Source: Oscillospiraceae bacterium (GTDB lineage Bacteria > Bacillota > Clostridia > Lachnospirales > Lachnospiraceae). Taken from it: a stretch of DNA of 45,810 nt. The stretch lies in the NCBI GenBank assembly GCA_021771715.1, contig JAETOO010000025.1, positions 1-45,810 of the forward strand. Reading direction: 5' to 3'. Below are positions 1-45,810 of the stretch, piece after piece. The notes beneath the pieces were generated by a model. That model worked only from the letters and a program-made list of their open reading frames with translations, was not told where the DNA came from and did not search any database. The translations under genes and the position numbers were made by a program. Each line of letters opens with the position of its first letter. The stretch's first letter is position 1.

Positions 1-653
1 TTCTTCAGGTCTGTGATGTCGCTCGCCAGACACAGAACAGCCATGATCTCAGATGCCACGGTGATGTCGTAGCCATCCTCTCTCGGCATGCCGTTTGTCT
101 TTCCGCCGAGGCCGTCTACCACGAAGCGGAGCTGACGGTCATTCATGTCGACGCATCTTCTCCAGGTGATCTTCCGCGGGTCGATGTTCAGCTCGTTGCC
201 CTGGTAGATGTGGTTGTCGATCATCGCTGCGAGCAGGTTGTTCGCCGCGCCGATCGCGTGGAAGTCGCCGGTAAAGTGAAGGTTGATGTCCTCCATCGGA
301 ACGACCTGTGCGTAGCCGCCGCCTGCAGCTCCGCCCTTTACGCCGAAGACCGGCCCGAGGGACGGCTCACGGAGTGCTACCATAACGTTCTTGCCAAGCT
401 TCTGAAGGCCGTCTGCCAGGCCAACCGTCGTCGTCGTCTTGCCCTCGCCCGCCGGAGTCGGGTTGATCGCCGTCACGAGAACGAGCTTTCCGTTCGGCTT
501 GTCGGACTCCTTGAGAAGATTGTAGTCGATCTTAGCCTTGTAGTTGCCGTACTGCTCAAGGTACTTCGGCTCGATGCCGGCCTTCTTCGCGATCTCCGTA
601 ATCGGGAGCATCTCTGTCTCCTGTGCAATTTCAATGTCTGTCTTGAATCCCAT
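1..653 (-). CDS. fhs: Formate--tetrahydrofolate ligase, N-terminal part (cut by window edge)
   Basis: Formyltetrahydrofolate synthetase makes 10-formyl-THF from formate, THF and ATP in cytoplasmic one-carbon metabolism. Reading the minus strand from the ATG at 653 gives 217 residues; the family is about 555 long, so the C-terminal 60 percent lies outside the window. The ATP-binding loop TPAGEGKT is at residues 66-73, followed by the conserved stretches [10 protein letters not shown] and [12 protein letters not shown]. The start is set by the ribosome-binding site AAAGGAGAA about 10 nt upstream. A sigma-A promoter and a THF riboswitch lie upstream on the same strand, which fits the identification. 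Identification is very secure; only truncation limits it. Confidence 0.96.
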
Positions 654-870
654 TGCTTTCAGTTCTCCTTTCATTTCCACCTGTCTGTTTTTTGTGAGGA
701 GCGTTTTGCCGTCCCTCCCTCGGACCCGTTTCGTCCCCTTTTACAGCAGCCGAACCTCTGCCTCGCCACCCGCAGCAGCCGCCAGCTATCCGGAAATCCC
801 TGTCTGACTGCCGCTTTTGAGCAATAAAAAAACTGCGAAAAGGGACAAACTACAATCCAACTTAACGCAG

Positions 871-962
871 TAGCGGAAGCGATACCGTAACGCGGATTCA
901 AATCCTTCGTTCACACTTTAGACCTTCCCGTCATGTGACACTTAACGTACCGTATCTTCTCT
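871..962 (-). ncRNA. Tetrahydrofolate (THF) riboswitch upstream of fhs
   Basis: On the minus strand the RNA starts with AGAGAAGATAC, continues with the conserved CGUUAAGUG, a GGGAAGG loop, then GUGAACGAAG, and ends with GGUAUCGCUUCCGCU. This order matches the THF riboswitch class, which is known upstream of folate genes including fhs in Clostridia. The GATAC/GTATC strands close the outer helix. The family's loop pseudoknot, usually GGAUG with CAUCC, is replaced here by GGAAG (about 924-928) with CUUCC (875-879), a compensatory change. The aptamer ends more than 200 nt before the fhs start, so it does not sequester the ribosome site directly. A weak stem (ACTGCG/CGCAGT followed by seven T, about 825-870) could be a terminator platform. 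Confidence 0.85.
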
Positions 963-1026
963 ACTTTCATAGAAAAAATGTTGTAAAGAATCATCGGAAC
1001 AATCCTCAAATCCTTTAACCGTGGTC

Positions 1027-1055
1027 ATTATAGCAAATGAAAACGGGTTCGTCAA
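1027..1055 (-). promoter_or_regulatory. Sigma-A promoter of the fhs transcript
   Basis: On the minus strand a TTGACG -35 box (1050-1055) and a perfect TATAAT -10 box (1027-1032) are separated by 17 bp. Transcription would begin near 1020, leaving the whole THF riboswitch in the 5' leader of fhs. Confidence 0.8.
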
Positions 1056-1098
1056 GAGCTTTGTGAAAAATTTATCAGATTTTTGATTCACCAGTTCA

Positions 1099-1251
1099 GC
1101 CATGCAAAAAAATGGAAAGACAGACTGTGCAAGCTTGCTTGCTAAGGCTGTATTTCCATTTTTGAATGGGCGGAACGCCCATTCAGCCACAGACAGGAGC
1201 TGCAAAGCAGCGGATAGCCTGCGTAGCAGGCGGGTCTGTGGCTTGCATGGC
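1099..1251. repeat. 153-nt multi-armed inverted-repeat element, possible structured RNA or MITE-like repeat
   Basis: A perfect 9-bp outer stem (GCCATGCAA 1099-1107 with TTGCATGGC 1243-1251) encloses three arms packed almost edge to edge. Arm A is an 11-bp stem (1108-1118 with 1153-1163) capped by smaller stems. Arm B is a 9-bp hairpin (1164-1172 with 1176-1184, loop GAA). Arm C is an 8-bp stem (1187-1194 with 1234-1241) holding two hairpins (GCTGC/GCAGC and GCCTGC/GCAGGC). No convincing reading frame runs through it. It lies just downstream of the ydcF-like gene and upstream of the fhs promoter. I do not recognise an established RNA family; a dispersed palindromic element is equally possible. 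Confidence 0.7.
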
Positions 1252-1264
1252 GTCCGGAATTCCA

Positions 1265-2029
1265 TTACAACACTATCCCCCCGCACACCAGCTCCGCCAG
1301 CACCGCGCACACCTCCCGGAGCACGTAGTGTGGCTGCAACGCGAGGTCGGAGGGAGCCGGGATTCCGCTGATGTGCCGGTAGCCCTCGTGGCGGGCTAGG
1401 CCGAGCGCACGGTAGATGTGGAAATTGTTCGAGAGCAGGCCGATCCGGTCCTTTTCCTTGTCGAGATACTGCTCGGAAAAGCGCAGATTCTCCCGCGTGC
1501 TCGTCGAGCGGTCCTCCAGGAGCATCCGATCCTCGGCCAGCCCGTGCTCCGACAGATACTCCTGCATGCACTCCGCCTCGGAGATCCCCTCGTCGGGCCC
1601 CTGCCCGCCGGAGAGGATCAGCATCGTCCGCGGGTTCTCCTGCGCGTACGCAAGCGCGCGATCCAGCCTTTTTCGCAGCGCGCGCGAAGGCTTCGTCCCG
1701 CGCACCTGAGCGCCCAGCACGATCACATAGTCCAAGTCGCGCTCCGGCTTCGCCACCATACCGCCCACGATCCGCCCGCCGACCACCGCCAGCACGACGA
1801 GCCCCACGGCGATCAGCCCCGCGGCGACGCGCAGCGCAGTGTGCACCCAGGTGTCCGGATGGCCCGCCGCATAGCGCAGCCCCTGCCAGAGCGCGAACCA
1901 GAACACACTTCCCAGGGCCCAGATCCACGCAAAGTCCGCCCTGATCCCCACGTAAAGAATCATTCCGATATAATATAGAAGAAACAGGCCGCCCAATACC
2001 AGGCAGCCCGTCTGTAATACGTTTCGCAT
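1265..2029 (-). CDS. YdcF/SanA-like DUF218 membrane protein
   Basis: This 254-residue protein has two or three hydrophobic N-terminal segments (about residues 5-25, 35-50 and 65-90) followed by a DUF218 domain. The domain begins at DYVIVLGAQV (about residue 100) and contains the basic stretch RALRKRLDRAL, the glycine-rich LILSGGQGPDE, and SEAECMQEYL. DUF218 proteins are membrane-anchored and implicated in envelope processes such as polysaccharide or lipid-carrier handling; the exact reaction is unclear. The downstream side on this strand is the folded 1099-1251 element, with no ordinary U-tract terminator. The next gene upstream ends 28 bp away, so co-transcription is possible. Confidence 0.85.
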   Translation of the reverse strand: MRNVLQTGCLVLGGLFLLYYIGMILYVGIRADFAWIWALGSVFWFALWQGLRYAAGHPDTWVHTALRVAAGLIAVGLVVLAVVGGRIVGGMVAKPERDLDYVIVLGAQVRGTKPSRALRKRLDRALAYAQENPRTMLILSGGQGPDEGISEAECMQEYLSEHGLAEDRMLLEDRSTSTRENLRFSEQYLDKEKDRIGLLSNNFHIYRALGLARHEGYRHISGIPAPSDLALQPHYVLREVCAVLAELVCGGIVL

Positions 2030-2057
2030 GAAATTCTCCTGTAAAATGCTGTGATAC

Positions 2058-2558
2058 CTATCTGCCGCAGCAATACTTATACTTCTTGCCGCTGCCGCAC
2101 GGGCACGGATCGTTTCGGCCGATCTTCTTTCCCTTCACAATCGTGTTCATCTTCTTCGCCGCGAGGTACAGCTCACGCTTCTTCGCCGCGTCGAAGATCT
2201 GATTCCACGCCGGCAGCTCGTAGAGCCAGTCCGCCTTCGCGTCCACCATATTCTTGTAAAGCTTCTCATTGTCAAAGTCCAGGCTCACCACCGTGTCCTC
2301 GGTCATCTCCTCGATCGGGTTCGGAGTCTTCAGGCTGTCATTGATCCCGTCCAGGAAGCCTACCATCGTCTGCACCGAAACTTCATATTTTTCTGCCAGC
2401 TCTTTTACCGTGCCGGAAACCGCCTCCTCCGGATTCGCGAGCAGCTGCTCATAGATTCCCTTCTCCGTCAGAAAATACTCCGACCAGAACCTCTGAAGCT
2501 GCTTTTTATCTGTCTCCTGCGAGTATGCCACGTCACGCCAATCCTGCAATAATCCCAT
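2058..2558 (-). CDS. SEC-C metal-binding motif protein
   Basis: A 166-residue soluble protein whose last 21 residues form a SEC-C motif ([13 protein letters not shown]), the zinc-binding tail also found at the end of SecA. The preceding part is acidic and helical and resembles a family common in Lachnospiraceae without known function. Zinc binding by the Cys cluster is expected; a role in translation or protein-export quality control is only inferred. Two in-frame ATGs are possible. I chose the second (2558) because AGGATGG then sits 8 nt upstream, whereas it overlaps the first ATG at 2570. Confidence 0.82.
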
Positions 2559-2665
2559 AACAACTACCATCCTTTGTTTCTAAAATGTGTTCAAAAATAC
2601 TGCACCTATTATATAACACTTTGCCTGCCGTGGCAAGGCCGGAAATGCCTGATTTCAACAGCCTT

Positions 2666-3043
2666 CTATTTTCTGTCCGAAAAATCGGCCGCCTCCCGGA
2701 TCCACCCCATCAGCTCGTCGTCAATTTCCGCGCAGTCCGCGATCAGCAGATGGTGCGTCCAGCGGTTCGGGTACAGCTCCGTGGCGATCTCGATCCTTGG
2801 CGACTCCGCCCTGTGGTCCAGCCCGAAGGTGACAACGATGTAATGCTCCGGACAGTCCTTCTTCTTCCTGATTCTCGCGAACGACACACAGGCAAACAGG
2901 TGCTTGTTGTAAAATGAGATCTGGCTTTTCTGCACCTTCACACGCACCGGCCCGAGCTCCGACAGAATCCGCGCCTCGAGCGCTTCATACAGCGGCAGCG
3001 CCTCCATATGCCTGTCAAAAAAGAATAACACATCTGCATTCAT
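2666..3043 (-). CDS. DUF5655-family protein
   Basis: 125 residues. The stretch KVQKSQISFYNKHLFACVSF and the later YPNRWTHHLLI plus ELMGWIREA match what I know of DUF5655, often found beside or fused to DUF1801-like domains. Function unknown; a small-ligand-binding role has been suggested for the fold. The start is the ATG at 3043, which overlaps the stop of the preceding gene in an ATGA arrangement (3040-3043), so translation is probably coupled. An in-frame codon at 3070 would lengthen it but lies inside the upstream gene and lacks the coupling geometry. Confidence 0.8.
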   Translation of the reverse strand: MNADVLFFFDRHMEALPLYEALEARILSELGPVRVKVQKSQISFYNKHLFACVSFARIRKKKDCPEHYIVVTFGLDHRAESPRIEIATELYPNRWTHHLLIADCAEIDDELMGWIREAADFSDRK

Positions 3044-3450
3044 ACTCGTCCGTTCCCTTCCCCGCACCACTTCGCAATTTCTCCGATCAGCTCCAGCGGG
3101 AGCTGCTTTTCATAAGGCAGCTGGATCGCTCCCTTGCTGGTCTTGTACTCCATCAGCCTGTCTGCAAACGCCTCCACGGCTTCCGGCCCCGGGTACAGGC
3201 CGATATGCTTCCTGAACGCAGCAAACTGTATCAGGTTATGCTTCTTCCGGTAGGTCGGCATGCTCCACGCTATTTTTTCCTCCGCGTCCGGCAGCGCAGA
3301 CTGGATCGCATGGTTGACCTGCCGCAAATACGGCTGCGCATACTCCGGCTGGCGCTGTATATATTCCTCAATCGTTGCCGGCGCCGTTCCGCAATAGTGA
3401 TCCTGATTCGTGTTTTTAAATGTACGGCCACATCTTGGACAGTTCCACAT
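3040..3450 (-). CDS. DUF1801 (YdhG-like) protein with N-terminal zinc ribbon
   Basis: 136 residues. The N-terminus has a Cys/His cluster (WNCPRCGRTF then DHYCG) typical of a small zinc ribbon. The rest matches DUF1801: IAWSMPTYRKKHNLIQFAA, then HIGLYPGPEA and SKGAIQLPYEKQLPL. Relatives include frataxin-like iron-chaperone candidates (B. subtilis YdhG), but function is not settled. The ATG at 3450 is preferred over the GTG at 3459 because AGGTGG lies 5 nt before the ATG. It overlaps the DUF5655 gene by 4 nt, and the two families are often paired. Confidence 0.8.
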   Translation of the reverse strand: MWNCPRCGRTFKNTNQDHYCGTAPATIEEYIQRQPEYAQPYLRQVNHAIQSALPDAEEKIAWSMPTYRKKHNLIQFAAFRKHIGLYPGPEAVEAFADRLMEYKTSKGAIQLPYEKQLPLELIGEIAKWCGEGNGRV

Positions 3451-3462
3451 CTGCTCCACCTC

Positions 3463-4659
3463 TCAATCCCACTGCCCCGGGAATTTCTGCCTGGGCGGCG
3501 CGGCGAACCGTTTCGTGAACTCCTCGTTCTCCTCCCTGGACAGATTTTCAAACACCTCCGGCTCGTAAAAGCTGCCGCCAAAGCCTGACAGCCCTCCTTC
3601 CGTCAGCTCAATTCCCAGAAAGGCATCAAAATTCCTCCCGTCTGCCGTCGTGATCCCGAACCGGTCACAGGTCGAAAACCCGTGCCGCGGGTAGTAGTCC
3701 GGCTCCCCGAAAATCACAACGCCCTCGTACCCGGCCTCCCTGGCCAGCCCGAGCGTCTCCTCCAGAAGCCTGCCGCCGATGCCGCAGCCCTGCCAGCCCG
3801 GCGACACGCACAGCGGCCCGAAGGTCAGGATCTCTTTTTTCTCCTTCCCCTTCCTCAGCTCCGCCCTGGAATAGAAAATAGCCCCGACGATCTCCCCGTC
3901 CACCACGGCCACTCTTGAGAGCTCCGGCAGATACGTCGCAGAATCTCTCAATTTGTGTACCAGCAAATGCTCATCACAGCCCAGATGGTGCTTATTCCAG
4001 AACGACAGCAGCGTCATCTGCTCCGTTTGATAGAAGTCCGCCTCCTCCTCGCGCCGGATCATCAGCGCTCCCTCTGCCAAAGCGCGCCTCGGGAAATACC
4101 CCATGTTGATGCGGACTTCCCTGCGCTCCAGGTCGCGGTTGGAGTAGCAGCAGCTGTCGAAGCCGATCAGCGAAAACCCCTCCTTCTGATAAAACCGGAT
4201 CGCGTGGACATTGCACGACTGTGTCTCCAGGATGATCGCCCTGCGGTGCTCCAAAACCGCCTGCTCCTTCGCGATCGCCATCAGCGCGTGCGCGACGCCC
4301 TGTCTTCGGAGGCTCTCGTGCACCCACAGCTCCGTCACCATCAGCCGGTTGCTCCACTCCTCCGGACACGTCTCAATGCAGGCGAGCAGCCGCTCCTCCC
4401 CGTCTTCCTCTGACACAATCCCCCAGGCAAACGCTTTCTCCCAGTGCGGCTGGTACAGTTTGTCCGGGAAATCGTACTCCTCCGGATCGTGCGATACCGG
4501 AGTCTCAAACCTGCACCTGCAGATGTCCACCTGATACCCGCTCTCCTCCGTTTTAAGCCTCACGTCATAGTATTCCTCTGTCGTGTACCGCATCGGTATC
4601 ACCGCGCCCTCCCACGTTTCCTTCGGGAGAGGGACGATATTAAACTGTTTCGCTTCCAT
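3463..4659 (-). CDS. Double GNAT N-acetyltransferase
   Basis: A 398-residue cytoplasmic protein with two complete GNAT domains. The first (about residues 20-190) has the acetyl-CoA loop RRQGVAHAL and the C-terminal FYQKEGF signature. The second (about 195-370) has VSPGWQGCGIGGRLLEE and YYPRHGF. Each half resembles a free-standing acetyltransferase, so this looks like a fusion or duplication of unlike GNATs rather than a recent copy. Substrates cannot be read from sequence. The start at 4659 has GAGGAA 7 nt upstream. It lies 15 bp after the DUF2200 gene and 12 bp before the DUF1801 gene, so 5.0-2.7 kb is probably one operon. Confidence 0.85.
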   Translation of the reverse strand: MEAKQFNIVPLPKETWEGAVIPMRYTTEEYYDVRLKTEESGYQVDICRCRFETPVSHDPEEYDFPDKLYQPHWEKAFAWGIVSEEDGEERLLACIETCPEEWSNRLMVTELWVHESLRRQGVAHALMAIAKEQAVLEHRRAIILETQSCNVHAIRFYQKEGFSLIGFDSCCYSNRDLERREVRINMGYFPRRALAEGALMIRREEEADFYQTEQMTLLSFWNKHHLGCDEHLLVHKLRDSATYLPELSRVAVVDGEIVGAIFYSRAELRKGKEKKEILTFGPLCVSPGWQGCGIGGRLLEETLGLAREAGYEGVVIFGEPDYYPRHGFSTCDRFGITTADGRNFDAFLGIELTEGGLSGFGGSFYEPEVFENLSREENEEFTKRFAAPPRQKFPGQWD

Positions 4660-4673
4660 AATATGTTCCTCAC

Positions 4674-5024
4674 TTATCTGCGCAGAATTTTTTCCATTGC
4701 TTTCCCCTTCGCCAGCTCGTCAACCAGCTTGTCCAGATACCGGATTTCCTGCATCAGCGGTTCCTCGATCGTCTCGACGCGCACTCCGCAGACTGTCCCA
4801 CGGATCTGTCTCCTGTTCGGGTTTGGGTGCGGGGCACGCTCAAAGAACGCTCCGTACGTCACAGAATTGTCCAAAGCGCGCCTGATCCCGTCCCTGTCAT
4901 ACCCGGTCAGCCAGCAGATAACCTCATCCACCTCGTCCCGCGTCCTTCCCTTCCGCTCCGCCTTCGACACCAGCAGCGGATAAATTTTTGCAAAGCTCAT
5001 CGCGTAAACTTTTTCCTTCTCCAT
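4674..5024 (-). CDS. DUF2200-family protein
   Basis: 116 residues. The stretch MSFAKIYPLLVSKAERKGRT, followed by DEVICWLTGYD and the FFERAPHPNPNR segment, is typical of DUF2200, a small cytoplasmic family without assigned function. The ATG at 5024 is chosen because a strong AGGAGG lies 7 nt upstream; the 11 residues further upstream in frame lack family similarity. It is the first gene after the promoter at 5067-5096 and probably heads the run of DUF and GNAT genes below it. Confidence 0.85.
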   Translation of the reverse strand: MEKEKVYAMSFAKIYPLLVSKAERKGRTRDEVDEVICWLTGYDRDGIRRALDNSVTYGAFFERAPHPNPNRRQIRGTVCGVRVETIEEPLMQEIRYLDKLVDELAKGKAMEKILRR

Positions 5025-5066
5025 ATTGCACCTCCTTGCACCTGCACAACGCACCACTTATGACTC

Positions 5067-5096
5067 AGTATAACATACGGGAATACCTTCTTCCAA
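5067..5096 (-). promoter_or_regulatory. Probable promoter for the DUF2200-GNAT-DUF1801-DUF5655 operon
   Basis: On the minus strand TTGGAA (5091-5096) and TATACT (5067-5072) are separated by 18 bp, about 40 nt before the DUF2200 start. Confidence 0.65.
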
Positions 5097-5113
5097 CTGT
5101 CCACTTCTTAATA

Positions 5114-5413
5114 TTATGTAAAAAAAGCCCCGCAGACGCACGCCGTTGCGCATCCGCGGGACCTATAAAGGGGAGGATAAGTATATATTTTTATCTTTTG
5201 TAACCTACCATCGGAGGGGGATCCAATGATAAGAGCATACGCTAATCTCATAAGAAAGCTCCATCTCTGTCGCTTGGTTCCTGTGAGATTAATGATAGTA
5301 TGGCCCGGTTTTCCTGAAATATACACATCCTCTGAAAATTTTTTATCCGCAAGGAAGTGGTTTTTCATCCGGCTGAAAATATCCTTTTTGTAAGAAAGTA
5401 ATTCTCCATCCAT
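5114..5413 (-). CDS. Unrecognised small ORF coupled to the Eis-like gene
   Basis: 99 residues starting at an ATG that overlaps the stop of the Eis-like gene (TGATG). The composition looks protein-like for about 75 residues (SEDVYISGKPGHTIINLTG and a basic-hydrophobic KRQRWSFLMRLAYAL), but the last 16 codons run through the intrinsic terminator at 5119-5160, which is abnormal for a real gene. It may be a decayed remnant or chance frame. I do not recognise a family. Confidence 0.3.
   Translation of the reverse strand: MDGELLSYKKDIFSRMKNHFLADKKFSEDVYISGKPGHTIINLTGTKRQRWSFLMRLAYALIIGSPSDGRLQKIKIYTYPPLYRSRGCATACVCGAFFT
5119..5160 (-). terminator. Intrinsic terminator after the Eis-like gene
   Basis: On the minus strand a 13-bp stem (5148-5160 with 5129-5141, three G-U pairs, 6-nt loop) is followed by seven T. 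It ends the transcript carrying the Eis-like acetyltransferase. Confidence 0.85.
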
Positions 5414-6618
5414 CAAAACGTATCCGGCATGTACTTGAACAGCGGCAGCGGGAACCAGTCGCGCGGGATCGTCTTCCAGACAGCATCCGAAATTCCGGCA
5501 TGACTGCCTGCAGCCGCCGTCTGGGACAGAAGGAGCTCCTGCGCCTGCTCCCGGCCAAGCTGCAGCGCACCCGGCAAGGCACTTCTCGACACGGTAACCT
5601 TCCCCGCCGTCGCCTGCACCGTCACCGGCTGGCCCTCAATCCCCGCAGAAAAGCTGCCGTCCAATATCCCGATCGTCTGCGCTTTCAGCGTCAGATACGC
5701 TTCCAGCACGTTCGCAAAATCAAAAATCCGGTACATCCACGAGCCGCCGTTGCCCAGCCTTACCTCCTCCGCAAACGCAGAAAGCGCAGCGACCTGCGCC
5801 CTGTCATAGACCGGCACATGGATCCGCAGCACATCGAGCGCCCGCTCCCTCATATACGCCGCCACGACCAGCCCGATCTCTGATACATCCTGCACGGCGA
5901 GCTCCGCAATGTTATTCGCCCCGCTCCGGATGAGATAGCCCGCAAGCGCTCCGTTGATCCACACCCCTGTCGGCTCCCCGCAAAAGCTCTCAAGCACAGC
6001 CTCCAGCTGATTGCGCTCCCGCACCACATACGCCGGGCGCGACTCATTCATGCGCACCGCAAACGCGAGCGCCTCCTCGCGGTGCTCAGGCGCAAACAGG
6101 GGGCCGAACGTAATCCTGTCAGACGCCGCCCCATCAGACCCACAACAACCATCGCGCTTGTCCTTGCCAAACACATGCCGGATATTGCTCTTGTCCACTA
6201 CGAACTCGTACTCCATCCCGCCCTGCGCAAAGCCGAAATATCCGTACCGCTGCCGCTGGCCGTCCAGCACCAGAAAATCACAGTGTCCCTCCAGCTCCCT
6301 GATCCAGTCGCCCATCATCCGTTTCATGTGTCCCTCGCCGCGCGCTTTCGGATGGACCGACACCGTGCCGACGTACCCGACGCGCAGCGATTTCCCGGCC
6401 ACCGACATCGTCTGCGGCAGCACCGCGATCAGCCCCACAATCTTTCCATCCTCCCGCACCGCCACCCGGTGGATCCCCGCCATCTCCGGCCCCGCCTGGT
6501 ACACCTTCGGCAGCAGCTTCTCAAAATCCGTCGGACTGTGCTCCACACTGAACACATAGTTCGCCATCTCAATACACGCATCCCACTCCCCGGGCCTTGC
6601 CATCCTGTACTCCGTCAT
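5413..6618 (-). CDS. Eis-like GNAT acetyltransferase with SCP2-type C-terminal domain
   Basis: 401 residues in the Eis layout: an N-terminal GNAT domain with acetyl-CoA loop SVHPKARGEGHMKRMM (about residue 90), a second GNAT-like middle part, and a C-terminal sterol-carrier-like domain (about 290-395). Eis proteins acetylate amines such as aminoglycosides or proteins; the substrate here is unknown. Start choice: AGGAGG lies 9 nt before the ATG at 6618 and directly abuts an alternative ATG at 6627, so 6618 is preferred. The long upstream in-frame extension to 6750 has no family features. It is divergent from the MATE gene. Confidence 0.85.
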   Translation of the reverse strand: MTEYRMARPGEWDACIEMANYVFSVEHSPTDFEKLLPKVYQAGPEMAGIHRVAVREDGKIVGLIAVLPQTMSVAGKSLRVGYVGTVSVHPKARGEGHMKRMMGDWIRELEGHCDFLVLDGQRQRYGYFGFAQGGMEYEFVVDKSNIRHVFGKDKRDGCCGSDGAASDRITFGPLFAPEHREEALAFAVRMNESRPAYVVRERNQLEAVLESFCGEPTGVWINGALAGYLIRSGANNIAELAVQDVSEIGLVVAAYMRERALDVLRIHVPVYDRAQVAALSAFAEEVRLGNGGSWMYRIFDFANVLEAYLTLKAQTIGILDGSFSAGIEGQPVTVQATAGKVTVSRSALPGALQLGREQAQELLLSQTAAAGSHAGISDAVWKTIPRDWFPLPLFKYMPDTF

Positions 6619-7061
6619 CCTGTCCATCCTCCTGTTGTTTCCATTGAATAATTTCCTTCCCCGCTCACCGACACGTTCTCTGGCTTGTATCTCAGGTCCC
6701 CGCAACTGCAGGCTTGTAACCAGTTTACCCGCTCCCCTGTCTAAATGCAACCCTCACCACTTATTTTTTTGCCTGACTCTTCTGGCGTTTACCTGCCTCC
6801 TGCGGCAGCAACACAAATATTCCGAGACCTTAAAACTTGCAGGCAAATGATCCAAAACCGCTATACGACTCTGTGCGTTTCTCGTCCGACGGCCATCTAT
6901 TCTCCTCTACTCCACGAAACTCCACTTTCGTGTTTTCCCATCTTGCATTCTTTTTTTCCTGTGATAGAATGGATGGAAACTGCCGCGTTTTGCACATCTG
7001 CGCGCAGCATTTCACGCACTTACATACGAATGATTAGAGACTGCGAGGACTTTTGACTGCT
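6619..7061. other. Divergent intergenic region between the Eis-like and MATE genes
   Basis: 443 bp with no convincing gene. The right half should carry the MATE promoter; I see no known riboswitch fold. Short open frames in it lack ribosome-binding sites and similarity. Confidence 0.6.
6943..6970 (+). promoter_or_regulatory. Candidate promoter of the MATE gene
   Basis: TTGCAT (6943-6948), a 16-bp T-rich spacer and TAGAAT (6965-6970) preceded by TG. Spacing is slightly short, so this is a moderate candidate. Confidence 0.45.
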
Positions 7062-8486
7062 ATGAAAAAACAACCCTTTGACTGGAACTATTTTCTCCGG
7101 CACATCGCGATCATCGCTGTGCCCGTTGCACTGCAGAATCTGCTGACCACCACCGGCAGCATGGTCGACACCATGATGCTGGCCTCACTCGGGGAAAAGA
7201 CGGTCGGCGCCGTCGGACTGTGCGCACAGTTTTCCAGCCTGATGTTTGCCGGCTACTGGGGCTTCATCGGCGGAGGCATGCTGTTCTTCTCACAGTACTG
7301 GGGTGCAGGCGACCACGACGGCATCCGCCGCTCGTACGGGCTCACGCTCACCTTCATGATGACGGTAGGCGTCGTCTTCGCCCTGCTCGCCCTGCTGAAC
7401 CCCTCCTTCGTCATGAACGTCTACACGGACAAGACAGAGATTCAGCAGATCGGCATCACCTACCTGCGGATCGTCGGCTTCGCCTACCCGCTGCAGGTGC
7501 TCGCGATGGCGATGAGTGCTCTGCTGCGCTCCATCGAGCAGGTCAAGATTCCGCTCTACGGCGGCATGGCCTCCGTGGCCGCAAACTGCTTCTTCAATTA
7601 CCTGCTGATCTTCGGAAAGTTCGGCCTTCCTAAAATGGGCGCGGCCGGGGCTGCACTCGGCACCGTCCTCGCAGGCGTCGTGAACCTGCTGATCCTTCTC
7701 TTCTTCATTATAAAGAAACGGATCCCATACGTGCTCGAGATCACCAAACATTTCCGTTGGAACCGCGCCTTTGTCCGCCAGTACCTGCAGAAATGCTTTC
7801 CGATCCTCTGCAACGAGGTCCTGATCGGCGTCGGAAACATGATGATCAACATCGTGCTCGGCCATCAGAGCGAGCAGGCGATCGCTGCAGTGGCCGTTTT
7901 CCGTACCCTGGAGGGTCTGGTCATCGCGTTCTTCAGCGGCTTCTCGAATGCCGCCTCCGTCCTCGTCGGCAAGGAGGTCGGCGCGGGCAACCACGAGACT
8001 GCCTACCAGCGGGCGTGGAGGCTGATCTATCTGTGCAGCGGACTCATCGGGCTCGCCTGCCTCGCCATCATCGGCATACACAACCCGCTCCTCCACGCGA
8101 TGGGACTCTCCGGCGAGTCGTACCGAATCGGCACCGGCATGCTGGTGATCTACAGCGTGGCCGCCCTGATCCGCATGGGCAACTGGGCGCAGAACGACAC
8201 CTACCGCTCCGCCGGGGACGCGGCCTTCGGCTCCATCCTGGAGATTACCTTCATGTTCCTGATGGTCCTTCCGTGCGTGTACTCGGCCAACTACCTGTTC
8301 CACGCGCCGTTTCTCCTGGTCTTCGCCCTGTGCTACTGCGATGAACCGATCCGCTACATCCTCATGCAGCGTCACATGTACTCCGCAAAGTGGATCCGCC
8401 CCGTGTCGGATGCGGGCCTCGCGACGATCGAGGAGTTCCGCCGGGCGCATCACATCCGGCCCTCCGCGCGCAGGGCAAGGTCATAA
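7062..8486 (+). CDS. MATE-family efflux transporter
   Basis: 474 residues with about 12 membrane segments in two similar halves, the MATE (MatE/DinF/NorM) layout. Typical are VALQNLLTTTGSMVDTMMLA near the N-terminus and the equivalent stretch FPILCNEVLIGVGNMMINI near residue 245. MATE proteins export cationic drugs or metabolites using Na+ or H+ gradients; the substrate is not predictable. The ATG at 7062 is used; a TTG at 7053 is in frame, and both sit awkwardly relative to GAGGA at 7045-7049. It is a plus-strand gene alone, facing the AbiE operon. Confidence 0.9.
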   Translation: MKKQPFDWNYFLRHIAIIAVPVALQNLLTTTGSMVDTMMLASLGEKTVGAVGLCAQFSSLMFAGYWGFIGGGMLFFSQYWGAGDHDGIRRSYGLTLTFMMTVGVVFALLALLNPSFVMNVYTDKTEIQQIGITYLRIVGFAYPLQVLAMAMSALLRSIEQVKIPLYGGMASVAANCFFNYLLIFGKFGLPKMGAAGAALGTVLAGVVNLLILLFFIIKKRIPYVLEITKHFRWNRAFVRQYLQKCFPILCNEVLIGVGNMMINIVLGHQSEQAIAAVAVFRTLEGLVIAFFSGFSNAASVLVGKEVGAGNHETAYQRAWRLIYLCSGLIGLACLAIIGIHNPLLHAMGLSGESYRIGTGMLVIYSVAALIRMGNWAQNDTYRSAGDAAFGSILEITFMFLMVLPCVYSANYLFHAPFLLVFALCYCDEPIRYILMQRHMYSAKWIRPVSDAGLATIEEFRRAHHIRPSARRARS

Positions 8487-8539
8487 ATCGTTCGCGTACA
8501 AAGGAATTCCGGCAGACAGATGGACACTGGCTCAATCTC

Positions 8540-8580
8540 AAAAAAACAGCTTCCGGCGGAGTATCAGATCCGCCGGAAGC
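8540..8580 (-). terminator. Intrinsic terminator of the AbiE operon
   Basis: A perfect 12-bp stem (8549-8560 with 8569-8580, 8-nt loop). On the minus strand it is followed by TGTTTTTT, so it ends the abiE transcript. On the plus strand there is no U-tract, although the hairpin could still protect the MATE mRNA end. Confidence 0.85.
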
Positions 8581-8682
8581 CGTTCCACATACGATTCGTC
8601 CTGTTTTCCGATTCCTTCACATGAATGCAGAGGGCAATGCCGGGCGGATAATAAGAGATGTGTAAGTAGTAAGTTCGGCTGG

Positions 8683-9684
8683 CTAGTAAAACGTATTGAT
8701 TTCTTTTTCCAGCTTCCGAACCGCATCAATGACTGCACTAAACATGGGGACATTACCATAGAGCATATCTTTCATTGACATGTAATCCGCCTCCAACGCC
8801 GCGAAGCGGTATTCAGGTGGAATGAGCTTCAAGGTGCCCGGCACAGCCTCCGGGTACTTTGCCCATGCCCTCGGATAAAACTTCATTTTGAAGTCCACGA
8901 CCTTCTTCAGCAGATCGAGTCTGGAAAATGCAGCTTCTTTTACAGGAGTCACAGCCATACGGTAGAGATCATAATAATGTCTCGAATACCGCTGGGGCAT
9001 TTCCAAATGCTCCGGCCTGTTGGCCTCATGGTGCAGGATTGTAGCTTTCTCCCAAAAGGTACGTTCCGGCGCCACGGTCAAGATACTTGTACTTTTCTGT
9101 CCGAAAACATCCGGGTAATACTCTGCTGCATACGGAACAATTTCAGCCGTCGTTGCCGGCGTCCATGCTGCCAAAGCGCCAATCTCCAAACGGATCACCT
9201 GTAAAGTGCCTGCATTGCTGAATAATTTCGGGTAGGAAAAAATGATCGTCTGCTTTTCTTCACTATCCATGTGAATATCTGCATTACAGCCAAGTTCCTG
9301 AGATAACCCCTCTTTAATTGCCGGGCAGAAAGTTTCCGCTAAAAATACCTCTGCCCGCACATTGGCCTCCTTATTGAAAGCATCCTGTTTCGTGTTAGAG
9401 CGTTTCTCCCAGGGTTCATCTTTGCCATATCCCAATATCCGCCAGTCCAGGATCAGGTCAATATCTTCGGAGAAACGGCTGATTAGATTAAATGCTTTTG
9501 ATAAACTGGTCCCTCCCTTGAATGTAATCGCATCTTTCCAGAGCGAGCGGTGGAACAGATAATCCAGTGTAAAGCACACCCAAAAATCTTTTTCCACAAT
9601 CGCATCATTCAGCCCCATTTTATCTGCTGTGTTTCTAAACAGACTCCGCTTATCATTATCTGAGAACGTTGCAACCCGTATCAT
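8683..9684 (-). CDS. abiEii: AbiEii-type nucleotidyltransferase toxin
   Basis: 333 residues of the AbiEii/DUF1814 family, the toxin of type IV toxin-antitoxin and abortive-infection systems. The nucleotidyltransferase core is visible near residues 55-80: FKGGTSLSKAF followed by SEDIDLIL, with the two catalytic acidic residues. Family members act as GTP-binding or tRNA-modifying nucleotidyltransferases that stop growth when phage infection disturbs the balance. Its ATG overlaps the antitoxin stop (ATGA, 9681-9684), so expression is translationally coupled. The key motifs look intact. Confidence 0.93.
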   Translation of the reverse strand: MIRVATFSDNDKRSLFRNTADKMGLNDAIVEKDFWVCFTLDYLFHRSLWKDAITFKGGTSLSKAFNLISRFSEDIDLILDWRILGYGKDEPWEKRSNTKQDAFNKEANVRAEVFLAETFCPAIKEGLSQELGCNADIHMDSEEKQTIIFSYPKLFSNAGTLQVIRLEIGALAAWTPATTAEIVPYAAEYYPDVFGQKSTSILTVAPERTFWEKATILHHEANRPEHLEMPQRYSRHYYDLYRMAVTPVKEAAFSRLDLLKKVVDFKMKFYPRAWAKYPEAVPGTLKLIPPEYRFAALEADYMSMKDMLYGNVPMFSAVIDAVRKLEKEINTFY

Positions 9685-10295
9685 TTCTGTACCTCCCCGG
9701 CAATCTGCCGTATCCTATTATAGACCCAATCTGTGGATTCCGCTGCCTCCTTTAACATAGCCGCCTTGTCTTCTTCGCTTAACCTGGACTGCAACGCCTG
9801 GATTGTTTTAGAAGTCACATTCGTTTTACCCAGCGTTTTCAGCGCCTGAATGACAAGTATCGTCATATAGGAAAGGCCGGTGATCTCCTTATTTGTCCTA
9901 TGCTTAAATTCCAGCCTTGTAGAGTTCCATTCGTACGTCTTATATGGGCCATCACTGATGTAGGACCACACCGCCGTTACCTGTGTAGATAAGCCTAGCA
10001 GATTCAGCGCTGTATTTCCACACGGGGCAATCGTCCAGTGATAACTCCGGGCCAGCGCTTTTGCTACGGCTTCCGGATCTGCCGCAACATATTCTTTTAG
10101 CATCACACTGTATTCCGGTTTTTCATAAACGCCCTTCAAAATCCGGCGCACCACCCCTGCCTGCGTAAGGCGGTTTAGGTTCCTCCTTATGGTTTCCGTA
10201 TCTGCAATATCTGCAAAATCAGAACTGACGAATACGGTTCCTTCTGCCGCATTGCTAATCCGTTCCTGAATCTGTCTGGAATATCCGTTTGCCAC
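9681..10295 (-). CDS. abiEi: AbiEi/DUF6088-family antitoxin
   Basis: 204 residues with an N-terminal winged helix (TETIRRNLNRLTQAGVVRRI, about 32-51), then KGVYEKPEYS, and a C-terminal antitoxin domain. Proteins of this type neutralise AbiEii without direct contact and repress their own operon. The start is a GTG at 10295 with AAGGGGGT about 8 nt upstream. A strong promoter with an embedded palindrome lies just upstream. AbiE pairs are commonly carried as mobile defence or maintenance modules; here they sit between a MATE gene and a DUF6472 gene. Confidence 0.88.
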   Translation of the reverse strand: MANGYSRQIQERISNAAEGTVFVSSDFADIADTETIRRNLNRLTQAGVVRRILKGVYEKPEYSVMLKEYVAADPEAVAKALARSYHWTIAPCGNTALNLLGLSTQVTAVWSYISDGPYKTYEWNSTRLEFKHRTNKEITGLSYMTILVIQALKTLGKTNVTSKTIQALQSRLSEEDKAAMLKEAAESTDWVYNRIRQIAGEVQK

Positions 10296-10312
10296 TCTGC
10301 GTACCCCCTTTT

Positions 10313-10350
10313 GTCCCGAATATTATATATTATTCGGGACATTTTTTCAA
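10313..10350 (-). promoter_or_regulatory. abiE promoter with overlapping palindromic operator
   Basis: On the minus strand TTGAAA (10345-10350), a 17-bp spacer and a perfect TATAAT (10322-10327). A perfect 10-bp inverted repeat, GTCCCGAATA (10313-10322) and TATTCGGGAC (10331-10340) around 8 bp, covers the -10 box and part of the spacer. This is the expected place for AbiEi autorepression. Confidence 0.85.
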
Positions 10351-10469
10351 TAGACTTCGCAAGTCTTATTTGTAGTATTCTACACAGGAAAGTTTTGATA
10401 CCGGATCTGTCCCTCTCCAGGGAGCATAATCGGGCACTGTTTTGTTGCGCCTTTTTTATAAAAATAGGT

Positions 10470-10512
10470 ATGAAAAAAGGGCATCCACCTAACAAACGAT
10501 GAAGTGCCCTTT
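10470..10512 (-). terminator. Intrinsic terminator downstream of the DUF6472 gene
   Basis: On the minus strand AAAGGGCA (10505-10512) pairs with TGCCCTTT (10476-10483) across a 21-nt loop and runs into a T tract. It separates the DUF6472 transcript from the abiE promoter. The rest of 10351-10677 shows no gene. Confidence 0.65.
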
Positions 10513-10677
10513 GGCGTATACACTATTAAATTCTATGTACGAAGCAGTTTGTCGCTGTTATGCGGCTTTCTGCTGGTATCTCCTTGTTACATTTCCATCA
10601 TTGAATGGATGGATACACAGGAAATCACTCTGCCGCTCTCTTTCTCGAGATTTTCCCTCTCTTCAAGCGGTGCAATC

Positions 10678-10902
10678 TCACATCTGCCTGCGGACTACGA
10701 GATACTCGTCGCCGTTCCGGTAGTAGGGGCAGCCGTAGTGGCTGTCGGACATGACCCGCACGTACTCGTCCTCGTCCATATCAATGTCGCACACGTAGCT
10801 CTCGTAATCCTCGTCGTACGTAAAATACGTGCACGTATCACAGCTTCCCTGACTCCTCGCTTTCTGGTCTCTCGCTTTCTGGTCTCTCGCTTTCTGATTC
10901 AT
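10678..10902 (-). CDS. DUF6472-family small protein
   Basis: 74 residues. The core CDTCTYFTYDEDYESYVC then CPYYRNGDEYLVVRRQM matches the small DUF6472 family of Lachnospiraceae: four Cys likely to bind a metal, with an acidic middle. Function unknown. The first 18 residues are a basic repeat (QKARD units) encoded by a 15-bp tandem repeat that continues upstream of the ATG, so the N-terminus is probably a repeat-expansion artefact and the ancestral start may have been nearer the Cys core. GAGGGGCAGG precedes the ATG. It follows pfkB by 47 bp. Confidence 0.8.
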   Translation of the reverse strand: MNQKARDQKARDQKARSQGSCDTCTYFTYDEDYESYVCDIDMDEDEYVRVMSDSHYGCPYYRNGDEYLVVRRQM

Positions 10903-10926
10903 CGCTTCCTGCCCCTCGCTTTCTGA
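10855..10926. repeat. 15-bp tandem repeat across the DUF6472 start
   Basis: Five copies of CGCTT(T/C)CTG spaced 15, 15, 15 and 14 bp (starting 10858, 10873, 10888, 10903, 10917). Three copies encode the QKARD repeat; two lie upstream of the ATG in the pfkB-DUF6472 gap. Confidence 0.85.
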
Positions 10927-10949
10927 CCTGCCGTTTCTCCGTCTCTACG

Positions 10950-11873
10950 TTATACCGACTGCTCCCCGTCTTCCGATATTTCCGGGCACGATCCGTCCGA
11001 TTCCCTCCTGTATTTCGTCTCCATCCGGCCGACGACCGAGGCAGCGATACGGTTCGCAAAGCACATTGCCTCCCGGACTGTCATACCCTGCGCAAAGGCT
11101 GTGATCAGCCCGGCGATATGCGCGTCGCCTGCGCCCGAGGTGTTCACGACCTCCGTCTGCTGCGCAGGAACCTCCGTCAACCCCTCGCCGTCACAGCAGA
11201 AGCAGCCGTGCTCCCCGCGCGTCACAAACACGCGCTCCCCGGTCAGGCCGTGCAGGACGCGCGCCGCCTCCCTGGGCGTCGCGGCTTTGGTATACGCGCA
11301 CGCTTCCACGTCGTTCAGGTGCAGGATCGGATGGAGCTTCCACATCCGCTCCATATTCTCCGGCCCGATCACCGTGACCCGCGGTCCCGGCGCGAACCAA
11401 AGCTCCAGCTCCGGGTGCTCCTCCAGCCAGGAGAGGATCGCCTGGCCGCTCTCGCCCTCCATCGCGTAGCCTCCCACATACACCCGCGTATAGTCACGGC
11501 TGTCGATCCGGTCGAACCACGCCCTGCGGAAGCTGCACTCCACGCCCGGCAGCGTGATGTACGTCCGCTCTCCGCTCTCATCGAGCAGTCCGAAGCAATG
11601 TCCGTTGTCGCCGTCATCGACCTCGAGGACAATCTCAAAGCCCTCGCGCGCCAGTGCCTCCCGCGCCATCTGTCCGTAGCGGCCGTTCCCGACCGGCGCA
11701 AACAGCGCAAACGGCACGCCATACGCCTGGAGGACATAGCCGACATTCATCGCGCCTCCGCCCGCGTTGTAGATCTCCTCCGATGCCACAATATCCTGCC
11801 CCGGAGACGGAAACGGCCCGATCTTCAGACAGATATCAATAATGGCAGACCCGATTACCAACGTCTTACCCAT
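10950..11873 (-). CDS. PfkB/ribokinase-family sugar or nucleoside kinase
   Basis: 307 residues. PfkB signatures are the N-terminal GSAIIDICLKIGPFPSPGQD, the GGGAMNVGYVLQAYG stretch that binds sugar, and the C-terminal VNTSGAGDAHIAGL with the catalytic Asp. It phosphorylates a sugar, nucleoside or similar hydroxyl compound; the substrate is not clear. The ATG at 11873 is chosen because GGGAGG lies 6 nt upstream, inside the end of the preceding gene, with an 8-bp overlap. Pairing with an ADP-ribosylglycohydrolase suggests ribose or nucleoside salvage, by inference only. Confidence 0.88.
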   Translation of the reverse strand: MGKTLVIGSAIIDICLKIGPFPSPGQDIVASEEIYNAGGGAMNVGYVLQAYGVPFALFAPVGNGRYGQMAREALAREGFEIVLEVDDGDNGHCFGLLDESGERTYITLPGVECSFRRAWFDRIDSRDYTRVYVGGYAMEGESGQAILSWLEEHPELELWFAPGPRVTVIGPENMERMWKLHPILHLNDVEACAYTKAATPREAARVLHGLTGERVFVTRGEHGCFCCDGEGLTEVPAQQTEVVNTSGAGDAHIAGLITAFAQGMTVREAMCFANRIAASVVGRMETKYRRESDGSCPEISEDGEQSV

Positions 11874-12879
11874 GCAGTACCTCCCAGCCCTGCTCCAGCA
11901 GCCCGGCATATGCACACAAATCTACCTGATTTGCCTCATCCAACACCTGCACAAAATCCGGCCGAATCCCGGAATAGCCCGCCGCCGCACCGCAGATTGC
12001 GGTCGCCATCGCGCCGATCGTGTCCGTGTCCCCACCGAGATTTGCGCACAGCAGCGCACAGCGGTTCGGATCGTTCGCGTAGTAGGCAAGCAGCAGGGCC
12101 GCCGCTACGGATTCGCTTGTCGGCACACCTGCCCCGATGACCTCATAGACAAAATCAAGAAACGCTTCCTCGTCGTCTTCGTACCGCGCCGCATACTCCA
12201 TGCCGAGCTCGACCCTGCGGCGGATCGACGCGCTGAACGTCTCTGCGCCAAGTCCTCTCGCATACGGCTCCAGCCGGATTGCCGCTCTGACGGCTTGCCG
12301 CGCGTCCCCGCACTCCGCCGCCACCGACGCGGCCGCAGCCACCAGCGCCGCTCCCGCGAGCGTGATATCGCTGAAATGCGTCTCCTTCGTGATCTCCTTC
12401 ACATAATCTGCCAACCGCTCCAACTCGTCCGCCCCGAACAGACAGCCCACCGGCGCAATGCGCATCGCCGCGCCGTTCGAGAGCGCCGCCTTCGCCGCCT
12501 CCTCAGTGCTCTTTCCTTCCTTCACGAGCTGCAGCGTCAGCGCCGACGTCGGCCCCAGCATGTGATTGTCAAACGCATGGAGCTCCTCCGCCCATGCGAG
12601 CAACCGTCTGGCAAAGTGCCGCCCGTCCGGCACAAAGTTCGTCGCCGCAAGGCTGTCCAAAAGCACGAGTGCCTGACTTGTGTCATCCGTGAACTGCCCT
12701 CTGTGATAGTTGACCGCTACCTGATTCTCCTTTGGCCCCTCCAGCAGTCCGTCTATCCGTCCGAAGTACGCGCGCACCTTTCGCCTGCTCCACAGCTCCG
12801 AGGGCATCCCCATCGCATCCCCGAGCGCCTGCCCGTAGATGACGCCCTTCCACTTGTCCATTCTCTCTTCTTTCGTCAT
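11866..12879 (-). CDS. ADP-ribosylglycohydrolase family protein
   Basis: 337 residues. Metal-binding and catalytic motifs of the ADP-ribosylglycohydrolase (DraG/ARH) family are present: GQALGDAMGMPSE near the N-terminus, FTDDTSQAL (about residue 63), and GGDTDTIGAMATAI (about 283). Such enzymes remove ADP-ribose from proteins or hydrolyse related N-glycosides using two Mg2+ or Mn2+. The start at 12879 has AGGAGG 5 nt upstream; the in-frame ATG at 12906 has a poorer site. It overlaps the PfkB kinase by 8 bp, so the two are co-translated and the kinase may use the released sugar. Confidence 0.9.
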   Translation of the reverse strand: MTKEERMDKWKGVIYGQALGDAMGMPSELWSRRKVRAYFGRIDGLLEGPKENQVAVNYHRGQFTDDTSQALVLLDSLAATNFVPDGRHFARRLLAWAEELHAFDNHMLGPTSALTLQLVKEGKSTEEAAKAALSNGAAMRIAPVGCLFGADELERLADYVKEITKETHFSDITLAGAALVAAAASVAAECGDARQAVRAAIRLEPYARGLGAETFSASIRRRVELGMEYAARYEDDEEAFLDFVYEVIGAGVPTSESVAAALLLAYYANDPNRCALLCANLGGDTDTIGAMATAICGAAAGYSGIRPDFVQVLDEANQVDLCAYAGLLEQGWEVLHG

Positions 12880-13060
12880 ACTGTCCTCCTGTGCTGTCAT
12901 GTCCATCTCTTTCCCGCCTGCTTATCTGCATTCTTCAGTCCTTGCTGCTGGAATCTTCACCGCAGCCTCAGAATCCCCCGCACTTTTTCCTCTTATCTTT
13001 TCTTAGCTGTACTGGTGACTCTCCTTCCAAAGTGCCGCCGTGCAGCATCCAGTCATCGCC

Positions 13061-13140
13061 CGGCATCCCTGTCGCCGCAACGACATCCCCGTCACCGTAA
13101 CGACTCCCTGTCACTGCACCACATTCCCGTCCCCGTTCAA
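13061..13140. repeat. Degenerate 20-bp tandem repeat straddling the ldh stop
   Basis: Four units of about 20 bp of the form CATCCC(T/C)GTC(A/G)CCG. Two lie downstream of the stop codon (13111-13113) and two lie within the last codons of the dehydrogenase (GDGNVVQ). Copies one and two differ at only about three positions; the coding copies are more diverged. Confidence 0.6.
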
Positions 13141-14079
13141 AATGTGGCAGATCGAGTGCTCCACCATATCGGAGACTGCGTTCTCCGTGTAGAATGCCAT
13201 ATGCGGAAGCATGAGCACGTTCGGCATATCCTTCAGAATCGACATCTCCCTGTGTCCGATCACCTGATACTTGTAGTCCCCATAGAAAATGCCAAGCTCA
13301 TTCTCGATCACGTCGAGCGCCGCCGCACCCACCTTTCCGCTCTCGAGCGCCTCGATCAGCACGGGCGTGTCCATGATGCTGCCCCGCGCCGTGTTCACGA
13401 GGATCACGCCGTCCTTCATCTCCTTCAGGGTCTCGGCGTTCACCATATGGTAGCTGCTCTTTGTCGCCGGAGTGTGGAAGGTGATGACGTCGCAGCTTCG
13501 GAACAGCTCATCCAGCGTGCAGTACGTGGCATACTTCGCCGCCTCCGCGTTCTCATACGGATCGTGCGCCAGCAGCTTGCAGCCGAAGCCGGACAGATTG
13601 CGCAACACATGCGTGCCGATCTTTCCCGTGCCGACCACGCCGACCGTTAGTCCGCCGATCTCACGTCCGATATTTCCCGGCAGCGAGTAGTCCATGCCCT
13701 CCGCCCGCTTGATGATCGACTTCATGCGGCGCAGCGACATCAGGATCAGCATCACCGCATAGTCCGCAACGCTTCCGGTCGAGTACGTCACATTGCTGAC
13801 CTTCATCCCATACGTTTTGGCCGCCTCGAGATCCACATGGTCATACCCGATCGTGCGCGTCGAGATGTGGCGCACGCCGAGCTCGCTCCACGCGCGGATC
13901 AGATCTGCGGTGATCGGCGTCGTGAGCACACTCACTCCCTCGCAGCCCTCGGCAAGATGGGCATTCTCCACCGTCGGCGTCTCCCTGATCGGAAGAATCT
14001 CCACCTGATACTGCGCCCCGAATTTCTCAAAATACTGCTTCTCATCAAAATCTCTGAAACTGTACACCGCTATTTTCAT
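13111..14079 (-). CDS. D-isomer-specific 2-hydroxyacid dehydrogenase (D-lactate dehydrogenase-like)
   Basis: 322 residues. The NAD-binding Rossmann motif GVVGTGKIGTHV lies near residue 147, and the catalytic set is visible: Arg in NTARGSIMD, Glu in DVIENELG, and His in LPHMAFYTE. The STRTIGYDHVDL stretch is typical of the LdhA/VanH branch, so pyruvate to D-lactate is the most likely reaction, with other 2-keto acids possible. It follows rny after a strong terminator and probably has its own promoter in the 72-bp gap. Its last codons lie in a tandem repeat, so the extreme C-terminus may be strain-specific. Confidence 0.88.
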   Translation of the reverse strand: MKIAVYSFRDFDEKQYFEKFGAQYQVEILPIRETPTVENAHLAEGCEGVSVLTTPITADLIRAWSELGVRHISTRTIGYDHVDLEAAKTYGMKVSNVTYSTGSVADYAVMLILMSLRRMKSIIKRAEGMDYSLPGNIGREIGGLTVGVVGTGKIGTHVLRNLSGFGCKLLAHDPYENAEAAKYATYCTLDELFRSCDVITFHTPATKSSYHMVNAETLKEMKDGVILVNTARGSIMDTPVLIEALESGKVGAAALDVIENELGIFYGDYKYQVIGHREMSILKDMPNVLMLPHMAFYTENAVSDMVEHSICHILNGDGNVVQ

Positions 14080-14095
14080 ACTCTCTCTTCCTTTC

Positions 14096-14136
14096 TAAAA
14101 AAAAATCCTGCGGACTTCTCCAAGCCCACAGGATTC
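14096..14136 (-). terminator. Intrinsic terminator after rny
   Basis: On the minus strand an 11-bp stem based on AATCCTG (14129-14135) and CAGGATT (14104-14110) is followed by nine T. It lies 16 bp past the rny stop and before the dehydrogenase start. Confidence 0.88.
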
Positions 14137-14151
14137 TTCTTCTCTTCTTGC

Positions 14152-15708
14152 TCACTTCGCGTAGTCAACCGCTCTGCTCTCTCGGATGACGCTGATCTTG
14201 ATCTGGCCCGGATATTCCAGCTCCGCCTCAATCTGCTTCGCAATATCCCTTGCCAGAAGTACCATATCCGCATCATTTACCTGATCCGGAACTACCATTA
14301 CTCGAATCTCTCTACCCGCCTGAATAGCAAATGACTTGTCCACACCCTTGAATGTGTTCGTAATATCTTCCAACTGTTTTAATCTGTTTGTATATGTTTC
14401 GAGCGTCTCACGTCTCGCACCCGGCCGCGCAGCGGAGATCGTATCTGCCGCCTGCACGATGCATGCAATCAGTGATTCCGGCTCTACATCGCCATGATGC
14501 GCCTCAACCGCATTGACAACCACCGCAGACTCCTTGTACTTCCGGCAGAGATCTGCACCGATCTGAATGTGTGAGCCCTCAATCTCATGGTCAATGGATT
14601 TACCAATATCATGCAACAATCCGGCACGCTTGGCCACCCGCACGTCGACACCGATCTCCCCGGCCAGCAGCCCTGCGAGCTGCGCCACCTCGATCGAGTG
14701 CTTCAATGCATTCTGTCCATAGCTCGTACGGAACTTCATCCGTCCAAGCAAACGCACCAACTCCGGATGGATGCCGTGTACGCCGACCTCGAGCGTCGCC
14801 GCCTCGCCCTCCTCGCGGATGATTGTCTCTACTTCCTTCTGTGCTTTCTCCACCATCTCCTCGATCCTGGCCGGATGGATGCGGCCATCGACGATCAGCT
14901 TTTCGAGGGCGATTCGCGCGACCTCTCTTCTGATCGGATCAAATGCGGACAGGATCACGGCTTCCGGTGTGTCGTCAATAATCAGATCCACCCCGGTCAT
15001 CGTCTCAAGTGTCCGGATATTTCTCCCCTCCCGTCCGATGATTCTTCCTTTCATCTCATCGTTCGGAAGCTGTACGACGGAGATTGTGGTCTCCGCTACG
15101 TGGTCAGCGGCACATTTCTGGATCGCAGTAACCACGTACTCCTTTGCTTTTTTACCGGCTTCTTCTTTGGCCCTGCTCTCGAGCTCCTTGTAGAGCTTCG
15201 CAGTGTCAATTTTCACTTCATCTTCAACAGTTTTTAAAAGATATTCTTTTGCTTGTTCAGAGGTCAGTCCTGAGATTCTTTCAAGTTCCTGGAGTCTTTG
15301 GCCACGGAGCTTTTCCACTTCCGCGCTCTTTTTTCTTAACTCTTCTTCTTTTGCTGTGATCCCTGATTCTCTACGTTCCAGAGCATCCGCTTTCTTGTCC
15401 ACGCTCTCTTCCTTGGACAGTACTCGCTTCTCGTAGCGCTGCAGTTCTGTTCGGCGTTCTCTCGTCTCTCTTTCCAACTCATTTTTCGTCTTCAAAGATT
15501 CTTCCTTCGCTTCCAGAAGTGCCTCACGCTTCTTTGTCTCTGCAACCTTGAGTGCATCGTCGATAATCTGTCTCGCCTTTTCATCCGCACTGCCGAGCTT
15601 GGCCTCTTCGACCTTCTGGCGGTAGCTGATGGCAACGAGGCTCGTCACCGGTACTGCGATAACCAGGGTGATGATAACAGCAATGATGATCGTTACTGCA
15701 CCAGGCAC
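14152..15708 (-). CDS. rny: Ribonuclease Y
   Basis: 518 residues, the normal length. Order: an N-terminal membrane anchor (about 5-28), a long charged coiled coil (about 30-200), a KH RNA-binding domain with the GxxG loop in [15 protein letters not shown] (about 220), and an HD domain with LLHDIGK (about 365). RNase Y is the membrane-bound endonuclease that starts mRNA decay in Firmicutes. The start is a GTG at 15708 with AGGAGG 7 nt upstream; no ATG is better placed. The gene has its own promoter and terminator and is separated from recX by about 106 bp. Confidence 0.97.
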
Positions 15709-15755
15709 AGGAGCACCTCCTTATTAAGTTTTCATTGTCCGCAAACAACACTACA

Positions 15756-15784
15756 ATTTTATACTGTTTTCACAAATGTGTCAA
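15756..15784 (-). promoter_or_regulatory. rny promoter
   Basis: On the minus strand a perfect TTGACA (15779-15784), a 17-bp spacer and TAAAAT (15756-15761), about 48 bp before the GTG start of rny. Confidence 0.7.
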
Positions 15785-15814
15785 GTAAATGTGCTTCTGT
15801 TTTCAAGACTTTTG

Positions 15815-16426
15815 TTAAAACTTATCCGAAAAAGCCCGCCGAATCGCCGACAGCTCGTAGCCCCGGCGCAAAAGAAATCGGTAAAACCGCTCTGTCTCGC
15901 GGCGGTCGGCTGCCTGGGGATCGAAGCCTTTTTTCTCGGCCCACGCCAGGATCTGCTTCGCCTCGTCTGACCACTCCAACTGCTCGAACGCAGCCGCGAG
16001 GTCCTCCCGCGAGATTCCCTTCCGGTACAGCTCGAGCTCGAGCTGCCGGCGGCTCCTGCTCTCCTTTCGGGACTCCAGGTAGGAGACGGCATACCGCACA
16101 TCGTCAATATAGTGGTAGCCTCTGACATACTCCACCGCGTCATTTACGATCTCGGGCGGATAGTGGCTGGAGCTCAGCTTCTGCCGAAGCTGTGCCTCCG
16201 TGCGCCCCATCGCCTGCAGCAGATACAGTGCCCGCATCCTCGCCCGCTTGGGAAGCAGGTCCCGCATAATCTCCTCGTACGCCTCCTCCGACAGGGACGC
16301 ATGCTCCTCGATCCCGTACTCCGCCAGTTCCTTCGCGTAGAGAGGGAAGTACGTCTCATCCTCCAGCACGATGCGGTATCTGCCGGAGGTCAGCTTCTCA
16401 ATCCTGCTGATCTGCCGCATACGCAT
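15815..16426 (-). CDS. recX: Recombination regulator RecX
   Basis: 203 residues of the three-helix-repeat RecX family. Characteristic stretches are [38 protein letters not shown], and [15 protein letters not shown]. RecX binds RecA filaments and inhibits strand exchange and coprotease activity. It overlaps the recA end by 29 bp on the same strand, the usual recA-recX order, so it shares the LexA-controlled promoter. The start at 16426 could instead be the Met two codons later (16420). Confidence 0.92.
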
Positions 16427-17597
16427 CCGAAGCAGGCGCGTGCTCTGCCTCGCCCTGTGCGTCCGGGCCGTCCGCCGGCTCGAGATTCATCTGCAGCTGC
16501 GCGCTGTCCGCGTCCGGCCGGTTCCCGGCCACTGCCTTGAGCCCCTTTGCGCCCTTTGCCTTCGCGCTGGCAGGCGCTGCCTCCTCCGGCTTCTGCGCGC
16601 CGGGGATCAGGCCGTAGTGCTCGCGCACCTTGCGGTCCACCTCCTGCATCACTTCCGGGTGCTCGCGCAGGTAAAGCTTCGCATTCTCACGGCCCTGTCC
16701 GATCTTCGCGCCGTTGTAGGCGTACCAAGCGCCGCTCTTATTGACCACATTGATGTTCGCCGCAAGATCCAGGATATCGCCCTCCCGGGAAATCCCCTTG
16801 CCGAACATAATGTCAAACTCCGCCTCCTTAAACGGCGGCGCAATCTTATTCTTCACGACACGCACCCTCGTGCGGCTGCCGATCACCTCTCCGCTCTGCT
16901 TCAGCGACTCGATGCGGCGCACATCCAGGCGGATCGAGGAGTAGAACTTCAGCGCACGGCCGCCCGTCGTCGTCTCCGGATTGCCGAACATCACGCCGAC
17001 CTTCTCGCGGAGCTGATTGATAAAGACGACGGTGCAGTTCGACTTGCTGATGATGCCGGTCAGCTTCCGCAGAGCCTGCGACATCAGACGCGCCTGCAAT
17101 CCCACATGGCTGTCTCCCATGTCGCCGTCGATCTCCGCCTTCGGGACGAGCGCTGCGACGGAGTCCACGATGATGATATCCACCGCGCCCGATCGCACCA
17201 TCGTCTCTGTGATCTCGAGCGCCTGCTCGCCGTTGTCCGGCTGGGAAATGTAGAGGTTGTCGATGTCCACACCGATGTTCTTCGCGTAGACGGGGTCGAG
17301 CGCATGCTCGGCGTCAATGAAGCCGGCAATTCCCTCTCTCTTCTGTACCTCAGCCACCATGTGCAGGGCTACCGTCGTCTTACCGCTCGACTCCGGGCCG
17401 TAGATCTCGACCACACGCCCCTTCGGGATCCCGCCGAGCCCAAGCGCGATGTCAAGGCTCAGGGAGCCGGTCGGAATCGTCTCTATATTCATATTCGCCC
17501 CGGAATCCCCCAGCTTCATCACGGAGCCCTTACCAAACTGCTTCTCAATCTGCGCCAACGCGCCATCCAATGCTTTCAGCTTCTCGTCCTGTGTCAT
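16398..17597 (-). CDS. recA: Recombinase RecA
   Basis: 399 residues. Walker [10 protein letters not shown], Walker [14 protein letters not shown], the L1/L2 region with [10 protein letters not shown] and [16 protein letters not shown], and the acidic C-terminal tail are all present. RecA forms filaments on single-stranded DNA for recombination and triggers LexA self-cleavage. The ATG at 17597 is set by AAAGGAGAA about 6 nt upstream; the longer in-frame extension reads through the LexA box and promoter and is not coding. The tail after residue 330 is longer and more Ala/Lys/Asp-rich than in model species. Confidence 0.98.
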
Positions 17598-17611
17598 ATC
17601 TGTTCTCCTTT

Positions 17612-17625
17612 CGAACTTACGTTCG
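17612..17625. promoter_or_regulatory. LexA/DinR SOS box of recA
   Basis: CGAACTTACGTTCG is a perfect match to the Gram-positive LexA consensus CGAAC-N4-GTTCG. It lies just downstream of the recA -10 box, over the expected start of transcription. Confidence 0.93.
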
Positions 17626-17637
17626 CATCTCTGTTTC

Positions 17638-17666
17638 ATAATAATATAACTGCTTGCGCTTGTCAA
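17638..17666 (-). promoter_or_regulatory. recA promoter
   Basis: On the minus strand a perfect TTGACA (17661-17666), a 17-bp spacer and TATTAT (17638-17643). The LexA box follows 12 bp later, so repressor binding would block initiation. Confidence 0.85.
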
Positions 17667-17840
17667 GCACTTTCTGCAACAACATTCTCTTCTTTATTCC
17701 CTATCATAATATCTCTTTTTCTCTATGTCAAGCATTAAGTTGCGTATTGATTTACAAAAAACGACTTCCCCGCCCAAAAACAATACGCCTGTCGAAAATC
17801 CGCAGCCATGCTGCAGTCCGTCCGCCGACGAACCGTAACA

Positions 17841-17869
17841 CAGCCGCTGCCATCTTTCGGCAGCGGCTG
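17841..17869. other. Strong hairpin after rseP, no U-tract
   Basis: An 11-bp perfect stem (17841-17851 with 17859-17869, 7-nt loop) about 60 bp past the rseP stop. Neither strand has a T run after it, so it is not a classical terminator; it may protect the 3' end of the long pyrH-rseP mRNA. Confidence 0.55.
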
Positions 17870-17927
17870 CAGATTATCCGGTCAATCGCGAGCTCTGACT
17901 TCTCACCCGCTCCCGCGATCCGTTATT

Positions 17928-18962
17928 TCAGAAAAAGAGCTTCTTCACGTCATTGAACATCACGACCAGCATCAGCAGCATCAGCAGCGCCAGCCCGGTG
18001 AGATGAATTTTGGCCTCGAGCTCCGGCTCGACGCGCCTTTTGCGGATGGCCTCGAGGATCAGGAACACCAGACGGCCCCCGTCAAGCGCCGGGATCGGCA
18101 GCAAGTTCATGACGCCGAGGTTCGCGGACAGGAGGATCGCGATGTTCAGAAGGTTCAGCCAGACGTAGAACGCGCCGTCCGAGCGGCTCTCCTCGTACGT
18201 CTCCCCGATCGCGTCGACCACGCCGACCGGCCCGGACATGTCGTCGAGCGATACGCCGCCCTGCACCAGCAACTTGAGGCTCGAGAGCGTCGTGTCAATC
18301 CAGTAGCCCACCTCGATCACACTGTACTGCAGCGTCTCGACCGGATTCGTCTTCTGTCTCGTCAGATTCACGTTGCCGTTGATCCCGTAGCGGTAGCTGC
18401 CGTTCATGATCTCAGGAGTTACCGTCGTCTCCAGCGTCTGTCCGTCCCGCACATACCGGAACACGACCGGCTCTCCCGGATGAAACATCGAATAGTTCTC
18501 CACCTGCCGCCACAGCCGGATCTTTTTCCCGTTCATCTTCACGATGCGGTCCCCCGCCTGCAGCCCGGCCGCCTCCGCCGGAGTGCCCTCCGCCACGCCG
18601 ACCAGAACCGGCGCGTCATATCCGATGCTCCCGACGATGAACACCGCCATCACGAACGCGAGAAGGAAATTGAACAACGGCCCTGCCACAATCACGGAGA
18701 TCCGCGCCCACACAGACTTGCTGCCGAAGGTGCCCTCTCCTTCATCCTCTCCGTCCTCCCCGAGCATCATGCACGAGCCGCCGAACGGCAGAAGCTTCCA
18801 GGAATACCGCGTCCCCCCGGCCTCAAAGCTCAGAAGCCGCGGCCCCATTCCCAGAGAGAACTCTGTGACCGTGATCCCCGCCTTTTTCGCGAGGAGGAAA
18901 TGCCCGAGTTCGTGTACAATAATGATAACGCTGAACACCAGCAGCGCAATAAGAATCCTCAA
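17928..18962 (-). CDS. rseP: Site-2 membrane metalloprotease RseP (M50)
   Basis: 344 residues, normal for the Firmicute family. The zinc site HELGH is at residues 17-21 in the first membrane helix, a single PDZ domain follows (about 115-190, GVAEGTPAEAAGLQAGDRI), and the second catalytic motif PALDGGR is near residue 295. It cleaves membrane-embedded anti-sigma factors and signal peptides. No ATG exists near the conserved start. I use the TTG at 18962, with AGGTGG just upstream inside the end of dxr. Upstream in-frame sequence belongs to dxr in another frame. Confidence 0.93.
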   Translation of the reverse strand: MRILIALLVFSVIIIVHELGHFLLAKKAGITVTEFSLGMGPRLLSFEAGGTRYSWKLLPFGGSCMMLGEDGEDEGEGTFGSKSVWARISVIVAGPLFNFLLAFVMAVFIVGSIGYDAPVLVGVAEGTPAEAAGLQAGDRIVKMNGKKIRLWRQVENYSMFHPGEPVVFRYVRDGQTLETTVTPEIMNGSYRYGINGNVNLTRQKTNPVETLQYSVIEVGYWIDTTLSSLKLLVQGGVSLDDMSGPVGVVDAIGETYEESRSDGAFYVWLNLLNIAILLSANLGVMNLLPIPALDGGRLVFLILEAIRKRRVEPELEAKIHLTGLALLMLLMLVVMFNDVKKLFF

Positions 18963-18963
18963 T

Positions 18964-20100
18964 CTACCACCTGCTCTCAATAAATTCGTATACGCTCTGC
19001 TCCGTGTCGAGAATCTGTGTGATATCCGGCTCGGCGATCGTCCTGTGTACATCCATGCAGGAGCGTATGATCTCATAGATATCGGTAAAGCCGATCTGAC
19101 GCCTTAAAAACTTGCTGACCGCCCGCTCATTCGCCGCGTTGAAGACCGTCGGCATCGAGCCGCCCGCCCGCGCCGCCTCGAACGCGTACTTGAGTCCCAG
19201 AAACGTCTCCGGATCGGGATCCTCAAACGTGATGCTGCCAAGCTTCGCGAAGTCGAGCCGCTGTCCCGCCAGATACCGCCGCTCGGGGTAGTACAGCGCG
19301 TACTGGATCGGAAGCTTCATATCCGGAGTGCCCAGCTGCGCGATCACGGCCCCGTCGACAAACTGCACCATCGAGTGGATGACGCTCTGCGGCTGGATCA
19401 CGACCTGGATCTGGTCGAGCTCAGTCCCGAACAGCCACTTCGCCTCCATGACCTCCAGCCCCTTGTTCACCATCGAGGCAGAGTCAATCGTAATCTTCTG
19501 GCCCATCGACCAGTTCGGGTGCTTCAGCGCGTCCTCCACGCGCAGCCCGCGCAGGTCCTTGCGTCCGCGGAACGGACCGCCCGACGCCGTCAGCAGAATC
19601 TTGTCGATCTTCCTTCCGTCCTCCCCGTTCAGGGACTGGAAGATCGCGCTGTGCTCGCTGTCCACCGGCAGAATCTTCACACCGCACTTCTTCGCGAGCG
19701 GCATGATGAGATGTCCCGCAGTCACCAACGTCTCCTTGTTGGCCAGCGCGATATCCTTGCCCGCCTCGATCGCGCGGATCGTCGGCAGGATTCCGATCAT
19801 CCCGACAATCGCTGTCACCAGGATCTGTGCCTCCTCACAGACAGCGACCGCCTCACGCCCTTCCTCGCCAGAGAGCACCTCGACCTCGAGGTCCGCGATC
19901 GCCGTGCGCAGTGCCCGCGCGTCCGCCTCATCCGCCACTGCCGCCAGCCTCGGATGAAATTCCCGGATCTGCTGCTCCAGCAGCTTTATATTTTTGCCCG
20001 CGGCGAGCGCCGCCACCCGGATGTCTCCGTTCGCCCGGACGACCTCGAGCGTCTGTGTCCCGATCGACCCCGTCGATCCGAGTATTGCTATCGTCTTCAT
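18964..20100 (-). CDS. dxr: 1-deoxy-D-xylulose-5-phosphate reductoisomerase
   Basis: 378 residues. The NADPH site GSTGSIGTQTL is at residues 7-17, the metal and substrate site around DSEHSAIFQ (about 147) and the SASGGPF and SMVNKGLE stretches follow. It converts DXP to MEP, the committed step of the non-mevalonate isoprenoid pathway, supplying undecaprenyl phosphate precursors to UppS. It sits between cdsA and rseP in the standard order, with rseP beginning 1 bp after its stop. Confidence 0.97.
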   Translation of the reverse strand: MKTIAILGSTGSIGTQTLEVVRANGDIRVAALAAGKNIKLLEQQIREFHPRLAAVADEADARALRTAIADLEVEVLSGEEGREAVAVCEEAQILVTAIVGMIGILPTIRAIEAGKDIALANKETLVTAGHLIMPLAKKCGVKILPVDSEHSAIFQSLNGEDGRKIDKILLTASGGPFRGRKDLRGLRVEDALKHPNWSMGQKITIDSASMVNKGLEVMEAKWLFGTELDQIQVVIQPQSVIHSMVQFVDGAVIAQLGTPDMKLPIQYALYYPERRYLAGQRLDFAKLGSITFEDPDPETFLGLKYAFEAARAGGSMPTVFNAANERAVSKFLRRQIGFTDIYEIIRSCMDVHRTIAEPDITQILDTEQSVYEFIESRW

Positions 20101-20199
20101 TCGTATCTCTCCCTGTCTTTGCTCAATCTCACGGCCTGTGCAGTCCGCCGGCTGACAAACCCGGGCCTGGCATTCTCATAGCTTCTCCATTTCCGCCTG

Positions 20200-21006
20200 T
20201 CACACCAGCGCCACCGCCAGATAATAGATCACCGGCGCGATCAGGATCACGCTGTCGAAGCGGTCCAGGATGCCGCCGTGCCCCGGAATCAGGTGCCCGT
20301 AGTCCTTGATGTCGTGGTTTCTCTTAATCGCGGATGCCGCCAGGTCGCCGACCATCGAGATCAGCCCGCCCACGGCGCAGATCACCGCGAACGGCACGAT
20401 GTGGCTGCCGCCCCCCATCCGCGCGGAGATGGCGTATCCGTAGATCGCGCCCAGCAGCGCCGCACCCGTGACACCGCCGACGCCGCCCTCCACCGATTTC
20501 TTCGGGCTCAGCTTCGGCGTCATCTTATGCTTTCCAAACAGCTTGCCGACACAGTATGCGCACGTATCGCAGCCCCAGGACCCCAGAAAGATCAGCCAGA
20601 CCAGATACACTCCCTGCTCCAGGCACCGCAGCTCGTAGATGCACGAGAGCATCACCGCGACGTACAGGACGCCGAAGACGGCTCCCGTCACCTGCTCTGA
20701 GCGGTAGCGCGGATATGTAAACACGTACACCGCCAGGCAGAGAATCAGCACACCAAGTATCACTGTCATAGTATATGCAGAACCGCCGAAAAATACAATG
20801 CCATAGTAGACCGCCGTCCCCAGATAGCCCGCGAGCGCCAGCGGCGACGGCCTGCGGTCCTCCACCTTCAGCACCCGGTAGAGCTCAAACAGCCCGATTT
20901 CCGATATCAGCAGGAGCGTCACCGCCAGCACCGGCCCTCCCGCGAGGATCACAGCCAGCGCAATCAGCACCAGCACAATTCCACTGATCAGTCTCGTTCG
21001 AAACAT
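20200..21006 (-). CDS. cdsA: Phosphatidate cytidylyltransferase (CDP-diglyceride synthase)
   Basis: 268 residues with about eight membrane segments and the CTP-transferase signature near the C-terminus: KRNHDIKDYGHLIPGHGGILDRFDS is present (about residues 223-247), including the conserved Lys-Asp and Asp-Arg-x-Asp residues. It makes CDP-diacylglycerol for phospholipid synthesis. Its ATG directly abuts the uppS stop, so the two are translationally coupled. A 99-bp gap separates it from dxr. Confidence 0.96.
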   Translation of the reverse strand: MFRTRLISGIVLVLIALAVILAGGPVLAVTLLLISEIGLFELYRVLKVEDRRPSPLALAGYLGTAVYYGIVFFGGSAYTMTVILGVLILCLAVYVFTYPRYRSEQVTGAVFGVLYVAVMLSCIYELRCLEQGVYLVWLIFLGSWGCDTCAYCVGKLFGKHKMTPKLSPKKSVEGGVGGVTGAALLGAIYGYAISARMGGGSHIVPFAVICAVGGLISMVGDLAASAIKRNHDIKDYGHLIPGHGGILDRFDSVILIAPVIYYLAVALV

Positions 21007-21717
21007 TTACGCTTCCTCCTTGATTCCGCCGTACCGCCGGTCTCTGCTGTTATACTTCTCGATCGCCTTGATCAGCTCCGCCTTGTCAAACGCGGGCCAC
21101 GGAACTTCCGTAAAATAAAACTCCGTGTACGCGAGTTGCCACAGCAGGTAGTTCGACAGCCGCAGCTCTCCGCTCGTCCGAATCAAAAGATCCGGATCCG
21201 GCACCTCCGCCGTGTCGAGATACCCGGAAAAGCACTGCTCGTCGATCTGCTCCGGGCGCAGCTTTCCGTCCACACAGTCCTGCGCCGCCCTTCTGATCGC
21301 GCGCACGATCTCATCGCGGCTCCCGTAATTGATGGCAATCTGGAAATTCAGGCCCGTGTTGTCCTTTGAGGACTCCACCAGGTTGCGCAGACTCTCCTGC
21401 AGATCCGGATCCAACGCGCCAGGTTCGCCCAGCACGCGCACCTTCATATTGTTGTCGCGCGCCGTCTTGATACACGTCTTCGTGTACTTGCGGAACAGCT
21501 TCATCAGCGCCGCCACCTCGTCCGGCGACCGCTTCCAGTTCTCCGTCGAGAACAGGTACACCGTCAGATATTTGATGCCGAGATTATACGCATCCCGGCA
21601 GATCACTTCCAGATTCTGCGCGCCGCGCACGTGGCCGTAATTGCGCGGCATCCCCTTGCTCTTCGCCCACCGTCCGTTTCCGTCCAGAATGATTGCAACA
21701 TGATTCGGAACCTTCAT
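21007..21717 (-). CDS. uppS: Isoprenyl transferase (undecaprenyl diphosphate synthase)
   Basis: 236 residues. Family signatures are the N-terminal ILDGNGRWAKSKG with the catalytic Asp, the central YLFSTENWKR, and the C-terminal LLIRTSGELRLSNYLLWQ. It extends farnesyl diphosphate to the C55 carrier lipid for cell-wall synthesis. The ATG at 21717 is chosen because GGAGGAGAGAGG precedes it and MKVPNHVAIIL is the usual N-terminus. The much longer open frame upstream reads into non-coding sequence and the tandem repeat. Confidence 0.96.
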   Translation of the reverse strand: MKVPNHVAIILDGNGRWAKSKGMPRNYGHVRGAQNLEVICRDAYNLGIKYLTVYLFSTENWKRSPDEVAALMKLFRKYTKTCIKTARDNNMKVRVLGEPGALDPDLQESLRNLVESSKDNTGLNFQIAINYGSRDEIVRAIRRAAQDCVDGKLRPEQIDEQCFSGYLDTAEVPDPDLLIRTSGELRLSNYLLWQLAYTEFYFTEVPWPAFDKAELIKAIEKYNSRDRRYGGIKEEA

Positions 21718-21956
21718 CCTCTCTCCTCCCACAAACACCTGCGCCCCGCACCTCATCCCTGCGCGGAGCGCTTCACTTCCCGCAGGAACAACCATCCTGC
21801 AGAACATGAAAAAGGGGGATGTCACACCCGCACGCTCCCTCACGCATCCCCGGACAGTCTGTTCCTGCCGCAGGAATGCAGAGGGCACTGCGCCCTGCAA
21901 TACCCCCATACCATCGATCCCATGTCCCGTGCCCTTGCAGATACCGGCTGATAATC

Positions 21957-22137
21957 TGCAGCCCTCCCTGCGCCGATTCGGACGCCTGCAACCTGCAGCT
22001 CTCACCGCGCCGATTCGGTCGCCTGCAACCTGCAGCCCTCACTGCGCCGATCCGGATGGCTGCAACCTGCAGCCCTCTCTGCGCCGATCCGGATGGCTGC
22101 AACCTGCAGTCTTCCCTGCACCGGCCCGGACGGCTTA
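21957..22137. repeat. 37-bp tandem repeat between frr and uppS
   Basis: Five units beginning CTGCAG at 21957, 21993, 22030, 22067 and 22104 (periods 36, 37, 37, 37). The last unit ends on the frr stop codon (22135-22137). Units three and four contain the palindrome GGCTGCA-ACC-TGCAGCC, able to form a 7-bp hairpin. The array splits the usually tight frr-uppS junction into a 417-bp gap; 21718-21956 holds no gene that I can see. Confidence 0.9.
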
Positions 22138-22686
22138 TACCGTCAGAATTTCCTTCGACTTCTCCTCGGTCGCCTTGTCGATGTCCTTGATATACTTGTC
22201 GGTCAGCTTCTGAATCTGATCCTCGAGATCCTTGATCTCATCCTCGGAGACGTCGGTCTTTCCGAGCTTCTTCAGATAGTCGTTCGCGTCGCGGCGGATA
22301 TTCCGGATCGCGACCTTGCCTGCCTCGCCCTTCTTTCTGACATCCTTGACGAGGTCCTTTCTGCGCTCCTCCGTGAGCTCCGGGAATACCAGGCGGATCA
22401 CTCTGCCGTCATTCGACGGGTTGATGCCGATATCGGAGGTGAGGATCGCCTTCTCAATCTTCTTCACCAGCGACGACTCCCACGGCTGGATCTGCAGCAC
22501 GCGCGGCTCCGGAACCGTGATATTTCCGACCTGCTGCAGCGGAGTCGGCGTGCCGTAATAGTCCACGCGGATCTTGTTCAGAACGCCCGGATTCGCGCGC
22601 CCCGCGCGCACCGTCGCGAACTCGCCCAGCAGATTGTTGTACGTCTTTGTCATCTTCTCGTCATATACCTTAATTCTCTCATCCAT
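22135..22686 (-). CDS. frr: Ribosome recycling factor
   Basis: 183 residues, the usual length. Conserved stretches are the N-terminal NNLLGEFATVRAGRANPGVL, IRVDYYGTPTPLQQVGNI, and RVLQIQPWE, and the C-terminal charged helices. RRF works with EF-G to split post-termination ribosomes. AGGAGG precedes the ATG. Gene order pyrH-frr-uppS is standard, but a tandem repeat begins at its stop. Confidence 0.98.
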   Translation of the reverse strand: MDERIKVYDEKMTKTYNNLLGEFATVRAGRANPGVLNKIRVDYYGTPTPLQQVGNITVPEPRVLQIQPWESSLVKKIEKAILTSDIGINPSNDGRVIRLVFPELTEERRKDLVKDVRKKGEAGKVAIRNIRRDANDYLKKLGKTDVSEDEIKDLEDQIQKLTDKYIKDIDKATEEKSKEILTV

Positions 22687-22822
22687 GTCATGTCCTCCTT
22701 TTTCTGTTCCCTCTGCATTGGATCCCTGTTATCGGATCTCTGCCCTTACGTCCCCGACATCCGACCCCGGATATCCGATTCCCAGCGCCGCGCCGGCAAC
22801 GCACTGCGCCTCTCTTCCGCCT

Positions 22823-23518
22823 CTACACGGTCACTCTGGTCCCGTGGAAATTTCCGCTGACGGTATTGACGATGCTGTTCTCCTCGTTCAAGCCGAACAC
22901 CAGCATCGGCATCTTCTGCTCCATGCACAGGATCGACGCCGTCATATCCACCACGCCGAGCTTTTTGTCAATGACCTCCTGAATCGAGATCTCGTCGTAT
23001 TTCTTCGCGTCCGGGTGATCCTTCGGATCGCTGTCATACACGCCGTCGATGGACTTCGCCAGCAGAATCACATCCGCCTCAATCTCAATCGCGCGCAGCA
23101 CCGTCGCCGTGTCGGTCGAGAAATACGGGTGCCCTGTGCCGCCCGCAAAGAACGTCACCACGCCCTCGGCGAAGCACTCCCGCACGCGGTCCTTTGAAAA
23201 AAGCTCCGTAAACGCCCCGCACGCAAACGGCGTCATCACCGCCGTCCTCATGCCCGCGGCCCGAAAGATCTCCGATACATAGATACAGTTCATCACAGTC
23301 GCCAGCATACCGATCTGGTCTGCCTTCGTCCGGTCGATGTTCTCACTGGAACGCCCGCGCCAGAAATTGCCGCCGCCGATCACGATCCCGACCTCGATCC
23401 CCTGATCGACCAGCTGCTTCACCTGCACAGCCACCTTCATGACTGTCGGCTCGTCAAACCCCGTTTTCTTTTCTCCTGCGAGTGCCTCTCCACTCAGCTT
23501 TAAAAGAACTCGTTTCAT
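22823..23518 (-). CDS. pyrH: Uridylate (UMP) kinase
   Basis: 231 residues of the amino-acid-kinase fold. N-terminal KRVLLKLSGEAL, the UMP-binding IGGGNFWRG, the FAGGTGHPYFSTDT stretch and SIDGVYDSDP are all typical of PyrH. It phosphorylates UMP to UDP. The ATG at 23518 follows GAAAGGAGA; upstream in-frame sequence contains the promoter. In most Firmicutes rpsB and tsf precede pyrH; here a P-type ATPase does, and pyrH has its own promoter. Confidence 0.97.
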   Translation of the reverse strand: MKRVLLKLSGEALAGEKKTGFDEPTVMKVAVQVKQLVDQGIEVGIVIGGGNFWRGRSSENIDRTKADQIGMLATVMNCIYVSEIFRAAGMRTAVMTPFACGAFTELFSKDRVRECFAEGVVTFFAGGTGHPYFSTDTATVLRAIEIEADVILLAKSIDGVYDSDPKDHPDAKKYDEISIQEVIDKKLGVVDMTASILCMEQKMPMLVFGLNEENSIVNTVSGNFHGTRVTV

Positions 23519-23549
23519 CTCTGTCTCCTTTCGGAATATGCTTTCACAC

Positions 23550-23579
23550 ATTATAGCATGTCTGTTGACATTATACCAA
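23550..23579 (-). promoter_or_regulatory. Promoter of the pyrH-rseP operon
   Basis: On the minus strand a perfect TATAAT (23550-23555) preceded by TGC, with TTGGTA (23574-23579) 18 bp upstream. It lies about 35 bp before the pyrH start and just after the ATPase stop. Confidence 0.7.
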
Positions 23580-23607
23580 TGATCCGAAACAAAATCTACA
23601 AAATTTG

Positions 23608-26577
23608 TTACTTTTTTTCTGCCGTCACCCGGCTCCTGGTATATTTCTGACGGCGCCGATTCGTGTACCACCGGGACAGCCCCCTAATCCAGATGCCGAG
23701 ATAGCGGAACGTCGGCTCCGTCACGACCGCAAACACGAGCAGGAGCATCAGACACTGCTTGGAAATGCTCGTGATCGCGAAGATTTTGCGGACAAAGGTC
23801 ATGCAGTAGAGCAGGCCGCCCGCCATCGAGAACCACAGCAGCCAGTGATATTTCGTCATCGGCGACGCGATCTGGTACAGGATCATCAGACCGACAATCG
23901 CGAGGATGATCGTGCAGGAGGTCGAGACGTCGTTCTCGCTCACGTGGAACTCCATGCAGAAGGTGTACAGGCTGCTGACCACCAGGAAATCTGTCAGTCC
24001 GCCGGGCAGCGCCTTGAAGAGCACGTTGCTCAGGAAGTGCCCCCTGATCCGGTCTGTGTTGCGCTCAAGCGACATCACAAATGCAGGAATGCCGATCGTG
24101 AACATGCTGATCAGCGAAATCTGCGACGGCTCCAGCGGGTAGTTCACCATCAGGACGATCGAGAAGATCGAGAGGAACAGCGAGAAAATGTTCTTTACCA
24201 GGAACAGGCTCGCGGTCCGCTCAATGTTGTTCACGACTCTGCGCCCCTCGGCGACAACCGATGGCATTTTTGAGAAATCCGACTCCAGCAGGACGAGCTG
24301 CGCCACCTGCGAGGCCGCATCGCTGCCGGACGCCATCGCGATGCTGCAGTCCGCGTCTTTCAACGCGAGCACATCGTTGACTCCGTCTCCGGTCATCGCG
24401 ACCGTATGGCCCCGGTCCTTCATCGCGCTGACCAGCTGGCGCTTCTGATCCGGCGTCACCCGCCCGAATACGGTAAAGCGCTCCGAGGCCGCCCGCAGCG
24501 CATCCTCGTCCGTCAGCGTCGTCGCATCCACATACTCCCCGGCGTTCTCGATGCCGGCCTCCTTCGCGACCTCCGACACCGTGACCGGATTGTCCCCGGA
24601 GATCACCTTGATGCGCACGCCCTGCTTTGCAAAATAGGAAAACGTCTCCTTCGCGTTCTTGCGGATCGGGTTCGCCAGCAGGATCATGCCGAGCGGCTCC
24701 ACCGGGGCCGTCAGGGCTCCGCCCTCCAGCACGCCCTCGTACCGCGCAAACACGAGGACGCGGTAGCCCTCGCGGCTCCTGCACTCGATCTGCTCCGCGT
24801 ACGAATCATACTGCTCCCGGAGAATAAACTCCGGCGCACCCAGCACATAGCTCGCATCCTCGAACACCGCGCCGCTGTACTTTGTCGCCGAGGAGAAGGA
24901 GAAGACCTTCTCCGGGCGCTTGCCGCTGCGCTTGCGGAAATGCTCCTTGATCGCCTTCATGGTGATGTTGTCCGTCGCCATCGCCGCGGCGAAATCTCCG
25001 ACTGCCAGCTCAAACTCCGCCGCCTCCGCGGTCGTAAATGCCGGCTGCTGCTGCGTGACATCCGGCTGCGGCGCAGCCGCCGTCCCGGTAGGATCGCCCA
25101 TGCGCACTGCATCCGCCGTACGCTTTGCGGCATCTGCTGTCTGCGCTGCATCCGCCGTACACTTTGCATCATCTGCTGTCTGCGCTGCATCCGCTGTACG
25201 CTTTGCATCATCTGGCTGTGCGGAAGCTGCCGCCTGCACATTACCAGCCGTATCTTTCGCCTGCACAGTATCGGCTGCCTCCGCCGCCTCTTCCGTCCCC
25301 ACAGCTCCGACGGCCCGCGGCTTCCTGCGCAGCGGCAGCACTTTCTTCACACTCATCGTATTGTCCGTGATCGTCCCCGTCTTGTCGACGCAGAGCACGT
25401 CCACGCGCGCCAGCGTCTCAATGCACTTCATGTTGTGCACGAGCACCTTCTGGGTCGCGAGGCGCATCACGCTGACCGCCAGCGCGACGCTCGCGAGCAG
25501 ATACAGCCCCTCCGGGATCATCCCGATCACCGCCGCGACCGTGGCCGTCACGCTGTCCCGGATCGACGCCCCGTTGCCGAAATGCTGCTGGCCGAACAGG
25601 ATAATCCCGATCGGGATGATCACCACGCCGATGATCTTGACGAGACGGTCCAGAGAGCGGATCATCTCGGACACCTCCTGGTCGTTCATCGCCTTCGCCT
25701 CGAGCGTCAGCTGCGCGACGTACGAGTCCTTCCCGACCTTGTCCACCCGCGCCCGGCACTCGCCCGACACGACAAAGCTGCCGGAGAGCAGCACGCTCTG
25801 CTCCTTTTTCCGGATCTGATCCGCCTCACCGGTGAGCAGCGACTCATTGACCAGCACCTCTCCCTGCTCCACGACAGCGTCCGCCGGGATCTGGTTGCCC
25901 GCCCGCAGCACGATGATGTCGTCGAGCACCAGCTCCTCCGACGGCAGCGTCTGCTCCTGCCCGTCGCGCAGCACCGTATTCTTCGGCGCATTCAGAATTG
26001 TTAGCTCGTCGAGCACCTTCTTCGAGCGCAGCTCCTGGAAAATGCCGATCGCCGTGTTCGCGATGATGACCGGGAGAAACGTCAGGTCCCGGAAGGAGCC
26101 GACCGAGATCAGCAGCACCGCGATGATAAAAAAGATCAGGTTGAAATACGTGAAAATGTTGCTGCAGACAATCTCCTTGCGCGATTTGGACGCGGACTCG
26201 ACCGCGTGGTTGACCGCGCCGCGCGCAATCCGCTCCTCGACCTGCTCCCGCGTCAATCCCCTTGCCGGGTCTGTCTCCACCCGCTTTACCGGCTCGATGT
26301 GCTCCGGCAACCGCAGCTCCTCCGGCACCACCTTTGTCTTCTTTACCTTCTGCCCGATCGCCTTGAGCGTCCCCCACAGATCCTTGCCTGGCGCCTCCTC
26401 CGGCAGCATCAGCTCCGGCTCCTCCGCCAAAAGCGCCGTCTCTTCTCCGGGAATCCGTTCTGTCCCGGTATACTCTGTCGCACTGTCCTTCTTCTTTTCC
26501 ACAATCATTTCCCCATCTACTTCCGCCGCACATTTCGGCGCGGCGCATTGTCTGTCCTTGTCTGTGTTCGTGTTCAT
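23608..26577 (-). CDS. Cation-transporting P-type ATPase (CtpE/Ca2+-type)
   Basis: 989 residues. Actuator motif LLTGEAD (about 245), membrane motif IPEGL, phosphorylated Asp398 in CVDKTGTIT, nucleotide-site GAPE, and the hinge TGDGVNDVLALKDAD are intact. There is no CPC motif and the IPEGL helix is P2-like, so a Ca2+, Mg2+ or similar divalent ion is more likely than a heavy metal. A 90-residue hydrophilic N extension precedes the first helix. About 100 residues after Asp398 is an Ala/Asp/Thr-rich insertion with 13-residue repeats, unlike normal family members. Ribosome-binding site is weak (AGGTATGG). Confidence 0.92.
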   Translation of the reverse strand: MNTNTDKDRQCAAPKCAAEVDGEMIVEKKKDSATEYTGTERIPGEETALLAEEPELMLPEEAPGKDLWGTLKAIGQKVKKTKVVPEELRLPEHIEPVKRVETDPARGLTREQVEERIARGAVNHAVESASKSRKEIVCSNIFTYFNLIFFIIAVLLISVGSFRDLTFLPVIIANTAIGIFQELRSKKVLDELTILNAPKNTVLRDGQEQTLPSEELVLDDIIVLRAGNQIPADAVVEQGEVLVNESLLTGEADQIRKKEQSVLLSGSFVVSGECRARVDKVGKDSYVAQLTLEAKAMNDQEVSEMIRSLDRLVKIIGVVIIPIGIILFGQQHFGNGASIRDSVTATVAAVIGMIPEGLYLLASVALAVSVMRLATQKVLVHNMKCIETLARVDVLCVDKTGTITDNTMSVKKVLPLRRKPRAVGAVGTEEAAEAADTVQAKDTAGNVQAAASAQPDDAKRTADAAQTADDAKCTADAAQTADAAKRTADAVRMGDPTGTAAAPQPDVTQQQPAFTTAEAAEFELAVGDFAAAMATDNITMKAIKEHFRKRSGKRPEKVFSFSSATKYSGAVFEDASYVLGAPEFILREQYDSYAEQIECRSREGYRVLVFARYEGVLEGGALTAPVEPLGMILLANPIRKNAKETFSYFAKQGVRIKVISGDNPVTVSEVAKEAGIENAGEYVDATTLTDEDALRAASERFTVFGRVTPDQKRQLVSAMKDRGHTVAMTGDGVNDVLALKDADCSIAMASGSDAASQVAQLVLLESDFSKMPSVVAEGRRVVNNIERTASLFLVKNIFSLFLSIFSIVLMVNYPLEPSQISLISMFTIGIPAFVMSLERNTDRIRGHFLSNVLFKALPGGLTDFLVVSSLYTFCMEFHVSENDVSTSCTIILAIVGLMILYQIASPMTKYHWLLWFSMAGGLLYCMTFVRKIFAITSISKQCLMLLLVFAVVTEPTFRYLGIWIRGLSRWYTNRRRQKYTRSRVTAEKK
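25107..25223. repeat. 39-bp in-frame tandem repeat within the ATPase gene
   Basis: Three units starting 25107, 25146 and 25185, each encoding a 13-residue unit of the form DAAQTADxAKxTA at about residues 452-490, in the nucleotide-binding domain insertion. The reading frame is preserved. Confidence 0.88.
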
Positions 26578-26712
26578 TCTACCATACCTGTCTTTCTATT
26601 TTAACCCTGCAAATTCTGAAATTTTCCTAAAGATATCCGCAAGATTTCCGCACCTGTCCCATAAAAACGGCCCGCACAGCAGCAAATGCACAAACGGCCG
26701 CAAGAAAGAATA

Positions 26713-26741
26713 TTGCGTCTGTCCCCGGATTCTGCTATACT
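26713..26741 (+). promoter_or_regulatory. Promoter of the capK-flippase operon
   Basis: TTGCGT (26713-26718), a 17-bp spacer and TATACT (26736-26741) with an extended TGC just before it. Confidence 0.65.
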
Positions 26742-26747
26742 CCTCCT

Positions 26748-26806
26748 TGGAACCCCTGTAAATCCCCGGGTTCCAAAAACAAAAGCGAGGAGTACACGCT
26801 CCTCCG
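26748..26806 (+). other. Two leader hairpins before the CapK-like gene
   Basis: TGGAACCC (26748-26755) pairs with GGGTTCCA (26768-26775), and GAGGAG (26787-26792) with CTCCTC (26799-26804), just ahead of the AAAGGAG ribosome site. They may affect mRNA stability or translation; no terminator T-tract follows. Confidence 0.45.
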
Positions 26807-26827
26807 AGGAAAAAGGAGACTTCTACG

Positions 26828-28132
26828 ATGCTCTCAAAAAAGCTCACAAATGTATCTACGCTTTTTTATCTTCTGGTCCTCGACAAGCACGTCCCGGACA
26901 ATCTCGCGAAGGTCAAGAAAAAGCAGAACAGACATGTCTATAAATTGATGAAGCGCGCCTATGAGATCCCGTTCTATCGCGCCCGCTTTGACGCGAACCA
27001 TCTGACGCCGGACGATTTTCATTCCAGCGAGGACCTCGCCAAATTCCCGGTGCTCACAAAGGCCGAGCTGCGCGCGTGGATGAAGGAGCTCTACGACACC
27101 CACCCGAAGGAGCGGGACTCCTGGGATGCGACGAGCACGAGCGGCTCCACCGGCGTCCCGCTGACGCTCTACCAGTCCCAGCGCGAGCACGCCTGCACGA
27201 ACGCCAACTGGATCCGCATCCTCATGACCTTCGGCTACAACCCCATCTTCGGGAAAATGCTCTCGTTCGAGTCCAGCTACCGCAAGGAAAAACAGCAGCG
27301 CGACTCTGTGCTGCAGCGCTTCGGCATTCTCCAGCGCCGCAAGCTCTCCGAGACACGCTGCACGGAGGAGGGCATGCCAGACGTCATCCGCGACCTCAAC
27401 GACTACCACCCGGACCTGATCTGCCTGCGCAAGAACTGCATCGTGCGCATCGCGCTCTACGCGCAGGAGCACGGCCTCGCCATCAAGCAGCCCAAGTGGT
27501 ACATCCCGGTCAGCGAGATGGTCGACGAGATGACACGCAGCACGCTCGAGAAGACCTTCGGCAAGGGCCTCGTCGACGCCTACGGGAGCGACGAGACCGG
27601 CAGCTGCATCATCAAGCGCCCCGGCAAGGACTACTACGACATCTGCAACGACACGCACGTCATCAACATCTATGACGAGCAGAATCATCTCGCCAACGAC
27701 GGCCGCGTCATCATCACGCCGCTGTTTAAGACCGACTTCCCGCTGATCAACTACGACATCGGGGACATCGCCTCCTCCTACGTGAAGGAGGGCATCCGCT
27801 TCGTCACAAAGATCCACGGGAGGCTCAACGACATGGTCAGGCACGAGGACGGCACGGAGACCTCCGTGCTGGAGCTGCGCAAAATCTCAAACGGGATCAC
27901 CGGCATCGCACAGTTCCGCTTCGTCCAGGAGAGCTACCACGACCTGCGCGTCGAGCTCGTGCGCGATCCCATCGACACCACCTACTCGAAGGAGCAGATC
28001 TCCGACTTTTTCCTCCGGAAGCTGCACGACATCTACGGCGACGAGTTCCGCATCCGGATCGACTGGCTCGATGTGATCCCGCCCGACCCGAACGGAAAGC
28101 TGCGCTGCTTCGTCTGCAACGTGGCACGGTAA
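26828..28132 (+). CDS. CapK/PaaK-like adenylate-forming ligase
   Basis: 434 residues of the phenylacetate-CoA ligase-like family that includes CapK of capsule clusters. The ATP loop TSTSGSTGVPLTLYQS is at about residues 101-116, the YGSDETG adenylate motif at about 255, and NYDIGD at about 316. In polysaccharide clusters such proteins are thought to activate an acyl or amino-acid group for transfer; the substrate is unknown. AAAGGAG lies 10 nt before the ATG. It is followed 96 bp later by a flippase, suggesting a shared envelope-polymer role. Confidence 0.85.
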   Translation: MLSKKLTNVSTLFYLLVLDKHVPDNLAKVKKKQNRHVYKLMKRAYEIPFYRARFDANHLTPDDFHSSEDLAKFPVLTKAELRAWMKELYDTHPKERDSWDATSTSGSTGVPLTLYQSQREHACTNANWIRILMTFGYNPIFGKMLSFESSYRKEKQQRDSVLQRFGILQRRKLSETRCTEEGMPDVIRDLNDYHPDLICLRKNCIVRIALYAQEHGLAIKQPKWYIPVSEMVDEMTRSTLEKTFGKGLVDAYGSDETGSCIIKRPGKDYYDICNDTHVINIYDEQNHLANDGRVIITPLFKTDFPLINYDIGDIASSYVKEGIRFVTKIHGRLNDMVRHEDGTETSVLELRKISNGITGIAQFRFVQESYHDLRVELVRDPIDTTYSKEQISDFFLRKLHDIYGDEFRIRIDWLDVIPPDPNGKLRCFVCNVAR

Positions 28133-28228
28133 CCGCAAAGGCCCGGCAGGCTCCGCTGCTCCGTCCATTTGTGCCAACGCCGGAAGGCATCGGCGCCCTC
28201 CGGCCCCTATAAATAAGGAAGTGACTAC

Positions 28229-29695
28229 ATGGCTGACACCACCGACAAGGATTCCTCGCTGAACCGCCGCGCCTTCAAGGCAGGCATCTTCTACATTGCC
28301 TGCCAGCTCATCGTGCGCGGCATCACCTTTCTCATGACGCCGGTCTTCACCCGGCTGCTGTCGCAGGAGCAGTACAACCAGTACAAGATTTTCGAATCCT
28401 GGCTGCTGATTTTTGCCCCCGTCATGTCCCTGTGCCTCTGGCGCAGCGTCGAGCGCGCCAAGTACGATGTCCGGGAGCGGTTTCACGAGTACGTCTCAAG
28501 CGTCCAGACGCTCTCCTACCTCTCCATCACCGTGTTCCTTGTGCTCGCACTGCTCTTCCGCGAGCAGGTGGAAGCGCTCTGCGGCATGAACGATTTCATG
28601 CTGCTCATCGCGTTTCTCTACACCTACGCGCACACGAGCATCTTCTACATGCAGCGGCGGGAAAAACAGATGATGCGCTACAAGGCGAGCACGACTCTGA
28701 CCGCCGCGACCGTCATCCCCGCCACGCTGCTCTCCGTCCTGCTCGTCCTGATCGGAAAACAGACCGGCCACAGCGACGCCCTGATGCAGCTGCGGATCGC
28801 GGGCTACTACATCCCGATGATCCTGGGCGGCTTCGCGGTCGCGGTGCTCATGCTCGTGCAGGGCAAAAAGCTCGTCGACCTCGGCTACTGGCGCTACGCG
28901 CTGCGCTTCAGCCTGCCTCTGATCCCCGAGGTGCTCTCGATCCAGATCATGAATCAGGCCGACAAGCTCATGGTCACGCACATGGTCGGTGACGTCCCGG
29001 GCTCCGTCTTCGCGGTCGCCACGACGGTCTCCTACATCATCTGGATCCTCGAGGACTCGGTCTGGAACGCCTGGCTGCCGTGGATGTACGAGAAAATCTC
29101 GCGCGGCCAGGGCGGCGAAATCCGCAATTCCTGGGCAACCCTGATGCACGGCTTCGGCGTCATCTCCTGGGCGCTCGTCCTCTTCGCCCCCGAGATCATC
29201 CTGATTCTCGGCGGGAAAAAATACGGCGAGGCCATCTGGCTCGTCGCCCCGATGGTCACCGGCACGCTGTTCCGCTTCTACAGCTACAGCTACACCGCGA
29301 TCCAGAACTACCACAAGAAGACGAAGTTTGTCGCGGTCTCCACGGTCTCGGTCATGTTTTTGAATGTGCTCCTGAACTACATCGGCATCCGCCTCTTCGG
29401 CTACCGCGCGGCTGCCTACACGACCGCCTTTTCCTACCTGGTGCTGATGGTCATGCAGGCCGTCATGGAGCGGCGCCTGACCGGGGAGCAGATCATCCCG
29501 CTTCGCACGACGCTGCTGATCTCCCTGGCCTACTTTGCCCTCTGCACCGTCACCATGCTGACCTTCCACGCCCCCTTCTGGCTGCGCTGCCTCATCGCGC
29601 TCCCGGCTGCGCTGGGTGCCGTTGGTTACTTCCTGCCGCGCGCGAGCAGCCTGCTCGCCGCCCTCAAATCCAAGCCGGGAGGCAAGCACAGATAG
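28229..29695 (+). CDS. Wzx-like polysaccharide flippase
   Basis: 488 residues with about 12-14 membrane segments. The N-terminal AGIFYIACQLIVRGITFLMTPVFTRLLSQEQYNQY is the typical start of oligosaccharide-unit translocases of the MOP superfamily. Such proteins move lipid-linked sugar units across the membrane. AAGGAAGT precedes the ATG. Only the CapK-like gene accompanies it: no glycosyltransferases or polymerase lie in the window, so this is either an isolated module or supplies a pathway encoded elsewhere. Its last five codons lie inside the first copy of a 38-bp repeat. Confidence 0.9.
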   Translation: MADTTDKDSSLNRRAFKAGIFYIACQLIVRGITFLMTPVFTRLLSQEQYNQYKIFESWLLIFAPVMSLCLWRSVERAKYDVRERFHEYVSSVQTLSYLSITVFLVLALLFREQVEALCGMNDFMLLIAFLYTYAHTSIFYMQRREKQMMRYKASTTLTAATVIPATLLSVLLVLIGKQTGHSDALMQLRIAGYYIPMILGGFAVAVLMLVQGKKLVDLGYWRYALRFSLPLIPEVLSIQIMNQADKLMVTHMVGDVPGSVFAVATTVSYIIWILEDSVWNAWLPWMYEKISRGQGGEIRNSWATLMHGFGVISWALVLFAPEIILILGGKKYGEAIWLVAPMVTGTLFRFYSYSYTAIQNYHKKTKFVAVSTVSVMFLNVLLNYIGIRLFGYRAAAYTTAFSYLVLMVMQAVMERRLTGEQIIPLRTTLLISLAYFALCTVTMLTFHAPFWLRCLIALPAALGAVGYFLPRASSLLAALKSKPGGKHR

Positions 29696-29946
29696 ACATC
29701 CGTAAATTCTGGCCCGACGGCAGGCACAGATAGCCGTCCGTAAATCCTGGTCCGACGGCAGGCACAGATAGCCGTCCGTAAATCCTGGTCCGGTGGCAGG
29801 CACAGATAGCCGTCCGTAAATCCTGGACTGGCGGCAGGCACAGATAGCCGTCCGTAAATCCTGGTCCGGTGGCGGGCACAGATAGACATCCGTAACCCCT
29901 GGGCTGGCGGCAGGCACAGATAGCCGTCCGTAAATCCTGGTCCAGC
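29681..29946. repeat. 38-bp tandem repeat starting inside the flippase stop
   Basis: Seven head-to-tail units of exactly 38 bp (starts 29681, 29719, 29757, 29795, 29833, 29871, 29909), each GGCAGGCACAGATAG followed by CCGTCCGTAAATCCTGG or close variants. The first unit encodes the final codons and stop of the flippase; the other six are non-coding. There are no spacers, so it is not CRISPR. Confidence 0.95.
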
Positions 29947-30051
29947 CGCATGCCAGGTCGCAAAATATTCATGGAATCTTCGCCGTCCGGCTCGCTATTT
30001 GCGGAAATCGTTTCCTCCAACTACAAACAGCAAATCACACACAGACACGAA

Positions 30052-30084
30052 AAACCAGCGGATTTCTCATAGGTCCGCTGGTTT
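30052..30084. terminator. Bidirectional intrinsic terminator
   Basis: An 11-bp perfect stem (30052-30062 with 30074-30084, 11-nt loop) between convergent genes. T-rich tracts follow on both strands, so it can end the flippase operon and the two-component operon. Confidence 0.75.
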
Positions 30085-30162
30085 CTCTATTTTACTATGA
30101 CCCTGTGTCGCAGCACACCGATATCCTCTGTCAAAGCGACTCACGCTGCCGTCAGAATGCGG

Positions 30163-32430
30163 TTACCGCGCATCCTGGCTCTGCGGAACGATTTCCTTCT
30201 TCTCCGCCTTCTCTTCCTTTCCGGTCTCCGCCTCCCCGCGCGGCAGCCGCACCACCGCCTTGAACAGATCCCCGTCCGTGACGATCCCGAAGGTTCCGCC
30301 CTGCAGCTCCGTAAAGCTCTTCACGATCGCGAGCCCCAGCCCGCTCCCCTCGGTATTGCGCGCCTTGTCCCCGCGCACAAACCGCTCTGTCAGATAACTG
30401 ACATCCTCCGTCAGCTCCGCCGCCGACGTATTTTTCACGACAATCTCCGCCGCATCTGCGTCCATGCGCAGGCTGACCCACGCGCGCGTCCCCGCCAGCG
30501 CATATTTCGAGACGTTCACCAGCAGGTTTTCCAGAATCCGGTACGTCTTCTCCCCGTCGAGCCAGACCGGCACGCGCTCTCCCGGAACGGACACCCGGCA
30601 GTCGATCTGCGCCTCCGCGAGCCGTTCCTCCTGCTCGAGCACGGCCTGGCGCACCATCTCCGCCAGATCCACCTCCTGCCGCTCGATCCGGATGTTTCCG
30701 CTCGACGCCTTGCTGATCTCGAACAGATCCTCGATCAGCTTCTTGAGCCGCAGCGCTTTCCGGTCCAGGATCTCAATGTAGTTTCTGCGCTCCTCCTCCG
30801 TGATCTGCTCCTCCTTGAGCAGATTCACATACGTGATGATCGCCGTCAGCGGCGTCTTCAGATCGTGGGAGACGTTGGTGATCAGCTCGCTCTTGAGGTT
30901 CCGGCTGCGCAGCTCCTCCTCCACGGCCTTCGCAAAGCCCTCGTTCACCTTCGCCAGCTCCTCCCCGAGCGGCGCGAAGATCCCAAGCTCCTCGGTCGGC
31001 TCCATGTGCAGGTCTCCCTCGGCCATCCTGCGCGTCTCCCGCAGCAGCACGCCGTAGCTCTCCTTGACCTGGTTCAGATACTTCCGCAGGATAAAGAACA
31101 GCAGCACCGAGTAGACCAGAAGCCCCAGCACACCCCAGAACCAGATCAGGCAGCACGCCGAGAGGATCAGAAAATTCACCGCCACCACGCGCAGCAGCCA
31201 CTGATCCGACCGGTCGCCAAGATCCACCTGGCGAACGCTGTCCACGAACCGCCGCGCCAGCTGCCTGCTCTTCGCGGCGATCCGGTCGATATTCCGGTAC
31301 ACAAACGACCGCTCCCTCCAGAACCGCAGCAACCCGACATCCCGCATCTGCAGCAGCACCATGACCGAGAGCATCCATACACCGTAGATCAGAAGATAGA
31401 TCACAAAATTCTCGAGCCCCAGAAGTGAGACGTCCTCCCCCCTCACCCTCGCATACACGTAATCCTGGCACAGCGATTCCGCGAGCCCCACCGCGGACAG
31501 CCCGAACACGCCGCCGGCCAAGGATGCCTCCGCCGGAATCCGCGCGATCCACCGTGTCTCCCGCCTCAACCTCCAGAACGGAGGAAAGATCCATGCCAGC
31601 AGCGCCGTCACCGCGAGCAGGATCAGGTAGGACGGGACGACCGTATCGTGCGCCGCTCTCAGGTACGGTTTCCTGTCCTCATATTCCAGCGTCGTCCGGT
31701 TCGAGTAGTAGCACATCGGGTCATTGGAGTACAGGTACAGCTCAACGCTCCTCGGCTGCTCCAGCTTGGAGGCATGAATGTCCCCAAGCTCCATCCAGTT
31801 CAGAAAGCTTCCCTTCGTCATCCCGTCAATATCCCGGATCCCCAGCTCGATCCCGTCCTGATTCACCAGCTCCGCAATCGAGAGGCTCCCATCCTGTCCG
31901 TACGACAGTTTCAGGAAAAATGCCGGCTCCTCTGCGTCCTCCTCCTTCTGTCCTGTCTCATATTTTTCCAGATTCACGACAGAGTTTGTGTAGACTCCTC
32001 CCTCCGCCTGGCTGACCATCCGGTACTCTACACCGTACTCCGCCAACAGTGACAAAAAGCTGCCGTACCACCGCTCGAAGGTCTCGTCAAACCGGATCGT
32101 GTCGACCTCGTTCAGCCCGCTCTCCGTGAGAAAGAGCCCGGAGGGAGAGATCCCCGCCTGCCCCGTTTTCTGCATCAGCTCCCAGTACATTCCGTAGCTG
32201 CCCACACACATATACCGGATAAAGCTCTTCAGGTTCGTCTCCGCGTCACTGTTGTAGTTCGGCCAGGACTGCTCCGTATCGCTCCCATCGTCCTCGGCCG
32301 TCTCCCCCGTGGTTTCCCACTCTGCCTGCCTTTGCGCGCTGTCATAGCACCCGAGCATGACAAACGCACAGCACGCCAGCAGCAGCGCCATCCACAGGCC
32401 GCCCTTACTGCTTTTCAATTTTATAGCCAA
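30163..32430 (-). CDS. Membrane sensor histidine kinase
   Basis: 755 residues. An N-terminal signal or anchor (about 12-28) is followed by an extracytoplasmic domain of about 240 residues, then several membrane helices (about 270-470), a HAMP-like linker, the H box NVSHDLKTPLTAI with His522, the N box ILENLLVNVSKYA, and the G box GSGLGLAIVK. All catalytic motifs look intact. The large outer domain is not one I recognise, so the signal is unknown. It overlaps the response-regulator gene by 26 bp. The TTG at 32430 is used; an ATG at 32391 with AAGGGCGG upstream is the main alternative. Confidence 0.88.
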   Translation of the reverse strand: MAIKLKSSKGGLWMALLLACCAFVMLGCYDSAQRQAEWETTGETAEDDGSDTEQSWPNYNSDAETNLKSFIRYMCVGSYGMYWELMQKTGQAGISPSGLFLTESGLNEVDTIRFDETFERWYGSFLSLLAEYGVEYRMVSQAEGGVYTNSVVNLEKYETGQKEEDAEEPAFFLKLSYGQDGSLSIAELVNQDGIELGIRDIDGMTKGSFLNWMELGDIHASKLEQPRSVELYLYSNDPMCYYSNRTTLEYEDRKPYLRAAHDTVVPSYLILLAVTALLAWIFPPFWRLRRETRWIARIPAEASLAGGVFGLSAVGLAESLCQDYVYARVRGEDVSLLGLENFVIYLLIYGVWMLSVMVLLQMRDVGLLRFWRERSFVYRNIDRIAAKSRQLARRFVDSVRQVDLGDRSDQWLLRVVAVNFLILSACCLIWFWGVLGLLVYSVLLFFILRKYLNQVKESYGVLLRETRRMAEGDLHMEPTEELGIFAPLGEELAKVNEGFAKAVEEELRSRNLKSELITNVSHDLKTPLTAIITYVNLLKEEQITEEERRNYIEILDRKALRLKKLIEDLFEISKASSGNIRIERQEVDLAEMVRQAVLEQEERLAEAQIDCRVSVPGERVPVWLDGEKTYRILENLLVNVSKYALAGTRAWVSLRMDADAAEIVVKNTSAAELTEDVSYLTERFVRGDKARNTEGSGLGLAIVKSFTELQGGTFGIVTDGDLFKAVVRLPRGEAETGKEEKAEKKEIVPQSQDAR

Positions 32431-33106
32431 CGCCCCACACCACCTTTACATATTTTGGATTCTTCGGATCGACCTCGATTTTCGCCCGGATATGGCGGAT
32501 ATGTACCATGATCGTCTCCGTCGCGATCGCCTTCTCGTTCCAGACGCGCTCATAGATCTCCTCCGCGGAGAAGACGCGCCCCGGGCTCTTCATCAGCAGC
32601 GCGAGGATCTTGAACTCGAGCGGCGTCATCGTCACCGGCTCGCCGTCCACGCTGACCTCCTTCGTGTCCTCGTTCAGCTCGAGACCTCCGATCACGTAGA
32701 CGTGCTCCCGCTCCTTTCTGTCCGCCATCCTCAGATAGCGCGCGTACCTGCGCAGCTGGGAGTTGACGCGCGCCAGAAGCTCCATCGGCGCAAAGGGCTT
32801 CGTCACATAGTCATCCGCCCCGATGTTCAGTCCCATGACCTTGTCGGTCTCCTCGGACTTTGCCGAGAGCATGATCACCGGAAAATCGTACTTCTCCCGC
32901 AGCTTGATCGTCATCGTGATCCCGTCCATGACCGGCATCATGATGTCCACGATCGCCAGATGGACCTCCTGTCGCTCCAGGATCTGCAGCCCCTCCTTTC
33001 CATTTTGCGCCTTGAAGACGACGTAGCCCTGATTCTTCAGGTAGATCCCCACGCCGTCCAGAATCTCCCGGTCGTCCTCGACCACCAGTATATGATACGG
33101 TTTCAT
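32405..33106 (-). CDS. OmpR-family response regulator
   Basis: 233 residues. Receiver domain (1-120) with acidic pair in VVEDD, phosphorylated Asp in AIVDIMMP, Thr/Ser switch in MLSAKS and Lys in VTKPFAP; then a winged-helix DNA-binding domain (about 140-230) ending VWGVGYKIE. It should be phosphorylated by the overlapping histidine kinase. The ATG at 33106 lies 7 nt after AGGAGG. A phased A-rich repeat at 33210-33255 upstream may be its own binding site. Confidence 0.93.
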   Translation of the reverse strand: MKPYHILVVEDDREILDGVGIYLKNQGYVVFKAQNGKEGLQILERQEVHLAIVDIMMPVMDGITMTIKLREKYDFPVIMLSAKSEETDKVMGLNIGADDYVTKPFAPMELLARVNSQLRRYARYLRMADRKEREHVYVIGGLELNEDTKEVSVDGEPVTMTPLEFKILALLMKSPGRVFSAEEIYERVWNEKAIATETIMVHIRHIRAKIEVDPKNPKYVKVVWGVGYKIEKQ

Positions 33107-33209
33107 CACACTTCCTCCTTATGCCCGCAGAGGTCTGCCGGAGCCCACCGCACGGCAGCTTTCTTTCTACGCCTATCATACCACCGGAACCGGAAAGCGT
33201 TGCGGTGCC

Positions 33210-33255
33210 GAATCGAAAAAAATCGCTAAGAAAACCGAAAGAAAATCGAAAGAAA
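33210..33255. promoter_or_regulatory. Phased repeats upstream of the response regulator gene
   Basis: On the plus strand four units of the form A(T/C)CG(A/C)(A/T)A(A/G)A have their CG at 33214, 33224, 33236 and 33247, about one helical turn apart. Such arrays are typical of OmpR-family operators; autoregulation is inferred. Confidence 0.4.
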
Positions 33256-33353
33256 GGCCGCCGCGCCATCAGGCATCTCCTCCCGGGGGATACCTGCCGC
33301 CACAGCAGCCCAATCTCTTTTGTATGTTCTCAACTACCGGCTTCCGATCTCAC

Positions 33354-34988
33354 TCACTCGCGGTTTGCCACCAGCAGCGTCTCTCCGTTGCTCGCCTCCG
33401 CGATGTTCATGACATGGTTGACCACGCGCGTGAAGCTGTTCAGGGACTCGACAAAGGTGAGACCCTGCTCGAACGTGCAGGTCTTCTCACGCAGCCGGAC
33501 CATATGGTTCGTCTGGGCCTTCGCGACCAGCTTCATGATCGTGCGCTCCTTCAGCTTCAGCCCCATCCAGTCCTCCGCCGTGATCTGCTGGCGGTGGAAC
33601 ATCTCCATCGTCGTGACGAGCAGCTCCATATCGAGCTGATAGACCACACGCAGCTCTTCCTGCGCCGCGTCCGAGTAGCCCTGTCCCAGCTCCACGCACT
33701 TCTCCGTCTGTACCAGAATCTTGATCGCGTGGTCCCCGATCTGCTCGAGATCGTTGATGACGTGGAAGACACAGCCCATATAGTGCGACACGGACGGCGG
33801 CAGCTGCAGCGCGTTCACGCTCGTCAGATAATCCGTAATCTCCGAGGCCAGATAGTCGATGACCTGCTCGCGCTCCCGGATCGTGTTGGCGGACGTGATG
33901 TCATTTCTGATCAGGCCCTCAGCCGCATCCGAGATATTCTGACGGACAATGTTCGCCATACGCTCGACTTCCTTGCCCACCTGCAGCGACATAACTGCCG
34001 GGGAGCCGACCATGTTCGGGTCAATGTACTCGAAGCGGAATGCACTCTCGTGCGCCTGCTTCGGAATGATCTGGTACGTCCACTTTACGACCAGATTTAC
34101 GAGCGGCAGCAGCAGCACGCCTGTCACAACCTTGAAGATGATGTGGTAGACCGCAATCTGGAAGACCGGATTCGGAATGAACTGCTCGATCACCTGGGTG
34201 ATCGGTGAGAGCATCGTCAGCGGGATAAACAGAATCGCACCGACCACGTTAAAGATCAGGTAAATGCAGGCCGCGCGCTTCGCGTTGTTCTTCGCGTTGA
34301 GGGCGGAGAGCAGCGGGGGCGTCGAGGAGCCGACGTTGATTCCGCAGATGATGAACGCCGCAAAGTAGAGCGGCATCAGCCCCTGCATCGCGAGCGCCTG
34401 CAGGACGCCTACCGCGGCGGACGAGCTCTGAATCACCGCGCAGAGCACCACGCCGACCACAAAGCCGAGCAGCGGATTCTTCGCATTCAGTATAAATTCC
34501 TGGAAAGTCAGCGAATCTTTCAGAGGCGACATCGCCGCACTCATCGTATGTAAGCCCTGAAACAGCATACCAAAGCCCAGAATGACCTGGCCGATATAGC
34601 GGTTGCGCTTCCGCTTGCCGTACAGCATCAGCACCGCGCCCAGACAGATGCACACCGGCGCAATCCCGGACACATCCAGCGCGATCAGGATACTCGTGAT
34701 CGTCGTACCGATGTTGGCTCCGAAAATGACGCCCGTCGCCTGCGCCAGATCCATGATCTCCGCGTTGATAAAGCCCATGACCATGACCGTCGTCGCCGAC
34801 GAGGACTGAATCACGACTGTTACCAGAGCGCCGAGCAGGAAACCGATAAAGCGATTCCTCGTCAGCTTCTCCAGCAGATCCTTCATCTTCGGACCCGCCG
34901 CCAGCTCCAGTCCCTCGCCCATGTACTTCATGCCGAACAGGAACAGTCCCAGTCCACCGAACAATTCAATAATACTGTTAATCCCCAT
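33354..34988 (-). CDS. Na+/phosphate cotransporter with PhoU-like tail
   Basis: 544 residues. The N-terminal membrane part carries the duplicated Na/Pi signature QSSSAT (about residue 49) and QSSSAA (about 186), with about eight helices in two repeats; the C-terminal 200 residues are a helical PhoU-like domain. NptA-type proteins move phosphate with sodium. The ATG at 34988 begins the conserved MGINSIIELFGGLGLFLFGM; further upstream codons read through the promoter. The ribosome site is weak (AAGAGAA). A strong Pho-box-like array lies upstream. Confidence 0.93.
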   Translation of the reverse strand: MGINSIIELFGGLGLFLFGMKYMGEGLELAAGPKMKDLLEKLTRNRFIGFLLGALVTVVIQSSSATTVMVMGFINAEIMDLAQATGVIFGANIGTTITSILIALDVSGIAPVCICLGAVLMLYGKRKRNRYIGQVILGFGMLFQGLHTMSAAMSPLKDSLTFQEFILNAKNPLLGFVVGVVLCAVIQSSSAAVGVLQALAMQGLMPLYFAAFIICGINVGSSTPPLLSALNAKNNAKRAACIYLIFNVVGAILFIPLTMLSPITQVIEQFIPNPVFQIAVYHIIFKVVTGVLLLPLVNLVVKWTYQIIPKQAHESAFRFEYIDPNMVGSPAVMSLQVGKEVERMANIVRQNISDAAEGLIRNDITSANTIREREQVIDYLASEITDYLTSVNALQLPPSVSHYMGCVFHVINDLEQIGDHAIKILVQTEKCVELGQGYSDAAQEELRVVYQLDMELLVTTMEMFHRQQITAEDWMGLKLKERTIMKLVAKAQTNHMVRLREKTCTFEQGLTFVESLNSFTRVVNHVMNIAEASNGETLLVANRE

Positions 34989-35165
34989 ATGCAGTTTTCT
35001 CTTGGGAAGCCTGTGCGCTCCCCTTTCCTCCCTTACACAGATTCCCACCGCCCGCGGCCATACCACGCGCCGGGGACAACGGGCAATTCTTATGTGACTG
35101 ATGCACCGGTATACGACAGACACCGCACGGTTCGCGTTTTTCCCGCGAAATCCGCAAATTACATC

Positions 35166-35235
35166 AATATATAGCATAGCACATCTGTGTAAAGTTTGCA
35201 AAGGGTATGTAAACTTTTTGTAAGCTTTCTGTAAA
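35166..35235 (-). promoter_or_regulatory. Pho-box-like direct repeats and promoter of the Na/Pi gene
   Basis: On the minus strand TTTACA, CTTACA, TTTACA and TTTGCA repeat every 11 bp (plus-strand starts 35230, 35219, 35208, 35197), and a fifth TTTACA (35188-35193) can serve as the -35 of a promoter with TATATT (35166-35171). This matches the TT(A/C/T)ACA direct repeats bound by PhoP-type regulators and fits a phosphate transporter. Confidence 0.75.
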
Positions 35236-35241
35236 TTGCCG

Positions 35242-35940
35242 TTACGCCTGAAGGCGGTCCAGGATCCCGACGACCTCGTTCAGACGGCGGATCTCAAAGT
35301 CCACGCGCACATCCGTATGGTTTTCTTCTCCGGACGGGTTGTACCAGCAGCAGACGATCCCGGCATTGTTGCCGCCCCGCATATCGCTCGTGAGGGAATC
35401 GCCCACGATCAGGATCTCCTCTTTTGCTATCCCTGCAAGCGTCTCAAACACCGGCGCGAAGAAACCGGCCCCGGGCTTCTCGACCCCAATCTCGTCGGAG
35501 ATAAAGATCCCGTCCATGTAATCTCCCAGGCCCGACTTGGCCAGCTTGTTGCGCTGCGCCTCCACCGTGCCGTTCGTCACAACGCACTGCCTCACCCGCC
35601 CTTTGAGGCTGGCGACCAGCGACAGCGCGTCCTCGTTCTCGAAAAAGTACTGTCCGAGCTTTCTCTGGTAGGAGTCATTGAAGGCCTCGATGTCCGGGCA
35701 GTCCAGCCCTTCCTCCGCGAAAAATGTCCGAAATCTTCCGACCAGCACCTCCTGCTTCGTCATCTCGCCGCGCTCCAGCGCCTCCCAGTGTCTCCGGTTG
35801 ATCCCGGCGTAGCGCTGCAGCAGCTCCTCGCTGTACGTCTCGATCCCGATCTCCGCCAGGCAGGAGCGGATCCCGTACGCCTCCGATTTCCCAAAATCCA
35901 GCAGCGTCCCGTCCACATCCCAAAGTATTGCACGTATCAT
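35242..35940 (-). CDS. HAD-family hydrolase (YjjG-like phosphatase)
   Basis: 232 residues. HAD motif I WDVDGTLLDFG, motif II VVTNGT, Lys in GVEKPGAGFF and motif IV VGDSLTSDMRGG are all present, with an alpha-helical cap. This is the YjjG/pyrimidine-nucleotidase-like subgroup that dephosphorylates nucleotides or small phosphates. GGAGGAAACGCT precedes the ATG at 35940; the longer upstream frame is a spacer. It lies just upstream of the Pho-box of the Na/Pi gene but on the same strand, and ends only 7 bp before it. Confidence 0.88.
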   Translation of the reverse strand: MIRAILWDVDGTLLDFGKSEAYGIRSCLAEIGIETYSEELLQRYAGINRRHWEALERGEMTKQEVLVGRFRTFFAEEGLDCPDIEAFNDSYQRKLGQYFFENEDALSLVASLKGRVRQCVVTNGTVEAQRNKLAKSGLGDYMDGIFISDEIGVEKPGAGFFAPVFETLAGIAKEEILIVGDSLTSDMRGGNNAGIVCCWYNPSGEENHTDVRVDFEIRRLNEVVGILDRLQA

Positions 35941-36075
35941 AGCGTTTCCTCCATATCCATATCTAAGCCGTAAATGATCATCCGACTCTGCTCTGCACTC
36001 CGACCGTTCCGCCACGCAGGCATCTTCTCTGCATTCCGCATTCTCTATCCTGCGACAGCGTTCTCCGCATTCTGA

Positions 36076-37254
36076 TCACGCCTCCAGCAGCAGTGTCAAC
36101 AGCGACTCAAATCCCGCTTCCTTCCACTCTCCCATCATGCGCTCCATCGCGAGCAGGTTCGGGTCCGAGTGCTCCAGTTCCCGGGAGTAGCGCCACGCCA
36201 GTTTCGCGCGGTCCTCAAACGAGAGCCGTCCGTCCTGCCGGATCCACTCGGCCAGCGCGAGCTCCCTGAGGATCAGCACGCTCGTCACCGACATCTGCAC
36301 CTTCTTCAGGCAGTCCCCGTCATAAACCGCGCCGCAGAAATACGTGAACAGAAAGTAGACCAGGATCTGCTCATACTCGGTCTCCCACTCCTTCTCGGCC
36401 TCCCGAAATTTCCACGCGGCCTCCAGATACCCCGCGCAGCCTCTGCCGTACAGCAGCCGCCTCCACTCCTGCAGATCCTCCCTCCACAGCGGGTCGAGCA
36501 CCTCAAAATCGCGCAGATAGTCCAGCTGCCGCCACCGCAGCGTCACCAGCTCATCCAGCCGCTCCCGGTTGCTCAAGCGCTCCGACTGCTCTGCGACGTA
36601 CCGCCGCAGCCGCTCTGTCAACCGCGCGTCCGCCCCCGGCCTCCGGTAGCGCTCCAGCACGCCCTCCACCTCAAAGAGACGCCGCGCCTGGATCCGGTTC
36701 TGCACATCGTGTGCCAGCGCCAGCAGCTTCGCCATGCGCAGCTCCAAGGCATCCGCACGGTTCTGCGCAAATGCCAGCAGCAGTTCTCTGCAATCCTGCA
36801 GTGCAGAGTACAGCAGATCGTCGAACTCCTCCTCCTGCTCTACGCCGCCCCGCTCGATACTGCGAAACGTCACGCGCTCTTTTCTGCCGAGGAGGAGCCG
36901 CGCGATCGCGGGACACGACAGCGACAGGGACAGCTCCCGCTCATTCTCGTAGACCTCCGTGTGCCTCGGATAATTCCTGCAGGTGCGGCACATCAGATCC
37001 GCCCCGGCCTCCAGGTGAATGTCACACAAATTCTGTTCATTCAGGAACGCACAGCGCCCCTCGTACTGCTCAAAGGTCTGCTGCTTCCAGTTAATTGCAT
37101 TTGCCAGGCGGCTGCCAAAGCTCCCTTTCAGGTTCCTGTACCGTCTCAGCGTCTTATCGTCAATCACAATCTGCCACCCTGCGCAGCAGGTAGCCGGGCA
37201 GTCCGATGCCAGGCACCGGAACTCCTGATAATAATCTGGTATGGTATAAATCAT
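36076..37254 (-). CDS. FliB-like (flagellin lysine-N-methylase family) protein
   Basis: 392 residues. The N-terminus has a Cys-rich cluster (FRCLASDCPATCCAGWQI, then CAFLNEQNLCDIH and MCRTCRNYPR), the hallmark of the family usually annotated as flagellin lysine methylase, expected to hold an iron-sulfur or metal centre. The long helical C-terminal half is also typical. No flagellar gene lies in the window, and homologues are common in non-motile gut Clostridia, so the substrate may not be flagellin. The ATG at 37254 follows GAGGGGAG. Confidence 0.82.
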   Translation of the reverse strand: MIYTIPDYYQEFRCLASDCPATCCAGWQIVIDDKTLRRYRNLKGSFGSRLANAINWKQQTFEQYEGRCAFLNEQNLCDIHLEAGADLMCRTCRNYPRHTEVYENERELSLSLSCPAIARLLLGRKERVTFRSIERGGVEQEEEFDDLLYSALQDCRELLLAFAQNRADALELRMAKLLALAHDVQNRIQARRLFEVEGVLERYRRPGADARLTERLRRYVAEQSERLSNRERLDELVTLRWRQLDYLRDFEVLDPLWREDLQEWRRLLYGRGCAGYLEAAWKFREAEKEWETEYEQILVYFLFTYFCGAVYDGDCLKKVQMSVTSVLILRELALAEWIRQDGRLSFEDRAKLAWRYSRELEHSDPNLLAMERMMGEWKEAGFESLLTLLLEA

Positions 37255-37548
37255 GTATACTCCCCTCGATCCTTTTCCTTCGTCCGCCGGCGGCAGCGGA
37301 TCACCTCTGCCGTTCTGAAAACGCACGATCACTCTGGTCTGCAGCCCTGCCGGGGTGCAAACTGTGACATTTATTGTAACACAATCCTCCTGGGATTGGA
37401 ACCTTCTTTCGGTCTATTTCAAAGCGGATTTGAGATTCAAATGCTTCCCCAGCTGTCATTTGCGAATCCCAATTTTTGTGTAATCGCAGTCAGCACTGGG
37501 TATTGTTTTTCCACCGGACGAGAAGATTACAGGGCCAGACATAATTTG
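37255..37548. other. Spacer between oadB-like and fliB-like genes
   Basis: About 290 bp without a gene. A possible weak promoter for the fliB-like gene is TTCCAA (37396-37401), 17 bp, TACAAT (37373-37378) on the minus strand. I see no clear terminator for the oadB-like gene. Confidence 0.4.
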
Positions 37549-38790
37549 CTACGAGCGCGCGAGAAGCTGGATTGCTCTTACGACCACGAGGATCAGGAGC
37601 ACCGCCGCGAAGATTCCTCCCATGCCCTTCCACATGAGGTCGACCGCGTTCTTTGCGCCTCCTGACGTTACCAGGCGGACCACCAGGCCGCCTGCGACGA
37701 CCGAGGCCACCTGACCTGATACATTTGCGCCCGCTGCATGCATCAGAAGTACATTCGTCGGATCCTCCGCGATCGCCATTTTCTGTATGACGCGCGAGGA
37801 CATCGGAAACGCAGAGATGCCGGCCGCCCCGATCATCGGGTTTACCTTTTTCTTCAGGAACAGATTCATGAACTTCGCCAGCAGGACGCCGCCGATCGTG
37901 TCCATCACAAAGGCGAACAGGCCGATCGCGAGGATCAGAAGCGTCTCCCAGGTCACAAATGCTTCCGCGCGCATGCTGTAGGAGATTGTAATCCCCAGCA
38001 GCAGCGTGATCAAGTTCGCGAGTACATTCTGCGCCGTCTCAGACATCACCTGCAGGACACCGCACTCACGGATCAGGTTGCCGAACATCAGAAATCCGAC
38101 CAGCGCCACCGACGACGGCGCGATCAGCCCGACAATCATCGTCACCAGGATCGGAAACGCAATGCGCATCTGTCTCGTGACTCCCTGGGGCTCGTAGTCC
38201 ATGTGGATCTGCCGCTCCTTTTTCGTCGTCACCAGACGGATGGCCAGCGGCTGGATGACCGGCACCAGCGCCATATACGAGTAGGCTGCGACCGCGATCG
38301 CCCCGACGTACTTCGACTTGAGCACCTGGGAGACCAGAATCGCGGTCGGCCCGTCCGCCGCCCCGATAATTCCCGCCGCCGCGGCGTCCCTGAACCCAAA
38401 GCCCAGCAGCGACGCCAGTATAATTGCCGCAAAGATGCCAAACTGCGCGCCGGCGCCGAACAGGAACATCTGCGGGCACGACAGCAGCGGCCCGAAGTCA
38501 ATCATCGCGCCGATGCCGATGAACAGCAGGATCGGCATGGCCTCCGATGCCTCGATACACGTCTCAAACAGCCATTGGATGATTCCGTTTGTCTCCCCGA
38601 CACCGGAGAGCACCTGATTGATCGCTCCGCTCGCCGGGAGATTCACCAGAATCGCGCCAAAACCCATCGGCAGCAGCAGAGCCGGCTCATAGTCCTTTTT
38701 TACAGCGAGATAGATCAGCAAAATTCCGATCCCGTACATTACCACCTGTTTCCAGGTCAACAGTAGAATCCCTTCCAGCAAAAATTCCAT
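37549..38790 (-). CDS. OadB/GcdB-type Na+-pumping decarboxylase beta subunit, stand-alone
   Basis: 413 residues with about 11 membrane segments. The family's ion-site motif GAADGPTAI (about residue 145) and conserved GFGFRDAAAAGIIG, SYMALVP and SGQVASVVAGG are intact. OadB/GcdB/MmdB subunits couple decarboxylation of a biotin-bound acid to Na+ export and normally need alpha, gamma and biotin-carrier partners. None is present nearby. The ATG at 38790 has AAAGGAGTGG upstream. The gene lies behind a yybP-ykoY-type riboswitch, which normally controls manganese-export or homeostasis genes, so its role here may be ion transport without a decarboxylase. Confidence 0.9.
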   Translation of the reverse strand: MEFLLEGILLLTWKQVVMYGIGILLIYLAVKKDYEPALLLPMGFGAILVNLPASGAINQVLSGVGETNGIIQWLFETCIEASEAMPILLFIGIGAMIDFGPLLSCPQMFLFGAGAQFGIFAAIILASLLGFGFRDAAAAGIIGAADGPTAILVSQVLKSKYVGAIAVAAYSYMALVPVIQPLAIRLVTTKKERQIHMDYEPQGVTRQMRIAFPILVTMIVGLIAPSSVALVGFLMFGNLIRECGVLQVMSETAQNVLANLITLLLGITISYSMRAEAFVTWETLLILAIGLFAFVMDTIGGVLLAKFMNLFLKKKVNPMIGAAGISAFPMSSRVIQKMAIAEDPTNVLLMHAAGANVSGQVASVVAGGLVVRLVTSGGAKNAVDLMWKGMGGIFAAVLLILVVVRAIQLLARS

Positions 38791-38869
38791 TTTCCCACTC
38801 CTTTCTTCCGCGTCTCCGGTCGCGCAGGCCGTCCGCCGCACACAGCTCCCGCTTCGTCTCAGGTCTCCG

Positions 38870-39003
38870 GAAAATGAAAAGAGACCCTTATCACAGCATA
38901 ATCACTGTGATAAGAGTCTCGCTATTTCAATTCCTGCCGGATAACAGCGTTATCGTACTGACGGCCTGAATCCACATCGCTGTGGAAGCTACTCCCTCTT
39001 ACC
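38870..39003 (-). ncRNA. yybP-ykoY (Mn2+) riboswitch with terminator platform
   Basis: On the minus strand P1 is GGTAAGAG (38996-39003) with CTCTTATC (38909-38916). Inside are the hallmark GGAGUAGC after the 5' strand and GCGAGA before the 3' strand, a TCCACA/TGTGGA hairpin, and GUCAGUACG followed by a GATAAC/GTTATC hairpin and CCGGC. These match the yybP-ykoY consensus. The 3' P1 strand is also the 5' arm of a terminator (CTTATCACAG 38887-38896 with CTGTGATAAG 38905-38914, extended by GAGAC/GTCTC, then TCTTTTCATTTT). The two folds exclude each other, predicting transcription on when Mn2+ is bound. Confidence 0.85.
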
Positions 39004-39040
39004 GGAAACAACTCCATGTTCCTATGATTTCCACACCACC

Positions 39041-39069
39041 AGTATAACAGCCAATCGCTCGTTGTTCAA
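39041..39069 (-). promoter_or_regulatory. Promoter of the riboswitch-oadB transcript
   Basis: On the minus strand TTGAAC (39064-39069), a 17-bp spacer and TATACT (39041-39046). The -35 box overlaps the stop codon of the preceding gene. Transcription would start about 30 nt before the riboswitch. Confidence 0.75.
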
Positions 39070-40151
39070 CCACTTTTTGCATCGTTTTCCACCATTTCCT
39101 GATAAGGCCAATCCAAAATACCGCCAAATTCCAGTACATTCTCATATCCCATGTCCGCCAGCTTCTGTGCCGCCTGTTTGCTGCGGTTGCCGCTCCTGCA
39201 GTACACCAGGATTTTCTGCTTCTTATCCGGAAGTTCCGCCGGCTCCTCCACGATCTCCTCATTAGGGAGGCAGATTGACTCTTTGATATGCCCGGAATCA
39301 TACTCTTCCTGCGTCCGCACATCCAAAATGCAGATATCCGCTTCCTCATCCATGATCTTTTTCGCTTCCTGTGCAGTAATCTGCTGATAGCTCATGTCCG
39401 TTTCCTCCTGCTTCGTTTCTTTCTTCCCATCTATCATCTGCGTAACCGCTTCCACGGTCTGCTCTTGCTGCTCTTCTGAAGAAATTCTGGCTTCGCCATC
39501 TCCTTTTTGCTTCCCATAATTTCCAAAACCCGCATGGTTTCCGCCTTCTATACAGAGTTCTGTATAACCTGCAGGCATGAGCGCTCTTCCTTCCTCCAGC
39601 TTTTCCATATTCAGGACGCCGTCTTCACTTCCATATACAGATAAAACAGAAATCTGCGCTCCTTTCAGATCCCTGGTTGGATACGCAGCCAGCAGGATCA
39701 GTCCATCGAAACGTTCCGGATGCCCTGCGGCATAAGAGGCCGCCATCGCCCCGCCTAAAGAATGTCCTGCCAGATACCAGTGCTCATATTCATAGGTTTC
39801 CATAATGTCTTCTGCTCTATTCTGTCCCAAAATTGCAAGATTACACGGCATTTTAATTAGGAAACAATCTATGCCCTGTTCTGCCAGTCCATAGAAAAGC
39901 GGCAGATACGCCGTATACTCCACCTTTGCCCCCGGATAGAAAACGACTGCAGCCTCTTCTCCGGGTCCGTCTACAAATAAGCCATCCGCTATTTCCGATA
40001 CGGCCACCTGTTCCTTTCCCTGCAGATATTTATTTACACGCTCATCACGATGGTAATAATCATTCACATAGAAAAACGCTGACAACATAACGATCAAAAT
40101 AAGCCCCATTACTGCCGCAGCAATTTTCCTGCCCTTTTTCTTCTTTATCAT
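39066..40151 (-). CDS. Alpha/beta-hydrolase fused to a rhodanese domain
   Basis: 361 residues. An N-terminal membrane anchor or signal (about 9-29) leads into an alpha/beta-hydrolase domain with the nucleophile elbow GHSLGG (Ser131) and a late His in GGNHAGFGNYG. A linker rich in Glu/Lys/Gln joins it to a rhodanese domain (about 253-361) with active-site loop CRSGNRS. At the junction AGGAGG stands 8 nt before an in-frame ATG (39395), exactly a normal gene start, so the rhodanese may also be made alone. If the hydrolase is exported, the fused rhodanese would be outside too, which is unusual. It is followed on this strand by the riboswitch-oadB unit. Confidence 0.85.
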   Translation of the reverse strand: MIKKKKGRKIAAAVMGLILIVMLSAFFYVNDYYHRDERVNKYLQGKEQVAVSEIADGLFVDGPGEEAAVVFYPGAKVEYTAYLPLFYGLAEQGIDCFLIKMPCNLAILGQNRAEDIMETYEYEHWYLAGHSLGGAMAASYAAGHPERFDGLILLAAYPTRDLKGAQISVLSVYGSEDGVLNMEKLEEGRALMPAGYTELCIEGGNHAGFGNYGKQKGDGEARISSEEQQEQTVEAVTQMIDGKKETKQEETDMSYQQITAQEAKKIMDEEADICILDVRTQEEYDSGHIKESICLPNEEIVEEPAELPDKKQKILVYCRSGNRSKQAAQKLADMGYENVLEFGGILDWPYQEMVENDAKSG

Positions 40152-40189
40152 TCTGATTTCTTTTTCCTCAAATCTTCTGCCATCTTCTA

Positions 40190-40822
40190 TTATGACCGTC
40201 CTCCATTTGCAGGACTTAATACCACCACCTGAGCGTCCGGCCGGTTTTCCATGCAGATTTCTGATCCTTCTACAGTCGTTACGCTATCCATAAGTTCTGT
40301 AAATGCACTGACTGTCCCGATTACATCGTATCCATAGACATTCCGCTCCTCCCTGTAATGCATCGGGATCACAGTCTGAGGTTTTAACTCCAAAACAAGC
40401 TCTGCCGCTTCTTTTGCATCAATCGTATAAAATCCCCCTACCGGAACCAGAAGCAGATCCAGGTTCTTTAACTGTTCCTTCTGTTTCTCCTGAAGCCGGC
40501 ACCCCAAATCTCCCAGATGGGCAATCCTGTAACCATCTGCTTCTATCATATGTATGGTATTTTTCCCACGGTGCGTTCCATTATGATGGTCATGGAACGT
40601 ATCTATTTTTGTGATCTGAATACCCGGTTTCAAATCACCGCTTAATTTTACACACTCCGTCCCGCTGTGGTCATCATGCCCGTGGCTGCAAAGTACAAGA
40701 TCTGCATTTTCCCTCACATTTCCAAGTCCCGGTACAGAACCGTCCTTATATGGATCTACAACGATAACTGCTTCCCTGCTTTCTATTTTAAAGCAGGAAT
40801 GTCCCAACCAAATAATATGCAT
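40190..40822 (-). CDS. Metallo-beta-lactamase-fold hydrolase (UlaG-like)
   Basis: 210 residues. The metal-binding HGHDDH motif is at about residues 47-52, preceded by the typical LGHSCFKI and VVDPY, and followed by HLGDLG and MHYRE with further metal ligands. This small single-domain group includes L-ascorbate-6-phosphate lactonase-like and UPF0173 proteins; the substrate is unknown. GGAGGAGAAGG precedes the ATG. It ends 38 bp before the hydrolase-rhodanese gene, so the two are likely co-transcribed, perhaps from a TATAAT box at 40859-40864. Confidence 0.88.
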   Translation of the reverse strand: MHIIWLGHSCFKIESREAVIVVDPYKDGSVPGLGNVRENADLVLCSHGHDDHSGTECVKLSGDLKPGIQITKIDTFHDHHNGTHRGKNTIHMIEADGYRIAHLGDLGCRLQEKQKEQLKNLDLLLVPVGGFYTIDAKEAAELVLELKPQTVIPMHYREERNVYGYDVIGTVSAFTELMDSVTTVEGSEICMENRPDAQVVVLSPANGGRS

Positions 40823-40947
40823 CTGCCTTCTCCTCCTCAGTTTTCAGCTATTTCCTTCATTATATCTACAGGGATGGAAATTATTTTTCCCCTGTTTTTA
40901 TGAAATGAATCAATGACATTCAGCCTTCCCATGTAAAATCCTTTGGC

Positions 40948-41655
40948 TTATAATTTTATCAGCCTGCCATTGCTAAAATAATAAATATCTTCCCTCTTAT
41001 ATCCATATTTGGAATCAGGAATGCTGATATGCGGTTCAAAAGTAAACATTTTGACATCTGATAATCTTTTATGGTTTCCTTTTTCGATATAGATACGCTC
41101 ATTTTTATTTTTCACAATAGAATGTCCGAGGTTGCCAAGAAAATCCAGGTTAAAAAATCCTTTTTTCGCAATCAAATCATTCATATAATAGTACAATTCT
41201 TCAAATGTCATATTCGGCGTTGCCACCTCAATTAAAGTTTTATGCAGATATTCTTCCATCAGCAAGCCGTTTCGCCACTCGTCATTTTTGATTTTGTCGG
41301 TTTCACTGCATAATACGCCATTTTCAAATACAAGCGTTCTCGCATAATCTCCCCAAATATTATTCTTTTGAGGACTTAAATCAATTGTGATAATATCATT
41401 CTCCTGTATGATTCTATCTGCTGCTTTGTAATCTTTACCTGATACGGAAACAGCAGTTTCATCTCCTGCAAAAATAAATGCGCCAACATCCCAATACCAA
41501 AAGGAATCTGCACCATTTTTCATCAAATACTCCTCACATAATGCCTTTATCCTCGGTAAACGCATTCCGACTTGAATCATGCCAGCGGCATACTTTATCG
41601 CTGCCCGATTCAAATTCTGCATTGCGAAATACAGATCAAGAATTTCCTTTTCCAC
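40948..41655 (-). CDS. M24-family metallopeptidase-like protein
   Basis: 235 residues with the pita-bread (creatinase/aminopeptidase) fold. All five metal ligands are identifiable: Asp in ITIDLSP, Asp in GDYARTL, His in NLGHSI, Glu in FTFEPHIS and Glu in KREDIYYF. It may be a peptidase or a non-peptidase relative. Base composition is clearly AT-richer than the core genes. The GTG at 41655 is preferred, since AAGGAG lies 7 nt upstream, over the ATG at 41685, which is inside the small ORF before it. Confidence 0.8.
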   Translation of the reverse strand: MEKEILDLYFAMQNLNRAAIKYAAGMIQVGMRLPRIKALCEEYLMKNGADSFWYWDVGAFIFAGDETAVSVSGKDYKAADRIIQENDIITIDLSPQKNNIWGDYARTLVFENGVLCSETDKIKNDEWRNGLLMEEYLHKTLIEVATPNMTFEELYYYMNDLIAKKGFFNLDFLGNLGHSIVKNKNERIYIEKGNHKRLSDVKMFTFEPHISIPDSKYGYKREDIYYFSNGRLIKL

Positions 41656-41669
41656 GCTTTCACTCCTTC

Positions 41670-41777
41670 TTATTGTGTGTTCCATTCATCCTGAACTTCC
41701 TTTAGAAACCACCATCCATTTATTTTTTGCTTGAGTGTATCCTTTGTCTGTTCATACACATAGTTCAAATGATCCAT
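41670..41777 (-). CDS. Unrecognised 35-residue ORF between HAD and M24 genes
   Basis: Starts at an ATG overlapping the last codons of the HAD gene and stops 14 bp before the M24 GTG, with the M24 ribosome site right after its stop. The peptide is charged with a central GWWFLKE and ends DEWNTQ. Spacing fits an operon member, but it could be a gene remnant. No family recognised. Confidence 0.4.
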   Translation of the reverse strand: MDHLNYVYEQTKDTLKQKINGWWFLKEVQDEWNTQ

Positions 41778-42544
41778 TTTTCCAAATAGACTGCTACGCC
41801 ATCCTCCTCATTTGAAAGTGTTATGGCATCGGCAACATCTTTTACTTCTTGTATCGCATTGCCCATCGCTACACCAATGCCGCATAACTTCAACATACCT
41901 ATATCTGCATAATCGTCTCCAAAAGCAATGATTTCCGATACATCTATATGGCACGCTTCACATACGGCCAAGATTGCCTTTTCTTTTGTAATCCCGCTTT
42001 TCGTAAACTTATACCAATCGCCATCCGAAAAACGCTGGCTGTCAAGTTCCGAAAAATGTGCGCATAATTTCTGCGCTGTAGTGGAATCATGTATTTCAAC
42101 ACATATCTTCAAAGCCTCATGGTCAAAGTCTGAAAAATCCGTATATACGCTGTCGCCCCAGCTTTGATCTTGTTCTTTTGGATCGGTTTTGTAATTCCAA
42201 TAATGAACGTTTAATGTATCAACTGTTATTTCACAATCTGCACCGCATATAGTTCTTGCTGTTTCAATAAAACTGTTTACTTCCGTCACTGAAAAAACAG
42301 ATGAACAGATAATCTTTCCGTTTACCCGCACCAATGCCCCTCCGCTGGAAATCAGGATGTCGGGGTTCAGTTCCTTTAAAAATTTCAGACAGTTTGACTC
42401 GCCTCTTGATGTGGAAATGCCAATCAAGAAGCCTTGCTTTTTGCATTTGGAAACAGATTCCAAAGTATACCGGGACAAGGTTTTGTCATCTCTCAGCAAC
42501 GTGTCGTCCAAGTCAAAAAGCAGTATTCTTTTGGGGTTTCCCAT
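41765..42544 (-). CDS. HAD-IIB (Cof-type) phosphatase
   Basis: 259 residues. Motif I LLFDLDDTLLRDD, motif II STSRGESN, the Lys in ITKEKAI, and motif IV AFGDDYADIGMLK with a VAMGNA stretch are typical of Cof-type phosphatases that dephosphorylate sugar phosphates or flavin precursors. GGGAGGAATATAC precedes the ATG. AT-rich like its neighbours. It overlaps a 35-residue ORF and heads a probable operon with the M24 gene. Confidence 0.88.
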   Translation of the reverse strand: MGNPKRILLFDLDDTLLRDDKTLSRYTLESVSKCKKQGFLIGISTSRGESNCLKFLKELNPDILISSGGALVRVNGKIICSSVFSVTEVNSFIETARTICGADCEITVDTLNVHYWNYKTDPKEQDQSWGDSVYTDFSDFDHEALKICVEIHDSTTAQKLCAHFSELDSQRFSDGDWYKFTKSGITKEKAILAVCEACHIDVSEIIAFGDDYADIGMLKLCGIGVAMGNAIQEVKDVADAITLSNEEDGVAVYLEKWII

Positions 42545-42627
42545 TGTATATTCCTCCCAATTTTATATGCAATCAACGATAAATCTACTTTACCATATTC
42601 TTTGGTAATTTTCATTAAGAACTTTCT

Positions 42628-42670
42628 ATAGGTCACTTTCTGAAAATTTCCGCTTACACGACCTTAGTCA
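42628..42670. repeat. 43-bp direct repeat, left copy
   Basis: Matches 44107-44149 at 41 of 43 positions in the same orientation. It corresponds to the integrase codons for SLxENFRLHDxSH, so the repeat is a shared piece of two integrase relics rather than a proven attachment site. Confidence 0.85.
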
Positions 42671-42716
42671 CCCGTATGTCAAGTACGCGACAAAAAATAA
42701 ACTCTCCGCAAAAGCA
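42630..42716 (+). pseudogene. Tyrosine-recombinase 3' remnant 1 (internally deleted)
   Basis: The plus strand reads RSLSENFRLHDLSH, then jumps to YATKNKLSAK, equivalent to YATREAKRDSAK in the better remnant at 44106-44315. About 30 residues, including the LLGHS catalytic region, are missing. The rest of 42717-42930 shows no gene. Confidence 0.6.
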
Positions 42717-42930
42717 GAAATTCCAAACTACCAATATAATTTGATAGTCTGGGATTTCTTGCTTGTGCTTATTTTTCTGCATGACTAGCTCGGTAGAGAA
42801 AATATTTGTCAAGACGGTCGCTGGAATGCAGAAGCGCTCCTCAGCCAGATTAACCCTGGCCCCTTACGCTCCAGTACAGAAAGGAACTGCTACAAGGGAG
42901 TATGCGCTGCATATGGATCAGTTTTTCTTC

Positions 42931-44019
42931 CTAAATGAAATCAACATCATGATCCTTAATCAGAGCATCCTCACACTGCTTGATATCAGAATACTCATGG
43001 ATGTAGTGAGGTCTCGTCAAGCGAAATGCATGCGTCAGCACCGGGCAATAAGGTTTATCCTTTCTCTGTTCGCCGCTTGTGGGAAATACATAGTTGAATC
43101 CCATATTGGATGCCCGGACAGAGGCGCAGGAAAAATATCGAATACCAATCAACTGATTTTGACGGCCTTTCATTGCCTGCATCTCGCTGCGCACCCATTG
43201 CATTAACAACTGGGGAATAATATATTCTGCGGCAAAAGGATCCTCTTTGTTTACGCGAATGTACGAACACGCCGCAATCACTGGATACCAATGAAGGTAT
43301 GCACCTCTCGCTTCCGAATCTACCAGAATATTTCTATTAACGCTCCGTCCATTTGGTCTCTCATTATCCAATATTGAATTTAAAAAATCCTGTGGTTTGA
43401 CTGCAAGATCAATAAAAGAAATAGGCTTGTTCTCATATTTGTAGTATACATCCGGTTCAAATCTTGCAGCAATAGAATACCCTTTGTGGGGGGTTAGATG
43501 AATCTCCTCACAACACAGTTCCAGCGATGTGCCTAAGTACAGGCTTGGGAAACCTGCAATGCTATACCGATTGGTGGATACCCGGGAACGCATATTGTAT
43601 GGTGTGTGAAAGATCCTTTCCCGCGAATACGGTTGGTTATCCGGAACACCTGCAGCTCGAAATAAATGTACTGGATGATGCCTGTTGCTTTCTTCATACC
43701 GGAATTCATCTATCGCATTTTGAAAATGCAACCCCACAGGTGATAGAATCATTCTAGGCATCAATGTCTCCATGGAGTTGTACGCCTTATTGGGGAATCC
43801 ATTCAAATGATGATTAACTGCTCTAATAATCAAATCGCAGTCTCGCTGGATTTCCCTAACGCTCGACTTGGGTATAACAAACTGGATTTCATTGATATAG
43901 TGGGTATACAGTTCATCCAGTGTTTGGGAAAAATTGCTTCCTCCCCATCGAATCGGAAGGTGAAAGGATTCGTCACGAAATATGCGGCGAAATTCCGGTT
44001 CAGAGATATCAAGAATCAT
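42931..44019 (-). CDS. RES-domain protein
   Basis: 362 residues. The middle has the RES pattern: VHLFRAAG, then a basic region, NRYSIAGFPSLYLGTSLELCCEEI, and a later Ser/Asn-containing stretch. RES proteins are NAD+-degrading or ADP-ribosylating toxins, normally paired with an Xre-type antitoxin. No such partner is next to it, and the N-terminal 110 residues are an extra domain I do not recognise, so it may be a different RES subgroup. The ATG at 44019 has GGGAGG 7 nt upstream. AT-rich and flanked by integrase relics, so probably transferred cargo. Confidence 0.7.
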   Translation of the reverse strand: MILDISEPEFRRIFRDESFHLPIRWGGSNFSQTLDELYTHYINEIQFVIPKSSVREIQRDCDLIIRAVNHHLNGFPNKAYNSMETLMPRMILSPVGLHFQNAIDEFRYEESNRHHPVHLFRAAGVPDNQPYSRERIFHTPYNMRSRVSTNRYSIAGFPSLYLGTSLELCCEEIHLTPHKGYSIAARFEPDVYYKYENKPISFIDLAVKPQDFLNSILDNERPNGRSVNRNILVDSEARGAYLHWYPVIAACSYIRVNKEDPFAAEYIIPQLLMQWVRSEMQAMKGRQNQLIGIRYFSCASVRASNMGFNYVFPTSGEQRKDKPYCPVLTHAFRLTRPHYIHEYSDIKQCEDALIKDHDVDFI

Positions 44020-44105
44020 AAACGGCCCTCCCAAGCATTACTTCCTGAATCAGATTTTATCTCATATTATTCTATTTTTCAACCTTTTTCGCACAGTAAG
44101 GGTAG

Positions 44106-44315
44106 CATAGGTCACTTACTGAAAATTTCCGCTTACACGACTTTAGTCATACCTACACAACAAACCTGTTATCAAACGGGGCGCAGCCAAAAGATGTGCA
44201 GGAACTTTTAGGGCACTCAGATGTAAGCACAACCATGAATATCTATGCGTACGCTACAAGGGAGGCAAAGCGGGATTCCGCAAAACTCTTGGATAAGGTT
44301 GTGGGAATGAATTAA
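44106..44315 (+). pseudogene. Tyrosine-recombinase 3' remnant 2
   Basis: The last 69 codons of a phage-type integrase. ENFRLHDFSHTYTTNLLSNG corresponds to the catalytic HxxR region, with Ser where Arg is expected (HDFSH rather than HDFRH). ELLGHSDVSTTMNIYAYAT holds the second His and the catalytic Tyr. It ends KLLDKVVGMN and a stop. The N-terminal part is missing and a stop codon lies just upstream in frame. Confidence 0.85.
44107..44149. repeat. 43-bp direct repeat, right copy
   Basis: Pairs with 42628-42670 (two mismatches). The interval between copies is about 1.44 kb and holds the RES gene. Confidence 0.85.
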
Positions 44316-44332
44316 AACTGAATAGGAAAAAC

Positions 44333-44373
44333 TTTCCCTTGTGACCTGCCCATGAGAGTAAAAACAAGGGAAA
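44333..44373. terminator. Possible terminator hairpin after integrase remnant 2
   Basis: TTTCCCTTGT (44333-44342) pairs with ACAAGGGAAA (44364-44373) across 21 nt. There is only a weak T tract on either strand. Confidence 0.4.
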
Positions 44374-44463
44374 AAGATACATATTTTGAGGTTAGGCATA
44401 CCGCAAAGCCTTGAAAATAGGGGAAAGGTAAGGCAGTTAGTAGATAAACAGGAATTTACATTT

Positions 44464-44913
44464 TTATAATTTTTCTATTTCTTTCAATGCTTTTTGGATA
44501 TCCTTATGAACTAATGGTTGCATACTATCATCATAAATACATATATTAGCTTTATGAAGTGCGGAAAAAATATCTTCCTTCAATTCTGGTTTATCCTTTG
44601 CAATAATCGGCAACAGCTTAATGCATTGTCTCGCTGTAATCGGTTTAATATCTGTTATGTGCTTTAAATAGTTATCAATGATTTCATCAATTTTATAATC
44701 TTTATCCCATTTTGCATTATAGGCAATCAGTGTAAGCCCTCTTGTGCGGATATAAGAATTATCACTGTCAAGCATTTCGCTTAATCGATCCATATAAGGA
44801 TAAACACAATCTGTTTCAATGCTTTCTTTTTGCAATTCCTGTAATGCCTTGTATGCAACATTATTATTCTTGTCGTACAATAATTCAAATGTTTCTGCTA
44901 TGTTAAATGACAT
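44464..44913 (-). CDS. HEAT-like helical protein (often annotated SufBD protein)
   Basis: 149 residues, almost entirely amphipathic helices in a HEAT-like arrangement, for example YKALQELQKES, DSDNSYIRTRGLTLIAYNAKWD and KPITARQCIKLLPIIAK. Near-identical small proteins occur in many Clostridia, sometimes labelled SufBD protein without evidence; I infer a scaffold or binding role only. The ATG at 44913 has AAAGGAGAA upstream. It is AT-rich and lies between integrase remnants, so probably part of transferred DNA. Confidence 0.75.
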   Translation of the reverse strand: MSFNIAETFELLYDKNNNVAYKALQELQKESIETDCVYPYMDRLSEMLDSDNSYIRTRGLTLIAYNAKWDKDYKIDEIIDNYLKHITDIKPITARQCIKLLPIIAKDKPELKEDIFSALHKANICIYDDSMQPLVHKDIQKALKEIEKL

Positions 44914-44984
44914 AATGTTCTCCTTTACAAACACCGATTTTTCAATTTCTCCTCAATTATACCTTATTACATCCACTTTCACAA

Positions 44985-45203
44985 TCATTCTTCTGCCTTA
45001 TGACCATTTTCCAGCACTGGCGCATAAATTGCCGATATCTTTACTTTCTCTTCGTTACTGTCATTAACCTGCACATAATAATCCCTCACATAGTAAGATA
45101 TATAGTCTCCCTGCAGGGAATACAATTCCAGCGTCCGGAAATCCACCAAGCACAGATCCCTCGACTTTGCCGTTTCATTCCCCAAGCCATATGCCTTCAT
45201 CAT
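44985..45203 (-). CDS. Small hypothetical protein, perhaps a C-terminal fragment
   Basis: 72 residues: LCLVDFRTLELYSLQGDYISYYVRDYYVQVND and a polar tail. It looks protein-like with beta-strand character, but its ribosome site is poor (GGAG almost touching the ATG). Its upstream end meets integrase remnant 3 on the other strand, so it may be the tail of a longer truncated gene. No family recognised. Confidence 0.4.
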   Translation of the reverse strand: MMKAYGLGNETAKSRDLCLVDFRTLELYSLQGDYISYYVRDYYVQVNDSNEEKVKISAIYAPVLENGHKAEE

Positions 45204-45212
45204 CTCCAGTAA

Positions 45213-45362
45213 GTTGATTTAAAATCAATACAGGGGTGGCTCGGTCATAGTACGATTCATACTACAGCTAATATCTATACCCACTTTGATTTCAGCAAAA
45301 AAGTGGCTTCAGCAAATGCGATTATGACGAATTTTCCGTCCATAAAACAGGAGGGATGTTAA
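45213..45362 (+). pseudogene. Tyrosine-recombinase 3' remnant 3
   Basis: The plus strand reads VDLKSIQGWLGHSTIHTT, then NIYTHFDFSKKVASANAI, and a stop at 45360-45362: the C-terminal end of a phage or ICE integrase with the WLGHS and NIYTH(F/L)DF motifs including the catalytic Tyr. A stop (45210-45212) lies directly upstream in frame, so the rest of the gene is gone. It belongs to a different integrase lineage from remnants 1 and 2 and points at the tRNA-Leu gene about 100 bp away. Confidence 0.85.
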
Positions 45363-45418
45363 GCAATTTGGGAGGGATATCGAATAAAAAATGCGATTTT
45401 AGAAATTTTAGAAAAAAT

Positions 45419-45453
45419 AAAAAAAGGCTCAAACCTTGCATTTAAGCCTTTTT
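45419..45453 (-). terminator. Terminator of the tRNA cluster
   Basis: A 9-bp stem (AGCCTTTTT 45445-45453 with AAAAAGGCT 45421-45429) followed on the minus strand by a T-rich tract, just beyond tRNA-Leu. Confidence 0.8.
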
Positions 45454-45459
45454 CCGAAA

Positions 45460-45545
45460 TGCCATAGACCGGGATCGAACCGGTACGGGTATCGCTACCC
45501 ACGGGATTTTAAGTCCCGGGCGTCTGCCAGTTCCGCCACTATGGC
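45460..45545 (-). tRNA. tRNA-Leu(UAA)
   Basis: 86 nt with acceptor stem GCCATAG/CTATGGC, a long variable arm typical of Leu, and anticodon loop CTTAAAA giving UAA. The T-arm sequence GGTTCGATCCC is standard. CCA is not encoded. First in the order seen here from the left; last transcribed. Confidence 0.95.
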
Positions 45546-45603
45546 ATAGCTGATTCAGTATATAAGAGAAGCACCATCCGGATACAACCTTTGGTGCTCC
45601 AAA

Positions 45604-45677
45604 CGACCCAGACGAGACTCGAACTCGTGACCTCCGCCGTGACAGGGCGGCGCTCTAACCAACTGAGCCACTAGGCC
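45604..45677 (-). tRNA. tRNA-Asp(GUC)
   Basis: 74 nt. Acceptor GGCCTAG/CTGGGTC, anticodon loop CTGTCAC giving GUC, T-arm with GAGTTCGAGTCTC, and the expected discriminator G. Confidence 0.95.
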
Positions 45678-45694
45678 ATGTTATTCAATTAAAG

Positions 45695-45768
45695 TGGACC
45701 TTCGGGGACTCGAACCCAGGACCGACCGGTTATGAGCCGGTTGCTCTAACCAACTGAGCTAAAGGTCC
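45695..45768 (-). tRNA. tRNA-Met(CAU)
   Basis: 74 nt. Acceptor GGACCTT/AAGGTCC, anticodon loop CTCATAA giving CAU, discriminator A. It lacks initiator features. Elongator Met is most likely; an Ile2 tRNA with modified C34 has the same gene anticodon and cannot be fully excluded. Confidence 0.9.
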
Positions 45769-45772
45769 AAGA

Positions 45773-45810
45773 AGCCGATGATCGGACTCGAACCGATAAC
45801 CTGCTGATTA
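45773..45810 (-). tRNA. Partial tRNA, probably Thr(UGU)
   Basis: Only the 3' half is inside the window: the T-arm with GGTTCGAGTCC, acceptor strand CATCGGC, and the end of the anticodon arm (TAATCAG). This fits a Thr tRNA whose anticodon UGU is cut by the window edge. Confidence 0.65.

Follow-up and report, generated by a model that had tools for sequence, protein, structure and literature searches.

The window, as we call the whole 45,810-nt stretch of DNA that was analyzed, carries on its minus strand an oadB-like gene preceded by a structured leader. The features of leader and gene are as follows.

39041..39069, minus strand: promoter-like site, TTGAAC-17-TATACT, with TG ahead of the second hexamer (consensus scan)
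38909..39003, minus strand: type A Mn2+-type riboswitch aptamer, a three-way junction with P1.1, P1.2, P2 and P3 (covariance model R1, 78.7 bits; covariation)
38990..38995, minus strand: 5′ strand of loop L1, GGAGUA (alignment A1; invariant in 28 rows)
38954..38961, minus strand: loop L3, UCAGUACG (alignment A1)
38910..38916, minus strand: 3′ strand of switch helix P1.1, common to the aptamer and the 5′ arm of the terminator
38881..38920, minus strand: intrinsic terminator hairpin of 18 pairs, then TTTTCATTTT (consensus scan)
37549..38790, minus strand: OadB (clade A) with a fused C-terminal helix, 413 aa, ATG at 38790 after AAGGAG (PF03977, TIGR01109)
37552..37653, minus strand: C-terminal OadG-like helix, residues about 380 to 413; a separate ORF in relatives

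Just downstream of oadB lies a flagellin lysine-N-methylase-like gene (36076-37332, minus strand; NF038110, 310 bits, cut-off 85). The window also holds a 361-aa ORF in which an alpha/beta hydrolase domain and a rhodanese domain are joined (39066-40151, minus strand) and a tetrahydrofolate riboswitch (869-965, minus strand; 59.6 bits, cut-off 36).

The preliminary description had recognized hallmark yybP-ykoY sequences in this leader, and the motifs GGAGUAGC, GUCAGUACG and GCGAGA were indeed read on the minus strand, with P1 closed by UAAGAG/CUCUUA. A consensus scan found three promoter-like sites and one terminator-like site, against 0.3 of each expected from shuffles, and the fold of leader plus terminator (z, −5.46) was far under shuffles. 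As had been described, the 3′ strand of the P1 helix doubles as a terminator arm: positions 38916-38910 of P1.1 lie within the 5′ arm of the hairpin at 38920-38881, so that switch helix and terminator are laid out to compete. Membership in the yybP-ykoY family as Rfam models it did not hold up. Neither the leader nor the window's whole genome was matched by RF00080 at E ≤ 10; in the same genome scan, 9 of 14 control genomes matched, two of them over the cut-off. Within Rfam, SSRC10 (RF02617) came nearest, matching the leader at 31.1 bits (E = 2.7e-4), under that family's cut-off of 56.

Since scans of the leader with the whole of Rfam and with RF00080 gave no match to an Mn2+ family, we built a covariance model, R1, from an alignment (A1) of 28 type A leaders from OadB relatives, the window's included. 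The RNAalifold consensus of these leaders comprised P1.1, L1, P1.2, P2, P3.1, L3 and P3.2 around a three-way junction, with a UUGAAA linker in place of a fourth stem. Twenty-three of its 31 pairs had changes on both sides, and compensatory changes were present in all five helices. Pairing was found in 93.0% of pairing cells (78.0% in shuffles), double-sided cells numbered 143 (45.8 in shuffles) and the covariation score was 0.489 (0.208 in shuffles); none of 500 shuffles reached any of these values, in a test somewhat favored by deriving the structure from the same 28 sequences. Slid versions of the alignment gave 37 to 44% pairing. R1 found a single element in the window, whose leader is among its training rows. 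On the evidence of this model and of covariation, the leader is a genuine structured element. Other oadB leaders form a group of their own, type B, which has the loop AUCAACAUAC and is nearer to RF00080 than type A. When orthologous oadB loci were searched with RF00080, 3 of 16 matched (33.6, 23.9 and 20.5 bits), all of type B and all under the cut-off of 45, and none of 20 loci with type A elements matched at E ≤ 0.05. Because RF00080 does not match it, we describe the window element as working like yybP-ykoY but keep it out of that family.

The gene behind the leader encodes OadB, as it matched PF03977 (482 bits) and TIGR01109 (387 bits) over both cut-offs; its fold was taken from its match to PDB 6iva (296 bits). 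A search of 299 genomes of the family placed close relatives, 58 to 79% identical to the window protein, at 63 places including the window's; other OadB proteins among the matches listed were 44 to 50% identical. Partial copies in two genomes (G205 and G227) were left out, as was an additional fragment in G048. The resulting 61 loci, together with 80 named loci (mostly from Lachnospiraceae, also from Oscillospiraceae, Peptoniphilus and others), made up 141 clade A loci with 129 distinct proteins, some genomes being in both sets. In a FastTree phylogeny of these 129 and 20 canonical sequences, clade A formed one side of a branch with a support of 100. One of the 21 canonical loci (L281, a 6-aa extract) was omitted from the tree and from the residue comparison.

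The pairing of riboswitch and oadB, noted at first for this one gene, proved to recur across Clostridia. An element lay upstream in 83 of the 141 clade A loci (34/61 and 49/80 in the two sets), in 75 just upstream, by R1 or motif, and in 8 further upstream on the same strand; 3 loci had an element on the other strand, and in 55 none was found by R1 or motif. By contrast, none of the 21 canonical oadB loci had an R1 match at E ≤ 10. R1 scored at least 25 bits within 450 nt on the same strand in 59 matches, 28 of these being training rows. At least 21 changes are needed to place leader presence on the tree, which implies repeated gain or loss of the association. Four loci have the element at the front of a CNNM-oadB operon, the gene names being given from sequence likeness. 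The order element, Na/Pi-symporter-like gene (likewise named), oadB was seen at L060 and L116, which are one genome seen twice. The window has a gene of this type too, a Na/Pi cotransporter with a PhoU domain at 33354-35201 (minus strand).

The residues of OadB known for Na+ binding, and Arg389 with them, are retained in clade A. Asp203, Ser382, Arg389 and Asn412 correspond to D146, S326, R333 and N356 of the window protein and are at least 97% conserved in both groups. Some other positions are conserved at 90% or more within each group (20 canonical sequences) yet hold different residues in the two; they include A144 (Gly in canonical OadB), F328 (Val), N309 (Cys), I97 (Thr) and Q360 (Val). 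Three of these are close in sequence to ion-site residues, and they would fit, rather than demonstrate, an altered cation site.

The gene had been described as a stand-alone OadB, and we at first considered a strictly solitary protein; this idea was changed once a small companion appeared. A short hydrophobic ORF with a median length of 44 residues and the consensus ALEIMgkGMxGIF, which we call mini-OadG, follows clade A oadB in 133 of the 137 loci with room for it. The motif was drawn up after the ORFs had been seen; its strict first form found 66 and its widened form 133, and the widened form also occurred in 37 of 665 random windows. In the window the helix is fused to the C terminus of OadB, so its gene does not encode a bare OadB. 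The fusion is the sole case among the 141 loci and may reflect a stop codon lost in one assembly. The relation of mini-OadG to OadG appears modest: a profile comparison gave E = 2.1e-5 with a probability of 77, PF04277 matched at 26.5 bits in G065 and more weakly in G271 and G174, and the C-terminal helix in the window had no Pfam match. Judged by length, mini-OadG ends just past the helix and is without the cytoplasmic tail that binds OadA. In a published structure of oxaloacetate decarboxylase (OAD), gamma residues 2 to 43 were seen against the beta subunit, and removal of gamma residues 61 to 84 from the Salmonella typhimurium enzyme spared beta-gamma binding and severely reduced copurified alpha (PMC7274780). 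Mini-OadG would thus correspond, by length, to the beta-side part of OadG alone.

The absence of decarboxylase partners beside the gene, by contrast with its solitary status, was borne out. In tblastn searches (E ≤ 1e-6), no carboxyltransferase, OadG, biotin carrier or OadA was found in the whole window or in the flanks of the 141 clade A loci, 106 of which extended 4 kb or more from oadB in both directions. The queries came from contig C4 of the window's genome. At canonical loci the carboxyltransferase and biotin carrier were found in 21 of 21, one locus being the source of the queries, and a full OadG in 16 of 21. A single OadG and a single OadA are encoded in the window's genome (97.7% complete); the two lie on C4, where they form a complete decarboxylase operon with its own beta subunit.

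These distributions bear on an alternative that we regard as unlikely, namely that clade A OadB serves in trans as another beta subunit for a decarboxylase encoded elsewhere (on C4 in this genome). Mn2+ would then do no more than time its expression, for instance so as to provide Na+-coupled exporters with a stronger Na+ gradient. The retained Na+-binding residues and Arg389 speak for this, as does the presence of Na/Ca exchangers in the same regulon. So do three genomes (G271, G065 and G117; loci L304, L305 and L306) in which an operon of MmdA, an OadG-type protein (in G271 just a weak profile match), biotin carrier and OadA lacks a beta gene and the clade A protein is the only full-length OadB. 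In these three it could serve as the beta subunit, and they led us to reject the notion that genomes without canonical OadB are without a decarboxylase. Against the alternative, no partner gene lies near any of the 141 loci, the window's genome holds a complete operon with its own beta, and mini-OadG is without the tail whose loss strongly lowers alpha binding in S. typhimurium (PMC7274780). Moreover, since 3 of 13 genomes without OadB hold OadA-sized proteins, beta-less operons may work without beta.

R1 matched 136 of the 299 family genomes at E ≤ 0.05 and 58 of 398 genomes of the phylum at E ≤ 0.01. Downstream genes were examined at 90 places among the matches listed, ordered by score, with a few skipped because they were at a contig edge or already in the set. 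Seven, including the oadB operons of G152 and G031, gave no gene by the rule used. The 83 assignable genes comprised 42 P-type cation ATPases, 13 Na/Ca exchangers, 8 OadB, 5 SPFH-domain proteins, 3 CNNM, 1 MntP and 11 others. Groups were made by sequence clustering, and Pfam was run on ten proteins, MntP included, eight of them from named groups. A comparison of R1 matches with mntP places gave, among the matches listed, at least 10 elements that lie immediately upstream of mntP; one genome (G174) has one element before mntP and another before oadB, and one mntP leader (L247) matched SSRC10 at 43.2 bits. MntP itself is present in 253 of the 299 genomes, including the window's. There is accordingly no pattern of OadB replacing MntP, and the idea of OadB as an MntP substitute was rejected.

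The second element in the window's genome lies at C2:168180-168277, where the longest of the nearby ORFs is flotillin-like and begins 583 nt further on. This element is one of several type A elements before flotillin-like/SPFH genes (L206, L217, L242, L259 and L260), a group in which Pfam was run on L206 and L217. Type A elements also preceded a CitMHS/ArsB-like transporter (L245) and an AI-2E family transporter (L201), both unexpected for an Mn2+ switch. At L265 (1352-1555), a T-box leader lies downstream of a Na/Ca exchanger gene that itself follows a type A element.

The ligand is probably Mn2+, since elements of this kind precede mntP and the A of L3 is kept. L1 (GGGAGUAG) and L3 with this A are invariant columns of A1. 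Published Mn-sensing loops read UCA41AUUC in Lactococcus lactis and ACA48UACU in Xanthomonas oryzae, with an invariant A (PMC6754395). In our own alignment, the A at 38959 would be the counterpart of A41/A48. The type A loop is mostly UCA-GUAC and the type B loop ACAUAC, and both types appear to keep the Mn-sensing A, type A in the manner of L. lactis.

The preliminary description also predicted that Mn2+ binding turns the gene on. The layout on which this depends, an overlap of P1.1 with the terminator, was found. In the L. lactis switch, Mn2+ stabilizes P1.1 and thereby keeps its 3′ segment out of the terminator (PMC11087558). Because the window leader shares this layout, Mn2+ should turn its gene on, although the direction itself is a prediction, and one review describes the class as OFF switches (PMC11477304), which is at odds with our reading.

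A variant of the Mn2+ fold that senses a different ion, for instance Ca2+, Mg2+ or Na+, seems quite improbable. Such a variant would account for the missing RF00080 match, for the presence of Na/Ca exchangers and Ca2+/Mn2+-type P-type ATPases among the targets, and for the best Rfam match, SSRC10, preceding a gene annotated as a calcium transporter (PMC3675131). It is harder to reconcile with the elements before mntP (at least 10) and with retention of the invariant A that gives Mn2+ specificity, and regulation of a Streptococcus Mn2+/Ca2+ ATPase by an Mn-sensing riboswitch has been published. That the leader is no more than a terminator, or a small RNA that no ligand controls, as the small-RNA name of that Rfam family might suggest, has hardly any plausibility given compensatory changes in every helix, invariant loop letters and recurrence before cation transporter genes.

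We therefore favor, with a probability of about 0.58, a reading in which the leader is an Mn2+-sensing ON switch of the yybP-ykoY kind and its target is a decarboxylase-free OadB/mini-OadG cation transporter. Bound Mn2+ would dock L1 against L3 and stabilize P1.1, whose 3′ strand would be kept from the terminator so that oadB is read. The OadB/mini-OadG unit, without alpha subunit, biotin carrier or alpha-recruiting tail, would stand outside any active decarboxylase and be made in Mn2+ excess alongside MntP, P-type ATPases, Na/Ca exchangers and CNNM proteins. OAD_beta is placed within the CPA/AT superfamily of transporters (PMC8396727); this membership and the switch layout are why we read the unit as a carrier freed from decarboxylation. 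As a first guess, it would couple Mn2+ efflux to Na+, Mn2+ export by the unit being no more than plausible. The earlier suggestion that solitary OadB proteins act as metal-responsive cation transporters thus survives as the best reading of the regulon, because mntP, P-type ATPases and Na/Ca exchangers also lie behind elements of the same type; transport by the protein itself is the predicted part of it. We counted against this explanation the RF00080 mismatch, the 55 of 141 loci in which no element was found, the retained ion-site residues and Arg389, the beta-less operons in three genomes, the presence of MntP in 253 of 299 genomes and the OFF label of the review. A bolder version is possible but rather doubtful: that units of this kind make up a new family, either exporting Mn2+ or exchanging it for Na+. 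In this version a subunit of an Na+ pump would have lost its decarboxylase, retained just the beta-side part of OadG and come repeatedly under an Mn2+-type riboswitch subclass that Rfam misses.

These data tie a widespread OadB clade, whose members match decarboxylase-subunit families, to metal homeostasis, with a function that is directly testable. That clade A OadB travels with an OadG-like single-helix ORF of about 44 residues is new here. OadB had been called an unfamiliar target for this riboswitch class. By title and abstract, we found no report of a yybP-ykoY-type riboswitch with OadB, to which the target lists in PMC4376352, PMC4703321 and PMC6649816 may add; OadB-type annotations are nevertheless known behind another ion riboswitch, Na+-I, which has oxaloacetate decarboxylase genes among its targets (PMC9337991). 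Lachnospiraceae hold an Mn2+-type riboswitch subclass that the Rfam model misses, and their regulons are consequently under-annotated. If the favored reading is true, a former pump subunit now serves as a carrier with a minimal partner, which would make it a clear example of a CPA-superfamily protein that has switched to another energy source.

Among known systems, the element most resembles the yybP-ykoY Mn2+ riboswitch of the L. lactis yoaB type. The two are alike in L1, in an L3 UCA with the Mn-sensing A, in a P1.1 switch helix that overlaps the terminator and in having Mn2+ export genes among their targets. They differ in that the published junction is four-way whereas the consensus of our 28 leaders is three-way, and in that the element described here has no RF00080 match and frequently has the OadB clade as its target. 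SSRC10, which scores best in Rfam for both the window leader and an mntP leader, has a similar L3 and terminator, but it is described as a small RNA, located in Streptococcus pyogenes between SPyM3_0439 and the putative calcium transporter gene SPyM3_0440 (PMC3675131), and our element scores under its cut-off. The protein, for its part, differs from the beta subunit of the oxaloacetate decarboxylase Na+ pump (6iva/6iww) in having no alpha subunit or biotin carrier nearby, a gamma subunit cut to a helix and a metal-type riboswitch. It is like that pump in belonging to the OadB family, in keeping the Na+ residues and in having an OadG-like helix beside OadB. The Na+-I (DUF1646) riboswitch family is included in Rfam. 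It is another RNA, and it was not among the Rfam matches of the window leader at E ≤ 10. Like the element described here, it is an ion riboswitch that precedes decarboxylase-annotated genes (PMC9337991).
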